A stretch of 64,000 nt of DNA from a bacterium. Its GTDB lineage: Bacteria; Hinthialibacterota; Hinthialibacteria; Hinthialibacterales; Hinthialibacteraceae. Under the pieces are notes generated by a model. That model ran no database searches. It was not told where the DNA came from and saw nothing but the letters and a program-made list of their open reading frames with translations. Positions 1 to 64,000 of the stretch are shown here, one piece after another; position 1 is the stretch's first letter; each line of letters starts with the position of its first letter. The stretch lies in contig WGLV01000032.1 of NCBI GenBank assembly GCA_016125385.1, positions 62,001-126,000 of the forward strand. The letters are read 5' to 3'. A program made the translations under genes and the position numbers.

Positions 1-1061
1 GGATTCTTGATGATGACTTTTCCCTTGCGGTTGGCGAACTCATGATTGCGGCCCCAGCAGTAGATAATCACGCCCAGCGCTTTCAAGCCATCCGGTTTGT
101 ATTTCTCGCCGTGTTTGATGATGCGCTCCAACACCTGGCGGGTAATGTCTGAATTCAGCTCCATGTTCTTTTGCTGCACGGCGCGGATCAGGTATTGGTT
201 GAAAAACATATCGAGATTGCGCAGCGCGCTGTCGTACAGTTGATCGGCGAGTTTGGAGACGTTATTCGTGGTGAGCAGCCGGTTGACTTTGCGGCCCAGC
301 CGCTGTTTCACCTCGTTCTCCACCGCGAATGAATATGAAAAGCCGATATTCCGCGCCACCGATACGCTGGAGGCGTTGGCCGATTGTTGCAGGCTTTCCG
401 CCAGGCCCAGCATGGTACGCGTTTCCTCGTCCATCTGTTTCAGGTTGGGCAGCGTTTCCGCCAGCGCGTCGAGGTAAATCGTGGGGTCTTCCGGCGCGGT
501 GGCGCCGTCGCCGGGGTGAGATGAATCCAGCAGGTCGATCATTTCATAGACGGCGCTTTTAAAGCCCGCGTCCAGATCCTGACTTTGCAGTTGCGCCTGC
601 AACTCCTGATTGAGGGCGTCGTCGGCGGGTTGGCCCGACTGGAGACACTCGTCGACCCGCTCGCGCAGGCGCCGCATCCGTTCGATTTGTTCGAAGATCG
701 CGTCGAGGCCTTTATACAGCGTATCGATTTCCGCGTCGATGCGCGACTTGCTTAATACGAACATGGCGCCGTACTGGCGCGCCAGCGCCCCTTCGTCAAA
801 CGTCCCCACCGCCGAGATCATGATGATGGGCAGGCTGGGATGAAGCCGTTTAACCTCACGGATCAGGTGCAGGCCCTCGTCGTGGCTGCGCATGTCGAGA
901 TCGGTTATGACCACGTGCGGGTCCGACTGATGAATCGTCTCCAGCCCCTTGTCGGCGTTTTCCGCCTCCAGCACCTGGTACCCCGCCAGCGTCAGATTGC
1001 GTTTGACCGCGTTCCGGTACTGCGCGTTATCGTCGACCAGTAACAAGCGTTTATCCGCCAT
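1..1061 (-). CDS. Response regulator with N-terminal receiver domain (3' end outside window)
   Basis: This gene is absent from the ORF track because it runs off the left edge. Read on the minus strand from an ATG at 1061, preceded by a GGGAG ribosome site, it gives at least 353 residues. Residues 1-120 form a CheY-like receiver: the acidic pair is D10/D11 (LLVDDN), the phospho-acceptor is D54 (TDLDM), a Ser follows in MISA, and a Lys lies in VLSKS. The rest is mostly helical with no DNA-binding or GGDEF motif that I can recognise, so the output is unknown; the final part may lie outside the window. It starts 21 bp after the Gfo/Idh gene upstream and may be co-transcribed with it. The receiver call is firm; the function of the C-terminal part is not assigned. 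Confidence 0.85.
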   Translation of the reverse strand, partial: MADKRLLLVDDNAQYRNAVKRNLTLAGYQVLEAENADKGLETIHQSDPHVVITDLDMRSHDEGLHLIREVKRLHPSLPIIMISAVGTFDEGALARQYGAMFVLSKSRIDAEIDTLYKGLDAIFEQIERMRRLRERVDECLQSGQPADDALNQELQAQLQSQDLDAGFKSAVYEMIDLLDSSHPGDGATAPEDPTIYLDALAETLPNLKQMDEETRTMLGLAESLQQSANASSVSVARNIGFSYSFAVENEVKQRLGRKVNRLLTTNNVSKLADQLYDSALRNLDMFFNQYLIRAVQQKNMELNSDITRQVLERIIKHGEKYKPDGLKALGVIIYCWGRNHEFANRKGKVIIKN

Positions 1062-1082
1062 GATTCTCCCGTAAGTTTCAGA

Positions 1083-2078
1083 TCAGGCCAGCGGCAGGGC
1101 GGTTGGCTGGCCCGTTTCCGCCGACCGGTAGGCGCCCAGCGCGGCTTCCAGCGCCTTCAAGCCGTCGTTGCCGGTGATGGGAGACGGGGTCTTTCCCTCA
1201 ACGACGTTCAGAAATGATTGAATCAGTCCAAAGTCGATGTCGTCTCCCCAGTACGTCCATTCCGCCTTGACGGCGTCATTGTTATACACGTCGTATTTCT
1301 GATTGAAGGCGTCGACCGTGATCGAGCCTTTTTCTCCGACGATTTCCAGAGTCACGTCGCCCCAGGTGGGGAACGATTTGTTGGGGCGCGACCACGAAGT
1401 GTCGAGCGTGGCGAATATCCCCCCCTCGAATTCCAGTGACAGCGTCCCCGCGTCTTCCACGCTCAGCTCGGGATAAAACTGCGTACCCATTTCGGCGTAC
1501 ACCGAGGTGACCTCGCGTCCGAGAATCCAGCGCCACACGTCCAGCACGTGAACCGTGTGGTCGATCACCGCGCCGCCGCCTGAAAGCGCCTTGTCGACGA
1601 ACCATCCGCCCGGCATGGTTCCGCGGTTCGTTCCCTTCATACCGATGATCTCGCCCAGCTTGCCGTCCTGAATCAACTGCTTCGCCCTGAAAACCGGGGT
1701 GCTGAACCGGCAGGGAAACGCGATCATCAGCGCCGCGCCCGCTTTCTCGCAGGCGTCGATCATGATCCGCGCGTCAGTCAGATTGGTTGAGATCGGTTTC
1801 TCGCAGAGGATGGTCTTTTTCGCCTCAGCGGCTTGCAGGACGAAATCCTTGTGTTTCGAATTCTCGCTGCAGATCACCACGCCGTCGCTCGCGTCGAGCA
1901 GCCCGCCGCACGTTTCGATGAATGAAATGCCCAGTTGCGAGGCGATCTCGCGCCCCCGGGCTGGGTCGTCGTCATACAGACCCGAGATCTCGCATCGGCC
2001 GGCGAGTTTCTTCAGTTGAGCCGCGTAACTGTGCGCGTGCAGATGGGCGAATGAGATCAGTCCGATTCGGGTTGTCAT
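1083..2078 (-). CDS. Gfo/Idh/MocA family oxidoreductase
   Basis: NAD(P)-dependent sugar or inositol-type dehydrogenase of 331 residues, the usual family length. The N-terminal Rossmann region starts with RIGLISFAHLHAHSY, an atypical glycine-poor nucleotide loop. The catalytic motif CEKP is intact with Lys at residue 94, and the substrate-side segment GGAVIDHTVHVLDVW supplies the usual His and Asp. The substrate cannot be read from sequence. It lies 23 bp downstream of a second Gfo/Idh gene and 21 bp upstream of the response regulator, so the three probably form one transcript. AAGGA lies about 10 bp before the ATG. Members of this family in polysaccharide degraders often act on keto-sugars or sugar acids; that role is only an inference here. 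Confidence 0.9.
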   Translation of the reverse strand: MTTRIGLISFAHLHAHSYAAQLKKLAGRCEISGLYDDDPARGREIASQLGISFIETCGGLLDASDGVVICSENSKHKDFVLQAAEAKKTILCEKPISTNLTDARIMIDACEKAGAALMIAFPCRFSTPVFRAKQLIQDGKLGEIIGMKGTNRGTMPGGWFVDKALSGGGAVIDHTVHVLDVWRWILGREVTSVYAEMGTQFYPELSVEDAGTLSLEFEGGIFATLDTSWSRPNKSFPTWGDVTLEIVGEKGSITVDAFNQKYDVYNNDAVKAEWTYWGDDIDFGLIQSFLNVVEGKTPSPITGNDGLKALEAALGAYRSAETGQPTALPLA

Positions 2079-2101
2079 CTGGCTTCGTTCCTTCCCGTAG
2101 G

Positions 2102-3091
2102 TTACGCGGCCGCGCCGGTCTGAACGGCCTGGTTCAGTTCCATCGATTTCGCGGCGGCTTCCACCAGCGCGAGCGCTTCCAGCGCCTCTTCGGCGGGAGC
2201 GGGGTTATCGCCCTCGCCTTTTACGGCGGCGAGAAATTTTTCCATCATCAGAAAATGCGCCGGTTTGATGATCGGGCTTTCTGAAAAATAACTGCGTCCG
2301 TTGCTGTTGAAGTCGATCAGTGAGATCTGCAGCGACACCGCGCCCAGATTGTCATACCGGATCAGGCCCTTGTCTCCCGCGAACTCGGCGTCCAGACAGA
2401 ACTGGCCGTAATGACACCATGACGTTTCAACATGGGCGATCGCCCCGCTTTTCATCCGCAGCACGGCCAGCGCGTAGTCGAGCCGGTCCAGTTCGCGGCG
2501 TCCGTACAGCCCCCGGCAGTAGATCCGTTCCACCGGGCCGAAAGTCCACAGCAGGTAATCGAGTTCGTGAATCATCCCGTCGAGAATCGCGCCCCCGCTG
2601 GCGGCGATGTTGGCGTACCACCCCCGGGGGTGCGGCGTGCGCCGTGACAGGCGGATCACGCCCGGCGTTCCGATGGCGCCCCCCTGAACGCGCGCCCGCA
2701 TGCCTTCATATTCCGAATAGCATCGCAGGGTGTGCCCAACCGTCATGACCACGCCGCTCTGCCTGGCGGCTTCGACGGCTTCCCGTCCATCCTTGAGAGT
2801 TCGCGCCACCGGGGTCTCGAGGTAAACGTGTTTTCCGGCTTGCGCGGCGTTACGCGCCTGAAAGGCGTGAAAGGGAGTCGGACTGGCGATGACCACTACG
2901 TCGATGTCGTCGCGTTCGATCAACGCCTGCGATTCGGTCAGCGCGTCGGCTTTGTATGCGTCCGCCACCGCCTTGGCGTTCGCGGGGTGAGAGTCCGCCA
3001 CCGCGGCGAGTTTCACGCCGGGCAGATGCCTGAAGGTTTCCGCGTGCGCGCGGCCCACGTTTCCCGCGCCGATCAATCCGATGCGTATCAT
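2102..3091 (-). CDS. Gfo/Idh/MocA family oxidoreductase with altered EKP motif
   Basis: This 329-residue paralogue of the neighbouring dehydrogenase has a standard Rossmann start (RIGLIGAGNVGRAHA) and the substrate-side GGAILDGMIHELDYLLW segment with His and Asp. The usual EKP motif reads ETP: Thr at residue 93 (codon at 2813-2815) replaces the Lys normally used in catalysis and cofactor contact. It may therefore be inactive, use another general acid, or work with its partner. An AAGGAG site lies 8 bp before the ATG. It is the first gene of the 3-gene minus-strand group and is separated from argS upstream by about 120 bp that hold no clear terminator. Family assignment is secure; activity is uncertain. 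Confidence 0.88.
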   Translation of the reverse strand: MIRIGLIGAGNVGRAHAETFRHLPGVKLAAVADSHPANAKAVADAYKADALTESQALIERDDIDVVVIASPTPFHAFQARNAAQAGKHVYLETPVARTLKDGREAVEAARQSGVVMTVGHTLRCYSEYEGMRARVQGGAIGTPGVIRLSRRTPHPRGWYANIAASGGAILDGMIHELDYLLWTFGPVERIYCRGLYGRRELDRLDYALAVLRMKSGAIAHVETSWCHYGQFCLDAEFAGDKGLIRYDNLGAVSLQISLIDFNSNGRSYFSESPIIKPAHFLMMEKFLAAVKGEGDNPAPAEEALEALALVEAAAKSMELNQAVQTGAAA

Positions 3092-3212
3092 GCGGCGATC
3101 TCCTTGGTTGGGTTCGGTCGTCCGTCCGGTCCAGGGCGGCGCCGCCCGGGCGCCGCGTCTTTACTTCAATTCAGTATACGGTACTGGAAAACCGCTTCAA
3201 ATTCCATTCGTG

Positions 3213-4874
3213 CTACATGCGCTCCGGCGCGTCGACTTTCAACAGCGACAGCCCGTTGCGCATCACCCGCTGAACGCCCAACACCAGCTTCATCCGCGCG
3301 CGGCTGCCTTCCGGGTCGTCCTGATCGAGTACGCGCTGCGCCTGGTAATAGCCATGAAACGTCTTCGCCAGGTCTTCGAGATAGGCGGGTACGAGGTGCG
3401 CTTCCAGCCGTTCCGCCGCGTCCATCACCACGTTGGGGTAAAAGAACAACTTCAACAGCAGTTCGCGTTCGCGTTCTCCCCGAAGCGGCGCGGGGTCGAT
3501 CCCATCGAGGTTGGGCGCGCGGTCGATGCCGCGTTCTTCCGCTTTCTGTTCGATGCTGCATGTCCGGGCGTGAACGTATTGCAGATAATAGACCGGGTTG
3601 TCCATCGACTGCCGCTTGGCCAGGTCCCAGTCGAAGATCATTTGCGAGTTGTAACTGCGTTGCGCGAAGAAATAGCGGGTGACGTCCGCCCCCAGTTCGT
3701 CGACCATGTCGGCCAGCGTCATGAACTGCCCTTCGCGCGTCGAGAGTTTGATCTTCTCGCCGCCGCGTTCGATGCTCACCATCTGGTTCAACAGGTAATT
3801 CAGCGCGTTCAGCCGGTAGCCCAGTATCGTCAGCGCGATCTTGACCCGTTCCACCTGGCTGTGGTGGTCGTGGCCCATCACGTTGACCAGCAGGTCGAAG
3901 CCGCGCGCGTACTTCTCACGATGGTAGGCGATGTCGGGCGTTACGTAGGTCGGCTCGCCGTCGCTTTTCACCAGCACCCGGTCCTTGTCGTCGCCCTGAT
4001 CGGTGCTTTTCAGCCACAACGCCCCATCCTGTTCGTAAGTGGCGCCCTGGGCGGTTAGTTCGTCGATCGTCTGGCGCACGCTTCCGTTTTCATGCAGCGA
4101 GCGTTCGCTGAAGGTCGTGTCGAACCGCACCCGCAGCTTGCGCAGATCGTCCATGATGACCGACATCAACACGTCGGCGGCGAACTCGGTGAAGGGGCGC
4201 CATTCGCCGCTTTCTAACAGCGAATCGCCTTTCGCCGTCTTGACCGCCGCCGCGATGTAGCGGATGTAATCGCCCTTGTATCCATTTTCCGGAAGCGCTT
4301 CATCAAGACCGAATAGCTGCCAGTAGCGCGCCCGCACCGAGCGGCCCAGCATCTCCATCTGAACGCCCGCGTCGTTGTAGTAATACTCGCGCGTCACCTC
4401 GTATCCCACCGCTTCCAGCAGCGAGGCGGCCGTGTCGCCCACGATGGCCCCGCGCACGTGCCCTACGTGCAGCGGGCCGGTCGGGTTCGCGCTGACGAAC
4501 TCGACCATCGCTTTTTTGCCCGCGTACTTCGCCGAGCGCCCATACGCCGAATCCTGCTTCAGCGCCGCGCCCAGCGTGTTGAGCAGAACCTGGCTCGATA
4601 ACGAGACGTTGATGAAGCCCGGGCCGGCCGCGCTCGCCTTTTCAATAGAGGGATGACCGCTCAGCCGCATGACGATCTCACCCGCCAGTTCGCGGGGATT
4701 CCGTTTCAGCGATTTCGCCCAGTTGAACGCGGCGGTGGTGGTCAGGTCGCCGTGGCTCAGGTCGCGCGCCGGAGAAAAACCCGCCGGTTCGGCCTGATCG
4801 AAGGCGTCGCCCAGAATGTCGCGGGCGGCCTCCTGCAAAACCTGGTTCAGTTCATCAACAACGTCAAAGTACAC
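3213..4874 (-). CDS. argS: Arginyl-tRNA synthetase (class I)
   Basis: Charges tRNA-Arg with arginine in the cytoplasm. The 553-residue protein has the N-terminal additional domain, the class I signature HVGH near residue 136 in SANPTGPLHVGH, the KLSTREGQF segment that stands in for KMSKS in many ArgS proteins, and the C-terminal anticodon-binding helical domain ending LGVQRVMRNGLSLLKV. The start codon is GTG with GGAGG 9 bp upstream, inside the end of the preceding glycosidase gene: the two overlap by 11 bp, which suggests translational coupling. Pairing of a housekeeping synthetase with a glycosidase is unusual but the sequence itself looks ordinary and complete. Confidence 0.97.
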   Translation of the reverse strand: MYFDVVDELNQVLQEAARDILGDAFDQAEPAGFSPARDLSHGDLTTTAAFNWAKSLKRNPRELAGEIVMRLSGHPSIEKASAAGPGFINVSLSSQVLLNTLGAALKQDSAYGRSAKYAGKKAMVEFVSANPTGPLHVGHVRGAIVGDTAASLLEAVGYEVTREYYYNDAGVQMEMLGRSVRARYWQLFGLDEALPENGYKGDYIRYIAAAVKTAKGDSLLESGEWRPFTEFAADVLMSVIMDDLRKLRVRFDTTFSERSLHENGSVRQTIDELTAQGATYEQDGALWLKSTDQGDDKDRVLVKSDGEPTYVTPDIAYHREKYARGFDLLVNVMGHDHHSQVERVKIALTILGYRLNALNYLLNQMVSIERGGEKIKLSTREGQFMTLADMVDELGADVTRYFFAQRSYNSQMIFDWDLAKRQSMDNPVYYLQYVHARTCSIEQKAEERGIDRAPNLDGIDPAPLRGERERELLLKLFFYPNVVMDAAERLEAHLVPAYLEDLAKTFHGYYQAQRVLDQDDPEGSRARMKLVLGVQRVMRNGLSLLKVDAPERM

Positions 4875-7608
4875 GCTCGAAAACCTCCACGGTGATGGGG
4901 CCGATTACGCCGGCCGGTTCGGGTTCGGGTTGAAATCGGTTGAACGAATCGTTGGCGACGCGAAATTCGATCAGGTTGCGGCCCGGCTTGAACAAACCGG
5001 TGGTCTCTATGCGCCACGGCGCGCGCCAGCGCCGCCCGGCGAACTGTTCGTTGATATAGAGTTCAACCGCGTGCAGCACCTCGGTGAAACACGTCATGCT
5101 GCGCCGGTTGGCGTAATCCTCCGGCCAGTCGATCGTCTGCCGGTAGACGCCCACCCCGCAGAAATAGGGATACCCGGCCGTCGTCCAGCTCACGGCGCCG
5201 ATCCGGTCCCTCGGATGCGTGAGACAATCCGTTCCGTTGTATTGTTTAACGGTGAAGTCGCCCTCCAGCCACACCGGGCCGAACTGCGCCCGCGCGTCGC
5301 TCCATGTCGCCGAGCGAACCAGTTCGATCGCGTTATCGCCAATCTGAGTGAACTGGCTGATTTCCGCGCATGAGGGATCCCCCCACCGGTCGAAGAACAA
5401 TTCCTGCCCGTTCAACAGAACCAGATCGTCGTGCTCCAGCCCCATGATCTTCAACTGCAGGGGGGTGATTCGCTTGTTCAGTTTGAAAACGGTCGAATAA
5501 AAATGCTCCAGCCGGCGTTCACCCGGTTCCGTCTCGGGATCGCGCGCCTGTTCGTAATACCAGCGGAACAGGGGAGCCTGGTTGCCGTTTCGCGTAAAGA
5601 AAAAAAACGGCGCTTTAACCGCGATGGCGTCAGCGTGACTCTGCGGCGTCAGCGGAGTGGGCGCTTCATCCGATTTGTGCATCACCGCCAGCGTGGAGCC
5701 GAACGGTTGCAAGCGAATCGCGGCCGCATGGTTGCGATCTACGCTTCGTACGCAGACGCCCGTGGCTGGGTCGGCTTCGCTGATCCGTGAGTATCCCGTT
5801 TCGACCGGCGTGGAGATGACTTGCGGTTCGTCCGTCTGCGCGAACAACAGGTACAACCGCTCCGTCGCGGTCTGCACGCACCGCGCGAACAACACCGCTT
5901 TCTCTTTCATATCGGGCAGCAGCGGCTTCACCCAGTCTTTCAACGTATCCATCCAGCCATCCTGACGGATGCGTACCGTATCCAGTTCGTCCGCCAGGGG
6001 TGAAAAATACGAATCGCCGCTTTCGAGATCGCCGTTCTCGGCGGCGAGGTCGGGCGCGCGGCCCGCGAACAGAATCAGCCCGCCCTGGTCAGCCAGCCGG
6101 GTCAGTTCGATCGCGGCGCTTTTTCCAATCAGCCGCAGGGGCGGAACCAGAATCAGACTGTAGCGGCGCTGCTTTCCATCGCTGGAACGCAGCGAGTAAA
6201 AGCCCTCCTCATCCACCTCGAGGCATGACAATTGAGTCTCGTACATCCAGTCCAGAGAGTACCGTTCGGCCCGCAAGCCGAGTTCCATCTCGTACCAGGA
6301 CTGCTTGGCTTCGACCAGTTGTTGTGAACCGGCTTCGGTAAAGGGAAACCGTGCGTAATCCGTCACGCCCGCGTCGAGCATCAGGATGGAAACTTCTTCC
6401 GTGCCGTATTCAGCCAGCGCGCTCAGCCGCGCGGCGTATGATGCGACGCCGTCCATCCACGGCTGACACGGTTCATGATACGCTTCGTCTTCGCCGTGAT
6501 CGTTTTCCATTCGAGGCGCCAGCGAGGGAGCAAGATTGACTTCGCGCCGGAACCCCGCCAGAAAATCGTTATCGATAAAATAAGCCAGCCGGGCGGGCGT
6601 GTCCGAGTTGCGTTGGCTCATGTCGCCCCAAGCCGCTTCGCCTTCCATCCAGGCGTGCAGCGGCGCCGAGAGCGTGGGCGCGCCCAGTGGAACCGGCGGC
6701 GGCGCCAGAAAACACAGGTTGGCGTTTTTCCACCCGAGCGCTTCGTAGGCCTCGCGAACCGGCTGAAAGTATGAATCGCGCCATAGCGTACACATCGCCC
6801 GGCGGTACAGAATACGGTGCTTCAGTGAGTGATCGTCTTCTTCGTCAAACAGCCCGGGGATCGATTCCAGCGCGTCTTTTTTATACATCAGGGTAAACGC
6901 GTCGCTGAAATCTTCGCCCCACGGCGCGCCGGTGTAATAGAATTCCTGCCAGGCGATGCGGGGCCAGTACACGCCGTCGATGACCGTGCGCGCGTCGTGC
7001 AGCACCTCGCCCAGCGCCGAGGCGGTTTCGTGAATCAGCGCTTTGACCGCGGCGGGGTGAAACGGATTCAGCGTGTAGTCGTATTCATGCCGTTCGAACG
7101 CCCAGAAGCGCTCCACCGCCAGCGGCGTCAAACCTTCGACCCTGCCGTTGCGGTACAACTGGCTGATATCCATCGCGCGTCCGCCTTCGGTGATCCCCAG
7201 AATCAGTGGATCGTTCAGCGGTTCCGGCAGCGTCCACAACACACGTTCGCCCGATCGCACGTCGTGCCGCCCGGCGTATTCCAGCGTCTGCATGCGAAAG
7301 CCGGGCTCCGATTCCGCCAGTTGCATGGCGGTCAGACTGGTGAGGCTCAGCGGACCGCCGTGCAGCCAGACGCTCAACCCCAGTTCGCGCGCTTTGTGCG
7401 CCGCCGTAACCACGATAGAGGCCGAGTGTAACGAGCTGAGCAGCGATTGAACGCAGGCCGGCTCGATGACCACGCCGCCCCATCCCTGTTCACGGATCGC
7501 GCGCAGGTGGCGTTCGACGTCCGTCTCCCCCCAATCGGGCGCGAAAGGCCACACCGTCAAGGGTTTGACGTGTTGGGCGGGGCGTTGCAATCGAGTCAAC
7601 CAGTCCAT
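4864..7608 (-). CDS. Large GH106/GH2-like glycoside hydrolase
   Basis: A protein of 914 residues with no obvious signal peptide. The N-terminal half (PLTVWPFAPDWGETDVERHL, then EQGWGGVVIEPA) looks like a beta/alpha barrel. The C-terminal part contains two beta-sandwich stretches, the last with INEQFAGRRWRAPWRIETTG and GRNLIEFRVANDS, as in the terminal domains of GH2 and GH106 (alpha-L-rhamnosidase-like) enzymes. I cannot place catalytic acids with confidence. The track start at 7629 is a GTG without a ribosome site; ATG at 7608 has AGGA 6 bp upstream and is preferred. It overlaps argS by 11 bp. The likely role is trimming of plant or algal glycans; the GH106 label is tentative. Confidence 0.6.
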   Translation of the reverse strand: MDWLTRLQRPAQHVKPLTVWPFAPDWGETDVERHLRAIREQGWGGVVIEPACVQSLLSSLHSASIVVTAAHKARELGLSVWLHGGPLSLTSLTAMQLAESEPGFRMQTLEYAGRHDVRSGERVLWTLPEPLNDPLILGITEGGRAMDISQLYRNGRVEGLTPLAVERFWAFERHEYDYTLNPFHPAAVKALIHETASALGEVLHDARTVIDGVYWPRIAWQEFYYTGAPWGEDFSDAFTLMYKKDALESIPGLFDEEDDHSLKHRILYRRAMCTLWRDSYFQPVREAYEALGWKNANLCFLAPPPVPLGAPTLSAPLHAWMEGEAAWGDMSQRNSDTPARLAYFIDNDFLAGFRREVNLAPSLAPRMENDHGEDEAYHEPCQPWMDGVASYAARLSALAEYGTEEVSILMLDAGVTDYARFPFTEAGSQQLVEAKQSWYEMELGLRAERYSLDWMYETQLSCLEVDEEGFYSLRSSDGKQRRYSLILVPPLRLIGKSAAIELTRLADQGGLILFAGRAPDLAAENGDLESGDSYFSPLADELDTVRIRQDGWMDTLKDWVKPLLPDMKEKAVLFARCVQTATERLYLLFAQTDEPQVISTPVETGYSRISEADPATGVCVRSVDRNHAAAIRLQPFGSTLAVMHKSDEAPTPLTPQSHADAIAVKAPFFFFTRNGNQAPLFRWYYEQARDPETEPGERRLEHFYSTVFKLNKRITPLQLKIMGLEHDDLVLLNGQELFFDRWGDPSCAEISQFTQIGDNAIELVRSATWSDARAQFGPVWLEGDFTVKQYNGTDCLTHPRDRIGAVSWTTAGYPYFCGVGVYRQTIDWPEDYANRRSMTCFTEVLHAVELYINEQFAGRRWRAPWRIETTGLFKPGRNLIEFRVANDSFNRFQPEPEPAGVIGPITVEVFERVL

Positions 7609-7881
7609 GACGAGTCCTGAATTCTCCACGGATAACGGGGTGAATACCGTGTGGCGGCGGTTTGCCGTAGGGTATGGTATCAGCGCTGGCGCCGCCTCAA
7701 AAGGGAGAGATTCGCGCCGATTTCATGGCCTCCATCTTCTCCATCTCGCTAAATGAATGCGGACAACCGTCTTGAATTAGCAGGCGTGAATAAAATCGCT
7801 TCTCCGCGCCCGTTTCTTCTCATAATAATCATTGATTCCGATCAACGAATCATTCTTGTCGTCGATAATCCAAACCTCTCT

Positions 7882-8030
7882 GAATCACCGATCCCGAATA
7901 TCCATTTCATCCTGTCCGCATCCCGATTAAGACAAAACACACGTTGACTGATCTCAATCTCGCTTTCCCCAGCGCCAACGAGCGCGCTTGATACGCACAA
8001 TCCAAATACTCGCCAAAACCGCTGGCTGGC
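7882..8030. repeat. 149-bp direct repeat, copy 1
   Basis: Aligns without gaps to 8368-8516. The last ~85 bp (from ATCTCAATCTCGC to GCTGGCTGGC) are identical. The first ~60 bp have scattered substitutions. It contains one copy of the 29-nt CCAACGA element (7975-8003). Confidence 0.93.
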
Positions 8031-8053
8031 CTCAGGCGGTGCCTGCGCCCGCC

Positions 8054-8120
8054 GGGTGAAACTTTTGCGAGCGAATGCGGCCATTGGCGGAGCGCCGCCT
8101 GAGCGGGAAAAGTTTTACCC
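8054..8120. repeat. 13-bp inverted repeat enclosing GC-rich hairpins
   Basis: GGGTGAAACTTTT (8054-8066) faces AAAAGTTTTACCC (8108-8120), with one G-U type mismatch. The enclosed ~41 nt include a further GGCG/CGCC stem. It could be a small MITE-like element or a structured RNA; no T-tract follows either arm. Confidence 0.6.
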
Positions 8121-8153
8121 AAGGGCGCGGATGAAATCATGATCAGATTAGGA

Positions 8154-8182
8154 CCAACGAAGCCGCCTGATCCGCACAATCC
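8154..8182 (+). repeat. 29-nt dispersed CCAACGA element
   Basis: Reads CCAACGAAGCCGCCTG then ATCCGCACAATCC. It matches, with few changes, 7975-8003 and 8460-8488 on the same strand, and the reverse complements of 49764-49792 and 49871-49899. Confidence 0.8.
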
Positions 8183-8207
8183 CCATACCTACCTGGGCGT
8201 TGCCGTT

Positions 8208-8254
8208 CGCCCCGTCAGGGGCGGATGCTTGTAGCCCAGCCTTTCAAGGTTGGG
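8208..8254. repeat. Twin hairpin element
   Basis: Two adjacent stems: CGCCCC-GTCA-GGGGCG (8208-8223) and CCCAGCCTT-TC-AAGGTTGGG (8235-8254, one mismatch). No open reading frame uses it. The arrangement resembles short hairpin repeats scattered between genes in environmental genomes. Confidence 0.55.
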
Positions 8255-8367
8255 TATGGCAGGGTACAAAGCCGTTTTTTCGTGTGCTTCTTTCATTTCG
8301 AGTTTTCGTGATTCAAAGAGCGAAATCAATAATGACAAATGTCTCCGATAAATCGTAATAGTCCACC

Positions 8368-8516
8368 GAATCACCGATCATGAATATCTTTTTCATCCTG
8401 TCCGCATCCTGCTTCAGACAAAACACGATGAATATATCTCAATCTCGCTTTCCCCAGCGCCAACGAGCGCGCTTGATACGCACAATCCAAATACTCGCCA
8501 AAACCGCTGGCTGGCC
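8368..8516. repeat. 149-bp direct repeat, copy 2
   Basis: Partner of 7882-8030, same length and orientation, 486 bp downstream. It carries the 29-nt element at 8460-8488. Sequence after GGCTGGC diverges from copy 1, so the repeat boundary is sharp on that side. Confidence 0.93.
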
Positions 8517-8897
8517 GCCAGCCGCGAATTAAGCCGCCTGAATTGCGGTTCTCTCGCGATAGGTGAAGCGCTTCACGTCAAAACCCGTTGCACGCTTTCT
8601 GGGCCGCTCGTTTCATACGGCGGCGCCGGTTTGTGGAAGTTTCCGCTCGCGCAAAAATGGAACGTCCGGTGAAAGGACGAAGAATTACGGGACGCCTCAA
8701 CGAGATTCAGGATTCACGTTGGGCCCAACGAAGCCTTTGACAAAGATGTGATAACGGTTGTTCGAAACGTTTGCGGATGCAAGAACTATCTTCGAATTAA
8801 ACCTTGATCGCCTCGGCGGCATTAGGTGTAGGAAACGTACTGTCCACCATCCTCAAACTGTGTTTTAGCGGTCGAAGACAGAAAGCGAATTTTAGTG

Positions 8898-8926
8898 TTG
8901 ACACAATAGTTGTTATAACGTATATT
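8898..8926 (+). promoter_or_regulatory. Sigma-70-type promoter of the marR-like gene with palindrome in spacer
   Basis: TTGACA (8898-8903), a 17-bp spacer and TATATT (8921-8926), very close to consensus. An 8-bp perfect palindrome GTTATAAC (8912-8919) lies in the spacer, a position suited to autorepression by the MarR-type product. GAGGTG 8 bp before the ATG is the ribosome site. Confidence 0.8.
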
Positions 8927-8948
8927 ATGGGTGTGAGGTGAAAAAAAC

Positions 8949-9419
8949 ATGACTCGTGAACGCCTGATGCGTGAATTGATCCAGACCCGGCCCTTCGACC
9001 CACCGGAAGCCGAAGCGTTTTTCAATCTGTTGAAGACGGAGGAGATGCTCTCTACCCGCCTGGCTGAAACGCTGAAACCATTCGGTCTCACGCCGTCTCA
9101 ATACAACGCGCTGCGTATCGTGAATGGCTCCGGCGTGGAGGGCATCCCAAGCCTGGAGATCGGCGAACGTCTCATTACCCGTGTGCCCGACGTGACCCGC
9201 ATGATCGACCGCCTTGTCGAAAAAGGTCTGGTCGAACGCCGCCGCTCTGATCGAGACCGCCGCGTCGTGCGGGTGTTTATCACTCCTGCGGGTAAGCAGC
9301 TGGTTGAATCGGCGGTCAAACCCTTGCGTAAGTTTCAGAAACAATGGATCGGCGTATTATCCGATGACGATCAGGCTGAGTTGAATCGGCTTCTTTATAA
9401 GCTGAGGTACAGAGATTGA
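8949..9419 (+). CDS. MarR-family transcriptional regulator
   Basis: This 156-residue winged-helix regulator has the family layout: a long first helix, then LKPFGLTPSQYNALRIV, the recognition region LITRVPDVTRMIDRLVEKGLV, the wing ERRRSDRDRRVVRVFITPAG, and a C-terminal dimerisation helix. MarR proteins bind short palindromes as dimers and usually repress their own or adjacent genes until a ligand releases them. A near-consensus promoter with a palindrome in its spacer lies just upstream, so autoregulation is likely. The esterase gene 62 bp downstream on the same strand is a plausible second target. The ligand is unknown. Confidence 0.95.
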   Translation: MTRERLMRELIQTRPFDPPEAEAFFNLLKTEEMLSTRLAETLKPFGLTPSQYNALRIVNGSGVEGIPSLEIGERLITRVPDVTRMIDRLVEKGLVERRRSDRDRRVVRVFITPAGKQLVESAVKPLRKFQKQWIGVLSDDDQAELNRLLYKLRYRD

Positions 9420-9426
9420 GTTTTTT

Positions 9427-9443
9427 CCCCCTCTGGGGTTTTT
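9427..9443 (+). terminator. Weak terminator-like hairpin after marR-like gene
   Basis: CCCC-CTCT-GGGG followed by five T. The stem is only 4 bp, so any termination is probably partial, allowing read-through into the esterase gene. Confidence 0.35.
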
Positions 9444-9481
9444 GTGCTACCCTTCTGAATAAACGCTCCTGAACCGGACCG

Positions 9482-10183
9482 ATGGAACAACCGCTGCAAT
9501 ACGCGCTTTTGCTGATGATGCACCTCGCCGCCGCCGCGTCGGCGCTGCATGCCCCGCCTGAACCCGTTGACGGCCAGCCATCCATCAAACTTCTCAAAAT
9601 TGGCGATTATCCCTGCGCCGTGTTTTTCCCGGCGGGTTTCAACGACGACCACCGCTGGCCGCTGGTGATGTACCTGCACGGCGCGGGCGAGCGCGGCGCC
9701 GATATCGAAGAATTTAAGAATCACGTTCCCATTGAAGCCATGCAGAACCGCTTCGTCGTCATCGCGCCGGTGTGTCCCGCCGGATCGAGCTGGTCGGGGC
9801 CGAAGCTCAAACATACGCTTCAGCTGCTCATGCTGCGCGTTCCGATTGATTCATCGCGGATATACGTCACCGGAATCAGCATGGGCGGTTTTGGAACCTG
9901 GCGCGTCGCCTGTGCCTGCCCTGAATTGATCGCGGCCATCGCGCCTCTGTGCGGCGGCGGCGATCCCGTACTGGCCGACCGCCTGACCGGCGTCCCCACC
10001 TGGGCGTTTCATGGTGAGGATGACGACATCGTCCCGATGATCGCGTCGAGCCGCATGGTGCGCGCCCAGCGTGATGCGGGCGGCGAGGTCAAATACACCG
10101 TTTTACCCGATACCGGTCACAACCTGTGGAGCCTGTATCAGAAACCCGATATCTTCGACTGGTTTCTTGAACACCGGAAATAA
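9482..10183 (+). CDS. Alpha/beta hydrolase (esterase / dienelactone hydrolase or PHB depolymerase-like)
   Basis: A 233-residue alpha/beta-hydrolase fold enzyme. The oxyanion-hole segment is YLHGAGERG, the nucleophile elbow is GISMGG with Ser133, the acid lies in GEDDDIVP near residue 181, and the catalytic His is in DTGHNLW at about 213, so the triad is complete. The first ~22 residues (ALLLMMHLAAAASALHA) could be a signal peptide, which would suit a periplasmic or secreted esterase acting on acylated polysaccharides. The substrate cannot be read. No strong ribosome site precedes the ATG. It follows the MarR gene in the same orientation and may be controlled by it. Confidence 0.88.
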   Translation: MEQPLQYALLLMMHLAAAASALHAPPEPVDGQPSIKLLKIGDYPCAVFFPAGFNDDHRWPLVMYLHGAGERGADIEEFKNHVPIEAMQNRFVVIAPVCPAGSSWSGPKLKHTLQLLMLRVPIDSSRIYVTGISMGGFGTWRVACACPELIAAIAPLCGGGDPVLADRLTGVPTWAFHGEDDDIVPMIASSRMVRAQRDAGGEVKYTVLPDTGHNLWSLYQKPDIFDWFLEHRK

Positions 10184-10197
10184 AGAATGGATGAGGA

Positions 10198-10422
10198 TTA
10201 TTTCGAGGCGTATTGCAGTAAAAAATCATCTTGAAATTGAGAAGGTGAACACGAGGATACCTCAAAAACTTCAATACCAAATATTTTCCCCTCCGCGTCG
10301 TAATCGAGTGCGATGGGAGACCCGTTGATCCGCTCCGTGCGCTGAACAACGCCGCGAGAGCCATCATCCACGCCAAGCGTGATATAAAGCGCATCCGCTG
10401 CCTTGTCGTATTGAATTTTCAT
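10198..10422 (-). CDS. DUF2283 family small protein (putative antitoxin partner)
   Basis: A 74-residue protein matching the DUF2283 pattern: MKIQYDKAADALYITL at the start, then IALDYDAEGKIFGIEVFEVS. The track start at 10461 is rejected because ATG at 10422 has AAGGA 8-9 bp upstream and gives the family's usual N-terminus. It starts 10 bp after a DUF4258 gene. DUF4258-DUF2283 neighbours are common and behave like toxin-antitoxin pairs by context, though a biochemical role is not established for this family. Confidence 0.8.
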   Translation of the reverse strand: MKIQYDKAADALYITLGVDDGSRGVVQRTERINGSPIALDYDAEGKIFGIEVFEVSSCSPSQFQDDFLLQYASK

Positions 10423-10432
10423 AGCCAAGTCC

Positions 10433-10645
10433 TTAAAAGACGGTAATGATTCGAATCCCATCGGAAATTTTTGTATAAACCACAGTAATAAATCTTCTTC
10501 CTATTTTAGCATGAATTTCATATCGGTTATTGGATTTTCCCGACTGTACGGAGGGATTCAACATAAACGCTTCTTCCACATCTTCTTCAACAATATCCCG
10601 TTGTCTCATCCGTTCTATCGAATGCTCTGTATAATAGATTTTCAT
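10433..10645 (-). CDS. DUF4258 family small protein (RelE-like putative toxin)
   Basis: A 70-residue protein with the DUF4258 layout: YYTEHSIERMRQRDI at the N-terminus, then RYEIHAKIGRRFITVVYTK. The family is distantly related to RelE/ParE folds. GGAGG lies just before the ATG. It is the first gene of a two-gene unit with the DUF2283 gene downstream, a typical addiction-module arrangement. Toxicity is inferred from context only. Confidence 0.78.
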   Translation of the reverse strand: MKIYYTEHSIERMRQRDIVEEDVEEAFMLNPSVQSGKSNNRYEIHAKIGRRFITVVYTKISDGIRIITVF

Positions 10646-10696
10646 AAAAACCTCCAGAATTTCATTTTGAATTTATCCTCCTTTCTCTTCAAAAGA

Positions 10697-10726
10697 AACA
10701 GGCCGGTGAACAGTCACCGGCCTGTT
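10697..10726 (-). terminator. Rho-independent terminator of the radical SAM operon
   Basis: A perfect 13-bp stem, AACAGGCCGGTGA / TCACCGGCCTGTT, with a 4-nt loop. On the minus strand it is followed by TCTTTTG, so it terminates transcription from 10761-13166. Confidence 0.82.
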
Positions 10727-10760
10727 GGCTTCGTCTTTCTGAAACGGCTTGCGCGGCGGG

Positions 10761-12359
10761 TTACGCCACCAGGCTTCTGATTTTACGGAACGCCTTGTAC
10801 ATCGAGTTGCCTTCCAGCTGATGGATGCGCCAGCGCAGCTGGTTGATGTACTCATCCTTGCGGACCACCGGGTTGCCGTCCTGGTAGGTCGCTGAATAGA
10901 GCGCGTCGACGAACTTCTCCAGCGGCGCCGGATTCTTGCGCAGGTGCTCGTCCGCCACCAGCGTCATCATGTCGTCGCGGTTCATCTGGTCGAAGTGCGC
11001 CAGCGTGTGAATCATCTCCCAATAAACGAAATACGGATTCGGCTTCGCTTGCAGCGCGTGAACGCCCTTGGGCCGCTCCAGCTGCTCGATAATATTTTCC
11101 TTGTGCGCGATGTGGAAAATCTTGTAGTTATCGTAAAACGCCATCGGGTTGATCTTGATGATGCCGACTGGTTTGGGCAGGTCGAGAATCAGGTCCAGCG
11201 TTTCGAGGTTGTCTTCTTCGAGCTCAAGCGGGTTATACCCGATAAAGTCAACCAGCACCTTCGCGCCGGTGGCCTGAATGTTCTGTATGGTCTGGATGGT
11301 CTGTTCTTTGGGATGCCGCCGGTCGTAATACTTGCGCTGAGTGCGCTGGCTGCCCGACTGAATCCCCATGATGATGTAGCTGAGGCCCGCTTCGCCCAGT
11401 GGTTCCAGCAGTTCGGGGTCGCCCACGTTGGGGTGGGTGTATCCGAAGAAGGGCAGGGCGACTTCGGTCGCGTAGCGCGGTGAAAACTCGCGCACCCACC
11501 GCTTGTTGAGCGGTAATACGTCGTCGTAAAACTCGATGCGTTCGATGTTCCACGGCCAGGTGCGGATGCGGTATCGCAGTTCCTTGATAACGTTATCCAC
11601 CGAGCGCCGCCTCAGAAAACGGTCGCCCTTGTACAACACGTCGTCATGTCCGCTGCAGCAATAGGTGCAGGTAAACGGGCACCCGCGCGCCGTCATGATG
11701 ATGAAGTTGGTGTACATGTGGCTCTTCGGTGGAAACAGCGACGGAAACACCTCGCCGTCGTGAATCACCGTTTTATTCTCGATCTCAAAATCGGGGAACG
11801 GATAGTTATCGAGGTTCTGTTCCAGCTTCTGCATCGGATTGCGGATAATCTCGCCGTCCTGTTTGCGGACCCAGATGCTGGGGATGTGATCGGTGTCGCC
11901 GCCCTTGTCCATGGCGTCGACCAGGTTGCGGATGGGGTATTCGCCTTCACCCAGACACACCATGTCGGGATAGCGGATGTTCTCGTTGGCGTTGACCGTC
12001 GAATCGACCCCGCCCCAGATCACCTTGACGCCGGGCATTTCCTTCTTGATCCGCTCGGTCACGAACTGCGCCAGACCGAAGCTGATCGAGGTGAACGAGA
12101 CGCCGACCAGACTCGGGGCCTGCTTTTTCAACAGGTCGAGCATGAGGTCCATCTCTCGCCCGGTGATATAGGTGCACATGCTGTAATACCCGCCTTCTTC
12201 CTGCTTGTCGGGCGGGGGAACTTCCATTGGGGAGATGTACTCAACCCCGTGGTGAATGATGATGTTCACCTCGTGGCCTTGTTCTTTTAACATGGACGAC
12301 ATGTAGCGGACGCCCAGGCAGTATTCGTCGTACAGTGCGATAAAGGTTACTCGTTGCAT
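10761..12359 (-). CDS. B12-binding domain radical SAM protein
   Basis: A 532-residue class B-type radical SAM enzyme. Residues 1-160 form a cobalamin-binding-like domain (FIALYDEYCLGVRYMSSML), but the canonical DxHxxG histidine is missing. The radical SAM core begins with TARGCPFTCTYCCS, the CxxxCxxC ligand set for the 4Fe-4S cluster. A helical region follows, as in P-methylase and hopanoid-modifying relatives. The substrate is unknown: such proteins methylate or rearrange lipids, antibiotics or cofactors. GAGGGA lies 6 bp before the ATG. It is 30 bp downstream of a lipoprotein gene, suggesting a cell-envelope link, and is followed by a strong terminator. Confidence 0.9.
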   Translation of the reverse strand: MQRVTFIALYDEYCLGVRYMSSMLKEQGHEVNIIIHHGVEYISPMEVPPPDKQEEGGYYSMCTYITGREMDLMLDLLKKQAPSLVGVSFTSISFGLAQFVTERIKKEMPGVKVIWGGVDSTVNANENIRYPDMVCLGEGEYPIRNLVDAMDKGGDTDHIPSIWVRKQDGEIIRNPMQKLEQNLDNYPFPDFEIENKTVIHDGEVFPSLFPPKSHMYTNFIIMTARGCPFTCTYCCSGHDDVLYKGDRFLRRRSVDNVIKELRYRIRTWPWNIERIEFYDDVLPLNKRWVREFSPRYATEVALPFFGYTHPNVGDPELLEPLGEAGLSYIIMGIQSGSQRTQRKYYDRRHPKEQTIQTIQNIQATGAKVLVDFIGYNPLELEEDNLETLDLILDLPKPVGIIKINPMAFYDNYKIFHIAHKENIIEQLERPKGVHALQAKPNPYFVYWEMIHTLAHFDQMNRDDMMTLVADEHLRKNPAPLEKFVDALYSATYQDGNPVVRKDEYINQLRWRIHQLEGNSMYKAFRKIRSLVA

Positions 12360-12389
12360 TCGGATCCCTCGGGTATCGTGAGGCTGCGC

Positions 12390-13166
12390 TTACCGCTCTT
12401 CCAGGCCGGGTGGTGGAATCAGAAATCGATGTTTTGAGGGAGGCGGCGGTAAATTCGCTTCCAAAGTAGACTGATTCAGGTAATTTTTCAAGTAAAATCC
12501 CGGATTACGCGTCTCGGGGTATAACTGGCTCAGTAATACCACGTTCTGAATGGGCATATTATACCGGAACAACTCATACGCCACCAACTGAAACAGCGAT
12601 TTTTCCTGTTTTTCGTTGACCAGTTGGTTATCGTAGTCACCCAGCATCATGATGACCAGATAGCCCTTCAGTTTCAGTTCCGGGTTGCGGACGCGCGCCA
12701 ATCTCGCTCGAGGCAGGTCCTCCGGTTTTTCCAGATCGGTGGGCCGCATGGTAAAGGCGCTGCCCTGGTGGATGCTCGCCGGCGTGATCGATTGCCGCCC
12801 CGCGTAAATAACGCCGTCCTTGTCGATGAAATAATGGACGGGCAGATCGCCCCGGCCATTGGGGTTATAGCGTTCCAGCGTTTCCGCCAGATAGGTGAGC
12901 GCGGTCTGGTCCGTATAATCGGCGCCGCTGTCCATGATGAGAATGCCTCTTACCTCCTGCGATTCGAACGGTCCGCTGGGCATCGATCCCAGAATGGAAC
13001 GCGGCATCATGCGCGGCGGTTTGGGGCTGCCGTGAAACATCTCCACCAGGCCGAAGTTCTTGTCTTTGCTCCAGTCGCCGCATCCGGCGGCCATACACAG
13101 CGCGGCGGTCATCAGCGCCAGACAGGCTGCGGCGAGTTGATTCCGGTTGCTCGGGCTTTGTTTCAT
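12390..13166 (-). CDS. Lipoprotein with degenerate N-acetylmuramoyl-L-alanine amidase-like domain
   Basis: A 258-residue protein whose N-terminus ends in ALCMAAGC, a lipobox, so it should be anchored in the envelope. The body resembles amidase_2/PGRP domains: ILIMDSGADY at the position of the usual IVIHHTA, then HYFIDKDGVIYAGR, GYLVIMMLGDYD and a closing TRNPGFYLK. The first zinc-ligand His of the family is replaced (MD instead of HH) and the final His-rich segment is not evident, so hydrolytic activity is doubtful. The track start is TTG; ATG at 13166 is preferred. It is the first gene of a unit with the radical SAM gene. Confidence 0.6.
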   Translation of the reverse strand: MKQSPSNRNQLAAACLALMTAALCMAAGCGDWSKDKNFGLVEMFHGSPKPPRMMPRSILGSMPSGPFESQEVRGILIMDSGADYTDQTALTYLAETLERYNPNGRGDLPVHYFIDKDGVIYAGRQSITPASIHQGSAFTMRPTDLEKPEDLPRARLARVRNPELKLKGYLVIMMLGDYDNQLVNEKQEKSLFQLVAYELFRYNMPIQNVVLLSQLYPETRNPGFYLKNYLNQSTLEANLPPPPSKHRFLIPPPGLEER

Positions 13167-13225
13167 CAATTTCGTTGTCCTGTCGTCGGAGAAAGGCCAA
13201 TCGCTCCGCCGCTCTTCCCTTGGGG

Positions 13226-13237
13226 AAAAACGTTTTT
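13226..13237. promoter_or_regulatory. 12-bp palindrome in divergent intergenic region
   Basis: AAAAACGTTTTT, nearly midway between divergent starts at 13166 (minus) and 13319 (plus). It could be an operator for one or both units; no factor is implied by sequence. Confidence 0.3.
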
Positions 13238-13318
13238 TAGTATGGAGTCGAACAGACGTTCGACGCTATCAGTCTACCGATTCGAGCCGTTGCTGCAACG
13301 CTTGCAGTGGAATTGTTT

Positions 13319-13714
13319 ATGGAAACCATTGGCATCTATCTCGGCAATATCCGCAAAGGCGATCAGACTATTCAACTCGCTGGATATCATGGGCCATCCG
13401 TCGCCATAGAGTATCAGAATCAGGTCTTCTTGTCCGGGCGCGACTGTCAGGTGCTGGGCCGCTCGATGAACGCGGTCTGTCTCAGCGCCGATTGCGGATG
13501 CGGACCTAATGGCATCCAACTGTCGCCTGAACTGACCGGCGCCGCTCCCGAGCGGGTGGAGTGGAACGGACAATCGTTATCACTCACGCCCTATCAGGGC
13601 GCCATCTTGGTTTTTTATCTTGGCGAAACCACGCCCCCCATTGAATCGTTGGAATCGGATAGAGTCCTGGTCGGCGGTCAGGATTGCAAAATTCTCGGAA
13701 CCATCACTCGCTGA
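13319..13714 (+). CDS. Hypothetical protein (131 aa)
   Basis: I do not recognise this family. The predicted protein is cytoplasmic, without signal or membrane segment, and beta-rich. It shows an internal echo: SVAIEYQNQVFLSGRDCQVLG near the start, and LESDRVLVGGQDCKILG near the end, suggesting a duplicated small fold with a conserved Asp-Cys. The central CLSADCGCGP segment is Cys-rich. The track begins at a GTG (13307); ATG at 13319 is used here, with a weak GGA upstream. It lies 21 bp before a secreted beta-sandwich protein and is probably co-transcribed with it. Confidence 0.65.
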   Translation: METIGIYLGNIRKGDQTIQLAGYHGPSVAIEYQNQVFLSGRDCQVLGRSMNAVCLSADCGCGPNGIQLSPELTGAAPERVEWNGQSLSLTPYQGAILVFYLGETTPPIESLESDRVLVGGQDCKILGTITR

Positions 13715-13735
13715 TTACAAGGGAGAGCCTCCGTT

Positions 13736-14401
13736 ATGAAAGGTAGAGAAATATCGCTCATTATATTTACGTTCCTAGTCGCCTTGGCGGGGTTGGGATC
13801 GCTGGCGGCTGAAGAAACGGCCTCCGGTCTGATTCACTTCAATGACGAAAAAACGGGCCAACCGCCACAGGGTTGGCAAATCACCGAAACCAACAGTAAA
13901 AACACTCCCGCGCGGTGGGAGATCATCAACGCCGATTCAAAAAAAGGCGCTTCGTTCGCCGTCGTCAAATCGGATAACGCGGGGCGTACCTTCAACGTGG
14001 CGTTGAAGAATGAACCCCGTCTGCTCGATGCGTTCATCAAGGTCGAAGTCAGAGCGCTGTCCGGCACGGAAGACCAGGGCGGCGGTCCGGTCTGGCGAGC
14101 GATCGACGGAAACAACTATTACACCGCTCGCTGGAATCCACTGGAAGACAACTTCAGGGTTTACTTCGTCAAAGACGGCGATCGCAAACAACTCGCCAGC
14201 GCCGATGTGAAACTCGATCCGAAAAAATGGCATTCCATCGCGATTCAGATGCGCGGCTCTCACATCGAAGCCTATCTGGATGGAAAACTGGAACTTGAAG
14301 TGGATGATGAAACCTTCGCCGCGCCGGGCCGCGTCGGGCTCTGGACCAAAGCCGACGCCTGTACCGCTTTCGACGACCTGAAGATCGAATCGCTGGATTA
14401 G
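13736..14401 (+). CDS. Secreted LamG/DUF1080-like beta-sandwich protein
   Basis: A 221-residue protein with a cleavable signal peptide (IIFTFLVALAGLGSLAAEE). The mature part is a concanavalin A-like jelly roll: GQPPQGWQITETNS, then DAFIKVEVRAL, VWRAIDGNNYYTARWNPLE, WHSIAIQMRGSHIEAYLDGK and GRVGLWTKADACTAFDDLKI. Such domains bind carbohydrate or act as DUF1080-type hydrolases in glycan degradation. No catalytic residues can be named. It is the second gene of a two-gene plus-strand unit. Confidence 0.8.
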   Translation: MKGREISLIIFTFLVALAGLGSLAAEETASGLIHFNDEKTGQPPQGWQITETNSKNTPARWEIINADSKKGASFAVVKSDNAGRTFNVALKNEPRLLDAFIKVEVRALSGTEDQGGGPVWRAIDGNNYYTARWNPLEDNFRVYFVKDGDRKQLASADVKLDPKKWHSIAIQMRGSHIEAYLDGKLELEVDDETFAAPGRVGLWTKADACTAFDDLKIESLD

Positions 14402-14489
14402 TTGACCGGATTGAGGCGGGCTGGGCTCGCACTAACCCAAAACTTACCCGCGGCAGCTCTCTATCGTGTCAGTGCGAAGGCTGCCGCCG

Positions 14490-15290
14490 CTATCGCCTGA
14501 GACGATGCGCCGCGAAGGCCGCGAAAAAACAGACCGCTTGCGCGAGCACGATGACCGCGCCGCTGGGCAGGTCGAGATCGTAGGAAAGCAGCAGCCCCAG
14601 CGTGGCGCTGACCACGCCGATCAGGGTTGAATAAACCGTCATCTGGGCGAAGGTTCGCGCCAGCAGACGAGCCGTTGCGGCGGGAATCACCAGAAACGCC
14701 GCGATCAACACGATTCCGACCATCTTGACGCATACCACGACGGTCATCGCGATCAGAATCGATAACAGGTAATCGTCCCGTTCGACCGGAAGCCGGTCGG
14801 TTTGCGCCAGTTCTCCATCAAACGCCACGTACGCCCAGCGCTTCCACATCGGCCACATCAGCAGGGTGAGCAGCGCGATGCCGCCCGTGATCCATAAATC
14901 CATGGCGCTGACCGCGAGAATCGAGCCGAACAGGTAGGTATGCGCGTCGGCGCTATACTCGCGCCGCAACGAGAGAAACACCACGCCCAGCGCCATCGAT
15001 ACCGCGAAAAATACGCCGATCGCGGTGTCTCCGGATAGTTCGGTTCGGTCGCGAACCCAGTTGATCGCCACCGCCACCGCGGCGGTGAAGGGAAGCGCAA
15101 CCCACAATGGACTCGCATCGAGCAACAGCCCCAGCGCCACTCCGCCGAACGCGGCGTGCGCCAGCCCGTTGCCCAGAAAACTGAGCCGGCGCTGCACGAC
15201 GAAAACGCCGAAATAACTCGCCAGAAAACCCACCAGAACGCCCGCCGCGAGGGCGCGCTGCATAAAGGGAAGGCTGAGGGCTTCGATCAT
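14490..15290 (-). CDS. znuB: Zinc/manganese ABC transporter permease (ZnuB-like)
   Basis: A 266-residue polytopic inner-membrane protein of the ABC-3 family, which forms the channel for zinc or manganese uptake. It has the family signatures GVFVVQRRLSFLGNGLAHAAFGG near the N-terminus and KMVGIVLIAAFLVIPAATARLLA near the C-terminus, with about eight hydrophobic segments. It overlaps the ATPase gene by 4 bp (ATGA), indicating coupled translation. It is the last gene of a binding protein-ATPase-permease operon. Metal preference is judged from the His-rich binding protein upstream. Confidence 0.92.
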   Translation of the reverse strand: MIEALSLPFMQRALAAGVLVGFLASYFGVFVVQRRLSFLGNGLAHAAFGGVALGLLLDASPLWVALPFTAAVAVAINWVRDRTELSGDTAIGVFFAVSMALGVVFLSLRREYSADAHTYLFGSILAVSAMDLWITGGIALLTLLMWPMWKRWAYVAFDGELAQTDRLPVERDDYLLSILIAMTVVVCVKMVGIVLIAAFLVIPAATARLLARTFAQMTVYSTLIGVVSATLGLLLSYDLDLPSGAVIVLAQAVCFFAAFAAHRLRR

Positions 15291-16033
15291 GCGTTCGCCT
15301 CACGATGGGGGTGTTCGTGCCCGATGTGCCCAAAGGCCTCTCGCAGCATCTCTTCCGCGAAGGCGGGCGAGCTCTCGCCGCAGCCGATCAGCCGGCGGTT
15401 GATTGCGAGAATGTGCGTCGCGTGGTGAACGGCGGTGTGCCAGTCGTGGGTAATCATCATGATGGTGGCTTTTTCGGTTTCCTGATACCGCTCCAGCACA
15501 CGGAACATATCGCGTTCGCCTGCCGGGTCGATGCCGGTGGCGGGTTCGTCCAGCAATACCAATGGCGGCCGCCGGATCAGCGCGCGCGCCAGATAGACGC
15601 GTTGCAGTTCTCCACCGGAGAGGCGGGCGAGCGGACGGCTGGCGAGGTGATCGGCGCCGACCTGTTCAAGCGCTTCCATCGCCTGGCGGCGCAACGCGCC
15701 CTGAATGTGCCACGGCCAGGCGCTTAACACGCCCGACGCCGCCAGTTCGATCGCCAGCGCGGGGAACGAGCGGTCCAGCGTCTTGATCTGGGGAACGTAT
15801 CCCATCCGGCTCGCGTCGAATTCGGCCAGTGGACGATCATATAGTCTCATCAGACCGCTCTGCGGCCTGATCAACCCCAGGCAGGTTTTCAGCAAGGTCG
15901 ATTTGCCCGCGCCGTTGGGGCCTAATACCGCCACGAACGCCCCGTCTGGAATTGCGAACGAAACTTCGGTCAGCGCCCAGTAATCGCCGAAACGGACGTG
16001 GATGTTATCGGCTTCGATAGCGAATGCGGTCAT
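15287..16033 (-). CDS. znuC: Zinc/manganese ABC transporter ATP-binding protein (ZnuC-like)
   Basis: A 248-residue ATPase subunit energising metal import. Walker A is GPNGAGKST, the signature is LSGGELQRVYLARAL, Walker B is LVLLDEP and the H-loop is MMITHD. All are intact. It overlaps by 4 bp with both the binding-protein gene upstream and the permease gene downstream. The C-terminus is short and ends HIGHEHPHREANA, a slightly His-rich tail that could sense or bind metal, though this is a guess. Confidence 0.94.
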   Translation of the reverse strand: MTAFAIEADNIHVRFGDYWALTEVSFAIPDGAFVAVLGPNGAGKSTLLKTCLGLIRPQSGLMRLYDRPLAEFDASRMGYVPQIKTLDRSFPALAIELAASGVLSAWPWHIQGALRRQAMEALEQVGADHLASRPLARLSGGELQRVYLARALIRRPPLVLLDEPATGIDPAGERDMFRVLERYQETEKATIMMITHDWHTAVHHATHILAINRRLIGCGESSPAFAEEMLREAFGHIGHEHPHREANA

Positions 16034-16923
16034 TGAAGCGCCTCGGTGAGTTGCGCCGCGTTATATCGCATCAGCGCAAGGTAACTCATCCGCCCTTCCA
16101 CGCCGCCCAGCGGATCGATGACGGCGATCTTCAGGCCCGCGCTTTCAGCCAGAATCCGCGCCGCCCGGTCGGGTCGTTGCGGCTCCAGCAGCACCGCTCG
16201 GATCGATTCCCTGCGAGCCGCGTCGATGAATTCCTTCATGCGTTTCGCCGTCGGCTCCTTGCCGGGGATGGCTTCCAGAGCGCCGGACGATTCCAGCCCG
16301 TACCGTTTGAGAAAATATTGCAGAAAGTTATGCGACAGCAACACGCGCGCGCTACGGAATGGCTGCAATTCGCCGCTCAGTTCTTCATTCAGATCGTCGA
16401 GTTGATGGCTGAAGCGTTCCGCGTTGGCGGTATACGCCGCGCTTCCATCTGGATCGAGTTCGATTAACCGGTCACACAACGCTGGAAGCAACGCTTTTAC
16501 GGTCAGCGGATCGAGCCAGAAATGAGGATCGATCGGGCCGTGGCGATGCTCATCGCCCGCGCCGTTTTCGTGATCGTGATGATCGTCGTCATCCAGCGCC
16601 GCGAGTTGAAAATCCTTGGGAACCAGCGGGAGCAGTTCGATTTTGGGGTCGACATCCAGTTTCGCCGCCCAGCCGTCGAGAGTATCCGAGATGTAAAACA
16701 GCGCTTTAGAGCCATTGGCCGCTTTAAGGTCGGAAGGGCGCAGATCGTAGGTATGCGGCGAGGCGCCGGGTTTGACCAGCGTAACGGTCTCAGCCCGCTC
16801 GCCTGCCAGTTCCGCCAGAATGAATTGAACCGGTTGAATCGTGGCGGTCAGGCGGATCGGGGCGGCCAGGGCGGGAGTCGCCGCCACAGCGTATAGAATG
16901 AGTACTGCGCATAAGCGGTACAT
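16030..16923 (-). CDS. znuA: Periplasmic zinc-binding protein (ZnuA-like)
   Basis: A 297-residue solute-binding protein of the metal-specific cluster 9 family. A signal peptide (LCAVLILYAVAATPALAA) precedes PIRLTATIQPVQFILAEL. The metal-site histidines are in GASPHTYDL, in DPHFWLDP and in VLLSHNFLQYF, and a charged His-rich loop (DDDDHHDHENGAGDEHRHG) is typical of zinc rather than manganese importers. The track start is TTG; ATG at 16923 has GGAG 6 bp upstream and is preferred. No clear Zur box was seen in the 174 bp upstream. It heads the three-gene operon. Confidence 0.92.
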   Translation of the reverse strand: MYRLCAVLILYAVAATPALAAPIRLTATIQPVQFILAELAGERAETVTLVKPGASPHTYDLRPSDLKAANGSKALFYISDTLDGWAAKLDVDPKIELLPLVPKDFQLAALDDDDHHDHENGAGDEHRHGPIDPHFWLDPLTVKALLPALCDRLIELDPDGSAAYTANAERFSHQLDDLNEELSGELQPFRSARVLLSHNFLQYFLKRYGLESSGALEAIPGKEPTAKRMKEFIDAARRESIRAVLLEPQRPDRAARILAESAGLKIAVIDPLGGVEGRMSYLALMRYNAAQLTEALQ

Positions 16924-17097
16924 GAAAGTCTCCAATCAGCGATCGTATTATTCTTGTCGAGAAATCCGCCTTCACAAGTGCGGCGCCGGGCGGCGAGCGG
17001 AAAAAGCGCCGCGCTTCTCATCTTGAAGTCAAACCGGGCTTCCTGCACAATAGAAGTCCGATCACCCACACATTCCCCACGAAAGCAGGAGGCCTCC

Positions 17098-18180
17098 ATG
17101 AAACGTTTTTGCGGTATGTTGGCTTGTGCGCTGATGGCGGCCGCGTTATGCGGCGGCGTGTTCGCGCAGGACGAAGGCAAGGTTGAGTTTAAAGACGCTG
17201 AAAAATATCTGGGTAACTGGGGCCTGGACCTGCCCGGCGGCGCCGGATGGCTCCAGATCCGTAAGGATACCGATATGAACGGCAACCCGTACCTGGATGG
17301 CGACATCCTGTGGTACGGAGGCAGCGTGGTGCCGATCTCCAACATGTACCTCTGGTCGAAAGAGGGCGTTGGCGAAGTGTTGGTCGTCACGCGCGTGAGC
17401 GATGTTCCCCGCAAGAAAGAGGGCGACCGGGTCGTTCGCAGCCACGTGCTGACCGAGGCGATTCAGTTCGCTTTCCCGAAAGACAGCAAGGACAATGATA
17501 TGATGCTGGGCTATCGCGGCGTTCCCGCGCGCAACGGCCTGGGCATTGAAACCATGTTGCCGTTCAAGGCGTTCCGCATCCCGCCGCCCCCGCCCGCGCC
17601 CGATCTCTCCAAGGTTGAATATGATGAACCCATCAGCCTGTTCAACGGCGAAAACCTCGACGGGTGGAAACTCACCGATCCCAACGCGGTCAGCGGCTGG
17701 AGTATTCGCAACGGCATTCTCACCAACGATCCCAAGCAGGAACCGGGAAAGCCTCACATCAATTACGGCAACCTGCGCACGGAACGCGAGTTTAAGGATT
17801 TCAACCTGACGCTTGAAGTCCGCGTTCCGCCGGACGGCAACAGCGGCGTCTATCTGCGCGGCATCTATGAAGTCCAGGTCGCCGATACCTATGGCAAGCC
17901 GCTCGATTCGCACAACATGGGCGCCATTTACAGCCGAATCACTCCCAAGGTGAACGCTGAAAAGCCCGCCGGCGAGTGGCAGACGCTCGATATCACCCTC
18001 GTCGACCGTCACGCGACCGTGATACTCAACGGAACCACCATCATCGATAACGCCGGGTTGGAAGGCTGCACCGGCGGCGCGTTGTGGTGCGACGTCAATC
18101 GCCCCGGCCCCATCTATCTGCAGGGCGATCACATGGGCGTCGAGTATCGCAACATCGTCCTTCGTCCGGTCAAAAAATAG
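17098..18180 (+). CDS. Secreted DUF1080 (3-keto-disaccharide hydrolase-like) protein
   Basis: A 360-residue protein with a signal peptide (ACALMAAALCGGVFAQ). An N-terminal beta-rich domain of about 150 residues starts EKYLGNWGLDLPGGAGW. The C-terminal half is a DUF1080 jelly roll: ISLFNGENLDGWKL, then FNLTLEVRVPPDGNSGVYLRG, MGAIYSRITPKVNAEKPAGEW and HATVILNGTTIID. Some DUF1080 proteins hydrolyse 3-keto-glycosides produced by Gfo/Idh-type oxidoreductases, a pathway consistent with other genes here. AGGAGG directly precedes ATG 17098; the longer track ORF from 16954 lacks support. A strong terminator follows. Confidence 0.88.
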   Translation: MKRFCGMLACALMAAALCGGVFAQDEGKVEFKDAEKYLGNWGLDLPGGAGWLQIRKDTDMNGNPYLDGDILWYGGSVVPISNMYLWSKEGVGEVLVVTRVSDVPRKKEGDRVVRSHVLTEAIQFAFPKDSKDNDMMLGYRGVPARNGLGIETMLPFKAFRIPPPPPAPDLSKVEYDEPISLFNGENLDGWKLTDPNAVSGWSIRNGILTNDPKQEPGKPHINYGNLRTEREFKDFNLTLEVRVPPDGNSGVYLRGIYEVQVADTYGKPLDSHNMGAIYSRITPKVNAEKPAGEWQTLDITLVDRHATVILNGTTIIDNAGLEGCTGGALWCDVNRPGPIYLQGDHMGVEYRNIVLRPVKK

Positions 18181-18211
18181 CATCTCCGGAAAACTGGAAT
18201 TCGACGAAACG

Positions 18212-18240
18212 AAACGGGGCGCTTCAGCGCCCCGTTTTTC
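18212..18240. terminator. Strong, probably bidirectional terminator
   Basis: An 11-bp stem, AAACGGGGCGC / GCGCCCCGTTT, with TTCA loop. It is followed by TTTTTC on the plus strand and by a T-rich stretch on the minus strand, so it can serve both the DUF1080 gene and the convergent hicA remnant. Confidence 0.9.
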
Positions 18241-18241
18241 G

Positions 18242-18463
18242 TTACGGATGGGATACGAATTCTTGAATACTCAATTCCGTTTGCCGGATCATGACTCGAA
18301 GAGTCCCACGGTCCAGAGTGGGATGATCTGGAACCACGAGTTGTGAAAAGGGCGAATCTCTCCGGAGGATGAGGTGGCTGCTTTGTTGGCGCTTAACAGA
18401 ATAGCCGAATTTGCTTGGAACTTTTCAGCATTCTTTCCCTGAAATGGATGGCAACTTACTCAT
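18242..18463 (-). pseudogene. hicA: hicA toxin gene interrupted by one in-frame TGA
   Basis: Absent from the ORF track. From an ATG that overlaps the hicB stop (ATGA), the minus strand encodes 73 codons plus stop that match HicA end to end: LPSISGKEC, then TGA as codon 13, then KVPSKFGYSVKRQ, SSHLILRRDSPFSQLVVPDH and LDRGTLRVMIRQTELSIQEF. The TGA sits where family members carry a hydrophobic residue, the frame and length are otherwise exact, and the conserved SSH histidine is present. It is either a recent nonsense inactivation of the toxin, a sequencing or assembly error, or (less likely) recoding. It ends 2 bp from a strong terminator. Confidence 0.85.
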
Positions 18464-18666
18464 AATGCAATTAATACGGAATCGAATCGATCTTCAGGGA
18501 TTTCGATTTGATCTTCTTTCAGCGCGGCGATATAACCCTCGATGGCTTCACGAATATTCCGTATCGCTTCATCCCTGGTCGCGCCCTGGCTGATGCAACC
18601 GGCAAGGCTGGGACACTCAGCGATCCAATAGCCGTCTTCACCCGGATGAAGAAAAGCCTGTCTCAT
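18460..18666 (-). CDS. hicB: HicB-like antitoxin
   Basis: A 68-residue protein of the HicB-like fold: FLHPGEDGYWIAECPSLAGC, then SQGATRDEAIRNIREAIEGY and a short tail. It lacks the extra DNA-binding domain of longer HicB proteins. HicB antitoxins neutralise the mRNA-cleaving HicA toxin. The gene order is hicB then hicA, with a 4-bp overlap. Since the partner toxin carries a nonsense codon, this antitoxin may now be free of its target, or could act against the other HicA at 41460-41678. Confidence 0.88.
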   Translation of the reverse strand: MRQAFLHPGEDGYWIAECPSLAGCISQGATRDEAIRNIREAIEGYIAALKEDQIEIPEDRFDSVLIAL

Positions 18667-18730
18667 GGAAGCGCTCCCGTCGAAAGAAAAAATTTCGGCT
18701 TAGTATCGCTTGAACAGGATAGCGAAAAAA

Positions 18731-19135
18731 TTACAGCAGCGCCATGATCTGCATGGGTGTTTTGCGGCCGCGTTCGGTTCCCTCGAAGGCTTCGTTGAAG
18801 CTGACCATGGTCAGGTTATATTTCTCCAGCGCCACATACTGATGGGCGTCGTGATAATCGAGACCGTACTGATCCATGGTGCGCAGGATGCGCTTGATGT
18901 CTTCGGGGTGAAGATGAATCAGCGTTACCGCGCCATCGACGAACAGGTCGAGCAGAAAACGCGTCAAAACGTCGTCGCGTTTTTCCCGCTTGAGAATCAT
19001 TGAGATGGTGTTGAGCGAAAACGCGGTCGTATAAAATTTATCGGAGGTAAAGTGTCCGAGAAAATGCTTGACCGCGTCGGCGTGATCGGCCTGATAGAGG
19101 GCGCTGAGCCAGATGTTGGTGTCGATCAGATACAT
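18731..19135 (-). CDS. PIN-domain ribonuclease (VapC-like toxin)
   Basis: A 134-residue PIN domain. The N-terminal MYLIDTNIWLSAL supplies the first Asp, an acidic residue lies mid-protein, and LDYHDAHQYVALEKYNL supplies the further Asp typical of the Mg-dependent nuclease site. VapC toxins cleave tRNA or rRNA. GGAGG precedes the ATG. It starts 10 bp after a small antitoxin-like gene, giving the usual antitoxin-toxin order. It is the only VapC-type module in the window. Confidence 0.88.
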   Translation of the reverse strand: MYLIDTNIWLSALYQADHADAVKHFLGHFTSDKFYTTAFSLNTISMILKREKRDDVLTRFLLDLFVDGAVTLIHLHPEDIKRILRTMDQYGLDYHDAHQYVALEKYNLTMVSFNEAFEGTERGRKTPMQIMALL

Positions 19136-19145
19136 GAGGGCCTCC

Positions 19146-19337
19146 TTACGATTGATAAACCGAGCGCTGTAACTCGACCGCCGAGCCGCTCGCGCCGCCG
19201 CTCATCGCGCCCGCCCAGTCCTGCCGCAGCCGGGTGCGGGGCCGTTGGGCGCCGCGCGCCATCAGCGACTGAATAAACTGGACCACTTCCTCTTTCTGAT
19301 CGTCGGTCAGGCTGTTGATGATTTCGTTCAGGTCCAT
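19146..19337 (-). CDS. Small antitoxin-like protein (DUF2281/VapB-type)
   Basis: A 63-residue protein upstream of the PIN toxin. The N-terminus (MDLNEIINSLTDDQKEEVVQ) resembles the helical start of DUF2281-type antitoxins, and the C-terminal half is flexible and basic/polar (RPRTRLRQDWAG), as expected for a toxin-wrapping tail. GGGAGG lies 7 bp before the ATG. Assignment rests on context plus this weak similarity. Confidence 0.7.
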   Translation of the reverse strand: MDLNEIINSLTDDQKEEVVQFIQSLMARGAQRPRTRLRQDWAGAMSGGASGSAVELQRSVYQS

Positions 19338-19365
19338 CTGCGCCTCCCAGAGCAGGTTTGATGAA

Positions 19366-19402
19366 ATAAAAAGCGGGGGAACGCCGCGTCCGGCGCTCCC
19401 CC
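19366..19402 (-). terminator. Terminator downstream of tpx
   Basis: GGGGGA-A-CGCCG pairs with CGGCG-C-TCCCCC (one mismatch). On the minus strand it is followed by GCTTTTTAT. It separates tpx from the antitoxin-toxin pair. Confidence 0.75.
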
Positions 19403-19420
19403 GGCGAAATGGCGGCTGAA

Positions 19421-19930
19421 TTACGCGCCGGCGGCTTTGGCCGCTTCGATGGCTTTGTCGTAGTTGGGGTGGTCGGTCACTTCGGGCACGATTTCCTGAT
19501 AGGTCAGGTTGCCGTCTTTATCGACGACGAACACCGCGCGGGAAAGCAGGCAGAGTTCTTTGATCAGCACGCCGAACTGATTGGCGAAATCGCGCTGCTG
19601 ATAGTCGGAGAGAATCACCGAGTTGGCGATGCCCTGCGCGCCGCAGAAACGCTTCTGGGCGAAAGGCAGGTCGAGGCTGATGGTGACCACCTTGGCGTTC
19701 AGTTTGCCCGCTTCTTCATTGAAGCGCTTGGTCTGCAATTCGCAGACCGGTGTGTCGATGGACGGAACCGCCGAAATAATGACGACCTGGCCTTTCAGGT
19801 CCGACAGTTTGACCGGCTGAAGGCCATTGTCGACCGCGGTAAAGTCGGGGGCGGGCGCGCCTGTTTTCAACTCAGGCCCCACCAGCGTCATGCCATTGCC
19901 TTTGAAAGTTATCACTCCCGTGCGTTCCAT
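19421..19930 (-). CDS. tpx: Thiol peroxidase (atypical 2-Cys peroxiredoxin)
   Basis: A 169-residue periplasmic or cytoplasmic Tpx that reduces hydroperoxides with thioredoxin. The peroxidatic Cys63 lies in SIDTPVCELQTKRFN and the resolving Cys96 in KRFCGAQG, the spacing expected for Tpx. The N-terminus ERTGVITFKGNGMTLVG matches the family once the start is moved to ATG 19930, which has AGGAG 7 bp upstream; the track start adds eight residues without support. A terminator lies 20 bp beyond the stop. It appears monocistronic and intact. Confidence 0.96.
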   Translation of the reverse strand: MERTGVITFKGNGMTLVGPELKTGAPAPDFTAVDNGLQPVKLSDLKGQVVIISAVPSIDTPVCELQTKRFNEEAGKLNAKVVTISLDLPFAQKRFCGAQGIANSVILSDYQQRDFANQFGVLIKELCLLSRAVFVVDKDGNLTYQEIVPEVTDHPNYDKAIEAAKAAGA

Positions 19931-20230
19931 GCTTGTCTCCTTATCGTGTTTCACGTCGTGTCACTATCTCCACGGCGAGGCCGTGTGATGAATCAGCGGA
20001 TACGGTTGAATGAACTCACGCGCGAAGAAGCGGCGCCTGAGCGGTTGAGTGCGTCCCCCGGTGTGATATCGGGCCGAACCGGACATCGGGGCGGCGGAAC
20101 GAAGATGGATGGGTGCGTTGATGGATCGCCGAAAGGAACAACCGGCGCGCGAATCGGGCGGCGCGCCGCAACGTCATAGTAAAAATCGTACCCTCACTCA
20201 AACGGCTGTCAAGCAAGCGGCGGACGCGGC
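19931..20230. other. Intergenic region upstream of tpx
   Basis: About 300 bp holding the presumed tpx promoter and the 3' flank of the YD-repeat gene. ORFs here are short shadows. I see no clear -35/-10 pair, terminator or repeat. Confidence 0.5.
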
Positions 20231-21244
20231 TCAATCGAAATACTCGATGACGCGGTGGTCGTAACTGACCGGATCGACGGTCATCCGCCCGCTGAATTCG
20301 CGCCGTTCGTAGGCCGCCCGCTGAATCCAGTTGCCGTGTTCGTCGTATTGATACATGAGCCATTGCTGCGAAAGCCGGTCGCCGTTGCGGTCGGTCTCAC
20401 GGGTTTCGATCGGATTACCGCGCTCGTCGTTGTGAAAGGTGGCGCGGAACTCGGTCCCTTTCGGCGTATTGAGGCTGCGTTCGAGAATCGCCCCGCTTTC
20501 GTCGAGAACCAGATCGAGTCTTCCGGAGGGTCTGCCTTCTTTATCGAAAAAGGCTTCGCCGATCATTCGTCCCCGGTCGTCGTACAGCCGGAGCAACTTG
20601 AGTTCAAGCGTTCCGTCTTCCTTGAAATGTTCGACGGTCACGCGCTCTCCCTTTTCCGAGTAGGTATAGCGGAGCGTGTATTCTCGAGGCGGACGAGCCA
20701 GTACGCGGTGTTCGCCGGCCGGCCGGCCTTGCTCGTCGTAGGAATATTCATGCCGTTCCAGCATGGCGCCGCCCTGTTCGATGATCCATAAGGATTTGCG
20801 GTTTGTTTCATCATACTCAAAGGTTTCGCGGCGCAGCGTTTCGCCCCTGGAATTCATGCGGACGAGCTCGATGAGGTTTCCCGCTTCATCGTATGTATAG
20901 CGGGTGGATTCTTTCAGCGCGCCGCCGCCGTCGAACAGCCGGTATACCGAAGGACGCCCCCCGGTTCCGTATTCGACGACGTGAGTCTCAAAGCGCAACA
21001 CCTCGGTCTCGTCGAGACCTTCACTGGTGAAACTGGTTCCCAGATCGGGGAGTTTTACCCTGATGCGCTCGCCTGGCAGCCAACTCATCGTTTTCGCGTC
21101 GCAGGCGTACCGGTCGAAGGTGACGCGCTTGAGCGGCCCCTGCAACGAGTCGAAATCGAGCCCCGCCAGCGGATCGGTGAACGCGGCGTGACTCAGGGCG
21201 GCGCAAATCATCAGCAATGCAATCGTGTGTTGTACAATACGCAT
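20231..21244 (-). CDS. Secreted YD-repeat-like protein
   Basis: A 337-residue protein with a signal peptide (RIVQHTIALLMICAALSHA) when started at ATG 21244; the longer track start lacks support. The mature region carries at least seven short beta-hairpin repeats of the RHS/YD type, for example YTYDEAGNLIELV, FEYDETNRKSLWI, YSYDEQGRPAGEH, RLYDDRGRMIGEA and VLDESGAILERSL. Such repeats wrap into shells or bind carbohydrate. No toxin or C-terminal core domain is present, so this is not a complete RHS toxin. It is divergent from dnaG. The function is unknown. Confidence 0.8.
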   Translation of the reverse strand: MRIVQHTIALLMICAALSHAAFTDPLAGLDFDSLQGPLKRVTFDRYACDAKTMSWLPGERIRVKLPDLGTSFTSEGLDETEVLRFETHVVEYGTGGRPSVYRLFDGGGALKESTRYTYDEAGNLIELVRMNSRGETLRRETFEYDETNRKSLWIIEQGGAMLERHEYSYDEQGRPAGEHRVLARPPREYTLRYTYSEKGERVTVEHFKEDGTLELKLLRLYDDRGRMIGEAFFDKEGRPSGRLDLVLDESGAILERSLNTPKGTEFRATFHNDERGNPIETRETDRNGDRLSQQWLMYQYDEHGNWIQRAAYERREFSGRMTVDPVSYDHRVIEYFD

Positions 21245-21403
21245 GGGTGCGTGAGGTCTCCCGGTTGTGTCGTTCAATCGGTCATTATACGTGTTTCGGC
21301 CTGAAGCCAACGCCCTCGCGGCGCGCCGCTTTCAGGTCACATCGATTCAACGCATGATATATAGTATGCGTGATTCAGTCAGTCTATCTTGATGAGGGAC
21401 GTC

Positions 21404-23224
21404 ATGGCGGGGGCGGACGCGGTAAAAGAACAGATTCTTCAACGGGCCGACATCGCCGAGATCGTCTCGCAGTACGTTCATCTGCAGAACCGGGGCGGGC
21501 GGCTGTTCGGTCTGTGCCCTTTTCATAAAGAAAAAACGCCTTCCTTCAGCGTCAGGCCCGATACCGGCTATTACCATTGTTTCGGCTGCGGCGCGGGCGG
21601 CAACGTGATCGATTTTGTCATGGGGGTCGAAAACCTGACCTATCCCGAGGCGCGGCGCTATCTGGCCGGACGGCTCAACATCGAAATCCCCGAAACGCGT
21701 GGGCCCCGCCGCCCTCACTCAGAAATCGACCGGTACGACGTGATGGAAGCGGCGGCGAATTTTTATCAGAAATGGTTGTTCGCCGATCGCCACGCGATGG
21801 AATATCTCCAGCGGCGCGGACTCTCGCGAGAGGCCATTCAAAATTTCTCTCTCGGATACGCGCCCAATGAGTGGGAGAGCCTGCTTTTCGCCTTAAAAAA
21901 ACAGGGAATCCCCGAAACCGTGATGGAAGAACTCGGCCTTATTCTCGCCAGCAACAAGGGCAAGGGGCATTACGACCGTTTCCGCCATCGCGTGATGTTC
22001 CCTATCCGCAACACCATCGGCCGGGTGATCGCCTTTGGCGGGCGCGCGCTCGACCCCAACGACCGCGCCAAGTATCTCAACAGCAACGAAACCCCGTTGT
22101 TCAATAAATCCAAATCGCTCTACCTGCTCGACAAGGCGAAGACGGTGGTGAAAGATCGCGGGGCGCTTGTGGTCGAAGGCTACATGGACGCGATCTCGCT
22201 GCACGTGCATGGCTTCAACCAGACGGTGGCCACGCTCGGAACCTCGCTCACCGGCGATCACGTCCATATGCTGAGGCGCTATACCAATCGCTACATTCTG
22301 TTGTACGACGGAGATTCGGCTGGAGTGCGCGCCGCGTTGCGCGGCGTCGAACTCTTTTTCGAGCAGGGGCTCGCCGTGCGCGCCGCCCTCCTGCCGGAAG
22401 GGAAAGACCCCGACGATCTGCTGCGGGAAAGCGGACCGGACGAGATGAAGCGCTTGCTCGACGGCGCGGTTGACGGGTTCGATTTTACGCTCAATCACGC
22501 GTTGCGCGGCAACGATCTCGCCACGCCGCAGGGCAAAAGCGCGGTGGTTGAAGGCATGACGCCGTTGATCGCCCGCGTGCCCGATGCGTATCTGCGCACC
22601 GACTACGTTCGTTTACTGGCTGAGCGCATCGGCGCCGACTTCGCCGCGCTGCAGGAAACGATCGCGAAAAAAATGAAGAAGACGCCGGGCCGGGGCGGAG
22701 ACGAACCCGCCGCCGAAGTGAATACCCAAACCGCCGCCAGCCAGGATCCGCTGCGCAAGGAGAAAGAAATTCTCATCCGCCTGCTTGCCATGCACCACGG
22801 CTTTTGCCTGCCCGAAGGGCTTGCCGCCGCCGAGCGCCCCTGGCTGTTCACCAGCGAGGAGTGGGGTGAAATCCTGCCCGGATATCTTACCGCGTTCACC
22901 GCCGGCGCACCGCTTGACCGCGTTCTCGAAACGCTGTTGAAAGAAAAGCCGGAACCCGGCGCCGCCGCGCGCGCCGCCCGCCTCGATGAGTTGTTTCCTC
23001 AACGCGAAGACCGCGCCCTGCTGGTGCGGGTCATTGAGGCGGAAACGCTGCCGGGTTTGGAACGCGATCTGAAAAAGATGAAGGACGACGTGCTGGCGGG
23101 CTTTCAGGACGCAAAAGAAAAACGCCGCTGGGACGCATTGCGGCTGCAATCGAAAAACGACCCCAGGAAGGCGCTGGAAGAATTGAACCGCACGTTATTT
23201 CAACAACCGGGCGGAAACGTCTGA
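21404..23224 (+). CDS. dnaG: DNA primase
   Basis: Synthesises RNA primers for lagging-strand replication. The 606-residue protein has the N-terminal zinc ribbon (CPFHKEKTPSF, then YHCFGCGAGG), the catalytic TOPRIM core (VVEGYMDAI and LYDGDSAGVRAA) and a C-terminal helical region that would bind DnaB helicase (EKEILIRLLAMHHGFCLPEG). The track start is a TTG at 21389; ATG 21404 has GAGGGA about 6 bp upstream and is preferred, though ATG 21392 is possible. No sigma factor gene follows, unlike the classic rpsU-dnaG-rpoD operon. Complete and ordinary. Confidence 0.96.
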   Translation: MAGADAVKEQILQRADIAEIVSQYVHLQNRGGRLFGLCPFHKEKTPSFSVRPDTGYYHCFGCGAGGNVIDFVMGVENLTYPEARRYLAGRLNIEIPETRGPRRPHSEIDRYDVMEAAANFYQKWLFADRHAMEYLQRRGLSREAIQNFSLGYAPNEWESLLFALKKQGIPETVMEELGLILASNKGKGHYDRFRHRVMFPIRNTIGRVIAFGGRALDPNDRAKYLNSNETPLFNKSKSLYLLDKAKTVVKDRGALVVEGYMDAISLHVHGFNQTVATLGTSLTGDHVHMLRRYTNRYILLYDGDSAGVRAALRGVELFFEQGLAVRAALLPEGKDPDDLLRESGPDEMKRLLDGAVDGFDFTLNHALRGNDLATPQGKSAVVEGMTPLIARVPDAYLRTDYVRLLAERIGADFAALQETIAKKMKKTPGRGGDEPAAEVNTQTAASQDPLRKEKEILIRLLAMHHGFCLPEGLAAAERPWLFTSEEWGEILPGYLTAFTAGAPLDRVLETLLKEKPEPGAAARAARLDELFPQREDRALLVRVIEAETLPGLERDLKKMKDDVLAGFQDAKEKRRWDALRLQSKNDPRKALEELNRTLFQQPGGNV

Positions 23225-23272
23225 CCCGTTTCGGCCGAGGATGCGCACAGAAAAATCAGGATAAAAACCACG

Positions 23273-25246
23273 ATGAACTTTCAGGGAATCTTTCACCTAT
23301 TCATGCGCCGGGTTTCCGGCAAGACGATCATCGATCACGCCCGAACCATCTGGGAAAACAATCGATGGTCCGACTTTGACGGCCTGGAAAAAACCGCCGA
23401 ATTCGCGATTCAACAATTCGAGGCGGCGGGGCTGAAAGCCGAGCGCGTCGAGTTGCCCGCCGACGGTGAAACGCGATTCGGCGACGCCGTCATGCCGCGC
23501 GCCTGGAACGGGCGCAAGGCGGTGTTGGAAGTCGTTTCGCCCGAGCATCGCGAAATCGCTCGCCGCGAGACATCGTACAACCTGCTCGGCATGTGGTCGC
23601 CGCCCACGCCGCCCAACGGCATGGAGGCCGAACTGATCCACCTCGAAAATGAAGACGCGATCCATTCGCCCGACGTCGACGTCGAAGGCAAGTTCGTTTT
23701 GACGAGAGGCCGGCTGGAGGCCGTTCGAGCCGCCGCCGTCAAAAAAGGCGCCGCCGCCGTCATCAGCTGCTGGTCCAATTCGCCCAAGCATCCTGAATGG
23801 ACGCAGTGGTTATCCGGCAACACCGACCGGCCCGGCGCCTGGGGGCTCAAAAAAGACGAAGGCCGACTGATTACGCTCTCGATCTCTCCAGCCCAGGGCG
23901 ATGAGTTGTTCGCTCTGGCGAAAAAAGGCCCGGTCAAAATGAGGCTGCTGGTCGACGCTCACATCCAGCCCGGAACCATGCCGCTGGTCGACGCCTGCAT
24001 TGAGGGCGAAGATGGCGAGCAGGAAATCTGGATCTTCGCGCCCATCAACGGACCCGGCGCCAATTACAACGGCGCCGGCGCCGCGCTGCTGCTCGAAATC
24101 GCGCGGCTGGTCACCGCCGAGATCGATGAAAAAACGCTGCCCAAACCGCACCGCACGATCCGCTTTCTGTTGACGCCCAAGCCCTACGGCCCCATCGCCT
24201 ACGCGCTCCGGTATCCCGAACGCGCTCAGCGCGCGCTGGCCGCCTTCAATCTCGAAACCGCCGCCGGAAACCCCGACGCCGCGTGGTGCCGCTGGTCGTT
24301 GCGCACCTCGCCCGCGCCCATGCGCCATTTCACCGACGCGTTGCTGCGCCGCATCTGCCGCGATTTTCTCGCTCACTGGCGGCCCCAGCGCTCGCTTGAA
24401 GACCGCCCGCTCTCGCTGGCCGGCGACGTTTACTGGAACGATCCGCTGATTGGCGTGACCACCCACTGGCTGCACGGCGGGCCGGAGGAGGAAGTGAGAA
24501 ACAACAGCGGCGACGCCATCGAAACGCTCGACGAGCGCTCGTGCGTCGATCTGGGCGTGACGGGCGCCACCGTCGCGTATATTTTCTCCGTGCTGGGCGT
24601 GCCCGACGTCCCCATCCTCGCGCAATGGAACTTCCGTTTCGCGTTGAAAAACATCTGGCGCGAGGTCGACGTCTGGATGGACCGCGCCGACGAAGCCCAG
24701 TCGGGCGCCGACCTGCATGAGATCTGGCGCGACGCCCGGCTGCGCCTGCAAGCGAGGCGGTCGGTGGAAGAGAAGGCGTTGCAGTCGCTCAACCAGATCG
24801 ACCCCGCCGCGCATAACTGTGAGGAATGGAAGGTCGTGCGAGAACTGAACTACACCCTGGGCGACGTGTGCGACGCCGCGCTGGCCGCCGTCGGCGCCCA
24901 TCTGGAGGCGCGCGCCGCCGTGCTCGAAGCCGAGTTCTGCGCGGAGGAGCCCGTCACCCGCGACCATGAAGACAACCGCGTCCCCATCCGCGTCATCAAG
25001 GCGCCGGGCGCGGTTACGCTCGACTCGCTGCCTTACGAAGAATGGACCTCGCCGGTCAAACGCTCGCCGCGCACCAACCCGCCGTTCACCCTGTCGTGGT
25101 GGCTGGCCGATGGAAACCGTACCATCGGCGAGATCGAGCGGCTGGTGCGGCTTGAGATTCCCCAGTTCCGCGAGTGCATCCCCGCATGGTTCAACTTTCT
25201 CGAAAAACGCGGCTACGTCCGCTTCCGCAAAGAAAAAGACGAATAA
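23273..25246 (+). CDS. M28 peptidase-like protein with degenerate metal site
   Basis: A 657-residue protein without a signal peptide. The N-terminal half resembles M28-type aminopeptidases (DUF4910-like) with a PA-like insert: FDGLEKTAEFAIQQFEAAG, GKFVLTRGRLEAVRAAAVKKGAAAVI, then PINGPGANYNGAGAALLLEIAR where active enzymes have H-D...GANDNASG. The first zinc His and the bridging Asp are replaced, so activity is doubtful. The last ~55 residues (FTLSWWLADGNRTIGEIERL, then FLEKRGYV) form a PqqD-like winged helix. It starts 48 bp after dnaG, in the same direction. The biological role is not known. Confidence 0.7.
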   Translation: MNFQGIFHLFMRRVSGKTIIDHARTIWENNRWSDFDGLEKTAEFAIQQFEAAGLKAERVELPADGETRFGDAVMPRAWNGRKAVLEVVSPEHREIARRETSYNLLGMWSPPTPPNGMEAELIHLENEDAIHSPDVDVEGKFVLTRGRLEAVRAAAVKKGAAAVISCWSNSPKHPEWTQWLSGNTDRPGAWGLKKDEGRLITLSISPAQGDELFALAKKGPVKMRLLVDAHIQPGTMPLVDACIEGEDGEQEIWIFAPINGPGANYNGAGAALLLEIARLVTAEIDEKTLPKPHRTIRFLLTPKPYGPIAYALRYPERAQRALAAFNLETAAGNPDAAWCRWSLRTSPAPMRHFTDALLRRICRDFLAHWRPQRSLEDRPLSLAGDVYWNDPLIGVTTHWLHGGPEEEVRNNSGDAIETLDERSCVDLGVTGATVAYIFSVLGVPDVPILAQWNFRFALKNIWREVDVWMDRADEAQSGADLHEIWRDARLRLQARRSVEEKALQSLNQIDPAAHNCEEWKVVRELNYTLGDVCDAALAAVGAHLEARAAVLEAEFCAEEPVTRDHEDNRVPIRVIKAPGAVTLDSLPYEEWTSPVKRSPRTNPPFTLSWWLADGNRTIGEIERLVRLEIPQFRECIPAWFNFLEKRGYVRFRKEKDE

Positions 25247-25293
25247 AGTTCCTTGCCATTTTGATTGAATTGGTAATGTATTTATTTTCGCTC

Positions 25294-25314
25294 ATGAATG
25301 ATTTATCCATTCAT
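25294..25314. promoter_or_regulatory. Inverted repeat in hemerythrin leader
   Basis: ATGAATG-N7-CATTCAT, upstream of the hemerythrin gene in an AT-rich stretch. It could be an operator; no T-tract, so it is not a terminator. Confidence 0.3.
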
Positions 25315-25415
25315 TTACGGACTGATATTGTATTATCATGATCGATCGAACCATGTATGATGGACGCCGCCGAACGCGCCCGCCTGAATAAACTCTCCAT
25401 CGAACGGACGACACC

Positions 25416-25832
25416 ATGAGCGAAAAACTGAAATACTGGACGGACGATCTTGAATCGGGCAACCCCGTCATCGACCAGCAGCACCGTAAACTGGTGAAAT
25501 GGACCGAATACCTGAAGACGGCGGATCACGTTCCCCCGGAGGAAATTCAGAAAGTACTCGATTTCATCCAGGGGTTCATCCACACTCACTTCACCGATGA
25601 GGAGATTTTTCTCATCGACATCGAGTATCCCGGATCGCAGGAACATACCGAACTGCACAGCGCCATCCGCAACCGGTTCGTCGCCGTGAAAAAGCAAGCG
25701 GCTGAACTCATGGATCCGAAACAGGTCAATGATCTGATTTATTCGGTTTTTCATTCGTACGTGTCGCACATCAGAGACTGCGACATGAAATACAACGAAT
25801 ACTACAAAGCCCACGGCGCGCATAAAAACTGA
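25416..25832 (+). CDS. Bacteriohemerythrin
   Basis: A 138-residue non-heme di-iron oxygen-binding protein. The ligand pattern is complete: H23 (IDQQHRK), H58 and E62 (IHTHFTDEE), H77 and H81 (EHTELH), H118 and D123 (HIRDCDMKY). Single-domain hemerythrins in bacteria deliver or sense oxygen. A 7-bp inverted repeat ATGAATG/CATTCAT lies 102-122 bp upstream in an AT-rich leader and may be regulatory. It is a stand-alone gene, and its presence fits a microaerophilic or fluctuating-oxygen lifestyle. Confidence 0.95.
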   Translation: MSEKLKYWTDDLESGNPVIDQQHRKLVKWTEYLKTADHVPPEEIQKVLDFIQGFIHTHFTDEEIFLIDIEYPGSQEHTELHSAIRNRFVAVKKQAAELMDPKQVNDLIYSVFHSYVSHIRDCDMKYNEYYKAHGAHKN

Positions 25833-25912
25833 GGCGTTTGCCGCTGCACTCCGGGGTATTGGGTGAGGGGATTTAATAAGCCGTACCGTGTGGAAAGTAC
25901 GTCATGCAAAAA

Positions 25913-26170
25913 CTAGCGGGCGTCGATCACCACGCGCGCTGAATAACCGAGCGAATTGACGATCCGCTCGCAGTCTTCCCACGTCAGCCCGAAGGCCTGC
26001 ACGTCGGAAGCGGCCAGCCGGGCGACGGCGTCGCGGATCGCGTCGTGTTCGCTCTCTTCGAACGTCTCGTCCATCAGACAGGTCTCCGCCCAATCCACCA
26101 GCGCGGCCAGCGAAATCTCCTTATGCAGGTATTGCGACACTTGATCGATGACCGTCTGTTTGGTGATCAT
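25913..26170 (-). CDS. Small protein of a putative TA-like pair (second gene)
   Basis: An 85-residue acidic, helical protein (ITKQTVIDQVSQYLHKEISL, then WEDCERIVNSLGYSARV) with no domain that I can name. It overlaps the upstream 83-residue gene by 4 bp (ATGA), which is the spacing of coupled toxin-antitoxin genes. I class the pair as TA-like by size, overlap and neighbourhood only. Confidence 0.65.
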   Translation of the reverse strand: MITKQTVIDQVSQYLHKEISLAALVDWAETCLMDETFEESEHDAIRDAVARLAASDVQAFGLTWEDCERIVNSLGYSARVVIDAR

Positions 26171-26418
26171 TCTGACTCATCCTCTACCGGTTCGTGGCCG
26201 GTGTCATGCGGGAATTTCTGATGAATCTGACGAAGCCGTCCGGATTCAATAAAGATTTCCTGATAAAATCGAATGGTGTTTTCGTTCGCGTCCACGATCT
26301 TATTATATCGCGCTTTCCACCCATGACGACCGGTGATTTCATGCCAATAGCGCCTGCCCCCATCGGGCAAATCAAACCATTCGCTGAATTTTTTCTCATT
26401 CTGAACGCGAGTGTTCAT
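26167..26418 (-). CDS. Small protein of a putative TA-like pair (first gene)
   Basis: An 83-residue protein: FSEWFDLPDGGRRYWHEITG, then GWKARYNKIVDANENTIRFY and EIFIESGRLRQIHQKFPHDT. I have the impression of a widespread small family (a beta-rich GRRYW/GW.ARY core) but cannot name it. It precedes and overlaps the 85-residue gene. The basic, compact character would suit a toxin; unproven. Confidence 0.65.
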   Translation of the reverse strand: MNTRVQNEKKFSEWFDLPDGGRRYWHEITGRHGWKARYNKIVDANENTIRFYQEIFIESGRLRQIHQKFPHDTGHEPVEDESE

Positions 26419-26515
26419 GCTTTGTTGAATCCGTCCGTGTCAGATCATATTCGCCTGTACACCAAAAGACAGCGCTTTAAACGCTTCCGTTTCATTTAAG
26501 TTTCGTCCCGCGATG

Positions 26516-27142
26516 TCAGTCGAAAAAGCCTTTGCCTTCCAGAATTTTCGGCATACATTTTTCGATGCGGGAGACGCGGGTTTTCGATTGTTTGGGCTGG
26601 GAGAAATGGAGAATGTACCCCCGTTGACGCCCCGGCGTTAACGCGAAAAAGGCGGTCTTCAGCGCGGGATTTTCATCCAGTTTTTGCTGTAATTCATCCG
26701 GGATGGGTTCGGGATTCTTTTGGATAGGCGCCTTCAAGCCGGCTTTTTCCACCTCGATGGCTTCCTGAAGATAGTCTTTCACGGCGGGTTCCAGCTCGTC
26801 GATCTGCTGAACGCTGGTAAAGCGGATCAGGCGGCCGGCTTGGGTATTCTCTCCGGGCTTGGTCAGGAGATTGGCGGGGTCTTTCAGCAGCACGCCTTTG
26901 ACGAAGTTGATCGAGCAGAAATCCTTAAACGCGCTGAGGATGACGACGTTGCGCTTCTCGAAGGTGTAGCAGGGCATCTTCCACTTCAACTCTTCGGTCA
27001 GCCCGCAGCCGAGCAGAATCGCCCGCAGCTTCAGCAATTCTTCCCGCCATGTATTGACCTTGCATTGGGGCGTGCTCACCAGCGGACACCGCCCGCAGCC
27101 CTCAGTGAAATAGGGATCGACCTTGGGATTGGTTTTGGTCAT
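26516..27142 (-). CDS. YdeI/DUF1801 family protein
   Basis: A 208-residue cytoplasmic protein with a DUF1801-type N-terminal half (LRAILLGCGLTEELKWKMPC, then INFVKGVLLKDPANLL) and a YdeI-like C-terminal tail (DENPALKTAFFALTPGRQRG, then RVSRIEKCMPKILEGKGF) that is also found in OmpD-associated proteins. The function of these families is not settled. There is no signal peptide and the gene stands alone between TA-like modules. Confidence 0.85.
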   Translation of the reverse strand: MTKTNPKVDPYFTEGCGRCPLVSTPQCKVNTWREELLKLRAILLGCGLTEELKWKMPCYTFEKRNVVILSAFKDFCSINFVKGVLLKDPANLLTKPGENTQAGRLIRFTSVQQIDELEPAVKDYLQEAIEVEKAGLKAPIQKNPEPIPDELQQKLDENPALKTAFFALTPGRQRGYILHFSQPKQSKTRVSRIEKCMPKILEGKGFFD

Positions 27143-27206
27143 GGAGTGATGTCCTGATTATTTAGACGGACTTGGATATGCTTCGCTTTGAGCCTGCCCG
27201 ACCTCG

Positions 27207-27503
27207 TTACGGTACGTATCTTTCAATTTCGAGGGCTCCGTGAAAAATACCTAAAATATCAATTTGGGAAGACGATTTGATTTGATATGCAATTCGGTAA
27301 TGACCATACAGTAATATACGAATATCGCCCTGTATGTCTTTCTTGTATATGAATCCAATTTCAGGATATTTTTTCAATAATTGTGTTTTTTGAAAAATGT
27401 CATTTATGACTTTCTGAGCCATTAATGGATTATCATCAGCGATATAATCATGGATTTCAATAAGCCATTGTTGGGCTTCTTCGGTCCAATTTATTTCCGC
27501 CAT
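27207..27503 (-). CDS. parE: ParE/RelE-family toxin
   Basis: A 98-residue toxin of the ParE branch of the RelE superfamily: WTEEAQQWLIEIHDYIADDN, then AQKVINDIFQKTQLLKKYPEIG and RILLYGHYRIAYQIKSSSQI with DILGIFHG. ParE poisons gyrase, RelE cleaves mRNA; the sequence is closer to ParE by the long helical hairpin and PEIG segment. It overlaps the antitoxin gene by 13 bp. Base composition is visibly AT-richer than the surrounding genes, suggesting recent acquisition. Confidence 0.9.
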   Translation of the reverse strand: MAEINWTEEAQQWLIEIHDYIADDNPLMAQKVINDIFQKTQLLKKYPEIGFIYKKDIQGDIRILLYGHYRIAYQIKSSSQIDILGIFHGALEIERYVP

Positions 27504-27676
27504 GATTCAATTCGCCGCTTCATTTCCTCGTTGGAAATCACTCGTCCTTCGCGCGAGTCTTTCAACCCGCGTTCGATCATGCGTTCGAAGGCGAGTTCGC
27601 GCATGATCTCTTCATAGGTGGCGTCGTCGGGCTGGGCCTGAATCACTTCGGTCATTTTTTCTTTCGCACTCGGCAT
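27491..27676 (-). CDS. Antitoxin of the ParE/RelE module
   Basis: A 61-residue helical protein (EKMTEVIQAQPDDATYEEIM, then RMIERGLKDSREGRVISNEEMKRRIESW) of the type paired with ParE/RelE toxins. The track start is GTG; ATG 27676 has AAGGAG 7 bp upstream and is used. The stop of the ROK gene lies just upstream at 27691, so the module may be co-transcribed with ROK. Confidence 0.82.
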   Translation of the reverse strand: MPSAKEKMTEVIQAQPDDATYEEIMRELAFERMIERGLKDSREGRVISNEEMKRRIESWRK

Positions 27677-27690
27677 GACGCGCTCCTTCT

Positions 27691-28674
27691 TCACCCTTCG
27701 GCGCTGCGTTTCCAGGCGATGGCGGCGGCTCCGAGGACGCCCGCGTCGTCGCCCAGCGCGGCGGGGACGATTTCAGCCTTCTGGTACATGATGGGGAAGC
27801 AGTTCATCTCGGCGTGACGCCGGATGATGGGCATGATCTCGTCGGGCATCGCTTCTACCAGCCCGCCGCCGATCACCACCATCTCGGGGCTGAGGATGTT
27901 GAGCAGCGCGCCCACCGCCACGCCGGTGAACTTGGCCGCGCGCTGAATCTCGCGCGACGCGATCTTGTCGTTGGCTTCCAGCGCTTTTACGAAGGCGCTG
28001 CTGGTCAGTTTGGTCCAGTCGCCGCCGGTGATTTCGGTCAACAGGCTGATTTTGCCCTTGCTGACGCGTTTTTGAATGCGGGCGATCATGGCCGTCTTGC
28101 TGGCGTAGGCTTCGAGGCAGCCGCGCTGGCCGCATCCGCATTTGGCGCCGTAGGCCATGATCTTCATATGGCCCAGCTCGCCCGCGTTCAGGCTGGCGCC
28201 GTGAAACGGCTTGCCGTCGAGAATGACGCCGCCGCCCACTCCGGTGCCGAGAAAGATGCCGATCAGGTGTTTTTTACCTTTGCCGGCGCCGTAGGTGAAC
28301 TCGCCGAAGGTTCCGACGTTGACGTCGTTATCGAGAAAGACGGGCACGCCCAGTTTTTCGTTGAGAAAAGGCGCGATGGGGGCGTTGCTGAGGTTGAGGT
28401 TGGGGGTCTCAAGCACGACGCCCTGAATGGGGTCGAGCGGGCCGGGCGAGCCGATGCCCACCGCGGTGATCTCGTTCAGCGGCAGTCCGGCGGCGTCGGC
28501 GGCTTCGCGGCAGCAGGTTTCGATGCGTTCGAGAATCTCGCCCGACTCGCGTTGCGCTTTGGTTTTTTTCTTGTTGCGGGCGATGATGTTTCCCTCGCGG
28601 TCGACCACCGCCGCCAGGATCTTCGTTCCGCCCAGATCGACGCCCAACACGACTTCTTTTCCGGCATTGCTCAT
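27691..28674 (-). CDS. ROK family sugar kinase (glucokinase-like)
   Basis: A 327-residue ATP-dependent hexokinase of the ROK family. The phosphate-binding signature is LGVDLGGTKILAAVVD, the glucose-site segment is FLDNDVNVGTFGEFTYGAG, and the zinc-binding motif CGCGQRGCLEAYAS with the preceding GELGH is present. ROK enzymes phosphorylate glucose, N-acetylglucosamine or mannose. GGGGAG precedes the ATG. It is 30 bp downstream of the tandem thymidylate-kinase-like genes and probably shares their transcript. Confidence 0.93.
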   Translation of the reverse strand: MSNAGKEVVLGVDLGGTKILAAVVDREGNIIARNKKKTKAQRESGEILERIETCCREAADAAGLPLNEITAVGIGSPGPLDPIQGVVLETPNLNLSNAPIAPFLNEKLGVPVFLDNDVNVGTFGEFTYGAGKGKKHLIGIFLGTGVGGGVILDGKPFHGASLNAGELGHMKIMAYGAKCGCGQRGCLEAYASKTAMIARIQKRVSKGKISLLTEITGGDWTKLTSSAFVKALEANDKIASREIQRAAKFTGVAVGALLNILSPEMVVIGGGLVEAMPDEIMPIIRRHAEMNCFPIMYQKAEIVPAALGDDAGVLGAAAIAWKRSAEG

Positions 28675-28704
28675 GCTTACGGCTCCCCGTTTTGGTATGG
28701 TGAT

Positions 28705-29484
28705 TTATGTGGTTTCCACTTTATCGGACAGCAACACGTCCATGACCTTCTGCTGAAGTTCCTTCGCCACGGCGGAGGCGGACCGGTTGCCGTTGATGAC
28801 TTCGAATCCGTATCGGTCCTGCATTTTATTAAACTCGGCCTGAATCAGGCGCTGGTATTTGCGGAAGCTTTCAAACATGTCGAGCGACAGCCCGATGTCC
28901 ATGCCCGATTCCCAGTAGTCGAGGGTGTTGTTTTTTTGAAAGGTGCGTTCGAGGAGGTTTTCGGGGCTGACGCGGAGATAAAACACCGCATCGGGTTCGA
29001 GAGCGATTCCGTAGAGCGACTCGATCCAGTCGGGTTCGAGCTGGCGCACGATGTCGCGCACCATCAGCGTATAGATGTAGCGGTCGGCGATGACCACGAA
29101 GCCCGAGCGCAGGGCGGGGATGATGACGTTTTCAAGCTGGTCGCAGAAGTCGGTGGCGTAAAACAGCGCCAGCGTGCGCCGCCCGAGAATGTTGCCCTGT
29201 TTGGCGTTTTCGAGTTCTTTGCTGACCAGCGTCGAGCGCGACAGCCCGACGTGGACGGTGGCGTAGCCTTCTTTTTCGATGTAATCGCGCAGCAGCGATA
29301 TCTGGGTCGAGCGGCCCGAGCCGTCGGCGCCCTCGATCACGATCAGCTTGCCGGTCAGTTCTTTCAGGTCGACGCCGGGGATGCCCCGGCCGTAAAAGCG
29401 CTTGGGTTCGCCGGTTTTGCGCAGTTTCGTCACCCGGCTTTTGCTGACGTGGCGGCGGGGGGAGGATTTTTCGGCGGCGTTCAT
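28705..29484 (-). CDS. Thymidylate kinase-like protein with altered Walker A
   Basis: A 259-residue P-loop kinase of the TMK type: LIVIEGADGSGRSTQISLL at residues 47-65, FVVIADRYIYTLMVRD for the DRY motif, then IIPALRSG and LRVSPENLLERTF. The Walker A Lys is Arg (residue 58), which would weaken phosphate binding unless compensated. An N-terminal basic extension of ~45 residues precedes the fold. It is in tandem with a paralogue that keeps the Lys (29481-30212), overlapping by 4 bp. Whether it still phosphorylates dTMP or acts as a regulatory subunit is unknown. Confidence 0.8.
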   Translation of the reverse strand: MNAAEKSSPRRHVSKSRVTKLRKTGEPKRFYGRGIPGVDLKELTGKLIVIEGADGSGRSTQISLLRDYIEKEGYATVHVGLSRSTLVSKELENAKQGNILGRRTLALFYATDFCDQLENVIIPALRSGFVVIADRYIYTLMVRDIVRQLEPDWIESLYGIALEPDAVFYLRVSPENLLERTFQKNNTLDYWESGMDIGLSLDMFESFRKYQRLIQAEFNKMQDRYGFEVINGNRSASAVAKELQQKVMDVLLSDKVETT

Positions 29485-30212
29485 TTATTCGTCCTCCATT
29501 GAAACTCCGAGAAGTCGATCTTTTTGGAGATGACGTCGCGAATCTGTTCCTGAAGTTCCTCGATCGACAGCCCGGCGTTGATGGTGACGAAATCGTATTC
29601 GTCGGTCATGCTGATGTATTCGTCGTTCACTTTCTGTTGAAAGCGGTTGAAACACTCCATCGGATCGTCGGCGAGGGCGAGGTCCATGCCCGCTTCGTGA
29701 AACCGGGGCGGCTGGCCGCTGAGGCGGATGCGCCGCATCAGGGTTTCCATCGGCGCTTTCAGGTAGAAGGTGATGTCGGGTTTGACCGCGTAGCTGTAAA
29801 GTTTGCGCACCCACTGTTTGTCGCAGCCGCGCACCGCGTCGCGCGCGAACGCGGTGTATACGTACCGGTCGCACAGCACCACGTAGCCCGCCTTGAGCAG
29901 CGGCAACACCTGGCGCTCGTAGCGGTCGGCGAAATCGGTGCAGTGAATCAGGCTGAAGGTGGTGGGGGTGAGAAGGTTGCGCCGTTTCCCTTTGCGGGTG
30001 GCTTTTTTCACGATGACCGACGAGTTCCATTCGGTGAAAAACACTTTCACGTTGGAGAGTTCCATCCAACGTTTCAAGAGGTAGACCTGGGTGGATTTTC
30101 CGGAGCCGTCCAGACCCTCCACCGCGATGAGTTTGCCTTTCATACTCTCCATCCCGTGTGGTTTCCCAACAGAAAGCCGCGAGCCGTCATGCGGCGAGAT
30201 CAACCGCGTCAT
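29481..30212 (-). CDS. tmk: Thymidylate kinase-like protein
   Basis: A 243-residue TMK fold with an intact P-loop VEGLDGSGKSTQVYLLKRW, a DRY-type motif (YVVLCDRYVYTAFARDAVRG) and KPDITFYLKAPMETLMRR. It probably forms dTDP from dTMP, or a related nucleotide reaction. The first ~20 residues of the track ORF look unsupported; ATG 30143 or 30152 would start at KGKLIAVEG, with a close GGAGAG. It is first in a run with the Arg-variant paralogue and the ROK kinase. The substrate is not proven by sequence. Confidence 0.82.
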   Translation of the reverse strand: MTRLISPHDGSRLSVGKPHGMESMKGKLIAVEGLDGSGKSTQVYLLKRWMELSNVKVFFTEWNSSVIVKKATRKGKRRNLLTPTTFSLIHCTDFADRYERQVLPLLKAGYVVLCDRYVYTAFARDAVRGCDKQWVRKLYSYAVKPDITFYLKAPMETLMRRIRLSGQPPRFHEAGMDLALADDPMECFNRFQQKVNDEYISMTDEYDFVTINAGLSIEELQEQIRDVISKKIDFSEFQWRTNK

Positions 30213-30310
30213 ATCTTACCGGCGCGGCGCGATTTTTTATAGTACCTTTCGATGCATTGGATTGCAGGACCGCAGGGCGGTTTTATTCGAATTGGGGAGG
30301 GCGGCGGACA

Positions 30311-30347
30311 TAAAAACGGCGCGGGGGCGTATCGTCCCGCGCCGTTT
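30311..30347 (-). terminator. Terminator downstream of DUF362 gene
   Basis: A 12-bp stem AAACGGCGCGGG / CCCGCGCCGTTT with a 10-nt loop. On the minus strand it is followed by TTA within a T-rich end (GCCGTTTTTATG). It insulates the DUF362 gene from the kinase genes. Confidence 0.8.
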
Positions 30348-30388
30348 CTCGTTCCTCCCAAGCCCGCGATTCACCCTCCGGTGGGCTC

Positions 30389-31453
30389 TCAGCCCATTGG
30401 CTGTTTCCAGACCAGTTGTTTCTGAATGCTGTCGCTCAGTTTGTATTTCTTCTGATGATCGGCGATGCTGGCGCCCGCGATATCGATTTTGCTCAAATCA
30501 GCCTGACCCAGTCCGGCGCCGGCGCAGTAATTGAGATACCCCACGTCGGCGAAGTCGATGCCCATCAGTTCGACGGCGACGCGGTCGGCGGCGAGCCAGT
30601 CGGTTGACGCCACCGCGACCTTGTGATCCACCGGCGTGCCGCCGACGGGGCCGTTGCCTTCCATGCCCTGATAGCCGTCGATGATCGCCAGGTCCGGCTT
30701 GAGACCGCGGCTCGCCATTGAGAACAGGTTGAAATTCACGCCGCGGAACCCGCCGCCGTGGGCGATGGGTTTATCGTTTTTCGCGCCGCTTTTGCCGCCC
30801 GGTCCCCAGCGGAAGCCATCGTCTTTGATGGGGGCGCCGAACACGATGTTTTTCAGCGAGAGCGTGGTGACCACGCGGTCGTGCGTCTTCATCACCGCCG
30901 CCGAGATGACGTACACGTCGGGGTTGAACAGCCATTTCGACATGCGCACCGGGTGCGGATAAAAATCGCCGTCGTTGACCACGTAAACGATCTGGTAACC
31001 CTCTTTGTCGAGGTCCATCATTTTCGCTTTGTACTTGCCCGCGACGGGCAGGTAGCCGTAATTCGAGAAGCCTTCCATCGTGGGGCCGCTGGCCGCCGAT
31101 TCGGCGATGGCGTAGTTGGTTTTGCCGATCGATTGCAGAAACTCAAATACGCCGGTCAGGCAGTCGGCGTGGGTGGCCGCCAGCTGATTTTCAATCGACA
31201 CGTTGTTGGGTTTAACGAGAACGAGCTTGTCGCCGATTTTGACCTTGATCTCTTCGGCGAAAGGTTTGAGCGCGTTAAACACGTTGGCGGCGCGGTCACC
31301 CTGGGCGGCGAGGCCGACCCGGCGGCGTTCGTCAAGAAAGCGGGGCGATTCCATCTCGTAGGGCCAGACGGATCGGGGCAGTGAAAGCGCGGCGCCGGCG
31401 GCGAGAGCGGTTTGAATAAAACGGCGGCGGGGGATTTTATGGCAAAATTCCAT
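30389..31453 (-). CDS. Tat-exported DUF362 protein
   Basis: A 354-residue protein with a twin-arginine signal (PRRRFIQTALAAGAALSLPRS), so it is exported folded. The DUF362 domain follows: VLVKPNNVSIENQLAATHADCL, then YPHPVRMSKWLFNPDVYVISA, MKTHDRVVTTLSLKNIVFGAP and LAIIDGYQGMEGNGPVGG. Family members often bind an iron-sulfur cluster; here only scattered Cys are present and no ferredoxin motif. GAGGAG precedes the ATG. A terminator lies 42 bp beyond the stop. The function is unknown. Confidence 0.88.
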   Translation of the reverse strand: MEFCHKIPRRRFIQTALAAGAALSLPRSVWPYEMESPRFLDERRRVGLAAQGDRAANVFNALKPFAEEIKVKIGDKLVLVKPNNVSIENQLAATHADCLTGVFEFLQSIGKTNYAIAESAASGPTMEGFSNYGYLPVAGKYKAKMMDLDKEGYQIVYVVNDGDFYPHPVRMSKWLFNPDVYVISAAVMKTHDRVVTTLSLKNIVFGAPIKDDGFRWGPGGKSGAKNDKPIAHGGGFRGVNFNLFSMASRGLKPDLAIIDGYQGMEGNGPVGGTPVDHKVAVASTDWLAADRVAVELMGIDFADVGYLNYCAGAGLGQADLSKIDIAGASIADHQKKYKLSDSIQKQLVWKQPMG

Positions 31454-31596
31454 GATGCACTCCTCACAATGACGTTAATACAGCGATGAACGGGAGTCCT
31501 GATGCAGGGCTGCCTGAATTACATAATAAATCAATTTCATCAAAAAGAAAATATGAAAAAATCAGGAAATCGCGAACTCGCCGGAATCGATCCGAA

Positions 31597-32451
31597 TCAG
31601 GCGCCTGTCCTCTCTTCCGACCGGACGATGCGGAAGCCGCCGGTGTGGAATCCTTTATCGGGCGGCATCTTTCCCCGGTCCGCCGATCGAAGCCATTCGC
31701 CCCGGCCCGCCCAGGAACCGCCGCGAATCACTCTCTCATCTCCGTTGGCGGGTCCGGCAGGATCGGTCTGCATGTCCGAAGGATAGGGGCCGTACCAGTC
31801 GAGGCACCATTCCCAGACGTTTCCCATCATATCGTAAAGCCCCCAGGCGTTGGGTTTCTTTTCGCCGGCCGGGTGAATCTCAAAATCGGCGTTGAAGCGA
31901 TACCAGGCGTATTGATCCATGATTTCGTCGCCGCGGGCGTCGCCCCAGTAGGCGGGGGCGTCTGTTCCCGCGCGGCAGGCGTATTCCCATTCCGCTTCGG
32001 TGGGCAGGCGGTAGCGCAGGTCGTTGAGAATGCCGTTCAACCGCCTGATAAATTCCTGACACTGCTCCCAGCTGGGGCGATTGACGGGTTTGTCGAGACC
32101 GCGCATTTCTTCATGCGCCACGTTGTCGTCCATCAGCGTCAACCATTGCGCCTGGGTGATCTCGTACTTCGCCATGTAAAAGGGGCGGGAAATCACGACT
32201 TCATGCCGGGGTGATTCATTTTCTTCATGGCCCGGTTCATCGTCCGGAGAGCCCATCATAAAGCGTCCCGCCGGGATGCGCGTCATGACCAGCGGTCTGG
32301 CGCCTTGTGGCAGGTTGGGTAATTCGATGACGAATTCCTTGCCGTCGTCGTCGCCGGATCGGCTGTTTCCGCGTTCCACCGTCTGGCAGGCGCACAGCAT
32401 GAAACCGAGCGCCAGCGCAAAGAGTTGAGAATATGATTTCAAGCGTTGCAT
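31597..32451 (-). CDS. SUMF1/FGE-like lipoprotein lacking the catalytic Cys
   Basis: A 284-residue protein with a lipobox (LALGFMLCAC) and a complete sulfatase-modifying-factor fold: IPAGRFMMGSPDDEP, MAKYEITQAQWLTLM, PVNRPSWEQCQEFIRRLN, YRLPTEAEWEYACRAG, WGLYDMMGNVWEWCLDWYG and VIRGGSWAGRGEWLRSA. The final motif reads GFHTGGFRIV; oxygen-dependent FGE enzymes have Cys in the corresponding NLGFRC and upstream positions, so formylglycine formation is unlikely. The track start (32463) is replaced by ATG 32451 with GGAGG 6 bp upstream. It is 19 bp after a glycosyltransferase gene. Confidence 0.85.
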   Translation of the reverse strand: MQRLKSYSQLFALALGFMLCACQTVERGNSRSGDDDGKEFVIELPNLPQGARPLVMTRIPAGRFMMGSPDDEPGHEENESPRHEVVISRPFYMAKYEITQAQWLTLMDDNVAHEEMRGLDKPVNRPSWEQCQEFIRRLNGILNDLRYRLPTEAEWEYACRAGTDAPAYWGDARGDEIMDQYAWYRFNADFEIHPAGEKKPNAWGLYDMMGNVWEWCLDWYGPYPSDMQTDPAGPANGDERVIRGGSWAGRGEWLRSADRGKMPPDKGFHTGGFRIVRSEERTGA

Positions 32452-32470
32452 GTATGCCTCCATGCCGGAT

Positions 32471-33556
32471 TTACTTTGTACCGATCAGCGATTGATACCA
32501 TCCGAGCAGTTTGTTCATTTCGGCGTCGCGGTTGGCGCGTTCTTCGGCGAGGCGGCGATTTTTTTCGCCCCAGGTTTTGCCCTGATCGGGATTCTGGGCC
32601 AGATGAATCATCGCCTGGGTCAGCAACGCTTCATGATTGGAGCGGACGATCATGCCGCTTTCGCCCTGGGTGACCCATTCGTGCATGGCGGGCAGGTCGG
32701 AAACAATGACGGGCAGCCGGGCGCTGAACGCCTCCAGCAGCGAAAGCGGCGTGCTGTCGCTGGATGGCACGCTGATGTAACAATCCGCCGATTGCAGTAC
32801 GCCGATCATGTCCTTGCGCTTCAGCCAGCCGGTGAACTCCACGTGTTCGTGCAGGCCCAGCATCTCGACCAGGCGTTCGAGCTGCTCGCGCATCTCGTCA
32901 TCGCCGATGACGACCAGCCGGCTGCCGCGTACGCGAGGCAGAGCGCGGGCGAAGGCCCTGATGATGATGTCGATGTTATAAATCGGCCTCAAACGCCGAT
33001 TGCTGACGAAGACGTAATCCGCGCCGGCTCGAACCCGATCGCGCAAGGCGCCGCCCGGCGGGTTTTCAAATTCGCTGAAATCGATCCCCCATTGCAGAAG
33101 CCGCGCGTCGATCTTTCGCTTCGCCTCTTCCTGTGCGGTTTCACAAAGCGAGACGGCGTCGGCGGTGATCAGGTCGGCTTTACGCAGCGTACTTCGAACC
33201 CACATCCGCACCAGCGCGTTGCGATGCGATACGATCAGCAAGTCGGAGCCCCACGCGGTCAGAACAAAGGGATGAAAGCCGCAGCCCGCGCCCCAGTAGC
33301 CGTAACCGGTGACGTTATGCGCGTGAACCACGTCGGGTTTCCAGCGGCGGATCTCTTTTTTAACGCGATGGGTTGCCTTGCGATGACGCCAGAAACCGCC
33401 GCTTTCGCGCGACGCCACCTGGACGGTTTCGCAGGGCCAGGGATGAGGGGGGAGCACGTCGGTCAGAAAGAGGATGTCATGACCGCGCGCCGCGAACCAC
33501 TCGATCATAAACTGGTTGTGCACCGAACCGCCGTCACCGATGTAACAGATTCTCAT
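32471..33556 (-). CDS. Glycosyltransferase family 4 protein
   Basis: A 361-residue GT-B fold transferase that adds a sugar from a nucleotide donor to an envelope glycan or lipid. The acceptor domain starts MRICYIGDGGSVHNQFMIEW; the donor domain has SNRRLRPIYNIDIIIRAFAR, LVVIGDDEMREQLERLVEMLG and the conserved SVPSSDSTPLSLLEAFSARLPVIVSD with a Glu of the EX7E motif. It overlaps the upstream cyclotransferase-like gene by 4 bp. Donor and acceptor cannot be read. Confidence 0.92.
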   Translation of the reverse strand: MRICYIGDGGSVHNQFMIEWFAARGHDILFLTDVLPPHPWPCETVQVASRESGGFWRHRKATHRVKKEIRRWKPDVVHAHNVTGYGYWGAGCGFHPFVLTAWGSDLLIVSHRNALVRMWVRSTLRKADLITADAVSLCETAQEEAKRKIDARLLQWGIDFSEFENPPGGALRDRVRAGADYVFVSNRRLRPIYNIDIIIRAFARALPRVRGSRLVVIGDDEMREQLERLVEMLGLHEHVEFTGWLKRKDMIGVLQSADCYISVPSSDSTPLSLLEAFSARLPVIVSDLPAMHEWVTQGESGMIVRSNHEALLTQAMIHLAQNPDQGKTWGEKNRRLAEERANRDAEMNKLLGWYQSLIGTK

Positions 33557-33864
33557 GGTTTCCCCACATATACCCAGGCGGACGCCATCTCGCCGTCGAC
33601 CCGGACTTCAACCAGTACGCGCTTGTATTCCACCCCTTCGTAACTGTCGAGCCGGGTCAGGTCTTCGCCGCTGATTCCGTCGATCAACAGGCCATGAACG
33701 ATTCCATGTTCTTTAGGCCAGATCGCCGGGTACCCGTAAATCGTTTCGCCCATAGCGTAGCCATTCAGCCGCGCCATGCGCGACTCGCCGCGATCGTGGC
33801 CGGTCACGGCCCGGAAAACGTCTTCATCTTTTAACGAACCATACGCGAATAACAACTCACTCAA
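33553..33864 (-). CDS. AIG2/gamma-glutamylcyclotransferase-like protein
   Basis: A 103-residue protein of the BtrG/AIG2 fold: ELLFAYGSLKDEDVF at the start, with the substrate-binding YGSL loop, and RLDSYEGVEYKRVLVEV supplying the catalytic Glu. Family members cleave gamma-glutamyl groups or remove acyl tails. The gene overlaps both neighbours by 4 bp (33553-33556 and 33861-33864), placing it firmly in a glycosyltransferase operon, an unusual partnership. Confidence 0.88.
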   Translation of the reverse strand: MSELLFAYGSLKDEDVFRAVTGHDRGESRMARLNGYAMGETIYGYPAIWPKEHGIVHGLLIDGISGEDLTRLDSYEGVEYKRVLVEVRVDGEMASAWVYVGKP

Positions 33865-35372
33865 GGCTTGGCCTCCAACCGGACCGCCACGGTATAGTAT
33901 TGCTGCGGAGTGAAACGAAAGCCCATGCAGGGCGGATTGCTGGTCAGGGGCGGATTCTCCGGCGTCACCATGATATCGGGCAATAACGGCACGGTCGACG
34001 TCCGCCAGTCGCCGAGTTTGCTGACCGTGAAGCGCTCGCGCAGGCGTTCCACCTCCGCCGTGATGTCGCAGGACGTGTTGCTGAGCAGAATCACGTCGCC
34101 CGCGCGTGGTTCTTCAGCGGGATAATACAGCACATCGCGTTTCGACCAGAAACCCGTCTTGAACGGGATGGGGTAATGACCGTATCGCTCCATCGAAAGC
34201 AGCCTCGCGTCTTTCCATACTGTGTTGAAATACGCCGCGCCCTGGGCGAGGTCGCCGAACGCGCCGCGCTGAAGCGACAAAACGGCCGCCGTCATGATGA
34301 GCAGGTTGGCGAGGATCAGCCCCGCCGCCGGCGCTTTGAAGCGCGCCATCGGACGCCACGAGACGAGCCGCGTCCAGCCCCGGCCCGCCGCCACGCACCA
34401 CAATGGCAACAGCGGCAGAAGGTATCGGTATTGAAACGAGAGAAACGCGCTCTGGACGGCGAGAAAGACCAGCGCCGTGATCAACGCGAAACCCGCGAAG
34501 CCCCGCTCTTCGCCCTCGCCGAGCGACAGGGCGGTCCATCCGATCACTCCCAGCAGAAACAGAGAATGAGTGATCGCCCAGGGCCAGTACATCACGAAGG
34601 TTTCGAACATGTTGTAGTACAGAAGCAGCGTGACGCCCAGTCCATACGAGGCTCGCTCGATGAACTGACCGGCATGGCCGAAGCCATGCGAGACGACCCA
34701 GCCCGCGAGAAGCAGCCACGGAATCGCCGCGAGGGCCCATCGCGCCAGCGCCGCCGGTTGAAACGGTGAATCCGTCTTGCGCGCCCGCCACGCCAGCGCC
34801 GCCGCCCACGGGACGAAATAAAGCCCCTGATAGCGGGTTAACGTGGCGGCGCCGGCGAGCAGCATCAACCACGGCGCCGCGTGGCGGCGGCCCCGCCACC
34901 CCTCGGCCAGCATCCAGCAGCAGGCGATAAACCAGAACGTGAACGCCGCGTCGGTCATCACCCGGATCGACCAGCGATTCAGAATGGGAGACAGCGTCCA
35001 GAACGCCGCCGCCCACAGCGCTTCGGCGTCGTTTCGCAATATGCATCGAGCCAACCCGAACATGACCAGCGTCGAAGCCGCCGACGCGGCGATGGACGCC
35101 AGCCGCCCCGCGTAAAGCGGATTGGGTGTGAACAAGCCCGCCAGCCAGGCCAGCGCCGGATAGCCGGGCGGGAAAAACACCACCGGCGTGTTCCACGCCT
35201 GTAACTGGATGATTCCATCGGTGTATTCAGCCTGGTTGAGGCCGATCATGGCTGCGCGGATCGCCAGAGCCGCCAGCGACATCAGAACGGGCCAAATCCA
35301 TGCCCGTAAAAGCGCGGAGGAGGCATGATGGGCGGGGGCTGACGGAGTAGAAGAATGCTTGACATTCGGCAT
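33861..35372 (-). CDS. Polytopic GT39-like glycosyltransferase
   Basis: A membrane protein of about 503 residues with roughly ten hydrophobic segments. It has the GT-C layout of ArnT/PMT-type enzymes: a first TM helix (WIWPVLMSLAALAIRAAMIG), an acidic loop soon after (LNQAEYTDGIIQLQAW), then FFPPGYPALAWLAGL, many TM helices and a soluble C-terminal domain. Such enzymes use polyprenyl-phosphate sugars. Translation starts at GTG 35381 or ATG 35372; neither has a strong ribosome site. It heads a 4-gene operon through 32451 with coupled stops and starts. The acceptor is unknown. Confidence 0.85.
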   Translation of the reverse strand: MPNVKHSSTPSAPAHHASSALLRAWIWPVLMSLAALAIRAAMIGLNQAEYTDGIIQLQAWNTPVVFFPPGYPALAWLAGLFTPNPLYAGRLASIAASAASTLVMFGLARCILRNDAEALWAAAFWTLSPILNRWSIRVMTDAAFTFWFIACCWMLAEGWRGRRHAAPWLMLLAGAATLTRYQGLYFVPWAAALAWRARKTDSPFQPAALARWALAAIPWLLLAGWVVSHGFGHAGQFIERASYGLGVTLLLYYNMFETFVMYWPWAITHSLFLLGVIGWTALSLGEGEERGFAGFALITALVFLAVQSAFLSFQYRYLLPLLPLWCVAAGRGWTRLVSWRPMARFKAPAAGLILANLLIMTAAVLSLQRGAFGDLAQGAAYFNTVWKDARLLSMERYGHYPIPFKTGFWSKRDVLYYPAEEPRAGDVILLSNTSCDITAEVERLRERFTVSKLGDWRTSTVPLLPDIMVTPENPPLTSNPPCMGFRFTPQQYYTVAVRLEAKP

Positions 35373-35387
35373 GTTGGTCACTAACGT
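35359..35387 (+). promoter_or_regulatory. Putative rseP promoter
   Basis: TTGACA (35359-35364), 17 bp, TAACGT (35382-35387). The -35 is perfect, the -10 moderate. It would initiate near 35394, just before a hairpin. It overlaps the divergent glycosyltransferase start. Confidence 0.5.
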
Positions 35388-35399
35388 TTACAGTGAAAT

Positions 35400-35428
35400 C
35401 GCGTTGCGGGCGCAACGCGTTTGTTTTT
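35400..35428 (+). terminator. Terminator-like hairpin in the rseP leader
   Basis: CGCGTTGC-GGGC-GCAACGCG followed by TTTGTTTTT. It lies between the predicted promoter and the rseP ATG at 35570, so it may act as an attenuator or as a 5'-end stabilising hairpin. No upstream plus-strand gene needs a terminator here. Confidence 0.5.
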
Positions 35429-35569
35429 GGGCATCGCCTGCTTCTCTTTATTCCTAAACTTAATCTTTCACGGCGATTAAAAAAAACAAGACCCCGGCCG
35501 CCGCTGGCTCGTTGTATCACTATCGCCCAAAACGGCGGCCCAAATCAAACCCGATGGAACGTACCCACG

Positions 35570-37354
35570 ATGAGCTTTGAACCCATCATAAGCGGCTTTA
35601 TGAGTTTTTTCTATTTTATTGTCGTTCTCGGCCTCGCCGTGATCTTTCACGAGTGGGGGCATTTTATCATCGCCAAACTATGCGGCGCCAAGGTGGAGCG
35701 CTTCGCCGTGGGATTCGGCAAAGTGCTTTTTTCAACGCAGCGGGGTGAAACCGAATACGCGCTCTGCGCCCTTCCGCTGGGCGGCTACGTCAAGATCACC
35801 GGCATGGACCCCGAGGATGAAACCACCGGCGCGGAGTGGGAATACCTTCAACTCTCTCCCTGGAAGCGCATGGCGATCGTGATCGCCGGTCCGTTGATGA
35901 ACTTCGTTCTCGCCTTTCTCATCTATTTCATCATTTACGCCTGGTTCGGCGTGGCCTATACCGCCTCCACCACTGTGGGCTACGTCCCCAAGGGCAGCTG
36001 GGGCTGGGAGATGGGGCTTCGCGACGGCGACAAGATCGTCGCCGTTAATGGCGAGGCGGTTAAATCGTGGGACGATGTCGTCTCGCTGCAGAGCGACATG
36101 AGCCAGAGCGAATTGAAAATCCGCGTGGAGCGCAATGGCGAAACGCTGGTCAAGACCAAAGCGATTCCCACGGGGCTTTATGAAAGAAGCGGCGATGAAG
36201 CGCCAGAGCCGCCCGCGCATGACAAGGGCATCGTCATCGCCAGCGTACTCTCCGACCGCGCCGCCGACACGGCGGGGCTGGAGCCGGGCTGGGTGATTCT
36301 CAGCGCCGACGGTCAGAATTTTCAGACCCGCGATGAGTGGTCCGACTATTTCAATTCCCGTTTTGAAAAGACCGATAACGGCGAGTTCCGCGCCCTGCCC
36401 GTTACGCTGAAGGTATTGACGCTGGATGGGCGGGAGAAAGAGGTTCAGGTCACGCCCGATCTGGTGATCCCATCGGACGATGCGGTTCCCGCTGAACCGG
36501 TGACGCGCATCGGCATTACTTTTCAGGGCGAGATGTCGGTGAAGGAATACATGCTGCCCATCGTTCCACCGCTGGGCGTCGCGCCCAAGCAGACGCCGGT
36601 GATCGGCAACGTGCAGGAAGGCGGTCCCGCGTGGGAAGCGGGGCTGAGGCCGGATTGTACCATCGTGGAGATCGACGGCAAGGCGATCGATGACTGGACC
36701 GACGTTCTGCTCGCCATTCAGGATTCGCTCCAGACCGGCGAGGATGGAACCGTGACCGCGCGCCCGCTGGAAATGACGTGGATGGATTCGAAAGAAACCA
36801 TGCACACCGAATCGATCGAGCCTTCCGTCAAGATGCAGCCGTTGCTTACGCCGACCAGCATCAAGACCGGCAAGGAATACGCCATCGCCCAGATCGGCGT
36901 CGACCGCAAAGCCGACCGGCAGCGCATGGGCGTACTGGGCGCGATCAGCGAAGGCTGGAATCATCTCGTCAACATTTCATCGTTCATGCTCAACTTCATC
37001 TTCGATCTGTTTTCCGGCGCGGTTTCGCCCAAACTGCTGGGGGGGCCCATCGCCATCTATCAGCTCTCCGGCGAATCGGGCCGCTGGGGTATGGAGAAAT
37101 TTCTTGGATTCATCGCCATGCTGTCAGCCAACTTGGGACTGCTGAACCTGTTTCCGCTGCCCCCGCTGGATGGCGGACACCTGGTGTTTTATCTGTATGA
37201 AGTATTTCGCCGTAAACCAATCACCATGCGCCAGATGGAAAAATTCGGACAGGTGGGCTTTTTCCTGATCGTTCCGTTGATGCTCTACCTGGTGTTCAAC
37301 GATCTCAACCGCGTCAATTTCTTTGGCTGGGTCGCCGGTTTATTCGGGTTATAA
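35570..37354 (+). CDS. rseP: Site-2 protease RseP/RasP-type with two PDZ domains
   Basis: A 594-residue intramembrane zinc protease that cleaves anti-sigma factors and remnant signal peptides. The active site HEWGH lies in the first TM helix (FFYFIVVLGLAVIFHEWGHF), and the third zinc ligand is in LPPLDGGHLVFYLYEV near the C-terminus. Two PDZ regions lie between (GSWGWEMGLRDGDKIVAVNG and GGPAWEAGLRPDCTIVEIDG), plus a further DRAADTAGLEPGWVILS stretch. It is longer than E. coli RseP by ~140 residues, mainly in the periplasmic part. ATG 35570 is preferred over the track start, which would add an unsupported polar region. It is followed by proS. Confidence 0.95.
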   Translation: MSFEPIISGFMSFFYFIVVLGLAVIFHEWGHFIIAKLCGAKVERFAVGFGKVLFSTQRGETEYALCALPLGGYVKITGMDPEDETTGAEWEYLQLSPWKRMAIVIAGPLMNFVLAFLIYFIIYAWFGVAYTASTTVGYVPKGSWGWEMGLRDGDKIVAVNGEAVKSWDDVVSLQSDMSQSELKIRVERNGETLVKTKAIPTGLYERSGDEAPEPPAHDKGIVIASVLSDRAADTAGLEPGWVILSADGQNFQTRDEWSDYFNSRFEKTDNGEFRALPVTLKVLTLDGREKEVQVTPDLVIPSDDAVPAEPVTRIGITFQGEMSVKEYMLPIVPPLGVAPKQTPVIGNVQEGGPAWEAGLRPDCTIVEIDGKAIDDWTDVLLAIQDSLQTGEDGTVTARPLEMTWMDSKETMHTESIEPSVKMQPLLTPTSIKTGKEYAIAQIGVDRKADRQRMGVLGAISEGWNHLVNISSFMLNFIFDLFSGAVSPKLLGGPIAIYQLSGESGRWGMEKFLGFIAMLSANLGLLNLFPLPPLDGGHLVFYLYEVFRRKPITMRQMEKFGQVGFFLIVPLMLYLVFNDLNRVNFFGWVAGLFGL

Positions 37355-37467
37355 CGGCTGGTTTTTACTTCGCCTGAATCGGGTTCCATCTTCAGCGGCG
37401 CGTCGCGCAAGGACCCCTTATTCTTCGATCGCGAGTCATACATTACGGAATTTCGAAAAAAATACCC

Positions 37468-39192
37468 ATGAAACAATCATCCGGTTTTTTCCCTACTCTG
37501 CGTGAAGCCCCCAAGGAGGCTGAGGCCAAAAGCCACGTCCTCATGCTGCGCGCGGGCCTGATCCGTCAGCTGGCGGCGGGCCTGTATATTTATCTTCCTC
37601 TCGGTTGGCGCGCGTTGCGCAACGTCGAGGCTATCGTCCGCGAAGAGATGGACGCCGCCGGCGCCATCGAGGTGCTGATGCCCAGCCTTCAGCCCGATCT
37701 GCTCTGGAAGCAATCGGGCCGCTGGGACGTCATGGGCCCGGAAATGATGCGCCTTCAGGACCGCAACGAACGCGAGTTCGTTCTCGGCCCCACCCATGAA
37801 GAAGTCATCACCAGCCTGGTGGCGAGCGAAATCCGTTCGTACCGCGATCTGCCCAAAAACCTCTACCAGATTCAGACCAAGTTCCGCGATGAGATCCGCC
37901 CGCGCTTCGGCGTCGTGCGCGCGCGAGAGTTCATCATGAAAGACGGTTATTCGTTCGACGTCGACGACGACGGCGCCGGCGTGTCATACCAGGCGATGTA
38001 CGACGCCTACGCCCGTCTCTTTCACCGCTGCGGCCTCACCGCCATGCCGGTCGAAGCCGACACCGGCGTCATGGGCGGATCGCGTTCTCACGAGTTCATG
38101 GTTCCCGCCGAGATCGGCGAGTCGGAGATCGTCAGCTGCGGCGCGTGCGACTACCGCGCCAACCGCGAACTGACCGAATCGTCCGCGCCGGAAAGCGTTT
38201 CCAGCGCCAACGCGCTTCCGCTGGAGGAAGTCCACACGCCCAACCAGCGCACCATTGAAGAAGTCGCGGCGTTTTTGAAGGTCGAACCGGCCAGCATGAT
38301 CAAGACGCTGATCTTCACCGATGGTGAAAAGCCCTTTGTGGTATTGATGCGCGGCGATTGCGCCGTTAATGAGATCAAGGTCGCCAAAGCGGTCGGCAAG
38401 CCGGTCGAACTGGCCTCGCCTGAAACGATCCAGCAGGTGACCGGCGCGCCGGTGGGCTTCGCCGGCCCGGTCGGCCTGACGGGAGTCGACGTCTGGGCCG
38501 ATCTGTCGATCAAGTCGATCGGCGTGGGCGTCACCGGTGCCAACAAGGCCGATTACCACTTGAAGAACGTGGCGATCGACCGCGATTTCACCGTCGATCG
38601 CTGGGCCGATCTGCGCCTCGCCGAACCCGGCGACGTCTGCCCCAAGTGCGGCAAGGGAACGCTCAGCATGACGCTGGGCATCGAAGTCGGGCACGTCTTT
38701 GTGCTGGGTACGAAATACAGCACCGCGCTCAACGCCGTATATACCGATGAAAAGGGCGAGCGCCGCCCGATGGTGATGGGTTGTTACGGCATCGGCGTCA
38801 GCCGCACGCTGGCGGCGGTGGTGGAGGAAAACTCCGACGATAAGGGCATCGTCTGGCCCGTTACGGTGGCGCCCTATCACGTTCACCTGCTTAACCTATC
38901 GCCCAAAAGCGAAGAAGTGACCAAGGCCTCGGCTGAGTTATACGACGGCTTGCGCGCCGCCGGATTCAGCGTACTGCTGGATGACCGCGACGAGCGCCCC
39001 GGCGTCAAATTTAACGACGCCGACCTGCTCGGATTGCCATACCGGGTGATCGTGGGTGAAAAAGGCCTCAAAAGCGGTCAGATCGAATTCGTTCAGCGGA
39101 AGTCGCTGGAGAAGGAGCCCATCGCGCCCGCGGACGTCATCGCGAGAGTGAAGGGGTTGTACGCGGAAGAACTCTCACGCTTCACGCCCTGA
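37468..39192 (+). CDS. proS: Prolyl-tRNA synthetase, bacterial type
   Basis: Charges tRNA-Pro in the cytoplasm; the window also has tRNA-Pro(CGG). The 574-residue protein is class II, with motif 2 region FRDEIRPRFGVVRAREFIMKD, the bacterial-type INS editing domain of YbaK type inserted between motifs (VEEVAAFL-type stretch to RPVVLMRGDCAVNEIKVAKAV), motif 3 VMGCYGIGVSRTLAAVVEE, and the C-terminal anticodon-binding domain. The ATG at 37468 has no strong ribosome site. A strong terminator follows at 39227. Confidence 0.97.
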   Translation: MKQSSGFFPTLREAPKEAEAKSHVLMLRAGLIRQLAAGLYIYLPLGWRALRNVEAIVREEMDAAGAIEVLMPSLQPDLLWKQSGRWDVMGPEMMRLQDRNEREFVLGPTHEEVITSLVASEIRSYRDLPKNLYQIQTKFRDEIRPRFGVVRAREFIMKDGYSFDVDDDGAGVSYQAMYDAYARLFHRCGLTAMPVEADTGVMGGSRSHEFMVPAEIGESEIVSCGACDYRANRELTESSAPESVSSANALPLEEVHTPNQRTIEEVAAFLKVEPASMIKTLIFTDGEKPFVVLMRGDCAVNEIKVAKAVGKPVELASPETIQQVTGAPVGFAGPVGLTGVDVWADLSIKSIGVGVTGANKADYHLKNVAIDRDFTVDRWADLRLAEPGDVCPKCGKGTLSMTLGIEVGHVFVLGTKYSTALNAVYTDEKGERRPMVMGCYGIGVSRTLAAVVEENSDDKGIVWPVTVAPYHVHLLNLSPKSEEVTKASAELYDGLRAAGFSVLLDDRDERPGVKFNDADLLGLPYRVIVGEKGLKSGQIEFVQRKSLEKEPIAPADVIARVKGLYAEELSRFTP

Positions 39193-39226
39193 TACCCCGT
39201 GCGTTGTGATGAACTGAAAACTTGAG

Positions 39227-39259
39227 AACGGCGCCTCGGGTTGACCCGGGCGCCGTTTT
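39227..39259 (+). terminator. Terminator after proS
   Basis: AACGGCGCC(T)CGGG-TTGA-CCCGGGCGCCGTT, a 13-bp stem with a single bulged T, followed by TT then TGG. It lies before ribF; the track's TTG start at 39241 for ribF falls inside it and is rejected. Confidence 0.85.
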
Positions 39260-39279
39260 GGATTCCACTACGGTTTGTA

Positions 39280-40224
39280 ATGAAAGAATGTACATCACTC
39301 GATCAATGCACGTTTGACGCCGGCGGCCAGATCGTCGTCGCGCTGGGTTTTTTTGACGGCGTCCATCTGGCGCATCGCCGCATCATTGAAACCTGCCGTC
39401 TTCACGCGGAGGCGCGGGGCGGGTCGTCCGTGGTGTTCACGTTTCAGAACCACCCCAGCACGGCGTTGCGGCCTGAATCGCCGGCGCCGATCATCACCCC
39501 GTATCCGCTTAAAATGCGCCTGATCAGGCGCCTGAAGCCAACCAGCCTGCTGGCGATTCCATTCACGCGTGAATTCAGCCGCATGACGCCGGACGAGTTC
39601 GTCCAGCGCGTGCTGGTCGATACGCTTCACGCGCGCGAGATCGTGGCCGGATTCAATTTCCGGTACGGCTGCGACCGGGGAGGCGGGGTGGATGATTTAC
39701 GGAAACTGGTTCCCGGCGTATTTGAAACCGTCCGGGTGATCGAGCCCATGCTGCACGAAGGCGAGCCTATCAGCAGCAGCCTGATTCGCGATTCGATCGT
39801 GAAGGGCGATCTCGACGCGGCGAGCCGCAAACTCGGCCGCCCGTTCGCTCTGGCGGGCGAGGTGATCCGCGGCGACGGGCGGGGGCGCAGCATCGACGTA
39901 CCGACCGCTAACCTCGACGCGAACGCCCAGATCGCGCCGCCCAATGGCGTCTACGGGGTGCGCGTGCATCTCGACGATTTCGGCGATGAACCGTATTGGG
40001 GCGTCATGAACGTCGGCGTCGCGCCCACATTCAAACAAACCGGCGAGCGAACCGTGGAGGTTCACCTGCTTGATTTCGACGGCGACCTGTATGGACGCTA
40101 CGTCATCGCTGAATTGATGGTCCGCATTCGTGAAGAGAAAAAGTTTAACAGCGTTCACGAACTGATCGACGAGATCGAACGCGACATCGCCGGTTTTCGT
40201 GAATGGATTTCTCTCAACGCGTGA
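39280..40224 (+). CDS. ribF: Bifunctional riboflavin kinase/FAD synthetase
   Basis: Makes FMN then FAD from riboflavin. The 314-residue protein has the FAD synthetase Rossmann domain (VVALGFFDGVHLAHRRII, then FNFRYGCDRGGGVDDL and SSSLIRDSIVKGDLDAA) and the C-terminal riboflavin kinase domain (GEVIRGDGRGRSIDVPTANL, then YGVRVHLDD and MNVGVAPTFKQTGERTVEVH). All core motifs are present. ATG 39280 is used because the track start lies in the proS terminator. Confidence 0.96.
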   Translation: MKECTSLDQCTFDAGGQIVVALGFFDGVHLAHRRIIETCRLHAEARGGSSVVFTFQNHPSTALRPESPAPIITPYPLKMRLIRRLKPTSLLAIPFTREFSRMTPDEFVQRVLVDTLHAREIVAGFNFRYGCDRGGGVDDLRKLVPGVFETVRVIEPMLHEGEPISSSLIRDSIVKGDLDAASRKLGRPFALAGEVIRGDGRGRSIDVPTANLDANAQIAPPNGVYGVRVHLDDFGDEPYWGVMNVGVAPTFKQTGERTVEVHLLDFDGDLYGRYVIAELMVRIREEKKFNSVHELIDEIERDIAGFREWISLNA

Positions 40225-40246
40225 CGCGCGCCCCCACCTGCGGGCG

Positions 40247-40831
40247 TCAGTGGTTTTTCTTGCCGTTTCTGACCCAGGTTCCGTGCTGGTACGAGCCGCC
40301 CATCCAGAAGATGTCGCCTGAAGAATTGATTCCATTGCTGGCGTGATAGTCGTACCAGTTCGTGCCCCACGGCCAATCGAGCTGACCGCCGGTGCTGTCC
40401 TGGGCGTCGGGGCCGGTCGAGGTGATCGACCAGGTTCCACCCTTGCGCTGATTGTTGTTGGGGCTGCGGTTGGCCCAGGGCGTGTCGGTCCCCATCTCGT
40501 AGACCGGCGCCGAAGAGGAATCGCCGCCGCCCGAGACGAACTGCTGATCGACTCGCACGAATGGATCGTGAGGAAAGGCCGACATGTACGCCACCGGGGT
40601 GGTCAGCATGCTGAGACCGATGGGCAGCGAGTTGTCGGAGTCGATGGGGTAGGTGTTGTTATCGATGTAGTACGACTCCAAAGCGGTCTGCACCGCCTTG
40701 AAGTCCGATTCAACGTGCGCGACGCGGGCCCGCGTCTGGGCGTTCAGAAAGTTGGGTACGGCGATGGCGGCGAGGATCCCGATGATCGCCACCACGATCA
40801 ATAATTCGATCAGCGTGAAACCCTGTTTCAT
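40247..40831 (-). CDS. Type II secretion/type IV pilin-like protein
   Basis: A 194-residue prepilin-like protein: cleavage site after KQG, then FTLIELLIVVAIIGILAAIA and VPNFLNAQTRAR, the type IV N-terminal helix with Glu5. The globular part carries an acidic disulfide-free fold ending YDYHASNGINSSGDIFWMGG. It would be cleaved by a prepilin peptidase (not in this window) and assembled into a pseudopilus or pilus. The C-terminal Y..SNG..S.GDI pattern is shared with the pilin at 60973-61644. Confidence 0.92.
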   Translation of the reverse strand: MKQGFTLIELLIVVAIIGILAAIAVPNFLNAQTRARVAHVESDFKAVQTALESYYIDNNTYPIDSDNSLPIGLSMLTTPVAYMSAFPHDPFVRVDQQFVSGGGDSSSAPVYEMGTDTPWANRSPNNNQRKGGTWSITSTGPDAQDSTGGQLDWPWGTNWYDYHASNGINSSGDIFWMGGSYQHGTWVRNGKKNH

Positions 40832-40949
40832 TCTCCCGCTCCTTCCGGATTCAGTTCAAGGCAATTCAATAAAGAAAAAGTAAAACGTTCCCGTTATAAC
40901 ATCATGAGCCAATTGGTTTTTACGCTCATATCCATGCAGGCGATTGTTC

Positions 40950-41423
40950 TTAATGGCACGTCCACTTGATGTTGTTTTTTTCAAAGTAGCGCTGGTGGTA
41001 TTCTTCCGCCCGCCAGAAGGTCTGGGCTTCTTCAATGGCCGTGGCGATCGGGCGGCTGAAACGCCCCGATTGTTCCAACTGCTCTTTGGATCGTTGTGCG
41101 GATTGTTTCTGTTCGGGTGAATGGAAGAAGATGACGGAGCGGTACTGTTCGCCCACGTCAGGACCCTGGCGATTCAGCTGAGTCGGGTCGTGCATTTCCC
41201 AGAACGCCCGCAGCAGGTCGTCATACGGCAGCCGGGCGGGATCGAATTCGACCTGCACCACTTCAGCGTGACCGGTATCGCCCGCGCACACGTCGCGATA
41301 ACCGGGATTGCTGAAATGACCGCCCATGTAGCCGCAGGCCGCGTCCGTGACGCCTTCAATCCGGCGAAACGCCGCTTCCACGCCCCAGAAACATCCCGCG
41401 CCGAAGGTGGCTTTTTCCGTCAT
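40950..41423 (-). CDS. msrA: Peptide methionine sulfoxide reductase MsrA
   Basis: Repairs methionine-S-sulfoxide in proteins, usually in the cytoplasm. The 157-residue protein has the active-site GAGCFWGVE with Cys11 and CGYMGGHF, then [21 protein letters not shown] and the [13 protein letters not shown] segment. The C-terminal resolving Cys is likely the final CH. No msrB partner is adjacent. Confidence 0.96.
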
Positions 41424-41459
41424 ACCGCCGTCTCCTTAATTTATTTAAGTATTTTAAGT

Positions 41460-41678
41460 TTATAACAGATTTTTAAATTCATCTGCAGTCAGTCCGGCAT
41501 CACGAACAATACCGCCCATCGTATATGCATTGATTGGATTGTGGCGAGGGATTGTGAGAATACGTAACCCATTCGTCATAACGATATGTTTACCTTGACG
41601 CTGAATCTGAAACCCAACCTTTTGCAATGCTCTAACCGCATCCAGATGATTTATGCCGGATATTTTGGGCATGATCAA
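41460..41678 (-). CDS. hicA: HicA-like (YcfA) toxin
   Basis: A 72-residue small RNA-binding toxin: DAVRALQKVGFQIQRQGKHIVMTNG, then RILTIPRHNPINAYTMGGIVRDAGL. The KH at GKHIVM matches the conserved HicA histidine. It overlaps the hicB stop by 4 bp (ATGA). This is the intact HicBA pair, contrasting with the broken hicA at 18242-18463. It is distinct from that copy in sequence. Confidence 0.88.
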   Translation of the reverse strand: MIMPKISGINHLDAVRALQKVGFQIQRQGKHIVMTNGLRILTIPRHNPINAYTMGGIVRDAGLTADEFKNLL

Positions 41679-41872
41679 GTATGTATTTCTATTTCTCGGA
41701 TAATTTCTCCTTTTATGAGTTCATCTCTAACCGCGAGATATTCCCGGATCGCATCCTGTATATTCTCCAGAGCTTCTTCTTCTGTTTCGCCTTGCGACCA
41801 GCAACCGGGCAGGCCGGGTACGGAGACGCTGAATCCCTCTTCGGATTGCAGCAGAGCGATTTTATATTTCAT
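41675..41872 (-). CDS. hicB: HicB-like antitoxin
   Basis: A 65-residue protein (LLQSEEGFSVSVPGLPGCWS, then QGETEEEALENIQDAIREYL) of the single-domain HicB type. It lies upstream of, and overlaps, hicA, the normal hicB-hicA order. It should neutralise its own HicA and might cross-talk with the other locus. Confidence 0.88.
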   Translation of the reverse strand: MKYKIALLQSEEGFSVSVPGLPGCWSQGETEEEALENIQDAIREYLAVRDELIKGEIIREIEIHT

Positions 41873-42077
41873 GGTTTCATCTCCGGGTCATTGCCGCGAT
41901 TGTTTGTGATCCGAAACAGTATACACGAAAGCGGTTCGCTATATTGCGTCTCCGCAGTTAATGCAGTGTTTGTTTGAACCTGGTCAATTGATATTTCTCT
42001 CCAAATTTTACCGCAACGCATGCTCATTATGGATATTTTTTATCACTTTGTTATGTCGAATCGGGCCAAGCCCGATC

Positions 42078-43169
42078 TTATTCATGGTTCAGCCAGATTT
42101 CGACGGGCTGGAATGGACCACTCCAGTTCGCGCCCATAATATCGGGGCGTCCATCGCCGTTCAGGTCGGCCACGCGGATGTCGTGCGAGCCGGTTTCGGC
42201 GAGAATGACGCGCTTCCAGTCACTTCCCGCGCCGGGGTTAAGGTAAACCATGACGCGGTCGCGTTCCGACTGATGCATCTCGGCGGTGACGACGTCGTTG
42301 CGTCCGTCGCCGTCCATATCGGCGATTCGCACGCCGTGCGCGAAATCGACGGAGGGGTCGATCGGGTGTTCCGTCCATGCGCCGTCTCCACCGCGCGGCG
42401 CTTCAAACCAGGAGAGCCGGTAGGGGCCTTCCGAGCGGGTCAGCGCGACATCGTTGCGTCCATCGCCATTGAGGTCGCCCATCGCCACCGCCGCGTCGGG
42501 ATGCCATTCCGGCGCGAGGGGATGCGCCGCCCAACCGCTCCCGGCGCCATCGTTTTCGTACCAGTATCCGCCGGTGATGATATCGACATCGCCATCCTTA
42601 TCGAGATCGCCCGCCAGCAGTCCTTCGCCGTGCGGGATTTCAAATTCGGAGTGAATCCAGTCATCGCCTTTGTGTTTCCACAGGTGGATGCGGTTGCCTG
42701 TGTTGTGACCGAAGCCAGACTGGTCGCGGGCGATCAGTTCAAGTGTTCCGTCGCCGTCCAGGTCGGCGAGTTCGATATCGTGGGTGCGCAGTTCGCTGAT
42801 GCGGTGTTCGGGCCAATGCCCGGATTTCGGGTCGCTGGCCGGGCGTGGATTTTCATACCAGAATTCGCCGCCGATGACGACGTCTTCATCGCCGTCGCCA
42901 TCGATGTCGCCACATTCGCCGTCTACCGTGTTATAGCCGCCCGTGGCGATCTCAACCGCAGGTGCGGCCGCATTCGGGTACCAGTAAACCGGGCCGCCGC
43001 GCCCGCCGATAATCACGTCCGGCGCACCGTCGCCATCCAGATCGCCAATGGTTTTCACCCAAGGATCATGGGGACCGTTATCATCGAGAACGATGTGTTC
43101 GAAGGTCATGGCCTGAGCCGGAAGTGTGAGGCCGAACAGTGCGATCAATAACAGGTAGCGATGAATCAT
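42078..43169 (-). CDS. Secreted FG-GAP/VCBS repeat protein
   Basis: A 363-residue protein with a signal peptide (RYLLLIALFGLTLPAQA) starting at ATG 43169 after GGGGAG. It contains seven calcium-binding beta-propeller repeats, each with a DxDxDG-type loop: DLDGDGAPDVIIGG, DIDGDGDEDVVIGG, DLDGDGTLELIARD, DLDKDGDVDIITGG, DLNGDGRNDVALTR, DMDGDGRNDVVTAE and DLNGDGRPDIMGAN. Such propellers are common in extracellular lectin-like or enzyme-associated proteins. It is divergent from the sulfatase and may relate to its substrate. Confidence 0.93.
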   Translation of the reverse strand: MIHRYLLLIALFGLTLPAQAMTFEHIVLDDNGPHDPWVKTIGDLDGDGAPDVIIGGRGGPVYWYPNAAAPAVEIATGGYNTVDGECGDIDGDGDEDVVIGGEFWYENPRPASDPKSGHWPEHRISELRTHDIELADLDGDGTLELIARDQSGFGHNTGNRIHLWKHKGDDWIHSEFEIPHGEGLLAGDLDKDGDVDIITGGYWYENDGAGSGWAAHPLAPEWHPDAAVAMGDLNGDGRNDVALTRSEGPYRLSWFEAPRGGDGAWTEHPIDPSVDFAHGVRIADMDGDGRNDVVTAEMHQSERDRVMVYLNPGAGSDWKRVILAETGSHDIRVADLNGDGRPDIMGANWSGPFQPVEIWLNHE

Positions 43170-43311
43170 CAGGTACTCTCCCCGGGAGATGAGATTCGAT
43201 TTCACGTTTCGATGCTACGAAAAAAAACTCGGCGGGGCAATCCGCCTTCACTTGTGTTTTGAGCGCGATTTTGTGAAGGTATCAGATAAATCCCGTTACG
43301 CGAGGCCAAAG

Positions 43312-44850
43312 ATGAAACGACGCGCTCTGATTCAGACGCTGGCCGCCGCCGCGCTGCATGGTTGCGCGGGCGCGGTTCGACGAACCACGGCAGCCGCCGT
43401 CCGGCGCCCCAACGTGGTGGTTCTGCTTGCCGACGACCTGGGCTATGGCGACGTCGGCGCCATTAATCCCGAATCGAAAATCCCCACTTATAACATGAAC
43501 CGGCTCGCGCGCGAGGGCGTACTCTTTACCGACGCGCATTCGCCCTCGGCGGTGTGTACGCCGACGCGCTACGGCCTGCTGACCGGACGCTACCCCTGGA
43601 GGTCGCGCCTCAAGACGGGCGTGTTGTGGGGATGGTCACCGCCGCTGATCGAAACCTCGCGTCTCACGCTCGGTTCGATGCTTCAGAAGCAGGGCTACCG
43701 AACCGCCTGCGTGGGCAAGTGGCATCTCGGGCTCGACTGGACCACAAGCACCGGGCGCAAGTTGAGCGATTCCTCGAACGAAAACGGCGACGACGTCGAT
43801 CTATCCAAACAATTTCATCACGGACCCGCCGCGCTTGGTTTCGATTACTCGTTCATCATCCCCGCCTCGCTCGATATGGACCCGTATTGTTACGTCGAGA
43901 ACGACCGCCGCGTCGCCGAACCGACCGAACGGATCGAACGCAGCGGCTACCCCGCCTACTATCGCGGCGGACCCATCGCGCCCGGTTTCAAGCATGAGGA
44001 GGTTTTGCCGGCTTTTACCCGAAAGGCTACCGGGTTTATTGAAAATCACGTCAAAGAGCACGCGGATCAGCCTTTTTTTCTGTATTTTCCGCTATCGGCG
44101 CCGCATACGCCGTGGGTTCCGAAACCATTCGCGCGGCAGCGCAGCCGCGCCGGGGTTTACGGCGATTTCGCCTACGAAGCCGATTGGGCGGCCGGCGAGG
44201 TTCTCAATACGCTCGACCGGCTGGGGCTGGCGGACGACACGCTGGTCATCATGGCCAGCGATAACGGTGCGCATATCGATCATATCGGCCAGCATAACAA
44301 CGGCGTGTCGGAAGGCGGGCCCGAAGACAACTTCGGCCACGCCGCCAACGACGGATTACGCGGTCAGAAAGCCGACGCGTGGGACGGCGGGCATCGCGTT
44401 CCATTCATCGTGCGCTGGCCGGGCCGCATCCGGCCTGAAACCCGGTGCGATGAAACCGTCTGTCTCGTCGACCTGATGGCGACGCTGGCCGATCTGACCG
44501 GATATGACTTGCCCGATGACGCGGGAGAGGACAGTTTCAGCATCATGCCCGCGCTGCTGGGGGTTCCGCACGGCGGTGCGGTGCGCGAGTCGCTGGTGGT
44601 CGAGTCGGCGAACGGATTTTACTGTATGCGCAAAGGGCCGTGGAAGCTGATCGAAGGGCGCGGTTCAGGTGGATTCACCCAACCCAAGAAAATCGAGCCC
44701 GGCCCCGGCGAGCCGGTGGGGCAGCTCTATCACATGAAGCACGATCTCGCGGAGAGCCATAACCTGTTCATGGAGCGGCCCGACCTGGTGATCAAGCTGC
44801 GCGCCGAACTGGAACGCATTAAAAACGCGGGGCGAAGCCGCCCCGCATGA
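43312..44850 (+). CDS. Sulfatase (arylsulfatase A family)
   Basis: A 512-residue alkaline-phosphatase-fold sulfatase that removes sulfate esters from glycans or similar. The metal-site start is NVVVLLADDLGYGDVG, the formylglycine site is CTPTRYGLLTGR with Cys82, then GKWHLGLDW and a DNGAHID loop with further metal ligands. The N-terminus is Tat- or lipoprotein-like (RRALIQTLAAAALHGCAGA), so it is probably exported. ATG 43312 with GAGG 6 bp upstream is preferred over the track start. Cys activation would need an anaerobic (anSME) or other enzyme; the FGE-like protein here lacks its own catalytic Cys. Confidence 0.95.
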   Translation: MKRRALIQTLAAAALHGCAGAVRRTTAAAVRRPNVVVLLADDLGYGDVGAINPESKIPTYNMNRLAREGVLFTDAHSPSAVCTPTRYGLLTGRYPWRSRLKTGVLWGWSPPLIETSRLTLGSMLQKQGYRTACVGKWHLGLDWTTSTGRKLSDSSNENGDDVDLSKQFHHGPAALGFDYSFIIPASLDMDPYCYVENDRRVAEPTERIERSGYPAYYRGGPIAPGFKHEEVLPAFTRKATGFIENHVKEHADQPFFLYFPLSAPHTPWVPKPFARQRSRAGVYGDFAYEADWAAGEVLNTLDRLGLADDTLVIMASDNGAHIDHIGQHNNGVSEGGPEDNFGHAANDGLRGQKADAWDGGHRVPFIVRWPGRIRPETRCDETVCLVDLMATLADLTGYDLPDDAGEDSFSIMPALLGVPHGGAVRESLVVESANGFYCMRKGPWKLIEGRGSGGFTQPKKIEPGPGEPVGQLYHMKHDLAESHNLFMERPDLVIKLRAELERIKNAGRSRPA

Positions 44851-44859
44851 GTGAGAAAA

Positions 44860-45162
44860 TCAGCGGGCGGGATTAGAGGCCCAAGGTTTAATCTTATTCA
44901 GCACGGGGCTTAGCGCTCGTTCGGCGACTTCGGTGTCGTGCGCGGCTTGAGCACGCAGCCAGTATCCGTTGGATAGTCCGAAAAAGCGGCATAACCTCAA
45001 ATCCGTATCCGCCGTGATAGAGCGTTTTCCCGCGACGATTTCTCCAATGCGCTGCGCGGGCACGCCGATTTCCTTGGAGAGCCGATAACGGCTGATCCCC
45101 ATCGGTTTGAGAAATTCTTCCAGCAAAAGCTCGCCCGGAGTAACAGGGAAGAGGTCGTTCAT
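44860..45162 (-). CDS. higA: HigA/VapI-type antitoxin (orphan)
   Basis: A 100-residue XRE-type helix-turn-helix regulator: TPGELLLEEFLKPMGISRYR, then LSKEIGVPAQRIGEIVAGKR and TDLRLCRFFGLSNGYWLRAQ. HigA antitoxins repress their own operon and bind the HigB RNase. No HigB is found on either side: the sulfatase ends 10 bp away and a peptidase gene lies immediately upstream. It is therefore an orphan, or the toxin was lost. Confidence 0.88.
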   Translation of the reverse strand: MNDLFPVTPGELLLEEFLKPMGISRYRLSKEIGVPAQRIGEIVAGKRSITADTDLRLCRFFGLSNGYWLRAQAAHDTEVAERALSPVLNKIKPWASNPAR

Positions 45163-45166
45163 TCTC

Positions 45167-46456
45167 TCATTCTCCCGGGTCGGAGTCGGGCAGCGGTTTC
45201 GCGTTGGGATCGGGAATTTTCCACGGCCATTGCGGGATGGGCGCCTTGGGCTGGTAGGGGTGTTTCATCTGGGCGACGCCGATGGCGTCTTTGCCGATCC
45301 AGCGTACCAGCGTACCGTCCAGGCTGATGTAGCCGCGGGTATCCATGTGGACGTAAGGGGTCTGTACGATTTCGCCGCGTTCGTAGTAATCGTGGTGGGG
45401 GTACGGCCCGGCGCCGCCGACGAGCTTGTTTCCTTCGTCGCGCAGCCGCGTATCGAGCCGGTTCACCGAGTGCATGATGACGTTCGCGTCGCCGATGTCG
45501 ATGCGTCCGTCGCCGTTGAGGTCGTCGATCACCAGATCGTCGTCTTCATCAATGATGAAGTCGACCGCGCGGCCGTACATGTGCATCGAAAAAGGCGACT
45601 TCAGCGTCAGGTCGCCGTCGCGGTTGCGCCGCCCCAGGTTATAATCAGGGCTGCGAAAACCATAAAAGATTTTTAATTTCGTAACTGGATGGCCGTCTTC
45701 TTTCAACTGCTCTTCCAGCAGATGAATCTTGCGTAATAACGTCGGATGAATGGCGATATATCGCGGGTACTTCAGGTTGAGAAAGCGCGGATCAAGATCA
45801 AAGTCGCCCAGCGTGTAGTTTTCGAATATTTTGATGAAATACGTTTCATGATTAATCTCGTAGAACAGGGAAGGGCGGGTGTACACGTCCGCGTTTTCCT
45901 CCACCTGTTTTCGAGTCTGTTCGTTGGAAATCAGCTTCAGATGTTGCGGCGCGGCGGGGTCGGGGAACTGTCCGATCACGTACCCATTGATTCGCCCGTT
46001 CTGAATTTTGGGGACGTAAAACGGAATGATGCAGATTTTTTCCGTTTCAAAGGGAATTCTGATCGGTTCCGGCTTCTTGAAGTAGGAAAGCAATCCTTTG
46101 GATGGCGGGGTGTAAACCAACTCGCCTTTAACGCGGATCACCTGTTTGCCGGGATCCATCCCCGTCCAGACGCAACGCGCTCCCTGCGCCTCGACGGCTC
46201 CGGAGGTGACTTCCCAGTTCAGTACGGTGGGTTCGGCGGTGAAATCTTCCGGCGGCTTGGGGTTCGGTTCGATGCGGCAGAGAAAATCCAGTGAGGGCGT
46301 CGCCTCGGTCACGAATACCGCCTCGCTCTGAAACTCCTGATTTTCGCAGGTCAGTTGGGCGTTGGCGTGATAGTCCGTCTGTTCCTGCGTCCAGGCCGGT
46401 GAAACGGCTGCGAATCCGATTAGAATGGCTGCAATCCATAAAGCGTGATTCTTCAT
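45167..46456 (-). CDS. M15/DUF882-like peptidase with a dockerin-like insert
   Basis: A 429-residue exported protein (signal IAAILIGFAAVSPAWT). A beta-rich N-terminal region precedes the M15/YcbK-type catalytic part: FYGFRSPDYN, then SFSMHMYGRAVDFIID and YVHMDTRGYISL with the HxxxxxxD and HxDxRG motifs of D-Ala-D-Ala carboxypeptidases. Between them lies DLNGDGRIDIGDANVIM, a dockerin-like EF-hand loop. It should act on peptidoglycan cross-links in the periplasm. It starts immediately upstream of the HigA gene on the same strand and ends 4 bp before its start. Confidence 0.85.
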   Translation of the reverse strand: MKNHALWIAAILIGFAAVSPAWTQEQTDYHANAQLTCENQEFQSEAVFVTEATPSLDFLCRIEPNPKPPEDFTAEPTVLNWEVTSGAVEAQGARCVWTGMDPGKQVIRVKGELVYTPPSKGLLSYFKKPEPIRIPFETEKICIIPFYVPKIQNGRINGYVIGQFPDPAAPQHLKLISNEQTRKQVEENADVYTRPSLFYEINHETYFIKIFENYTLGDFDLDPRFLNLKYPRYIAIHPTLLRKIHLLEEQLKEDGHPVTKLKIFYGFRSPDYNLGRRNRDGDLTLKSPFSMHMYGRAVDFIIDEDDDLVIDDLNGDGRIDIGDANVIMHSVNRLDTRLRDEGNKLVGGAGPYPHHDYYERGEIVQTPYVHMDTRGYISLDGTLVRWIGKDAIGVAQMKHPYQPKAPIPQWPWKIPDPNAKPLPDSDPGE

Positions 46457-46596
46457 AACTCAACCCGAATGATAAGATGGTTGCCGAACGAAGGTTGCTT
46501 GACTCTGTCTGAGCAGTCTGCATTATACCCTCAGCAGCGATCCAGCGAACATTTGGTCGCAGGTTACCGCCACAGAGTTCACGAAAAAAGGAGCCA

Positions 46597-47610
46597 ATGA
46601 TGCCGTGGCGCGACGTCCCCTGCCGTGAAACCGTCCGGCGCATGATCGTGCGCTCCGCGCGAAAAAACATGCTGGCGGGTTCTCATCTGATCTATGGCCC
46701 TCCCGGCGCCGGTCAGGTCCAGGTGGGCCGGGCGCTGGCGAAGACGCTGTTATGCGGCGCGGCCGAGTTTGATTTCTGCGGCGAATGCGGCGTATGCCGC
46801 CGCGTTGAAGCGCTCGCTCACCCCGATTGTATCGAATTGCGGCCCGAAAACGACTGGAGCGACCCCGATCGCAAGGGACGCATGTATTCCGTCGAGCACA
46901 TGCGGCGCGTGATGGAGTTCGCTCGCGAACATCCTTACGAGGCGGATCGCAAGGTGTTTATCGTTCACGACGCGCATCGCATCACCATCGGCGGCGCCAA
47001 CAGCCAACTCAAGATGCTTGAAGAGCCTCCCGCGCACGTGATGTTCATTCTGCTGTCGGATAACGACAACGCCATCCTGCCCACCATCAAGTCGCGCTGC
47101 CGCAAGATCCGGCTCTCCCAACTGGATACGGCGGGGCTGGCGGGCCGGCTGGAAGGAGCGTCATCAAAGCAGGAAGCCGAAACGCTGGCCCGCGCGGCGG
47201 GGGGGCTGCCCGAAAAGGCGCATCAACTGTTGGAAAGCGGCTATCTCAGCCAGCGCGATGAGATTCTCGCCGCGCTCAAGCGCAGTCTTCAGAGTGAATA
47301 CGCCGTTGGCGAAGCCGCCGACCTGATGGCGAGCGCCAAGGATGAAGCCTACGAACGGCTGATTGTTCTCATCGGTTTGTTGCGCGACGCTTCTCTACTG
47401 GCGGCGGGCGTGAACGATGGACCGTTTTATAATCCCGACCAGGTGGGCGCTCTTACCAAAATCGCGCGCGGGGCCCCGCTCGAAAACTGGTTCGAAGCGA
47501 TCGAAGCCGCGTTCGAGATGCTGGAAGGGCTCGATCGGAATTACAACTCCGTGCTGATGTTTACGTCAATATTTCTTCGACTCAGAGAAAAAACCGGATC
47601 GGGGGTTTAG
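46597..47610 (+). CDS. holB: DNA polymerase III delta-prime subunit
   Basis: A 337-residue clamp-loader subunit. The AAA+ fold is clear, with a P-loop remnant GPPGAGQVQVGRALA (GKT replaced, as expected for non-ATP-binding delta-prime), a zinc module CGECGVCRRVEALAHPDC, then RKVFIVHDAHRITIGGANSQ and PAHVMFILLSDNDNAILPTIKSRC with a sensor-like region. AAGGAG precedes ATG 46597 or ATG 46600. It is alone, not next to tmk. Confidence 0.9.
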   Translation: MMPWRDVPCRETVRRMIVRSARKNMLAGSHLIYGPPGAGQVQVGRALAKTLLCGAAEFDFCGECGVCRRVEALAHPDCIELRPENDWSDPDRKGRMYSVEHMRRVMEFAREHPYEADRKVFIVHDAHRITIGGANSQLKMLEEPPAHVMFILLSDNDNAILPTIKSRCRKIRLSQLDTAGLAGRLEGASSKQEAETLARAAGGLPEKAHQLLESGYLSQRDEILAALKRSLQSEYAVGEAADLMASAKDEAYERLIVLIGLLRDASLLAAGVNDGPFYNPDQVGALTKIARGAPLENWFEAIEAAFEMLEGLDRNYNSVLMFTSIFLRLREKTGSGV

Positions 47611-47725
47611 CGTTTTTTTTTCGCGCGTTGAAACATTCTTCTAGCCTGCCAGCCCCTGTTTCCATTATAATGCGGCATTCTGTGCGACTCACAAGAAACT
47701 CATGACTCACCACAAGGAGCCTGCC

Positions 47726-48952
47726 ATGACCTGGAGTATCTGGATTCGATTCAGCGTGATGATGCTTTTTCAATACCTCGTCTGGGGCGCCTGGGGCGAT
47801 TACCTGCCCGTTTACCTGGGGACGTTGAATTTTACCTCGGTCGAGATCGGCTGGGTCATGAGTATGCTATTTTTCGCCTCGATGTTCGCGCCTTTTATCG
47901 GCGGGCAGATCACGGACCGCTGGATGGACTCGGAAAAATACCTCGGCCTGTCGCAGCTGGCGTGCGGCGTGCTCATGTTCATCATGGCGGGCATGACGTC
48001 ATTCTGGCCTTTTCTGATTCTGATGTTTGTGTGGTCGGTTTTTTACGCTCCCACCCTGCCGCTTACCAACGCTATCTGTTTCCGTAATCTGAACGACGTC
48101 GAACGCGAGTTCGGGTCGATCCGCTTCTGGGGAACCATCGGCTGGATCGTGGCGGGGTTCGCGCTGACCTATCTGCTGACCATGTCGGGCGACGGCGCCA
48201 GCTGTCTGCGTCTTTCCGGCGCGGCGTCGATCGTCATGGGCGTGTTCAGTTTCGTGCTGCCGAATACGCCGCCCAAAAAAGATTCCGACAAGCCTTTCGC
48301 GTTTCTTGAAGCGCTGAAACTGTTCAAAGACCCCACCTTCGCCGCGTTTATGGGGATCTCGTTCATCGTCGCGACCGAACTCATGTTCTATTACGTGCTG
48401 ACCGGCCCGTTTCTGAAAGACCTTGGGATTCAGGAGGCTAATATTCCGTCCGTCATGCGCCTGGCGCAGATCGCCGAGCTCTTTTCGCTGATCGTGCTGC
48501 TTCCCTGGATCCTGCCTCGCACGGGCATCAAATGGGCGATGATGATCGGCATTATCGCCTGGCCCATCCGCTATATCATCTTCGCCATCGGAACCCCCAC
48601 CTGGCTGGTGGTGGCTTCGTTGCCGCTGCACGGCCTGTGCTACGTTTTCTTCTTTGTGGTCGGTCAGATTTACGTGGACAAAGCCGCGCCGGAAGAGATT
48701 CGCGGGTCGGCTCAATCGCTCTGGGCGTTCGTCGTCTTCGGCCTTGGCCTGACGTTCGGTTCGGTATTCGCCGGATGGATTCAGTCGATCTGTTCGGAAG
48801 TTTCCGTAGTTAACGGCGTAACGACAACGATTTATCACTGGCGGACGATTTTCATTATCCCGGTCGTGTTGACGGTGTTATGCGCGATTCTGTTTCTGGT
48901 GCAATTCCATGAACCCCAGAAAAAGATTGAAACCGGGGAGCCTGTAAATTAA
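47726..48952 (+). CDS. MFS transporter, nucleoside:H+ symporter-like
   Basis: A 408-residue, twelve-TM major facilitator of the NHS/NupG type: WIRFSVMMLFQYLVWGAWGD at the N-terminus, then TLNFTSVEIGWVMSMLFFAS, an ITDRWMDSEKYLGL loop 2-3 motif and ISFIVATELMFYYVLTGPFL in the second half. Nucleoside or sugar uptake is the likely role. AAGGAG lies 6 bp before ATG 47726; the track start at 47702 adds 8 residues. Confidence 0.9.
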   Translation: MTWSIWIRFSVMMLFQYLVWGAWGDYLPVYLGTLNFTSVEIGWVMSMLFFASMFAPFIGGQITDRWMDSEKYLGLSQLACGVLMFIMAGMTSFWPFLILMFVWSVFYAPTLPLTNAICFRNLNDVEREFGSIRFWGTIGWIVAGFALTYLLTMSGDGASCLRLSGAASIVMGVFSFVLPNTPPKKDSDKPFAFLEALKLFKDPTFAAFMGISFIVATELMFYYVLTGPFLKDLGIQEANIPSVMRLAQIAELFSLIVLLPWILPRTGIKWAMMIGIIAWPIRYIIFAIGTPTWLVVASLPLHGLCYVFFFVVGQIYVDKAAPEEIRGSAQSLWAFVVFGLGLTFGSVFAGWIQSICSEVSVVNGVTTTIYHWRTIFIIPVVLTVLCAILFLVQFHEPQKKIETGEPVN

Positions 48953-48966
48953 GCATAAATAAAGGA

Positions 48967-48996
48967 TTGCACAATCACCTTTTTGTTACCTATAAT
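48967..48996 (+). promoter_or_regulatory. Putative promoter of the LecA-like lipoprotein gene
   Basis: TTGCAC (48967-48972), an 18-bp spacer and a perfect TATAAT (48991-48996), leaving an ~80-nt leader before ATG 49078. Confidence 0.5.
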
Positions 48997-49077
48997 AAGA
49001 ATGATGACCGTTTGTTTTTATTGAGCCGTATTTTTTTTCGGGTTTGAGGGACGTTCGCGTCTCCATCAGGAACGAAC

Positions 49078-49737
49078 ATGAATGAAACCATGACTGACGA
49101 AACGAGACGAGTCTCGCGGCGCGGTTGGCTGCGCGCCGTGGGAGCGGCGGCGGGCGTTTGCCTGCTCGGCGGTTGTGACGTTAAACTGCCCAATACGGAA
49201 ATACTCAATCCGCGCGATACGTTTCTGAATCCTCCAACCATGCTCGACCCGAGGCGCGAGTTTGGATACCTCGGCACCATTTCCGTCCAAGTGCCCGCCG
49301 TGTCGGATATTTTTCTGGCGGGGGCGCTTGATGGAGAAACCCTCGAAAGCCCCGACGGCCATTCCGTCGATGAAGCGCCCGCCAACTCACCGGTCGAAGT
49401 GCTTGATGGCATGATACGCGGCGGCGAAACCCTCGATATCTTCGCGTCGGGCACGGCGCGTCATATCCCCACCAAATCGATCTCATTCGGCCCGCGCGGT
49501 TGGGAAACCGTGGTGCAGGCCGGTCCCGCCCGAGGCTATGAAGCGTTTCAGGGCCCCATCGGTGCGCTGGTCGGGTTGTTTAACAACCAGCGGACGCCGT
49601 TTATCATCGGTCAGCGGATTCAGGTCGTCGTCCCCCGTTACGCTCGCAGCCTGTACCTGGCTCTGCTTGATTTTCCTGGCGCTTCCGCCAACAACGAAGG
49701 TTCCTTCGACGTATCCATCGAAGTCATCCGCCGCTAG
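49078..49737 (+). CDS. Tat-type lipoprotein with LecA-like C-terminal domain
   Basis: A 219-residue protein. The N-terminus VSRRGWLRAVGAAAGVCLLGGC combines a twin-arginine motif with a lipobox, so it is probably a Tat-exported lipoprotein. The C-terminal part (ALVGLFNNQRTPFIIGQRI, then LYLALLDFPGASANNEGSFD) resembles the LecA/PA-IL galactose-lectin fold in its calcium-site region. The first half (GYLGTISVQVPAVSDIF) is beta-rich and unassigned. The likely role is carbohydrate binding at the surface. The lectin call is tentative; the signal is firm. Confidence 0.65.
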   Translation: MNETMTDETRRVSRRGWLRAVGAAAGVCLLGGCDVKLPNTEILNPRDTFLNPPTMLDPRREFGYLGTISVQVPAVSDIFLAGALDGETLESPDGHSVDEAPANSPVEVLDGMIRGGETLDIFASGTARHIPTKSISFGPRGWETVVQAGPARGYEAFQGPIGALVGLFNNQRTPFIIGQRIQVVVPRYARSLYLALLDFPGASANNEGSFDVSIEVIRR

Positions 49738-49743
49738 CGGACA

Positions 49744-49798
49744 GTGTCCGCTGCCGAGTCTTTGGGCCGTGCGCACCAAGCGGCCTCGTTGGGCCTGA
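49744..49798. repeat. 55-bp direct repeat, copy 1
   Basis: Matches 49851-49905 with a few substitutions (GTGTCCGC start, GGCCTCGTTGGGCCTGA end). It contains the reverse-strand 29-nt CCAACGA element (49764-49792). Confidence 0.9.
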
Positions 49799-49850
49799 TA
49801 AAGCGTGATCGAGATTCCATTTTAAGATTCAAGCCGGAGTGAAATTGGCC

Positions 49851-49905
49851 GTGTCCGCATCCGAACCTTTGGATCGTGCGCACCAAGCGGCCTCGTTGGG
49901 CCTGA
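49851..49905. repeat. 55-bp direct repeat, copy 2
   Basis: Second copy, 107 bp after copy 1, same orientation and length. It contains the 29-nt element at 49871-49899. Confidence 0.9.
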
Positions 49906-50155
49906 GGTTTGATTGATGGACAATTGTATTCAGAATCTGGCTGAATCGTAAACGTGATTCGGCGAATTGCACGGGCGGATTTCACCCCGCCCTTACGAAG
50001 TGATTGAGCCTCGTTTCCTCCGCAAGGTTTCAGGCGTTCCCATTCAAGCAACTTAACATTCGATTCCGTTTGTCAATAATGGGCCGGGGGAAGCCGCCGC
50101 GTTTTCAGGCGGCTTGTTCGCATTCCATTTTTAACCAACAACAAAGGGGACCGCC

Positions 50156-51796
50156 ATGTCATCATCAAAACTGCTCACAGCTGTCTGCGCGCTGTTCATC
50201 GTGACCGCAAGCGCGCCCGGCTTTGCGAAAGAAATCGAGTTTTTGCATACGCGGGGAACGGATATCGTTACGGAAAGCGGCGAGAAAGTCATGCCGCGCG
50301 GTTTGGGGCTGGGCAACTGGCTGCTGCCCGAAGGGTATATGTGGAAGTTCGGCGACCTAGGCGACCGGCCCCGCAAAATCGAAAAAATCGTCAGCGACCT
50401 GATCGGCGATGAAAACGCGGAGCGGTTCTGGCTGGAGTTTCGCCGCAATTACATCACCGAGGCGGATATCGCGCGCATCGCCGAACTGGGTTTCAACTCC
50501 GTCCGCCCCGCGTTGAACGCGCGACGGTTCATGACCGAAACCGATCCGCCTGAATACGTCGGCGAAGGTTTTGAACTGCTGGATAATCTGATCGCGTGGT
50601 GCAAGAAGTATGGCGTGTACGTCATAATCGATATGCACGGCGCGCCGGGCGGACAGACCGGCCAGAACATCGATGACAGTCCTAACAATGAGCCGGAGCT
50701 GTTTTCGAATCCAGAAAATCAGGATCGCCTCGAAGCCCTCTGGGTGAAGATCGCCGGCCGGTACAAGGATGAAGCGATCGTCGCCGGATACGATCTGCTC
50801 AATGAACCGTTGCCGCAACGCACCGGCGCCGCGGAAAAATACAAGGATCAGCTTGAGCCTCTCTACAAACGGCTCACGGCGGCGATCCGCAAGGTCGACC
50901 CCAAACATATGATTACCGTCGAAGGCTGCGACTGGGCCAATGACTGGTCAGTGTTTTCCGAACCGTTCGACGACAATCTCGTGTATCAGTTCCATTACTA
51001 CTGCTGGGATAACCCGTCCAATCTGAAAAGCGTTCAGAAATACATCGACTTCGGAAAAAAATGGAACGTCCCTGTGTGGGTCGGTGAAACCGGCGAACGT
51101 GACAACGCCATCTATTGGGGAACCACCCAGTATTTTGAAGCCAATAACATCGGCTGGTCGTTCTGGCCGTGGAAAAAGATGGATGCTTCCAACGCGCCGT
51201 ACTCGATTCCTCGTCCTGATGGATGGGACGAAATCGCGGGGTATTCTCGGGGGCGGGCCGCGCCGTCAAAGGAAACCGCTCAAAAAGCGTTCGATCAGTT
51301 GCTGGAAAACATCAAACTGGAAAACTGCGACTATTACCCCGACGTAGTGAACGCGATTCTGCGCCGCGTCCCCGGCAGGATCGAGTGTGAAAACTACGGT
51401 CATGAAGGCGCGGAGAAATCATACCACGTCAGTGATGACGGCGCGAAATCAGAGTTTTATCGAAAAAACGAACCGGTGAAATGCGTCACGATCGAGACCG
51501 GACAGCGCCGCCGTTCCGTCCAGGGGATTCAACTTTCAGCGGATGAATGGACGGCGTACGACTTCACGTCGCCAAAAGGCGAAACCTGCACGGCGGCGAT
51601 CCGGCTGAAAGTCGAAAAAGAACCCGCTGCGTTCAAATTGTTGGGCGCAAAGAATTCATGGCAGGTCAAAGTTAATAATACGGATTGGGAGACCGTTGAG
51701 GTGAACCCCATTCCATGCCAGGAGGGCGAGAATCATCTCCAGTTGCAGGTTATCAACGGGACGATCGAATTCGACTGGATCGAATTGAAGCCGTAA
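50156..51796 (+). CDS. GH5-type glycoside hydrolase with C-terminal CBM-like domain
   Basis: A 546-residue secreted enzyme (signal LTAVCALFIVTASAPGFA). The TIM barrel has PRGLGLGNWLLPEG, FNSVRPALNARRF, YVIIDMHGAPGGQTGQN, the acid/base Glu217 in DLLNEPLP, then LVYQFHYYCWDNPSN and the nucleophile Glu311 in VWVGETGERDN, as in GH5 cellulases and glucanases. The last ~170 residues (GRIECENYGHEGAEKSYHVS onward) look like a CBM6/35-type beta-sandwich that would bind polysaccharide. Substrate (cellulose, glucan or mannan) cannot be read. Confidence 0.92.
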   Translation: MSSSKLLTAVCALFIVTASAPGFAKEIEFLHTRGTDIVTESGEKVMPRGLGLGNWLLPEGYMWKFGDLGDRPRKIEKIVSDLIGDENAERFWLEFRRNYITEADIARIAELGFNSVRPALNARRFMTETDPPEYVGEGFELLDNLIAWCKKYGVYVIIDMHGAPGGQTGQNIDDSPNNEPELFSNPENQDRLEALWVKIAGRYKDEAIVAGYDLLNEPLPQRTGAAEKYKDQLEPLYKRLTAAIRKVDPKHMITVEGCDWANDWSVFSEPFDDNLVYQFHYYCWDNPSNLKSVQKYIDFGKKWNVPVWVGETGERDNAIYWGTTQYFEANNIGWSFWPWKKMDASNAPYSIPRPDGWDEIAGYSRGRAAPSKETAQKAFDQLLENIKLENCDYYPDVVNAILRRVPGRIECENYGHEGAEKSYHVSDDGAKSEFYRKNEPVKCVTIETGQRRRSVQGIQLSADEWTAYDFTSPKGETCTAAIRLKVEKEPAAFKLLGAKNSWQVKVNNTDWETVEVNPIPCQEGENHLQLQVINGTIEFDWIELKP

Positions 51797-51808
51797 GTCG
51801 AACCGTTT

Positions 51809-53650
51809 TCACGGCGCGGGGCTGAAGCGGTAGAGAACCGCGTCTCCCTCGCGGTGGATTTCTTTCAGGCAGCGCTGTTTGAAATCATCCCAGGCCGCTC
51901 GAAGTTCTTCGGGCGGCCTGTCGTCGTATTTGCCGCCATCAAGCAGATAACGGACGTTGAGCGCCCGAAGATGCGTGACCGCCTCACCGGCGCCGCCGCG
52001 CAGCCAGACATGCATCTGTTCGCCGAATAATTCATCGCTGAAGGTGGTTTTCCATTGCAGGTAATAGGGATATTCGCTGTTGTATGAATAGACGCCGGCG
52101 TTCAGAGGCAGGTTGGCGTGCATCCAGTCACGCATGGCGAAAAGACTGCGGGTGAACACGCCGCGCTGCTCCAGCCACGCCCTCCGCTGTGGTTCGGTCA
52201 GAGTGACGCCGCCGTACCAGTGAATGTTGGGCGAACTCAGATACGCGCTCTTGCTGTAGAAAAACGTCGCCGTTACCGCGATCAGCAACGCGGCGCGGAA
52301 ATAGCGTCCCCAGTCGATCCGGTTTTCCACCGCCGCCATGCCGGCCGCAATAACCACGATCGTCACGCCGTAGGATTCAGAAAACAGACGGTTCACGGCG
52401 TGTCCCCAGAAAAGCGGGAACATGGCGTATAACGCCAGGGCGTTGAGCCAGGGGAAATACGCCCGCCGCCGCGTCAGTGGAATTAAAACCAGAGAGAGCA
52501 GGCCCAGTCCGAAAAGAACGTCGGCGTTGTACAGCGGCCACGCGGCGTTGCCCGCCACGATGTTCAGAAATTCAGTGAAACTCCCAGCCTTCAGAGGCGC
52601 GAATCCATGAACGTGCGAATAGGTCTCAACGACGTTCTGAAACGCGGGTTTGACGGGGAAGAGATTCGACAGGGCGGGAAAGAATGGGTTCCCGGTTTCC
52701 ATCCACGATTTGACCATCCAGGGCGCGGCTATCGTCCATGCGATCGCGGCGTGAATCGCTCCCCAGCGCACGATCTCCATTCGAGTGGTTTTTCGCGGGA
52801 AGGCGACGCCTGCAAGCAGCAGGGCCGCCTGCGCGCCGAAGGCGAAAAACAGCGCCGTCTGTTTGGTCGCCATCGCCATGCCGCAGAAGACCGCCGCCCA
52901 GATCAGGCAATCGCGGCGGTTGGTTTCCAGCGCTCGCCAGAGTAAAAGGCTCGACAGCAAAATGGTCATCATGAGGGGGCGGGTGATGTTCGCCATGACT
53001 GGCAGTTTGAAATGGATGCACGCCAGCAGGAATACGCAGGCGGGCAGAGTCCAATCGCGTCCGGCGTAGCGCCGCGCCGCCCAGCCCAGCGCGATCGCCA
53101 GTGGGATGATGTGGCACAGGGTAAACGCTTTGGCCGCCATGTCGTCCCCCACTGCGAGCACGACGCAATACAAAAGGTGTGCGCCCATCGGGTAATGAGA
53201 CGGCAGGTTGAAGGGGACGAGTTGGACCCATCCGCCGTGTTTTATGTAATGCAGCGGCACGTACAGGTGATACCACAACGAATCGACCTCGCGTTCGGGC
53301 GTCAATGCGCCCAGGGCATAAGCGAGGGCGAGAAGCCCGCACAAGCCCGCCGCCAGCGGATCCTGTTGAATCAAGCGCTTAAGCCGGATCAGGGCTGGCC
53401 GGATTTCGCGGATGAAATAGGGAAACGTTATCAGGCTGGTTGATACGGCCAGCGCGATCAGCAACCCGCCGCGCAGGCCACCGCACAGGCCGAGGCAGAG
53501 CAGTGCGATAGAGATCAGCGTCTCACCCGCCGCGAAGGCGATCGCCAGCCGCAGCCCGCGCGGCCCCGGCGCGGGAAACCAACGTATCGACGCCAGCCCG
53601 ACCGCCCAGACCCAGCAGAAAATCCATACTCCGGCGAACAGATTCAACAT
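51809..53650 (-). CDS. Polytopic GT39-like membrane protein
   Basis: A 613-residue membrane protein with ~12 hydrophobic segments and a soluble C-terminal part. The first TM helix is followed by PGPRGLRLAIAFAAGETL and the acidic loop EREVDSLWYHLYVPLHYIKH, as in GT-C polyprenyl-sugar transferases. It converges on the GH5 gene with 12 bp between stops. It is one of four such proteins in the window (also 33861, 55656 and 63202). Sugar donor and acceptor unknown. Confidence 0.78.
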   Translation of the reverse strand: MLNLFAGVWIFCWVWAVGLASIRWFPAPGPRGLRLAIAFAAGETLISIALLCLGLCGGLRGGLLIALAVSTSLITFPYFIREIRPALIRLKRLIQQDPLAAGLCGLLALAYALGALTPEREVDSLWYHLYVPLHYIKHGGWVQLVPFNLPSHYPMGAHLLYCVVLAVGDDMAAKAFTLCHIIPLAIALGWAARRYAGRDWTLPACVFLLACIHFKLPVMANITRPLMMTILLSSLLLWRALETNRRDCLIWAAVFCGMAMATKQTALFFAFGAQAALLLAGVAFPRKTTRMEIVRWGAIHAAIAWTIAAPWMVKSWMETGNPFFPALSNLFPVKPAFQNVVETYSHVHGFAPLKAGSFTEFLNIVAGNAAWPLYNADVLFGLGLLSLVLIPLTRRRAYFPWLNALALYAMFPLFWGHAVNRLFSESYGVTIVVIAAGMAAVENRIDWGRYFRAALLIAVTATFFYSKSAYLSSPNIHWYGGVTLTEPQRRAWLEQRGVFTRSLFAMRDWMHANLPLNAGVYSYNSEYPYYLQWKTTFSDELFGEQMHVWLRGGAGEAVTHLRALNVRYLLDGGKYDDRPPEELRAAWDDFKQRCLKEIHREGDAVLYRFSPAP

Positions 53651-53790
53651 AAGCGGGCGCCGCTTTTTTTAATTGATATTTTCATGGAGTGAATATTCAT
53701 GTTTTTGCAGTCTGTATTTATCAAAAAAAGAGATAAACTTTATTGTAAGTGTAATTTGTAAAGTACTTCGAACGGAAGGAGCGGTACCGG

Positions 53791-54327
53791 ATGGACGCCG
53801 TCGAATTTGGTTCACATTATCTTGAAACCGCGCGTTCAACCTTTGAATCCATGAAGGGACTGGCGGAAAAAGCCATCGCCCAGGTCCCCGACGGAGATCT
53901 GCACTGGCGCTCCGATCCAGAAGCGAACAGCCTGGTTGTTCTGGTTCAGCATCTTCATGGCAATATGCTTTCGCGCTGGACCGATTTTCTCGAGAGCGAC
54001 GGTGAAAAGGAATGGCGCGACCGTGACGGCGAGTTTGAGCCTTCTCCCAATCTCTCCCGAGTCGAGATGATGCAGCGATGGGAAGAAGGCTGGGCCTGCG
54101 TCTTTCACGCGTTGCAAACCATCCCGCCCGACGATCTGTTGCGCAAGGTGGCGATTCGCGGGCAGGATCACACCCTCATCGAGGCGATCGAGCGCCAGAT
54201 TTCTCATTACGCCTATCACTGCGGGCAGATCGTCCAGCTGGCGCGCCAGCGCGCCGGCGAAAAATGGATGACGCTCTCTATCGCGCGCGGTCAATCGCGC
54301 TCTTTTGTTCCCCCCGCCCGAAGTTGA
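53791..54327 (+). CDS. DUF1572/DinB-like protein
   Basis: A 178-residue DinB-fold protein (SHYLETARSTFESMKGLAEK, then LVQHLHGNMLSRWTDFLES and QISHYAYHCGQIVQLARQRA), with the His residues that could bind a metal (H-x..., HYAYH). The DUF1572 subfamily is uncharacterised; DinB-type enzymes may use bacillithiol or mycothiol. AAGGAG lies 9 bp before the ATG. It is convergent with murA. Confidence 0.88.
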   Translation: MDAVEFGSHYLETARSTFESMKGLAEKAIAQVPDGDLHWRSDPEANSLVVLVQHLHGNMLSRWTDFLESDGEKEWRDRDGEFEPSPNLSRVEMMQRWEEGWACVFHALQTIPPDDLLRKVAIRGQDHTLIEAIERQISHYAYHCGQIVQLARQRAGEKWMTLSIARGQSRSFVPPARS

Positions 54328-54357
54328 TGAATTAAACGGCCTCGCCGCCCGCGCGCG

Positions 54358-55641
54358 TCAGTCGACGCGTTGAATGCGCGCGCCCAATGTCGTGAGACGT
54401 TCGTCGAGGCGTTCATACCCCCGGTCGATCTGTTCAATGTTCTGAATTTCGCTGGTTCCTTCCGCGCAGAGCGCGGCGGTGAGCAACGCCATTCCGGCGC
54501 GGATGTCGGGGCTGCTCATGGTCTGGCCGCGCAACGGCGTCGGCCCCACCACGACGGCGCGGTGAGGGTCGCAGAGAATGATGTTGGCGCCCATCGCGAT
54601 CAGTTTGTCGACGAAGAACAACCGGCTCTCGAACATCTTCTCGAAAATCATGACCGTACCCGCCGTCTGCGTCGCGATGATGACGGCGATGCTCATCATG
54701 TCGGCGGGAAACGCGGGCCAGGGGCCGTCGTCGATCTTTACATACTGGGTATGGATGTCGGGCTTGATCTTCTTGGGCTGGCTGGCGGGGACGACGATAT
54801 CATCCCCGCGGATTTCCACATGAATGCCCAGATTTTCAAACTGATGCAACACCATGCGAAGGTAGACTGGCCCGGCGTCTTCGATCAACAGCTCGCCGCC
54901 GGTAACCGCCGCCAATCCGATGAAGCTGCCCACTTCGAGGTAATCGGCCGCGATGCGGTGAGAGCCGCCGCTCAATTCATCGACGCCTTCAATGCGCAGC
55001 ACGTTCGAGCCGACTCCGGTGATGCGCGCGCCCAGCGTGTTGAGAAAGGCGCATAGCTGCTGGACGTGCGGTTCGCAGGCGGCGTTGTGAATCACCGTCA
55101 CGCCTTCCGCCAGCGCGGCGGCCATGACGAGGTTTTCCGTCGCGGTGACGCTGGCTTCATCCAGCAGGATGTCCGCGCCTTTCAGCCGGCCCGGCGCCCA
55201 GACCTCGTATTCGTCTTCGCTGTAGCGGAACTTCGCGCCCAGCGCCTCGAAGCCTTTCAGGTGGGTGTCGATGCGGCGGCGGCCGATACGGTCTCCGCCG
55301 GGAAACGCCATGCGCGCGCGGCCGCATCGCGCCAGCAACGGCCCCACCAGCAAAATCGAGCCTCGTATGCGGCGGCTCAGTTCCTGCGGCGGCTCGGTGC
55401 GTTCGATGATGGAGGCGTCGATCAGCACGGTATGAGCCGATATCTGTTCGACGCGCGCTCCACACTCTCCCACCAGATTCAACATGGATTTCACGTCGCC
55501 GATGCCCGGCGTATTCGACAATTCGACGGGGCGCTTTGACAACAGCGATGCCGCGATCACCGGCAGGGCCTCGTTCTTATTGCCGGACGGTTTGATTCTG
55601 CCACTCAGCGGCGCGCCGCCTTCCACGATAAATCGAGCCAT
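54358..55641 (-). CDS. murA: UDP-N-acetylglucosamine 1-carboxyvinyltransferase with Asp at the catalytic-loop Cys position
   Basis: The first committed step of peptidoglycan synthesis: transfers enolpyruvate from PEP to UDP-GlcNAc. The 427-residue protein starts at ATG 55641 (track start adds ~60 unsupported residues) as [21 protein letters not shown] and has [13 protein letters not shown], then [21 protein letters not shown]. In most MurA the D in GGD is Cys (E. coli Cys115); here it is Asp117 (codon 55291-55293), as in Chlamydia, Mycobacterium and Borrelia, where it confers fosfomycin resistance. The fold is otherwise intact. Confidence 0.96.
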
Positions 55642-55655
55642 TGGGTCTTCACTCC

Positions 55656-57707
55656 TCAGGGCGTTGGGTACGGATATTTTTCCAGAATTGTGACGGTAGT
55701 ATACCGTGGCGCCTTCGGGTCCAGATGGAGATAGTAGACCGGCCAGCCGGGGTATTCCCGGATGAGAGCCTGATTCCGGTCCGGGCTGAAATCCAGCGCC
55801 ACGATCCAGCCGCTTTTCAGCCACGGATCGAGCAGCGGGAACACCGCATAGTAATCGTAATCGTATTCGACGAAGACCAGCGCGTTTTTTTCATGCAACC
55901 CGTTCTTTAAGGTCTGATACGCCTGTTCGCGCGCCCCCCAGTATTCATCGTCGAGATCGGCGAGGCGCTCCACCCAGGTGGTTGAGAACGCCATGACGAA
56001 ACAGAACGCCAGCGCGATCGCGCTCAGCGCACGAACCGCGCTTCGCCGCGCGGCGCCGCTTCCACTGACGAGCGAGATCGTTTCCGAGGCGCCGCGCGCG
56101 CTCAGGATCAGCCAGAAGGGCATGGTCTCGTACAGAAAGCGCGGGCCGAAACAGTAATCCTGATAAAAGAATAACGAATACGACGCCGACTGGGATAACG
56201 CCGCCGCGAGGCAAAACCAGTCGAACCGCGTGCGGCGCATGCCCGGCAGAAACAGCGCGGCCGCCAGCGTCAGGCTCGGAATGGGCCAGCCGAACAGCCA
56301 GTAGTTCAAACCGTTCAGATTGCAGAGCGAATTGGAAAGCCCCTGCAGCACGGTGTGATGGACGACGTTGGGTTTTCCCGGCAGAACGTCTTCGGGACCC
56401 CATCCGGTTTCACCGAAGCCGAGCGGGATGTCGTTGTATTGTTCCTGATACGGGCTCAGCAACGCCGAACCGGTGGTGGCGTGGTTGTAATAGAATTGAA
56501 ACGCGCCGCAGGGCAAACCGCCCGCGATGAACGCCGCCAGGCAGAGCGCGCGGTTTCGCCAGCCACCGCGCCATTGAAGCGCCCACCAGACCAACGCAAC
56601 GATTAGAAACGCCAGCGCGGTCACCGGGCGCGTTAACGTCGCCATGCCGAAACAGAAGCCCGCCGCGGCCGCCAGCGCGGTCATGCGCCGGGCATTATTC
56701 GCTTCGAACGCCGAAAGGTACGCGAGAAAAAACAGCGTGCTCCACACCAGGCAGGCTGGATGATTCATATACCCCGCGCCCATCATCATGCTGAACGGCG
56801 ACAGCGTGAACAGCGCCGCCGCCGCGCGCGCGATCGCGGCAGACCGAGTGACGCGCAACGCCAGCGCGAAGATCAACGGAACCGCGAAGGCGGTCAACAG
56901 CGGATTCACCAGCGCGGGCGCGCCCATGCGGATTCCGATCGACAGAAGCAGCGCGAAGCCCGGCGGGAAGATCGAATACCAGCGTCCCTGATCCATCATG
57001 ATGTAGACGCGTTCGAAGAATTCAGGGTGCGCGGGAGCGGGCGCGTAGAGATGGCCGCGCGCGAAGATCTTCGCCTGGAAGTACTGGGATATGCTGTCGT
57101 GAATATGCGGAATTCCGCCCAATAACACTTGATTGAAGACGAGCGGCGCCGAGAAGGCGATCACGCAAAGCCCCGCCAGCAGGGCGCGATCGGCGCGTTG
57201 CGTTTCCGCGCTCAACATCCAGCCCCACGCGCGTTCGAGGCGTTCTCCCAACCGTTGCAGGGCCGCGCCGCGTGACTGCAACGCCCACGCGCACAGGCAA
57301 ACCAGCAGACCCAGCGCGGGGATCCATGCCGCGCACAGCCACATCCAGTTCTCGTAGAACAGCGCGTGATACTTATAACGATTGCCCAGCGGCAGCGTGG
57401 TGAGAAAGAGAAGCAGGAAGGGAAGAGGCGCGATGAAATTTAGATACGATTTTTGTTGAAAATTTTTTTGAACCAAGCACAATAGAACGATTGTTGAAAT
57501 CGCCACGTCGATCGCGAGCAGCAATCCGATCAGATTTGATTGCAGCATGCGGATCGTCAGCAACACTGAACTGACGCGCGCGAGTTGTTCGGCGCTCAGT
57601 TTTGAGTTGACGAACAGCAAGCCGGCGATGGCGAGGCTGACGGCGAAAAAGAGCGCGGCTTTCTGAATTGTGTGGTTTGAATGTTGGGAATTCAAAGTCA
57701 GGTTCAA
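55656..57707 (-). CDS. Polytopic GT39/ArnT-like glycosyltransferase
   Basis: A 683-residue membrane protein with about 13 hydrophobic helices. Two TM helices precede the GT-C acidic loop ([20 protein letters not shown]), then [15 protein letters not shown] and many further TM segments, with a C-terminal soluble tail that includes [17 protein letters not shown]. It likely transfers a sugar from polyprenyl phosphate to an envelope glycan. A TTG start at 57707 is used as no ATG precedes the first TM helix. It is 14 bp upstream of murA and may share its transcript. Confidence 0.82.
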
Positions 57708-57825
57708 CTTCGTTTTGAGATGCCTTTCAGGTCTTGTTTGTCATTTTACAGGGCTTGTCAAGGCTTTTTGGAGCCTTTTTGGCGGTTAAAACGCAATTTT
57801 CTTTCGATAAACCTGAAATTTTTTC

Positions 57826-57855
57826 TTGACAACATGATATTTATGGTAATATAAC
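57826..57855 (+). promoter_or_regulatory. Promoter of the lysine-rich protein gene
   Basis: TTGACA (57826-57831) with TATAAC (57850-57855) at an 18-bp spacing, or TAATAT (57847-57852) at 15 bp, in an AT-rich segment. GAGGTGA before the ATG supports strong expression. Confidence 0.65.
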
Positions 57856-57925
57856 ATGCAAATTGGTAAATTCTTCAAACCGTTCCCGTTCCGAAAAGGA
57901 GGGACGAAAGAGAGGTGACCGAGTT

Positions 57926-58402
57926 ATGGTAAGAAAGCCAGCTTCCGCAAAGAAAGCCTCACCGAAGAAGACCACGGCGAAAAAGGCGACGGCGAAGAAA
58001 GCCACCGCCAAGAAAGCCACGGCGAAAAAAGCGACGGCGAAGAAGGCCACCGCCAAGAAAGCGACGGCGAAAAAGGCGACGGCGAAGAAGGCCACCGCCA
58101 AGAAAGCCACCGCCAAAAAGGCCACGGCGAAAAAATCAGCGGCGAAGAAGACCGCGAAAAAATCAGCCGCGAAGAAAGCCGTAGCCAAGAAGACCACCGC
58201 GAAGAAAGCCGCGACCAAAAAGTCGACCGCGAAAAAAGCGACCGCGAAGAAAGCCACGGCGAAAAAGGCGACGGCGAAGAAAGCCACCGCCAAGAAAGCC
58301 ACGGCGAAAAAATCAGCGGCGAAAAAAGCGACGGCGAAAAAGTCAACCGCGAAGAAGACCGCGGCCAAAAAGTCGACGGCTAAGAAAACCGCGAAAAAGT
58401 AA
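57926..58402 (+). CDS. Lysine/alanine-rich histone H1-like repeat protein
   Basis: A 158-residue, highly basic protein almost wholly of KKATA-type pentapeptides (start [18 protein letters not shown]). It resembles bacterial histone H1-like proteins such as HctB or AlgP tails, which bind and compact DNA. It has no globular domain. The track start is far upstream of ATG 57926, which has GAGGTGA 8 bp away. The long antisense ORF is a shadow. A MerR-type regulator lies ~400 bp downstream. Repeat units differ slightly, so the tandem array may expand or contract. Confidence 0.88.
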
Positions 58403-58806
58403 GCGGCTCTTTCCGTCGCCGATGGTCTCTGCGGCGCAAGCCCCTGGCGCATCTTTATCAGGGCTTCGGGTCCTGCTATAAAAGATGTCTTCCGCCGGAG
58501 ATTTCGAACCGGCTTGCGGTTCTTCAGTTCTATATCAGGAACGAGGAACGAAGGAATTACTGATTTCATCCGTTCCGCCAATGGGTGGAGCGTGCGGGCT
58601 TCGTGTCACTGCTCGGTACGATTGCTTGTTGGGTTGAGGCGGCGCGCATCGCGTTCCGGAGCGCTTGAATACCGGAGCGTATGAGCGCGTTTTTTCTCTT
58701 TTACCGGGGTACGGTTTTGTGCTATGATTCCATTCAGTGTAATTTTACTTGCCTGAATGGGACGCCGTACGCCAGTCTGAAACTCAACTCCATGCGCCGA
58801 GGACGG
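58403..58806. other. Intergenic region between histone-like gene and MerR-type gene
   Basis: About 400 bp with no supported ORF. A weak stem (AAGCCCCTG/CAGGGCTT, 58439-58468) lacks a T-tract. The MerR gene's promoter is at its right end. I see nothing else. Confidence 0.6.
58700..58728 (+). promoter_or_regulatory. Putative promoter of the MerR-type gene
   Basis: TTTACC (58700-58705), 17 bp, TATGAT (58723-58728). The -10 is good, the -35 moderate. Confidence 0.4.
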
Positions 58807-59292
58807 ATGATGAAAGAAAGCAACGTCAGACCCATAAAGTCCGCTTTTCAATCCGGGGAAGTCATTGAATTGATCCGCCGTCTCGACGGAATCAAGATCG
58901 ACCCCGTGCGCCTGCATTATTATGAGAAAACGGGCCTTATCCGCGCCAGTGTCCGCCCCGCACAAGGCTGCGGCAAGCACAAACTCTATTCTTTCGCCGA
59001 CCTGGTCATGCTGCGCTGGTTTCTCCAGCTGCGCAAACAGGGCCTCAGCATGCAGAAGGTTCGCCGCGGCATCTCTTACCTGCGCCGCAACATGCCCAAG
59101 TTCATCGAAAAGCCCCTCGAACACGAACTCTTTTTCGTCACCGACGGGCAGGATATGTTCGCGCTGGTGAACGGCGGCGACGAAGCGATCTCGCTGGTGC
59201 GCACCCCGGGGCAGAAGTTTTTCGGCGTGATGGTGTACGACTTCAAGAAAATGATCGACGATACCCGCGAAGCCGTGGCGCAGGCCGCCTGA
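58807..59292 (+). CDS. MerR-family transcriptional regulator
   Basis: A 161-residue regulator with an N-terminal winged HTH: EVIELIRRLDGIKIDPVRLH, YYEKTGLIRASVRPAQG, then LYSFADLVMLRWFLQLRKQG and a coiled-coil/effector region. It differs from classic MerR by an insertion before the HTH. ATG 58807 or 58810 with GAGGA upstream is preferred over the track start. It could regulate the neighbouring histone-like gene or the MEMO gene; no operator is obvious. Confidence 0.85.
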   Translation: MMKESNVRPIKSAFQSGEVIELIRRLDGIKIDPVRLHYYEKTGLIRASVRPAQGCGKHKLYSFADLVMLRWFLQLRKQGLSMQKVRRGISYLRRNMPKFIEKPLEHELFFVTDGQDMFALVNGGDEAISLVRTPGQKFFGVMVYDFKKMIDDTREAVAQAA

Positions 59293-59298
59293 CCGGGT

Positions 59299-60546
59299 TT
59301 ACCGATAAAACGACAATCCCGCGAACGTCACCACCGATTCGGTGTCTTCTTCAATGGCCCGGTCGTAGTTGAGCAGACGGCCTTCGCGGGGACGAACGAT
59401 ATCCAAAGTCATGTAAATCGGAGAAAGACCGCAGACGTTATTGCGGTCTTTTTTCGTTGCGATGCTCTCAAAAAAGGCTTCGGCTTCGCCGCTCTCCATG
59501 GCGGCGATCACCTCGCGGTCTTCCCGCTCGACCCTCTCCAGCTCGTCTTCCGGGATTCCGCCCGGATCGCCGAAGCGTTTGCCGACGTGGCTCATGTCGG
59601 CGCCGGCGATGACGATGACCCTGCCCGGATACGACTCAATCATCTCGCGCAGCGCGTCGAGCGTATCGGCGACCTGGGCGTCATCGCGCGGCGAACGCTC
59701 TTCGCGCACGAAGCGGTGAAGCGATCCACAGAGAATCGGAACCATCTTCGCCTCGCGATCGCCCAGCACGTGGCGCAGCCACAACGCCTGAAACTCGATC
59801 GAATGTTCATCGCGATGCAGCAGTTCTTCTTCAAACACGTTGACCGGCGCGCGGCGGCTGAATTCTTCGATAAAATCACGATCGGCCGGCATCAGGCCCA
59901 GCGGCGTGTCGTAAGGCTTGGTGGTGGCGATGAACAGGCTGGAGCGGCTCTGATGGCCAGTGCCGAACACCAGGTAGAGATCGGCGGGCTCGTGCCGGGC
60001 GAGTTCGTTGTACGCGTGGGCGAAACAGGGGCCGCCGCGATGCAGGTCGATATGAGGCGACACCAGCGCGGCCAGCGCCGAACCGCCGCCGTTTGAGCCG
60101 GACTCACCGGCTTTATCGCGCAGCCCGCTGAGGTGTTCGCTTAGTTTGGCGGGGTCGCCTTCATACGCCATGCCGGCGTGAAACGCGGGCCGCACCGGGG
60201 CGTCGAAATAACCGCGTTCGATCTCCGCGACGGCTTCTTCAAAGCGTTGCGACATCAGGTACAGCTCTTCATCCAGTTTGGCGACGATATCGGTGATGTT
60301 TTGAAGCGGAATGGGGCCGCCGAACTGGCGCGCGCACGCCTGCTGGATGTCCTGAATGGTATTGGTTCCATCAAACAGCGAGACGATGAAGACCGCGGCG
60401 GGCGGCAGGATCAGCGCATGCTGGGCGATGCGCTGCGGATCGCGCAGGCAATAGCGGGTTTCGCTGCCCTCCTGTACGGGAAAGGCTTCCACCGCACGGA
60501 CGACGGGGCGTTCCAGATCGGGGCGAAGTTGAGGGTTCGCTTCCAC
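59299..60546 (-). CDS. MEMO/AmmeMemoRadiSam B-type protein with N-terminal PqqD-like region
   Basis: A 415-residue protein. The C-terminal two thirds have the MEMO fold: VSPHIDLHRGGPCFAHAYNE, then LVFGTGHQSRSSLFIATTKP, EHSIEFQALWLRHVLGD and VIVIAGADMSHVGKRFGDPG, with the expected His residues. The first ~120 residues (ILPPAAVFIVSLFDGTNTIQ, then QFGGPIPLQNITDIVAKLDE) look like a PqqD-type winged helix. GTG 60546 with AAGGAG 7 bp upstream is preferred to ATG 60573. MEMO proteins are linked to redox or radical SAM chemistry; the exact role here is unknown. Confidence 0.88.
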   Translation of the reverse strand: MEANPQLRPDLERPVVRAVEAFPVQEGSETRYCLRDPQRIAQHALILPPAAVFIVSLFDGTNTIQDIQQACARQFGGPIPLQNITDIVAKLDEELYLMSQRFEEAVAEIERGYFDAPVRPAFHAGMAYEGDPAKLSEHLSGLRDKAGESGSNGGGSALAALVSPHIDLHRGGPCFAHAYNELARHEPADLYLVFGTGHQSRSSLFIATTKPYDTPLGLMPADRDFIEEFSRRAPVNVFEEELLHRDEHSIEFQALWLRHVLGDREAKMVPILCGSLHRFVREERSPRDDAQVADTLDALREMIESYPGRVIVIAGADMSHVGKRFGDPGGIPEDELERVEREDREVIAAMESGEAEAFFESIATKKDRNNVCGLSPIYMTLDIVRPREGRLLNYDRAIEEDTESVVTFAGLSFYR

Positions 60547-60675
60547 AAGAGTCTCCTTGGTTCGGGTGAACATGGACGCCGTCAGTATAGCGGAAGCCCG
60601 CGGCGGGTTTGAATGGCGTACCCTGATAATTGTGCGGGGGTGAGCAGGGGACCCGGTACGTATGGAAGGTGTGAA

Positions 60676-60706
60676 TATGAAAACGGCGTCTGAAAAGAGA
60701 CGCCGT
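60676..60706 (-). terminator. Terminator downstream of tRNA-Pro
   Basis: ACGGCGTCT-GAAAAG-AGACGCCGT, a 9-bp stem; on the minus strand it is followed by TTTTCAT. Confidence 0.75.
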
Positions 60707-60765
60707 GGGTGATCTGAATATGACGCCGATGGATTCGGGACATCCCCGGCGGAAAGAGGTCAACG

Positions 60766-60839
60766 TCGGGGTGACTGGACTCGAACCAGCGACCCCCTAC
60801 TCCCGAAGCAGGTGCGCTACCAGACTGCGCTACACCCCG
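60766..60839 (-). tRNA. tRNA-Pro (anticodon CGG)
   Basis: A 74-nt cloverleaf on the minus strand. The acceptor stem pairs CGGGGTG with CACCCCG, followed by discriminator A. D-arm GCGC...GCGC, anticodon stem CCTGC/GTAGG with loop TTCGGGA (anticodon CGG), a 5-nt variable region and T-arm GCTGG-TTCGAGT-CCAGT. CCA is not encoded. proS is also in this window. A terminator lies downstream. Confidence 0.97.
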
Positions 60840-60972
60840 AACATTGCATCAGCATCCTACTTGCAAACCGGGCTTCCTTCAAGCCGAAAACGCCCGCCTC
60901 GCCTGTTTTTCGCCAAAATGAAAACGAGGCGCCGCCTGGCGCCCCGCTGAATGATTCAACCGGCTGGTTTTA

Positions 60973-61644
60973 TTAATTGATAATCACGATGTCGCCGTTG
61001 CTGGTAACCCCGTTGGAGGAGTCATAAGGAAAGCCCATGCCCAGCGCATTGTTGTAAGCGCCGCGTTTGCCATCAGGCCCCGCGCCCAACAAGACGTACT
61101 GGCCGACCCGCAGGGGGTGAAGACCGACCTGAGTTAATGTGGCCATGTTGCCTGGCGCAAAAAAACTGAGACCAATGTCGCCGCCCGGGATCCCCGGATC
61201 TTCATCCGCGTACATATACGTATACGGAGGAACCAGGTCGGCGGAGATCAGCGCGCTGTTCGAATCTACCCCGGAGGTGTTGGAGAAGAAAGGATCGAGC
61301 GGGATCGAGGAAAGATACGCGACGGGTGAGGTCAGCGGAGCGAAGAGTCCGGCCATGCCGCCCCGGTCGTTCTGTTTGGCGCCGCCCACGCCGCCAAAAA
61401 CTTCCACCATGCGTTTCTGGCCTTCGGCGGTGTCGTCGTCCCAGAAATCGACTAACAGCACGCCGCGGTCGAGACGCAATTGTTCGATGGCGGTGACGGT
61501 GGTTCGCATGTCGGCCTGGGCGCGGGCGATGCGCGCCTTCATCTGAGCCTGCAGGAAGTTGGGTACGGCGATGGCGGCCAGAATGCCGATGATCGCGACG
61601 ACGATAAGCAATTCAATCAGAGTAAAACCATGCTTGAACTTCAT
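60973..61644 (-). CDS. Type II secretion/type IV pilin-like protein
   Basis: A 223-residue prepilin-like protein. After KFKHG comes FTLIELLIVVAIIGILAAIA, nearly identical to the pilin at 40247. The globular domain contains a Cys-free fold and ends YDSSNGVTSNGDIVIIN, matching the C-terminal Y..SNG..S.GDI pattern of the other copy. The track start at 61704 is replaced by ATG 61644 (GGGAGGA upstream). Probably a minor or major pseudopilin of the same system. Confidence 0.9.
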   Translation of the reverse strand: MKFKHGFTLIELLIVVAIIGILAAIAVPNFLQAQMKARIARAQADMRTTVTAIEQLRLDRGVLLVDFWDDDTAEGQKRMVEVFGGVGGAKQNDRGGMAGLFAPLTSPVAYLSSIPLDPFFSNTSGVDSNSALISADLVPPYTYMYADEDPGIPGGDIGLSFFAPGNMATLTQVGLHPLRVGQYVLLGAGPDGKRGAYNNALGMGFPYDSSNGVTSNGDIVIIN

Positions 61645-61995
61645 TGTCTGTACATCCTCCCGGAATCTGATGGAAATCATTTGTTCATATTGAGAGTCAT
61701 CCACCTCGTCTCAATAAAAACGACATGCAATATGTTTGTTTCGTGTGCGCCGACGAGGGTTCTCAAGCAGTAGTGCAATCAAGATAGCAGGGATTTCTCT
61801 GCAAATATACTAATGGAAAACTCATTTGAATACAATCGCTGTTTTTGTAAATTCAATAGCTGTGAGCCATAATAAACCAGCCGCTGAAACGGATTGTTTA
61901 TTGAGCGGAGAAGGGCGTCTCATCCTTTGCTTGTGAAAAGCGTCTGGATGGGTTAGCCTGATTGAATTCGCGGACGTTAAACCGCATGGGAGCCC
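61645..61995. other. Intergenic region upstream of cNMP/PP2C gene
   Basis: About 350 bp separating divergent genes. AT-rich near 61800 but no unambiguous promoter pair or repeat. A GGGAG site precedes ATG 61996. Confidence 0.5.
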
Positions 61996-63189
61996 ATGAA
62001 AAAGAAAGCCAAAGCGAACGAAACCGTAAACGCCGCCGAGGTGCTTGAAATTCTGCGCCGCCGGAACGAGACCTTCGCCGCGCTGATGAACGATCAGTTG
62101 CTTGAAATCATGCTGCGCCGCGCCTCGCTGATCTCGTATGAACCCAAAGAGTACATGATGAGGCAGCACGACCCCTCCGATTCGCTGTACGTCATCCTGC
62201 AGGGGCGTTGTACGGTGATCGTCAACGATAAGGTGGTGGGCCATCTCGAATCGGGCGACCTGGTGGGCGAGATGGGCGTGATTCAGAATACGCCGCGCAG
62301 CGCCAGCATCGCCGCTATCGAACCCACCACCGCGTTGCGCGTGCCCGGCGAAGAATTCAAGGCGATGCTGGTCGATTCGAAACTCTCCACCTGGATGATC
62401 AATCTGCTGACCGATCGTCTCAAGCGCATCTCTTACGACGCCGCGCGCGTCATGAAGGAGATGGACGAGATGGTGCTCGACCAGATGGAGCTCGCCCGCG
62501 TGCAGCGCTCGCTGTTGCCCAAAGAGCTGCCGGTCGATCCGCGCATCCGGCTGCATGTTCTTTATTCGCCCTGCGCTTACGCCGGCGGCGATTATTACGA
62601 CGCCATCATGCTCGATGAGAACCGCGTTCTGCTGATGGTCGCCGACGTCACCGGCCACGGCGCGCAGGCCTCCATTTCGATGGCGATCGTGCGTTCGTTC
62701 GTGCGTCAGGGAAATATCGGCAAGACCACCGCGACGATTCTCAAGCGGCTCAATCAATACCTGTTTGAATTCGGCCCCTCGCAGCATTTCGTCACCGCCC
62801 AGGTGGCGATCATCGATCTCGCCGCCATGCGGGTGCAGTTCAGTTACGCCGGGCATCCGCCGATGATTCATCTGCGCGGCGCCAAGTGCGAGCCGTTGCG
62901 CGGGCCGCGTTCGTTCTTTCTGCGCTTCCGGCCCGAGGCGGAGTTTGAAGCCTCCACGATGAAGGTCCGCCCCGGCGACCGGTTCGGGCTTTATACCGAC
63001 GGCATCATCGAAACCTTCAACGCCGAAGGGACCATGTTTAACGTCGACGGGCTGGAGCGGTTTATGCTGGACTCGCGCAAACAGCCCATCGCTTCGCTGC
63101 CCGCGCTGATGGAAACCCGGCTCAACCAGTTTTCCGAAGGCAGCCCCATGGAAGACGACATCACTTTTCTGGTCGCCGAAGTGACCTGA
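61996..63189 (+). CDS. Cyclic nucleotide-binding protein with SpoIIE/PP2C-type phosphatase domain
   Basis: A 397-residue signalling protein. Residues ~30-150 are a cNMP-binding domain (MRQHDPSDSLYVILQGRCTV, then LVGEMGVIQNTPRSASIAAI with the phosphate-binding Arg). The rest is a PPM/SpoIIE serine phosphatase: VLYSPCAYAGGDYYDAIMLD, then VADVTGHGAQASISMAIVRS and AQVAIIDLAAMRVQFSYAGH. Likely couples a cyclic nucleotide to dephosphorylation of an anti-sigma antagonist or similar. Partners are not in the window. Confidence 0.93.
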   Translation: MKKKAKANETVNAAEVLEILRRRNETFAALMNDQLLEIMLRRASLISYEPKEYMMRQHDPSDSLYVILQGRCTVIVNDKVVGHLESGDLVGEMGVIQNTPRSASIAAIEPTTALRVPGEEFKAMLVDSKLSTWMINLLTDRLKRISYDAARVMKEMDEMVLDQMELARVQRSLLPKELPVDPRIRLHVLYSPCAYAGGDYYDAIMLDENRVLLMVADVTGHGAQASISMAIVRSFVRQGNIGKTTATILKRLNQYLFEFGPSQHFVTAQVAIIDLAAMRVQFSYAGHPPMIHLRGAKCEPLRGPRSFFLRFRPEAEFEASTMKVRPGDRFGLYTDGIIETFNAEGTMFNVDGLERFMLDSRKQPIASLPALMETRLNQFSEGSPMEDDITFLVAEVT

Positions 63190-63201
63190 TCCATCCCGCT
63201 C

Positions 63202-64000
63202 ATGGCTTTTTCAAACCGAAGCGTCAGCCGAATGGTGTTCCCCGCCGCGTTGGGGGCGCTGCTGACGGCGTATTACTGGGGATGGCTTGCGCCGTATAAT
63301 TACCGCTTCGTCATCCTGACGTGGGACGCTTTTCGCGACGTGATCGCGTCGCGGCGGCTGTTGGCGGGCGCCTCGCCCCTGGCCGATCCACTGATCGAGG
63401 GGGAGTGGTTCTGGTATCCGCCGCTGAACGCCGGGCTGTTTTCGGCGCTCTCGGCGCTCACCCGAATCGACCTGCTTCATCTGTACGCGATTTCGCCCGC
63501 GCTGTTGAACTGGCTGTTCGCGCCTGCGTTTTATATGCTGGCCCTTCAATTGTTCGATCGCAGGCACGCCATCGCGTTTATCGCGGCGCTGTCGCTGCTG
63601 GGGCTGCCCTGGGCGGTGACCTACGTGTTCGCGTTCCCCACCGTCATGGCTCACGCCGCCGGGCCCGCGCTGCTGGTGATGGCGGTGTACGTACGCTGGC
63701 TCGAACGGCGGGACCGATCGCTTTGGCTCGCCGTGACTGGCGCCGGGCTGATGGGTCTGTATCATCCGCCGACGTGCATCCTGCTCACGGCCGCGATCGC
63801 CGGTCATCTGATATTCGTCGATCGGCGCAAGGCCGCGCTTGCCGTTGGACTGATCGCGTTGATCTCCGCGCCGTACTGGGTGGTGCAGATCGCGCGCCCG
63901 GTGCTCAATCCCGTTCCCATCCGGTATATTTCGCCCGCCATGTTGCGGTGGGAGGTCGCGCTGCCCGGCTTTGGCTGGGGGCTGATCGCCTTCGCGTTCA
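63202..64000 (+). CDS. Polytopic membrane protein, GT39-like (3' end outside window)
   Basis: Not in the ORF track because it runs off the right edge. From ATG 63202, 12 bp after the phosphatase stop, at least 266 residues encode a multi-TM protein: a first TM (RMVFPAALGALLTAYYWGWL), the loop YRFVILTWDAFRDVIASRRL and WYPPLNAGLFSALSALTR, as in GT-C transferases. No strong ribosome site is seen; ATG 63232 is an alternative start. The C-terminus is missing. Confidence 0.75.
   Translation, partial: MAFSNRSVSRMVFPAALGALLTAYYWGWLAPYNYRFVILTWDAFRDVIASRRLLAGASPLADPLIEGEWFWYPPLNAGLFSALSALTRIDLLHLYAISPALLNWLFAPAFYMLALQLFDRRHAIAFIAALSLLGLPWAVTYVFAFPTVMAHAAGPALLVMAVYVRWLERRDRSLWLAVTGAGLMGLYHPPTCILLTAAIAGHLIFVDRRKAALAVGLIALISAPYWVVQIARPVLNPVPIRYISPAMLRWEVALPGFGWGLIAFAF

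What the first reader, a model, noticed from the sequence alone, without database searches (positions are those of the whole stretch)
2102..3091. Gfo/Idh oxidoreductase whose EKP motif is ETP
The Lys normally used in catalysis is Thr at residue 93, while the adjacent paralogue (1083-2078) keeps CEKP. The Rossmann start is intact. The pair may be a heteromer in which one member is a cofactor-binding scaffold, or the variant may have a different chemistry.
Basis: partly seen in the sequence, partly recalled or inferred. Interest (0 to 1): 0.55.

Follow-up and report, generated by a model that had tools for sequence, protein, structure and literature searches.

The report
Sugar dehydrogenase pair, one lacking lysine
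A bacterial sugar-dehydrogenase-like protein has lost the lysine its family normally uses for catalysis; its close relatives share the loss, a second lineage lost it independently, and it is inherited together with a partner protein that has its own altered cofactor-binding motif, so this is a real but untested enzyme variant.

Summary
On the minus strand, 2102-3091 encodes a 329-aa Gfo/Idh/MocA protein with ETP at residues 92-94; the GxGxxG loop, Asp171 and His175 are intact. All other Gfo/Idh proteins found in this genome (67 matches in all) keep the Lys. The codon is ACC, at least two substitutions from a Lys codon, and three other genera of the order also lack Lys (T, V, I), so it is no sequencing error. 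A second lineage in another phylum (two genomes, EAP) lost Lys independently (single origin rejected, p-AU 0.0002). Both losses are in "gene 1" of an ancient tandem pair. Both genes occur in exactly the same 18 of about 372 genomes, adjacent in 17. Best reading: gene 1 is still a cofactor-binding oxidoreductase with a Lys-independent mechanism and a changed pocket, in an obligate two-protein sugar pathway. The solved, active Gfo/Idh dehydrogenase PmdC also lacks this Lys (EIP). A heteromer or cofactor-scaffold role is possible but unproven. The family is unnamed, its substrate unknown. New variant of a known kind.

The parts
2102..3091 (-). Gene 1: Gfo/Idh/MocA protein, 329 aa, catalytic Lys replaced by Thr
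   Evidence: Pfam GFO_IDH_MocA 4e-28 and GFO_IDH_MocA_C3 1.2e-21
2813..2815 (-). Codon ACC = Thr93, position of the EKP lysine
3053..3070 (-). Intact GxGxxG cofactor loop (GAGNVG, residues 8-13)
   Evidence: G8, G13 and D33 kept by all six Lys-less proteins
2579..2581 (-). Asp171, second residue of the K-D-H triad, kept
2567..2569 (-). His175, third residue of the K-D-H triad, kept
2630..2644 (-). Clade-specific pocket loop RRTPH (R150-H154): R151, P153 and H154 invariant in the Lys-less clade and rare in Lys-bearing orthologues; the loop is shorter than theirs
1083..2078 (-). Gene 2: partner Gfo/Idh protein, 331 aa, keeps CEKP and D/H, starts 23 bp downstream of gene 1
2037..2054 (-). SFAHLH in gene 2 in place of GxGxxG; SxAHxH-type in 72 orthologues
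1797..1799 (-). Lys94 of gene 2 (CEKP), kept in 72 of 72 orthologues
3213..4874 (-). argS, conserved upstream neighbour (context)
   Evidence: Pfam tRNA-synt_1d and DALR_1; same order in G001 and G005

Best explanation
Gene 1 is a functional NAD(P)-binding Gfo/Idh oxidoreductase in which the catalytic Lys of the K-D-H triad was lost in the ancestor of this order and the active site re-tuned around the remaining Asp171/His175. It most likely still performs hydride transfer on a different or pre-activated sugar-like substrate, by a Lys-independent (His-centred) mechanism, as in the Lys-less enzyme PmdC. It works in one pathway with gene 2, from which it is almost never separated. Shown: the sequence state, its conservation, two independent losses, co-inheritance, retained cofactor loop and Asp/His, altered pocket residues. 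Inferred: that it is active, that it binds NAD(P), and that the substrate is a carbohydrate.
For: Lys absent in all four orthologues of the order at 47-64% identity. 33 of 63 positions at least 90% conserved in 66 Lys-bearing orthologues are kept in all six Lys-less proteins, including G8, G13, D33, E92, P94, R123, D171, H175 and W225. The pocket was re-tuned: V121 is lost in both Lys-less clades, G151->R is fixed in this one, and G223->S/T. PmdC (9AZO), an active NADP dehydrogenase of this fold, reads VEIP at the same place and GHT...RRT at the positions of T121, R151 and T152; its catalysis rests on histidines (PMC11489326). Sugar-catabolic context of Lys-bearing relatives: ROK regulator, solute-binding protein and sugar-type permeases, xylose-isomerase-like TIM barrel.
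Against: No activity data. In scyllo-inositol dehydrogenase each of the three triad residues was mutated to Ala and activity was lost (PMC5969746, data not shown there). The position is free to be T, V or I, and the EAP clade also lost H120 and F125, as expected under relaxed constraint. The predicted C-terminal domain is of low confidence, so the pocket could not be modelled.
Confidence: 0.5

Rival explanations
1. Obligate heteromer with divided roles: gene 1 and gene 2 form a mixed oligomer in which gene 1 supplies the canonical cofactor loop (bound or structural NAD(P)) and gene 2 the intact K-D-H triad; loss of Lys in gene 1 is tolerated because turnover occurs in the gene-2 subunit.
For: Exact co-occurrence in 18 of about 372 genomes (Fisher p 5e-31, not corrected for relatedness), adjacency in 17 of 18, and in 47 of 50 gene-1 loci of a second phylum. 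Each member lacks a different canonical element: gene 2 has SxAHxH-type residues for GxGxxG in 72 orthologues, gene 1 lost Lys twice. Lys was never lost in gene 2. A neighbouring subunit can contribute an active-site residue in this family (His318 of Pl-scyllo-IDH, PMC5969746).
Against: In most lineages gene 1 is fully canonical although gene 2 already lacks GxGxxG, so division of labour is not the ancestral need. In the family the active site lies in the crevice between the two domains (PMC9795676), so a partner's Lys could not simply reach gene 1's nicotinamide (inference). In G304 the genes lie on different contigs. Two sequential Gfo/Idh enzymes in one pathway (LgdA, LgdC) also explain co-inheritance (PMC7676230). 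No complex was modelled.
Confidence: 0.27
2. Gene 1 of this clade is a pseudoenzyme: a sugar/NAD sensor or regulator (as Gal80 is in yeast), or a binding-only protein that modulates gene 2.
For: Loss of a triad residue; position 93 drifts T/V/I; R181 lost in both clades; the EAP clade lost further pocket residues and has long branches. A response-regulator gene follows the pair in G001 and G005.
Against: Asp and His of the triad are kept in all six Lys-less proteins, with new invariant pocket residues, which points to a maintained active site. No DNA-binding domain.
Confidence: 0.15
3. Sequencing or assembly error, or a decaying gene.
For: Draft assemblies (77 contigs for G000).
Against: ACC, GTT and GCC each need at least two changes from AAA/AAG. 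The state recurs in four genera, and a second origin appears in two genomes. The ORF is intact and strongly conserved.
Confidence: 0.01

Closest known systems
Inositol 2-dehydrogenase IolG and the canonical K-D-H Gfo/Idh enzymes (e.g. TM_0414 3EZY, 4HKT)
   Same: Best sequence matches (3EZY 4e-31); same two-domain architecture, GxGxxG, Asp and His of the triad
   Different: Lys of the triad absent; scores 182 bits against the IolG cut-off of 355
PmdC / CHMS dehydrogenase (9AZO)
   Same: Natural Lys-less Gfo/Idh-fold dehydrogenase (VEIP); GHT and RRT segments match the clade-specific residues; active with NADP (PMC11489326)
   Different: PmdC uses an HHxxH core; gene 1 has no HH and keeps Asp171...His175; remote homologue (2.3e-21)
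LgdA/LgdC of levoglucosan catabolism
   Same: Two Gfo/Idh dehydrogenases with TIM-barrel isomerase-type genes and a sugar ABC transporter, as in the Paenibacillus loci of this pair (PMC7676230)
   Different: 70 bits (gene 1) and 89 bits (gene 2) against the levoglucosan-dehydrogenase cut-off of 650; not the same family
OxiC of Corynebacterium glutamicum
   Same: Natural Gfo/Idh protein with an incomplete GxGxxG and a missing triad residue (PMC9603128)
   Different: OxiC lacks the triad Asp rather than the Lys and had no inositol dehydrogenase activity; here the two defects sit in two partner proteins

Membership tests
Gfo/Idh/MocA family | Pfam Rossmann (PF01408) and C-terminal (PF22725/PF02894) domains above cut-off | tested here: met
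   99, 77.4 and 64.3 bits against 24, 27 and 22.9
Gfo/Idh/MocA family | GxGxxG cofactor loop | tested here: met
   GAGNVG in gene 1; not met in gene 2, SFAHLH
Gfo/Idh/MocA catalytic oxidoreductases | EKP lysine of the K-D-H triad | tested here: not met
   ETP; Lys also absent in three orthologues of the order
Gfo/Idh/MocA catalytic oxidoreductases | Asp and His of the triad | tested here: met
   D171 and H175 in all six Lys-less orthologues
Inositol 2-dehydrogenase IolG (TIGR04380) | Equivalog score of at least 355 bits | tested here: not met
   181.8 bits
Levoglucosan dehydrogenase (NF052479) | Equivalog score of at least 650 bits | tested here: not met
   70.2 bits
CHMS dehydrogenase (PmdC/LigC) | HHxxH catalytic core (PMC11489326) | tested here: not met
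   No HH dipeptide anywhere in the 329-aa sequence
Hetero-oligomeric Gfo/Idh enzyme | Physical complex of gene 1 and gene 2 | not testable with these tools
   Only genomic co-occurrence and adjacency are available
NAD(P)-dependent oxidoreductase | Binds NAD(P) and turns over a substrate | not testable with these tools
   needs bench work

The most novel reading that the evidence does not exclude
The pair is an obligate hetero-oligomeric dehydrogenase of a kind not described for the Gfo/Idh family: one subunit kept for the canonical dinucleotide loop, the other for the K-D-H triad but with an SxAHxH loop replacing GxGxxG, with the Lys of the first subunit dispensable and lost at least twice.
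Probability: 0.18. Interest if true: 0.65.

Novelty: new variant of a known kind. Interest (0 to 1): 0.42.

Why it matters
The EKP lysine is treated as a hallmark of a very large enzyme family that annotation pipelines assume to be active sugar dehydrogenases. A natural, twice-evolved, conserved loss of it, always in one member of a co-inherited pair whose other member always has a non-standard cofactor loop, gives a clean natural experiment: is the lysine dispensable, and do Gfo/Idh proteins work as mixed oligomers? It also marks an unnamed two-gene system, near-universal in one sampled bacterial group and present in Paenibacillus, whose substrate could be found by ordinary genetics.

Tried and rejected
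Single-protein scan of genome contigs: no hit; the 4-sequence profile worked. A third, canonical Gfo/Idh next to the pair in G005 and G008 was considered as the true catalytic partner: no match at E <= 1e-40 in the window's genome, and it occurs in G004, G006 and G007, which lack the pair, so rejected. Structure prediction of gene 1 gave a good Rossmann domain but a poor C-terminal domain (mean pLDDT 62.6), and its PDB matches (TM about 0.5) were not used for pocket arguments; gene 2 was better (78.1; TM about 0.8 to Gfo/Idh structures) but nothing beyond the fold was read from it. A single origin of Lys loss was tested and rejected. Papers describing Lys-less Gfo/Idh pairs: none found with the terms tried. 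A chimeric query carrying PmdC's consensus motif was used only to make the search print the PmdC alignment.

Full report
WHAT IS THERE. The window's minus strand carries two tandem Gfo/Idh/MocA genes downstream of argS: gene 1 (2102-3091, 329 aa) and gene 2 (1083-2078, 331 aa), 23 bp apart. Both score far above the Pfam cut-offs for the Rossmann and C-terminal domains of the family. Neither reaches any NCBIfam equivalog cut-off; the nearest for both is myo_inos_iolG, at 182 and 150 bits against 355. They are therefore family members without a named function.

THE OBSERVATION. Gene 1 reads E92-T93-P94 where the family has EKP. The Thr codon is ACC (window 2815-2813), at least two substitutions from AAA or AAG. 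The genome has 67 Gfo/Idh matches. I read the motif in them, including gene 2, and found Lys in all except gene 1 (a few neighbouring loci share a best match, and the one ambiguous case was re-read).

IT IS CONSERVED, AND HAPPENED TWICE. In the 14 genomes held for the phylum, four have a close orthologue, and none of these has Lys: G000 ETP, G001 ETP (64% identity), G005 EVP (53%), G008 EIP (47%). More distant orthologues keep EKP: G009 in the same class, G028, Paenibacillus and others. In a second phylum nearly every genome has gene 1 (57 of 68). All 50 loci read there keep Lys except two sister genomes of one family, G153 and G410, which read EAP. With position 93 masked, the tree puts the EAP pair inside the EKP clade of its phylum, next to EKP protein G407, and the ETP clade elsewhere (each 100/100 as a group within the test set). 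Holding all six Lys-less proteins in one clade is rejected (delta lnL 45, p-AU 0.0002). So Lys was lost at least twice.

THE PAIR. Gene 2 lies directly downstream of gene 1 in every relative that first turned up. Searched independently, gene 1 (E <= 1e-118, 372 genomes) and gene 2 (E <= 1e-97, 386 genomes) hit exactly the same 18 genomes, spread over 12 families, and are adjacent in 17; in G304 they lie on different contigs. Fisher's p is 5e-31, without correction for relatedness. The cut-offs lie in clear gaps: the next gene-1 and gene-2 hits are at 1e-98 and 1e-80. Within the second phylum, gene 2 was found in the fetched flank of 47 of 50 gene-1 loci.

THE PARTNER IS ODD TOO. It keeps EKP and the Asp/His pair in 72 of 72 orthologues, but the segment that should be GxGxxG reads SxAHxH (mostly SFAHMH; one SFEHMH) in all of them (here SFAHLH). 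In this genome, therefore, each member of the pair lacks a different canonical element. Because gene 2's change is older and general, while gene 1's Lys loss is young and local, the two are not a simple one-time division of labour.

WHAT THE REST OF GENE 1 SAYS. Of 63 positions at least 90% conserved in 66 Lys-bearing orthologues, 33 are kept in all six Lys-less proteins, among them the cofactor-loop residues G8 and G13, D33, E92, P94, R123, W225 and the two other triad residues D171 and H175. Three are lost in both clades (K93, V121, R181). The ETP clade has lost nine more and fixed residues of its own, including T117, R151, P153, H154, Y228 and Q230. The loop after R150 is shorter than in Lys-bearing orthologues. 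This looks like a re-tuned pocket more than decay; the EAP clade, which also lost H120 and F125, looks more relaxed.

PRECEDENT. The triad Lys-Asp-His is described for IolG (PMC9603128), and in Pl-scyllo-IDH alanine mutants of all three residues were reported inactive, data not shown (PMC5969746). Against that, PmdC (9AZO), a structurally characterised and active NADP-dependent dehydrogenase of this fold, aligns with VEIP at the same position, and its segments GHT and RRT match residues that are specific to the ETP clade. The PmdC paper attributes catalysis to histidines (PMC11489326). Lys is thus not indispensable for hydride transfer in this fold. Gene 1 is not a PmdC-type enzyme, since it has no HHxxH core.

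CONTEXT AND FUNCTION. In the window's family the order argS - gene 1 - gene 2 - response-regulator gene recurs in G001 and, with a third Gfo/Idh inserted, in G005. In Paenibacillus the pair follows a ROK-type regulator and sugar-type ABC transporter genes; the strain read in full also has a xylose-isomerase-like TIM barrel directly after it (regulator and permeases named from sequence by eye). In G142 a TIM barrel and a transporter-like gene flank it. This resembles, in layout, the levoglucosan pathway with its two Gfo/Idh enzymes LgdA and LgdC (PMC7676230), without being that family. A role in oxidation and re-reduction of a sugar or glycoside is the most likely setting (inference).

VERDICT. 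Real, conserved, and more interesting than a single odd residue because it recurs and sits in an obligate pair with a second anomaly. Mechanism is not shown. I rate a Lys-independent, still catalytic gene 1 at about 0.5, a heteromer with divided roles at 0.27, and a pseudoenzyme at 0.15.

Noticed in passing
window 1083-2078 (gene 2), residues 9-14 at 2054-2037: The partner paralogue lacks the GxGxxG dinucleotide loop and carries SxAHxH instead, near-invariant in 72 orthologues from several phyla, with EKP and D/H intact. Cofactor binding by this widespread subfamily is unexplained.
   Followed up: partly
whole genome G000: 67 Gfo/Idh matches in a 5.5-Mb genome, a large expansion; candidate counts of about 40 to 130 occur in other genomes of its phylum.
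   Followed up: no
L037:10726-11745 and L038:5710-6870: A third, canonical EKP Gfo/Idh gene sits just upstream of gene 1 in G005 and G008 but has no match at E <= 1e-40 in the window's genome; it also occurs in relatives without the pair.
   Followed up: partly
window 4864-7629 (minus): 921-aa protein next to argS with only a weak glycosyl hydrolase family 2 N-terminal-like match at its C-terminus (28.3 bits); similar-looking large ORFs stand beside argS in G001 and G005. Probably a divergent glycoside hydrolase.
   Followed up: no
L085 (G153) and L175 (G410): Second, independent Lys-less lineage (EAP) of gene 1; it has also lost H120 and F125 of the conserved GHVLRF segment.
   Followed up: yes
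window about 1-1063 (minus), L036:11520-12767, L037:6962-8269: Response-regulator gene directly downstream of gene 2 in three genera; in G001 only the receiver domain was recognised by Pfam. Possible operon partner of unknown role.
   Followed up: no

Follow-up and report, generated by a model that had tools for sequence, protein, structure and literature searches.

A mosaic of hairpin-forming repeats in one intergenic gap and a candidate REP/REPIN identity for the Acido-Lenti-1 motif

Small palindromes, their doublets and a RAYT (REP-associated Y1 transposase) gene make up the anatomy of the REP, REPIN and RAYT system (PMC2817692, PMC3116915), while the design of pneumococcal BOX elements combines a fixed module order with a variable middle module (PMC3049150). 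The Acido-Lenti-1 motif (Rfam RF01687) was listed by Weinberg 2010 as a candidate RNA, though not as a cis-regulatory one, and a 2026 pangenome paper describes it as little understood and as a possible regulator of Tannerella protease genes (PMC13298647). Here we compare with these systems an intergenic island at positions 7609-8948 of the window, by which we mean the whole 64,000-nucleotide stretch of DNA that was analysed.

The island is a gene-free, repeat-rich gap between two genes, and none of its six ORFs matched Pfam, consistent with the original prediction that no gene is supported here. That prediction had also placed the island between an argS operon and a MarR gene; MarR does begin at 8949 (plus strand) and argS is nearby, but the immediate left neighbour is a glycoside-hydrolase-2-like gene (start 7608, minus strand) that adjoins argS. 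The gap is divergent. Directly upstream of MarR, past the repeats, lies a promoter-like site (TTGACA-17-TATATT, 8898-8926, plus strand; a consensus match only). The AT-rich, partly palindromic segment 8898-8948 overlaps this site and is a possible autoregulatory MarR operator; MarR homologues in relatives are at most 44% identical. The repeats end before the promoter-like site and would probably act as structured leader or spacer DNA at most.

When the island was compared by BLASTN with its own 5.5-Mb genome, as had been proposed for checking it, ~60 partial matches were found elsewhere. Iterative nhmmer and covariance models assigned ~850 bp of the island to modules, every one on the plus strand, in the order D1-D2, A, D2 relic, B, C, D1-D2, E, while its outer parts, 270 bp on the left (7609-7881) and 200 bp on the right, had no clear matches in the genome. 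The repeats go far beyond chance (E ~1e-11 for D2 copies and 2.7e-26 for the A copy, in the same genome). The island is thus neither a single occurrence nor lacking in conserved structure, the combination that the original prediction had named as counting against it: its pieces are copies of genome-wide families whose order and strand are conserved, and the stems of A and D2 covary through compensatory changes. The island is probably a mosaic of BIME/BOX-like character, in which non-autonomous repeats that fold into hairpins have gathered within a single intergenic gap.

The most prominent repeat had been described as a gapless direct duplication of 149 bp. The duplication was confirmed, although not as a gapless one: 7882-8031 and 8368-8516 share 135 of 150 identities with one 1-nt gap, and the offset shifts from 486 to 485. 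Over the final 81 nt the two copies are identical (7951-8031 and 8436-8516). Its sharp end at GGCTGGCC is likewise real. Each copy is a D element on the plus strand consisting of ATCCTG-type repeats (D1) and a palindromic module (D2): copy 1 (7882-8032) has D1 at 7896-7959 and D2 at 7970-8032 (61.6 bits), and copy 2 (8368-8517) has D1 at 8382-8444 and D2 at 8455-8517 (61.8 bits). The three 29-nt elements noted earlier (7975, 8154 and 8460) turned out to be cores of D2, the middle one lying in a degenerate third copy (8149-8210, plus strand; 20.5 bits, E 2e-6 over 101 bases searched). Adjacent to copy 1, a small plus-strand hairpin that can be read from the sequence (CAGGC-GGT-GCCTG, 8033-8045) has the type of stem seen at D2 ends. 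As for the inverted repeat that had been reported, the long-range pair 7561/8574 looks like chance, whereas 8031/8092 is a D2-type hairpin pairing with the inside of A. The window holds two more D2 copies, on the minus strand (49734-49797 and 49831-49904).

Across the genome, D2 had at least 149 matches (150 candidates scored), and none were found in the 13 other genomes of the phylum examined. Its terminal stem has the form C-N-G-N-C / G-N-C-N-G, most copies carry ACT or GCT as the loop, and the two N positions covary through at least three pair types (92 double-changed cells versus 26 in shuffles, with 0 of 500 shuffles reaching 92). An origin from integron attC sites, considered for the GCCCAAC motif, was set aside because most D2 copies lack the RYYYAAC core. 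In sampled stretches chosen around repeats, with genes taken from a simple codon-scored ORF caller, D2 was almost solely intergenic, enriched in convergent gaps (Fisher p 5e-5) and depleted in divergent ones (p 0.04). REPs likewise favour convergent gaps (PMC3733652). Since the island's gap is divergent, the island is atypically placed for D2. Copies may be tandem, with a period of ~57 nt, and other palindromes surround them. Median likeness between D2 copies was 77% within a locus versus 67% between loci, and the closest copy was local for 31 of the 73 copies that have a local neighbour. Because local copies are more alike than distant ones, local duplication adds to dispersal and explains the island's 150-bp repeat, which, judged by these sequence comparisons, probably consists of two locally duplicated copies of a single genome-wide element. 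An all-against-all BLASTP of 98 genes neighbouring D2 clusters, searched for a mobiliser, yielded only a few recurrent paralogue families. In the same genome, ~22 of the 149 D2 copies listed fall on one 120-kb contig of ordinary GC (G000:C9; L168-L173, L049), a density several-fold above the genome average.

The original prediction of two different hairpin structures was borne out by element A (8045-8128, z -3.6) and by the double hairpin of module B (8204-8254, z -1.9). Element A, an 84-bp hairpin on the plus strand with terminal inverted repeats, has 18 matches in its own genome, of which one is weak (E 4e-4); their ends are sharp and their flanks unrelated, and the 13 other phylum genomes examined have no match. 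Its 25-pair structure shows compensatory changes, such as GAGAC/GTCTC to GCGGC/GCCGC. The proposed check for target-site duplications found none for A: among 17 copies there was no excess of flank matching at 2 or at 4-9 bp, and one match at 3 bp. Transposition of the IS200/IS605 Y1 type leaves no duplication, so the flanks of A would fit a single-strand route.

The modules of the island also recur as an ordered series. Module C (8262-8337, plus strand) consists of degenerate TTTCGTG-type repeats, and module E (8527-8734, plus strand; ~205 nt, four copies in the sampled genome) contains near its end the predicted 12-bp palindrome GTTGGGCCCAAC (8718-8729). In 724 kb of the genome, we counted 8 adjacencies of B followed by C, 12 of C by D1, 17 of D1 by D2, 22 of D2 by D2 and 3 of D2 by E, and a single adjacency of modules on opposite strands. 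Order and strand are therefore kept in the series B-C-D1-D2(n)-E, in which the number of middle modules varies. No terminal inverted repeats or target duplications were seen around this block, and the ends of the unit are not fixed. A genome of the same family (G005) carries a MITE (L054-L059) with the terminal inverted repeat (TIR) ACTCATGTTACGCGC and TA flanks that holds a C-like motif, so module C may derive from a MITE; this TIR had 180 matches in G005 versus 1 for a control and was absent from the island's own genome. In one of these loci (L059), a REP-like hairpin is nested inside the MITE.

Module B is a REP-like double hairpin on the plus strand whose GTAG foot (8231-8234) adjoins the hairpin at 8235-8254; the genome consensus has GATAG instead. 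Between 17 and 18 copies occur in the sampled part of the genome. On the minus strand, 8254-8208 matches RF01687 at 25.3 bits, below the gathering threshold of 37; the best scores were 35.0 bits in the island's own genome and up to 47.7 in relatives, and weak REP-type matches can be frequent in hairpin-rich genomes. In the 95.8% complete draft of the genome we did not find a cognate RAYT for B; its two RAYTs carry other REPs and were ruled out as the source of B on that ground. Given this degree of completeness, B is probably an orphan relic here. Of these two Y1 transposases, one (L031 ~1180-2190, G000:C71) is surrounded by closely packed copies of its own REP-like repeat, GTGGGACCGGCG..CGCCGGTCATG, partly arranged in tandem, and the other (L032 1393-2040, G000:C55) has a GTAGGGGCGGGTTTCAAACCCGCCCCTAC palindrome inside its open frame; similar palindromes occur in D2 clusters.

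Within the phylum, RF01687 adjoins four Y1_Tnp genes (L103, L105, L113 and L114). RAYT proteins of the phylum set were used to pull 80 loci from named genomes, and 60 of these were scanned for RF01687 within 1.5 kb of the gene, accepting E up to 1. Matches were found at 40 of the 60 RAYT genes, with E down to 3.5e-9: at 19 of 20 loci from Acidobacteria, Planctomycetota and Omnitrophota, 11 of 20 in a mixed set and 10 of 20 in Bacteroidota. 'Candidatus Omnitrophota' is apparently the deposit label of two relatives in the island's own phylum, and two scanned loci (L190 and L191) apparently equal L103 and L105, judged by identical scores, so that the independent RAYT evidence comes from the other 58 loci. 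At ~16 of the 60 scanned loci, an inverted RF01687 pair lay close to both ends of the RAYT gene. Of 12 RAYT host genomes, ten had 11-101 RF01687 copies and the other two had 0 and 3; inverted doublets ~100 bp apart were common in host genomes (e.g. G034:C14:12011-12206). The same-family genomes G003 and G005 each had more than 50 matches, and one stretch of G003 (C36:16949-18656) is a tandem array of Acido-Lenti-1 matches spaced ~182 bp apart. In the literature searched, of which coverage was partial, we found no link between RF01687 and RAYTs, no paper combining Rfam, REP elements and transposase misannotation, and no paper containing the sequence TTTCGTGTTTTCGTG.

Taken together, these data indicate that, in several phyla, the B family adjoins or brackets Y1 (RAYT) genes, and that it exists as populations of many copies. 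Because RF01687 lies near RAYT genes, brackets them in inverted pairs and reaches ~100 copies per genome, its sequence context suggests that it most likely represents a REP/REPIN unit and not an sRNA gene in its own right. We consider it probable, with some reserve, that Acido-Lenti-1 is the REP/REPIN substrate of a RAYT clade found in Acidobacteria, Planctomycetota, Bacteroidota and 'Omnitrophota'-labelled genomes, and that the island's own lineage built such REPs into a new composite of BOX-like design (B-C-D1-D2n-E), which includes a palindromic module specific to the lineage (at least 149 copies). The idea that the island is a landing site for small non-coding mobile elements gains from this, as its modules occur at unrelated loci, A has sharp ends and one module is part of a REP family that is associated with a transposase. 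The B copies would be single-stranded DNA hairpins that a RAYT dispersed by working at a GTAG-type foot, a comparable single-strand route may account for the movement of A, and dispersal together with local duplication would have enlarged the D1-D2 clusters. Since A has no target-site duplication, movement is read from dispersal rather than from insertion scars. In the relatives compared, neither an empty site nor a polymorphism was seen, and it is their dispersal that suggests mobility for A, C, D and E.

Other explanations differ in how well they accommodate these observations. The fixed order and strand of the modules could mean that B-C-D1-D2-E is one autonomous-looking composite, of BOX or MITE type, whose parts move together and into which A was inserted later, and the C-like motif inside the TA-flanked TIR elements of G005 would fit such a unit. 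However, modules are found alone and in partial sets, the G005 TIR is missing from the island's genome and neither TIR nor duplication surrounds the block, so we regard a single moving unit as possible but rather unlikely. It is less probable still that the modules, Acido-Lenti-1 included, are structured RNAs (leaders, terminators or sRNAs) kept for a function in their neighbours' transcripts. Compensatory stem changes, the Rfam listing of RF01687 as an sRNA and the enrichment of D2 downstream of genes in convergent gaps are all compatible with that function, although DNA hairpins explain the stem covariation equally well. Moreover, an sRNA gene would not be expected to occur in inverted pairs on both sides of RAYT genes, nor in repeated doublets elsewhere, as RF01687 does; 13 relatives in the phylum lack both A and D2, and the island has no terminator-like site at D2 or A.

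The original prediction had also offered a decayed insertion, and a coding insertion sequence or pseudogene in decay could account for the several 50-90-codon ORFs that are mechanically open in the island. Neither an ORF nor a Pfam remnant of such an insertion was found, as all six ORFs lack a Pfam match; in addition, variation between copies tracks the stems and module content differs from copy to copy, which makes a coding relic highly improbable.

The island is valuable mainly because it hints that a family catalogued in Rfam as sRNA may be a transposase-linked REP, through which RF01687, a curated RNA family of unknown function, would gain a concrete identity. If the mobile REP reading is true, it changes the inference of protease regulation in Tannerella (PMC13298647) and similar annotations. 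RAYTs with double-hairpin repeats in several phyla would open the REP-RAYT model to study well outside Proteobacteria, and the island illustrates how such repeats can accumulate between genes to form composite mosaics.

Compared with MITEs, A and the G005 elements are similarly short and non-coding with inverted ends, although A differs in having no target-site duplication. Like BIMEs, the island is an intergenic mosaic of several palindromic repeats, but its modules hold one orientation, whereas the REPs of BIMEs alternate. With BOX (PMC3049150) it shares a fixed module order and orientation and a variable middle number, a likeness of design; the modules and the phylum are different, and no terminal inverted repeats or target duplication were seen here. 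B has the two-hairpin architecture of Acido-Lenti-1 around a GCTA-like link, although the window copy scores below the gathering threshold. In the comparison with REP/REPIN and RAYT (PMC2817692, PMC3116915, PMC3733652), B differs in its double rather than single hairpin and in that a cognate RAYT was not found in its own genome, and A and D2 differ in being unrelated in sequence and without a known transposase, while small extragenic palindromes in many copies, the GTAG foot of B, the position of RF01687 next to genes for Y1 transposases, the inverted doublets of other genomes and a preference for convergent gaps are shared.
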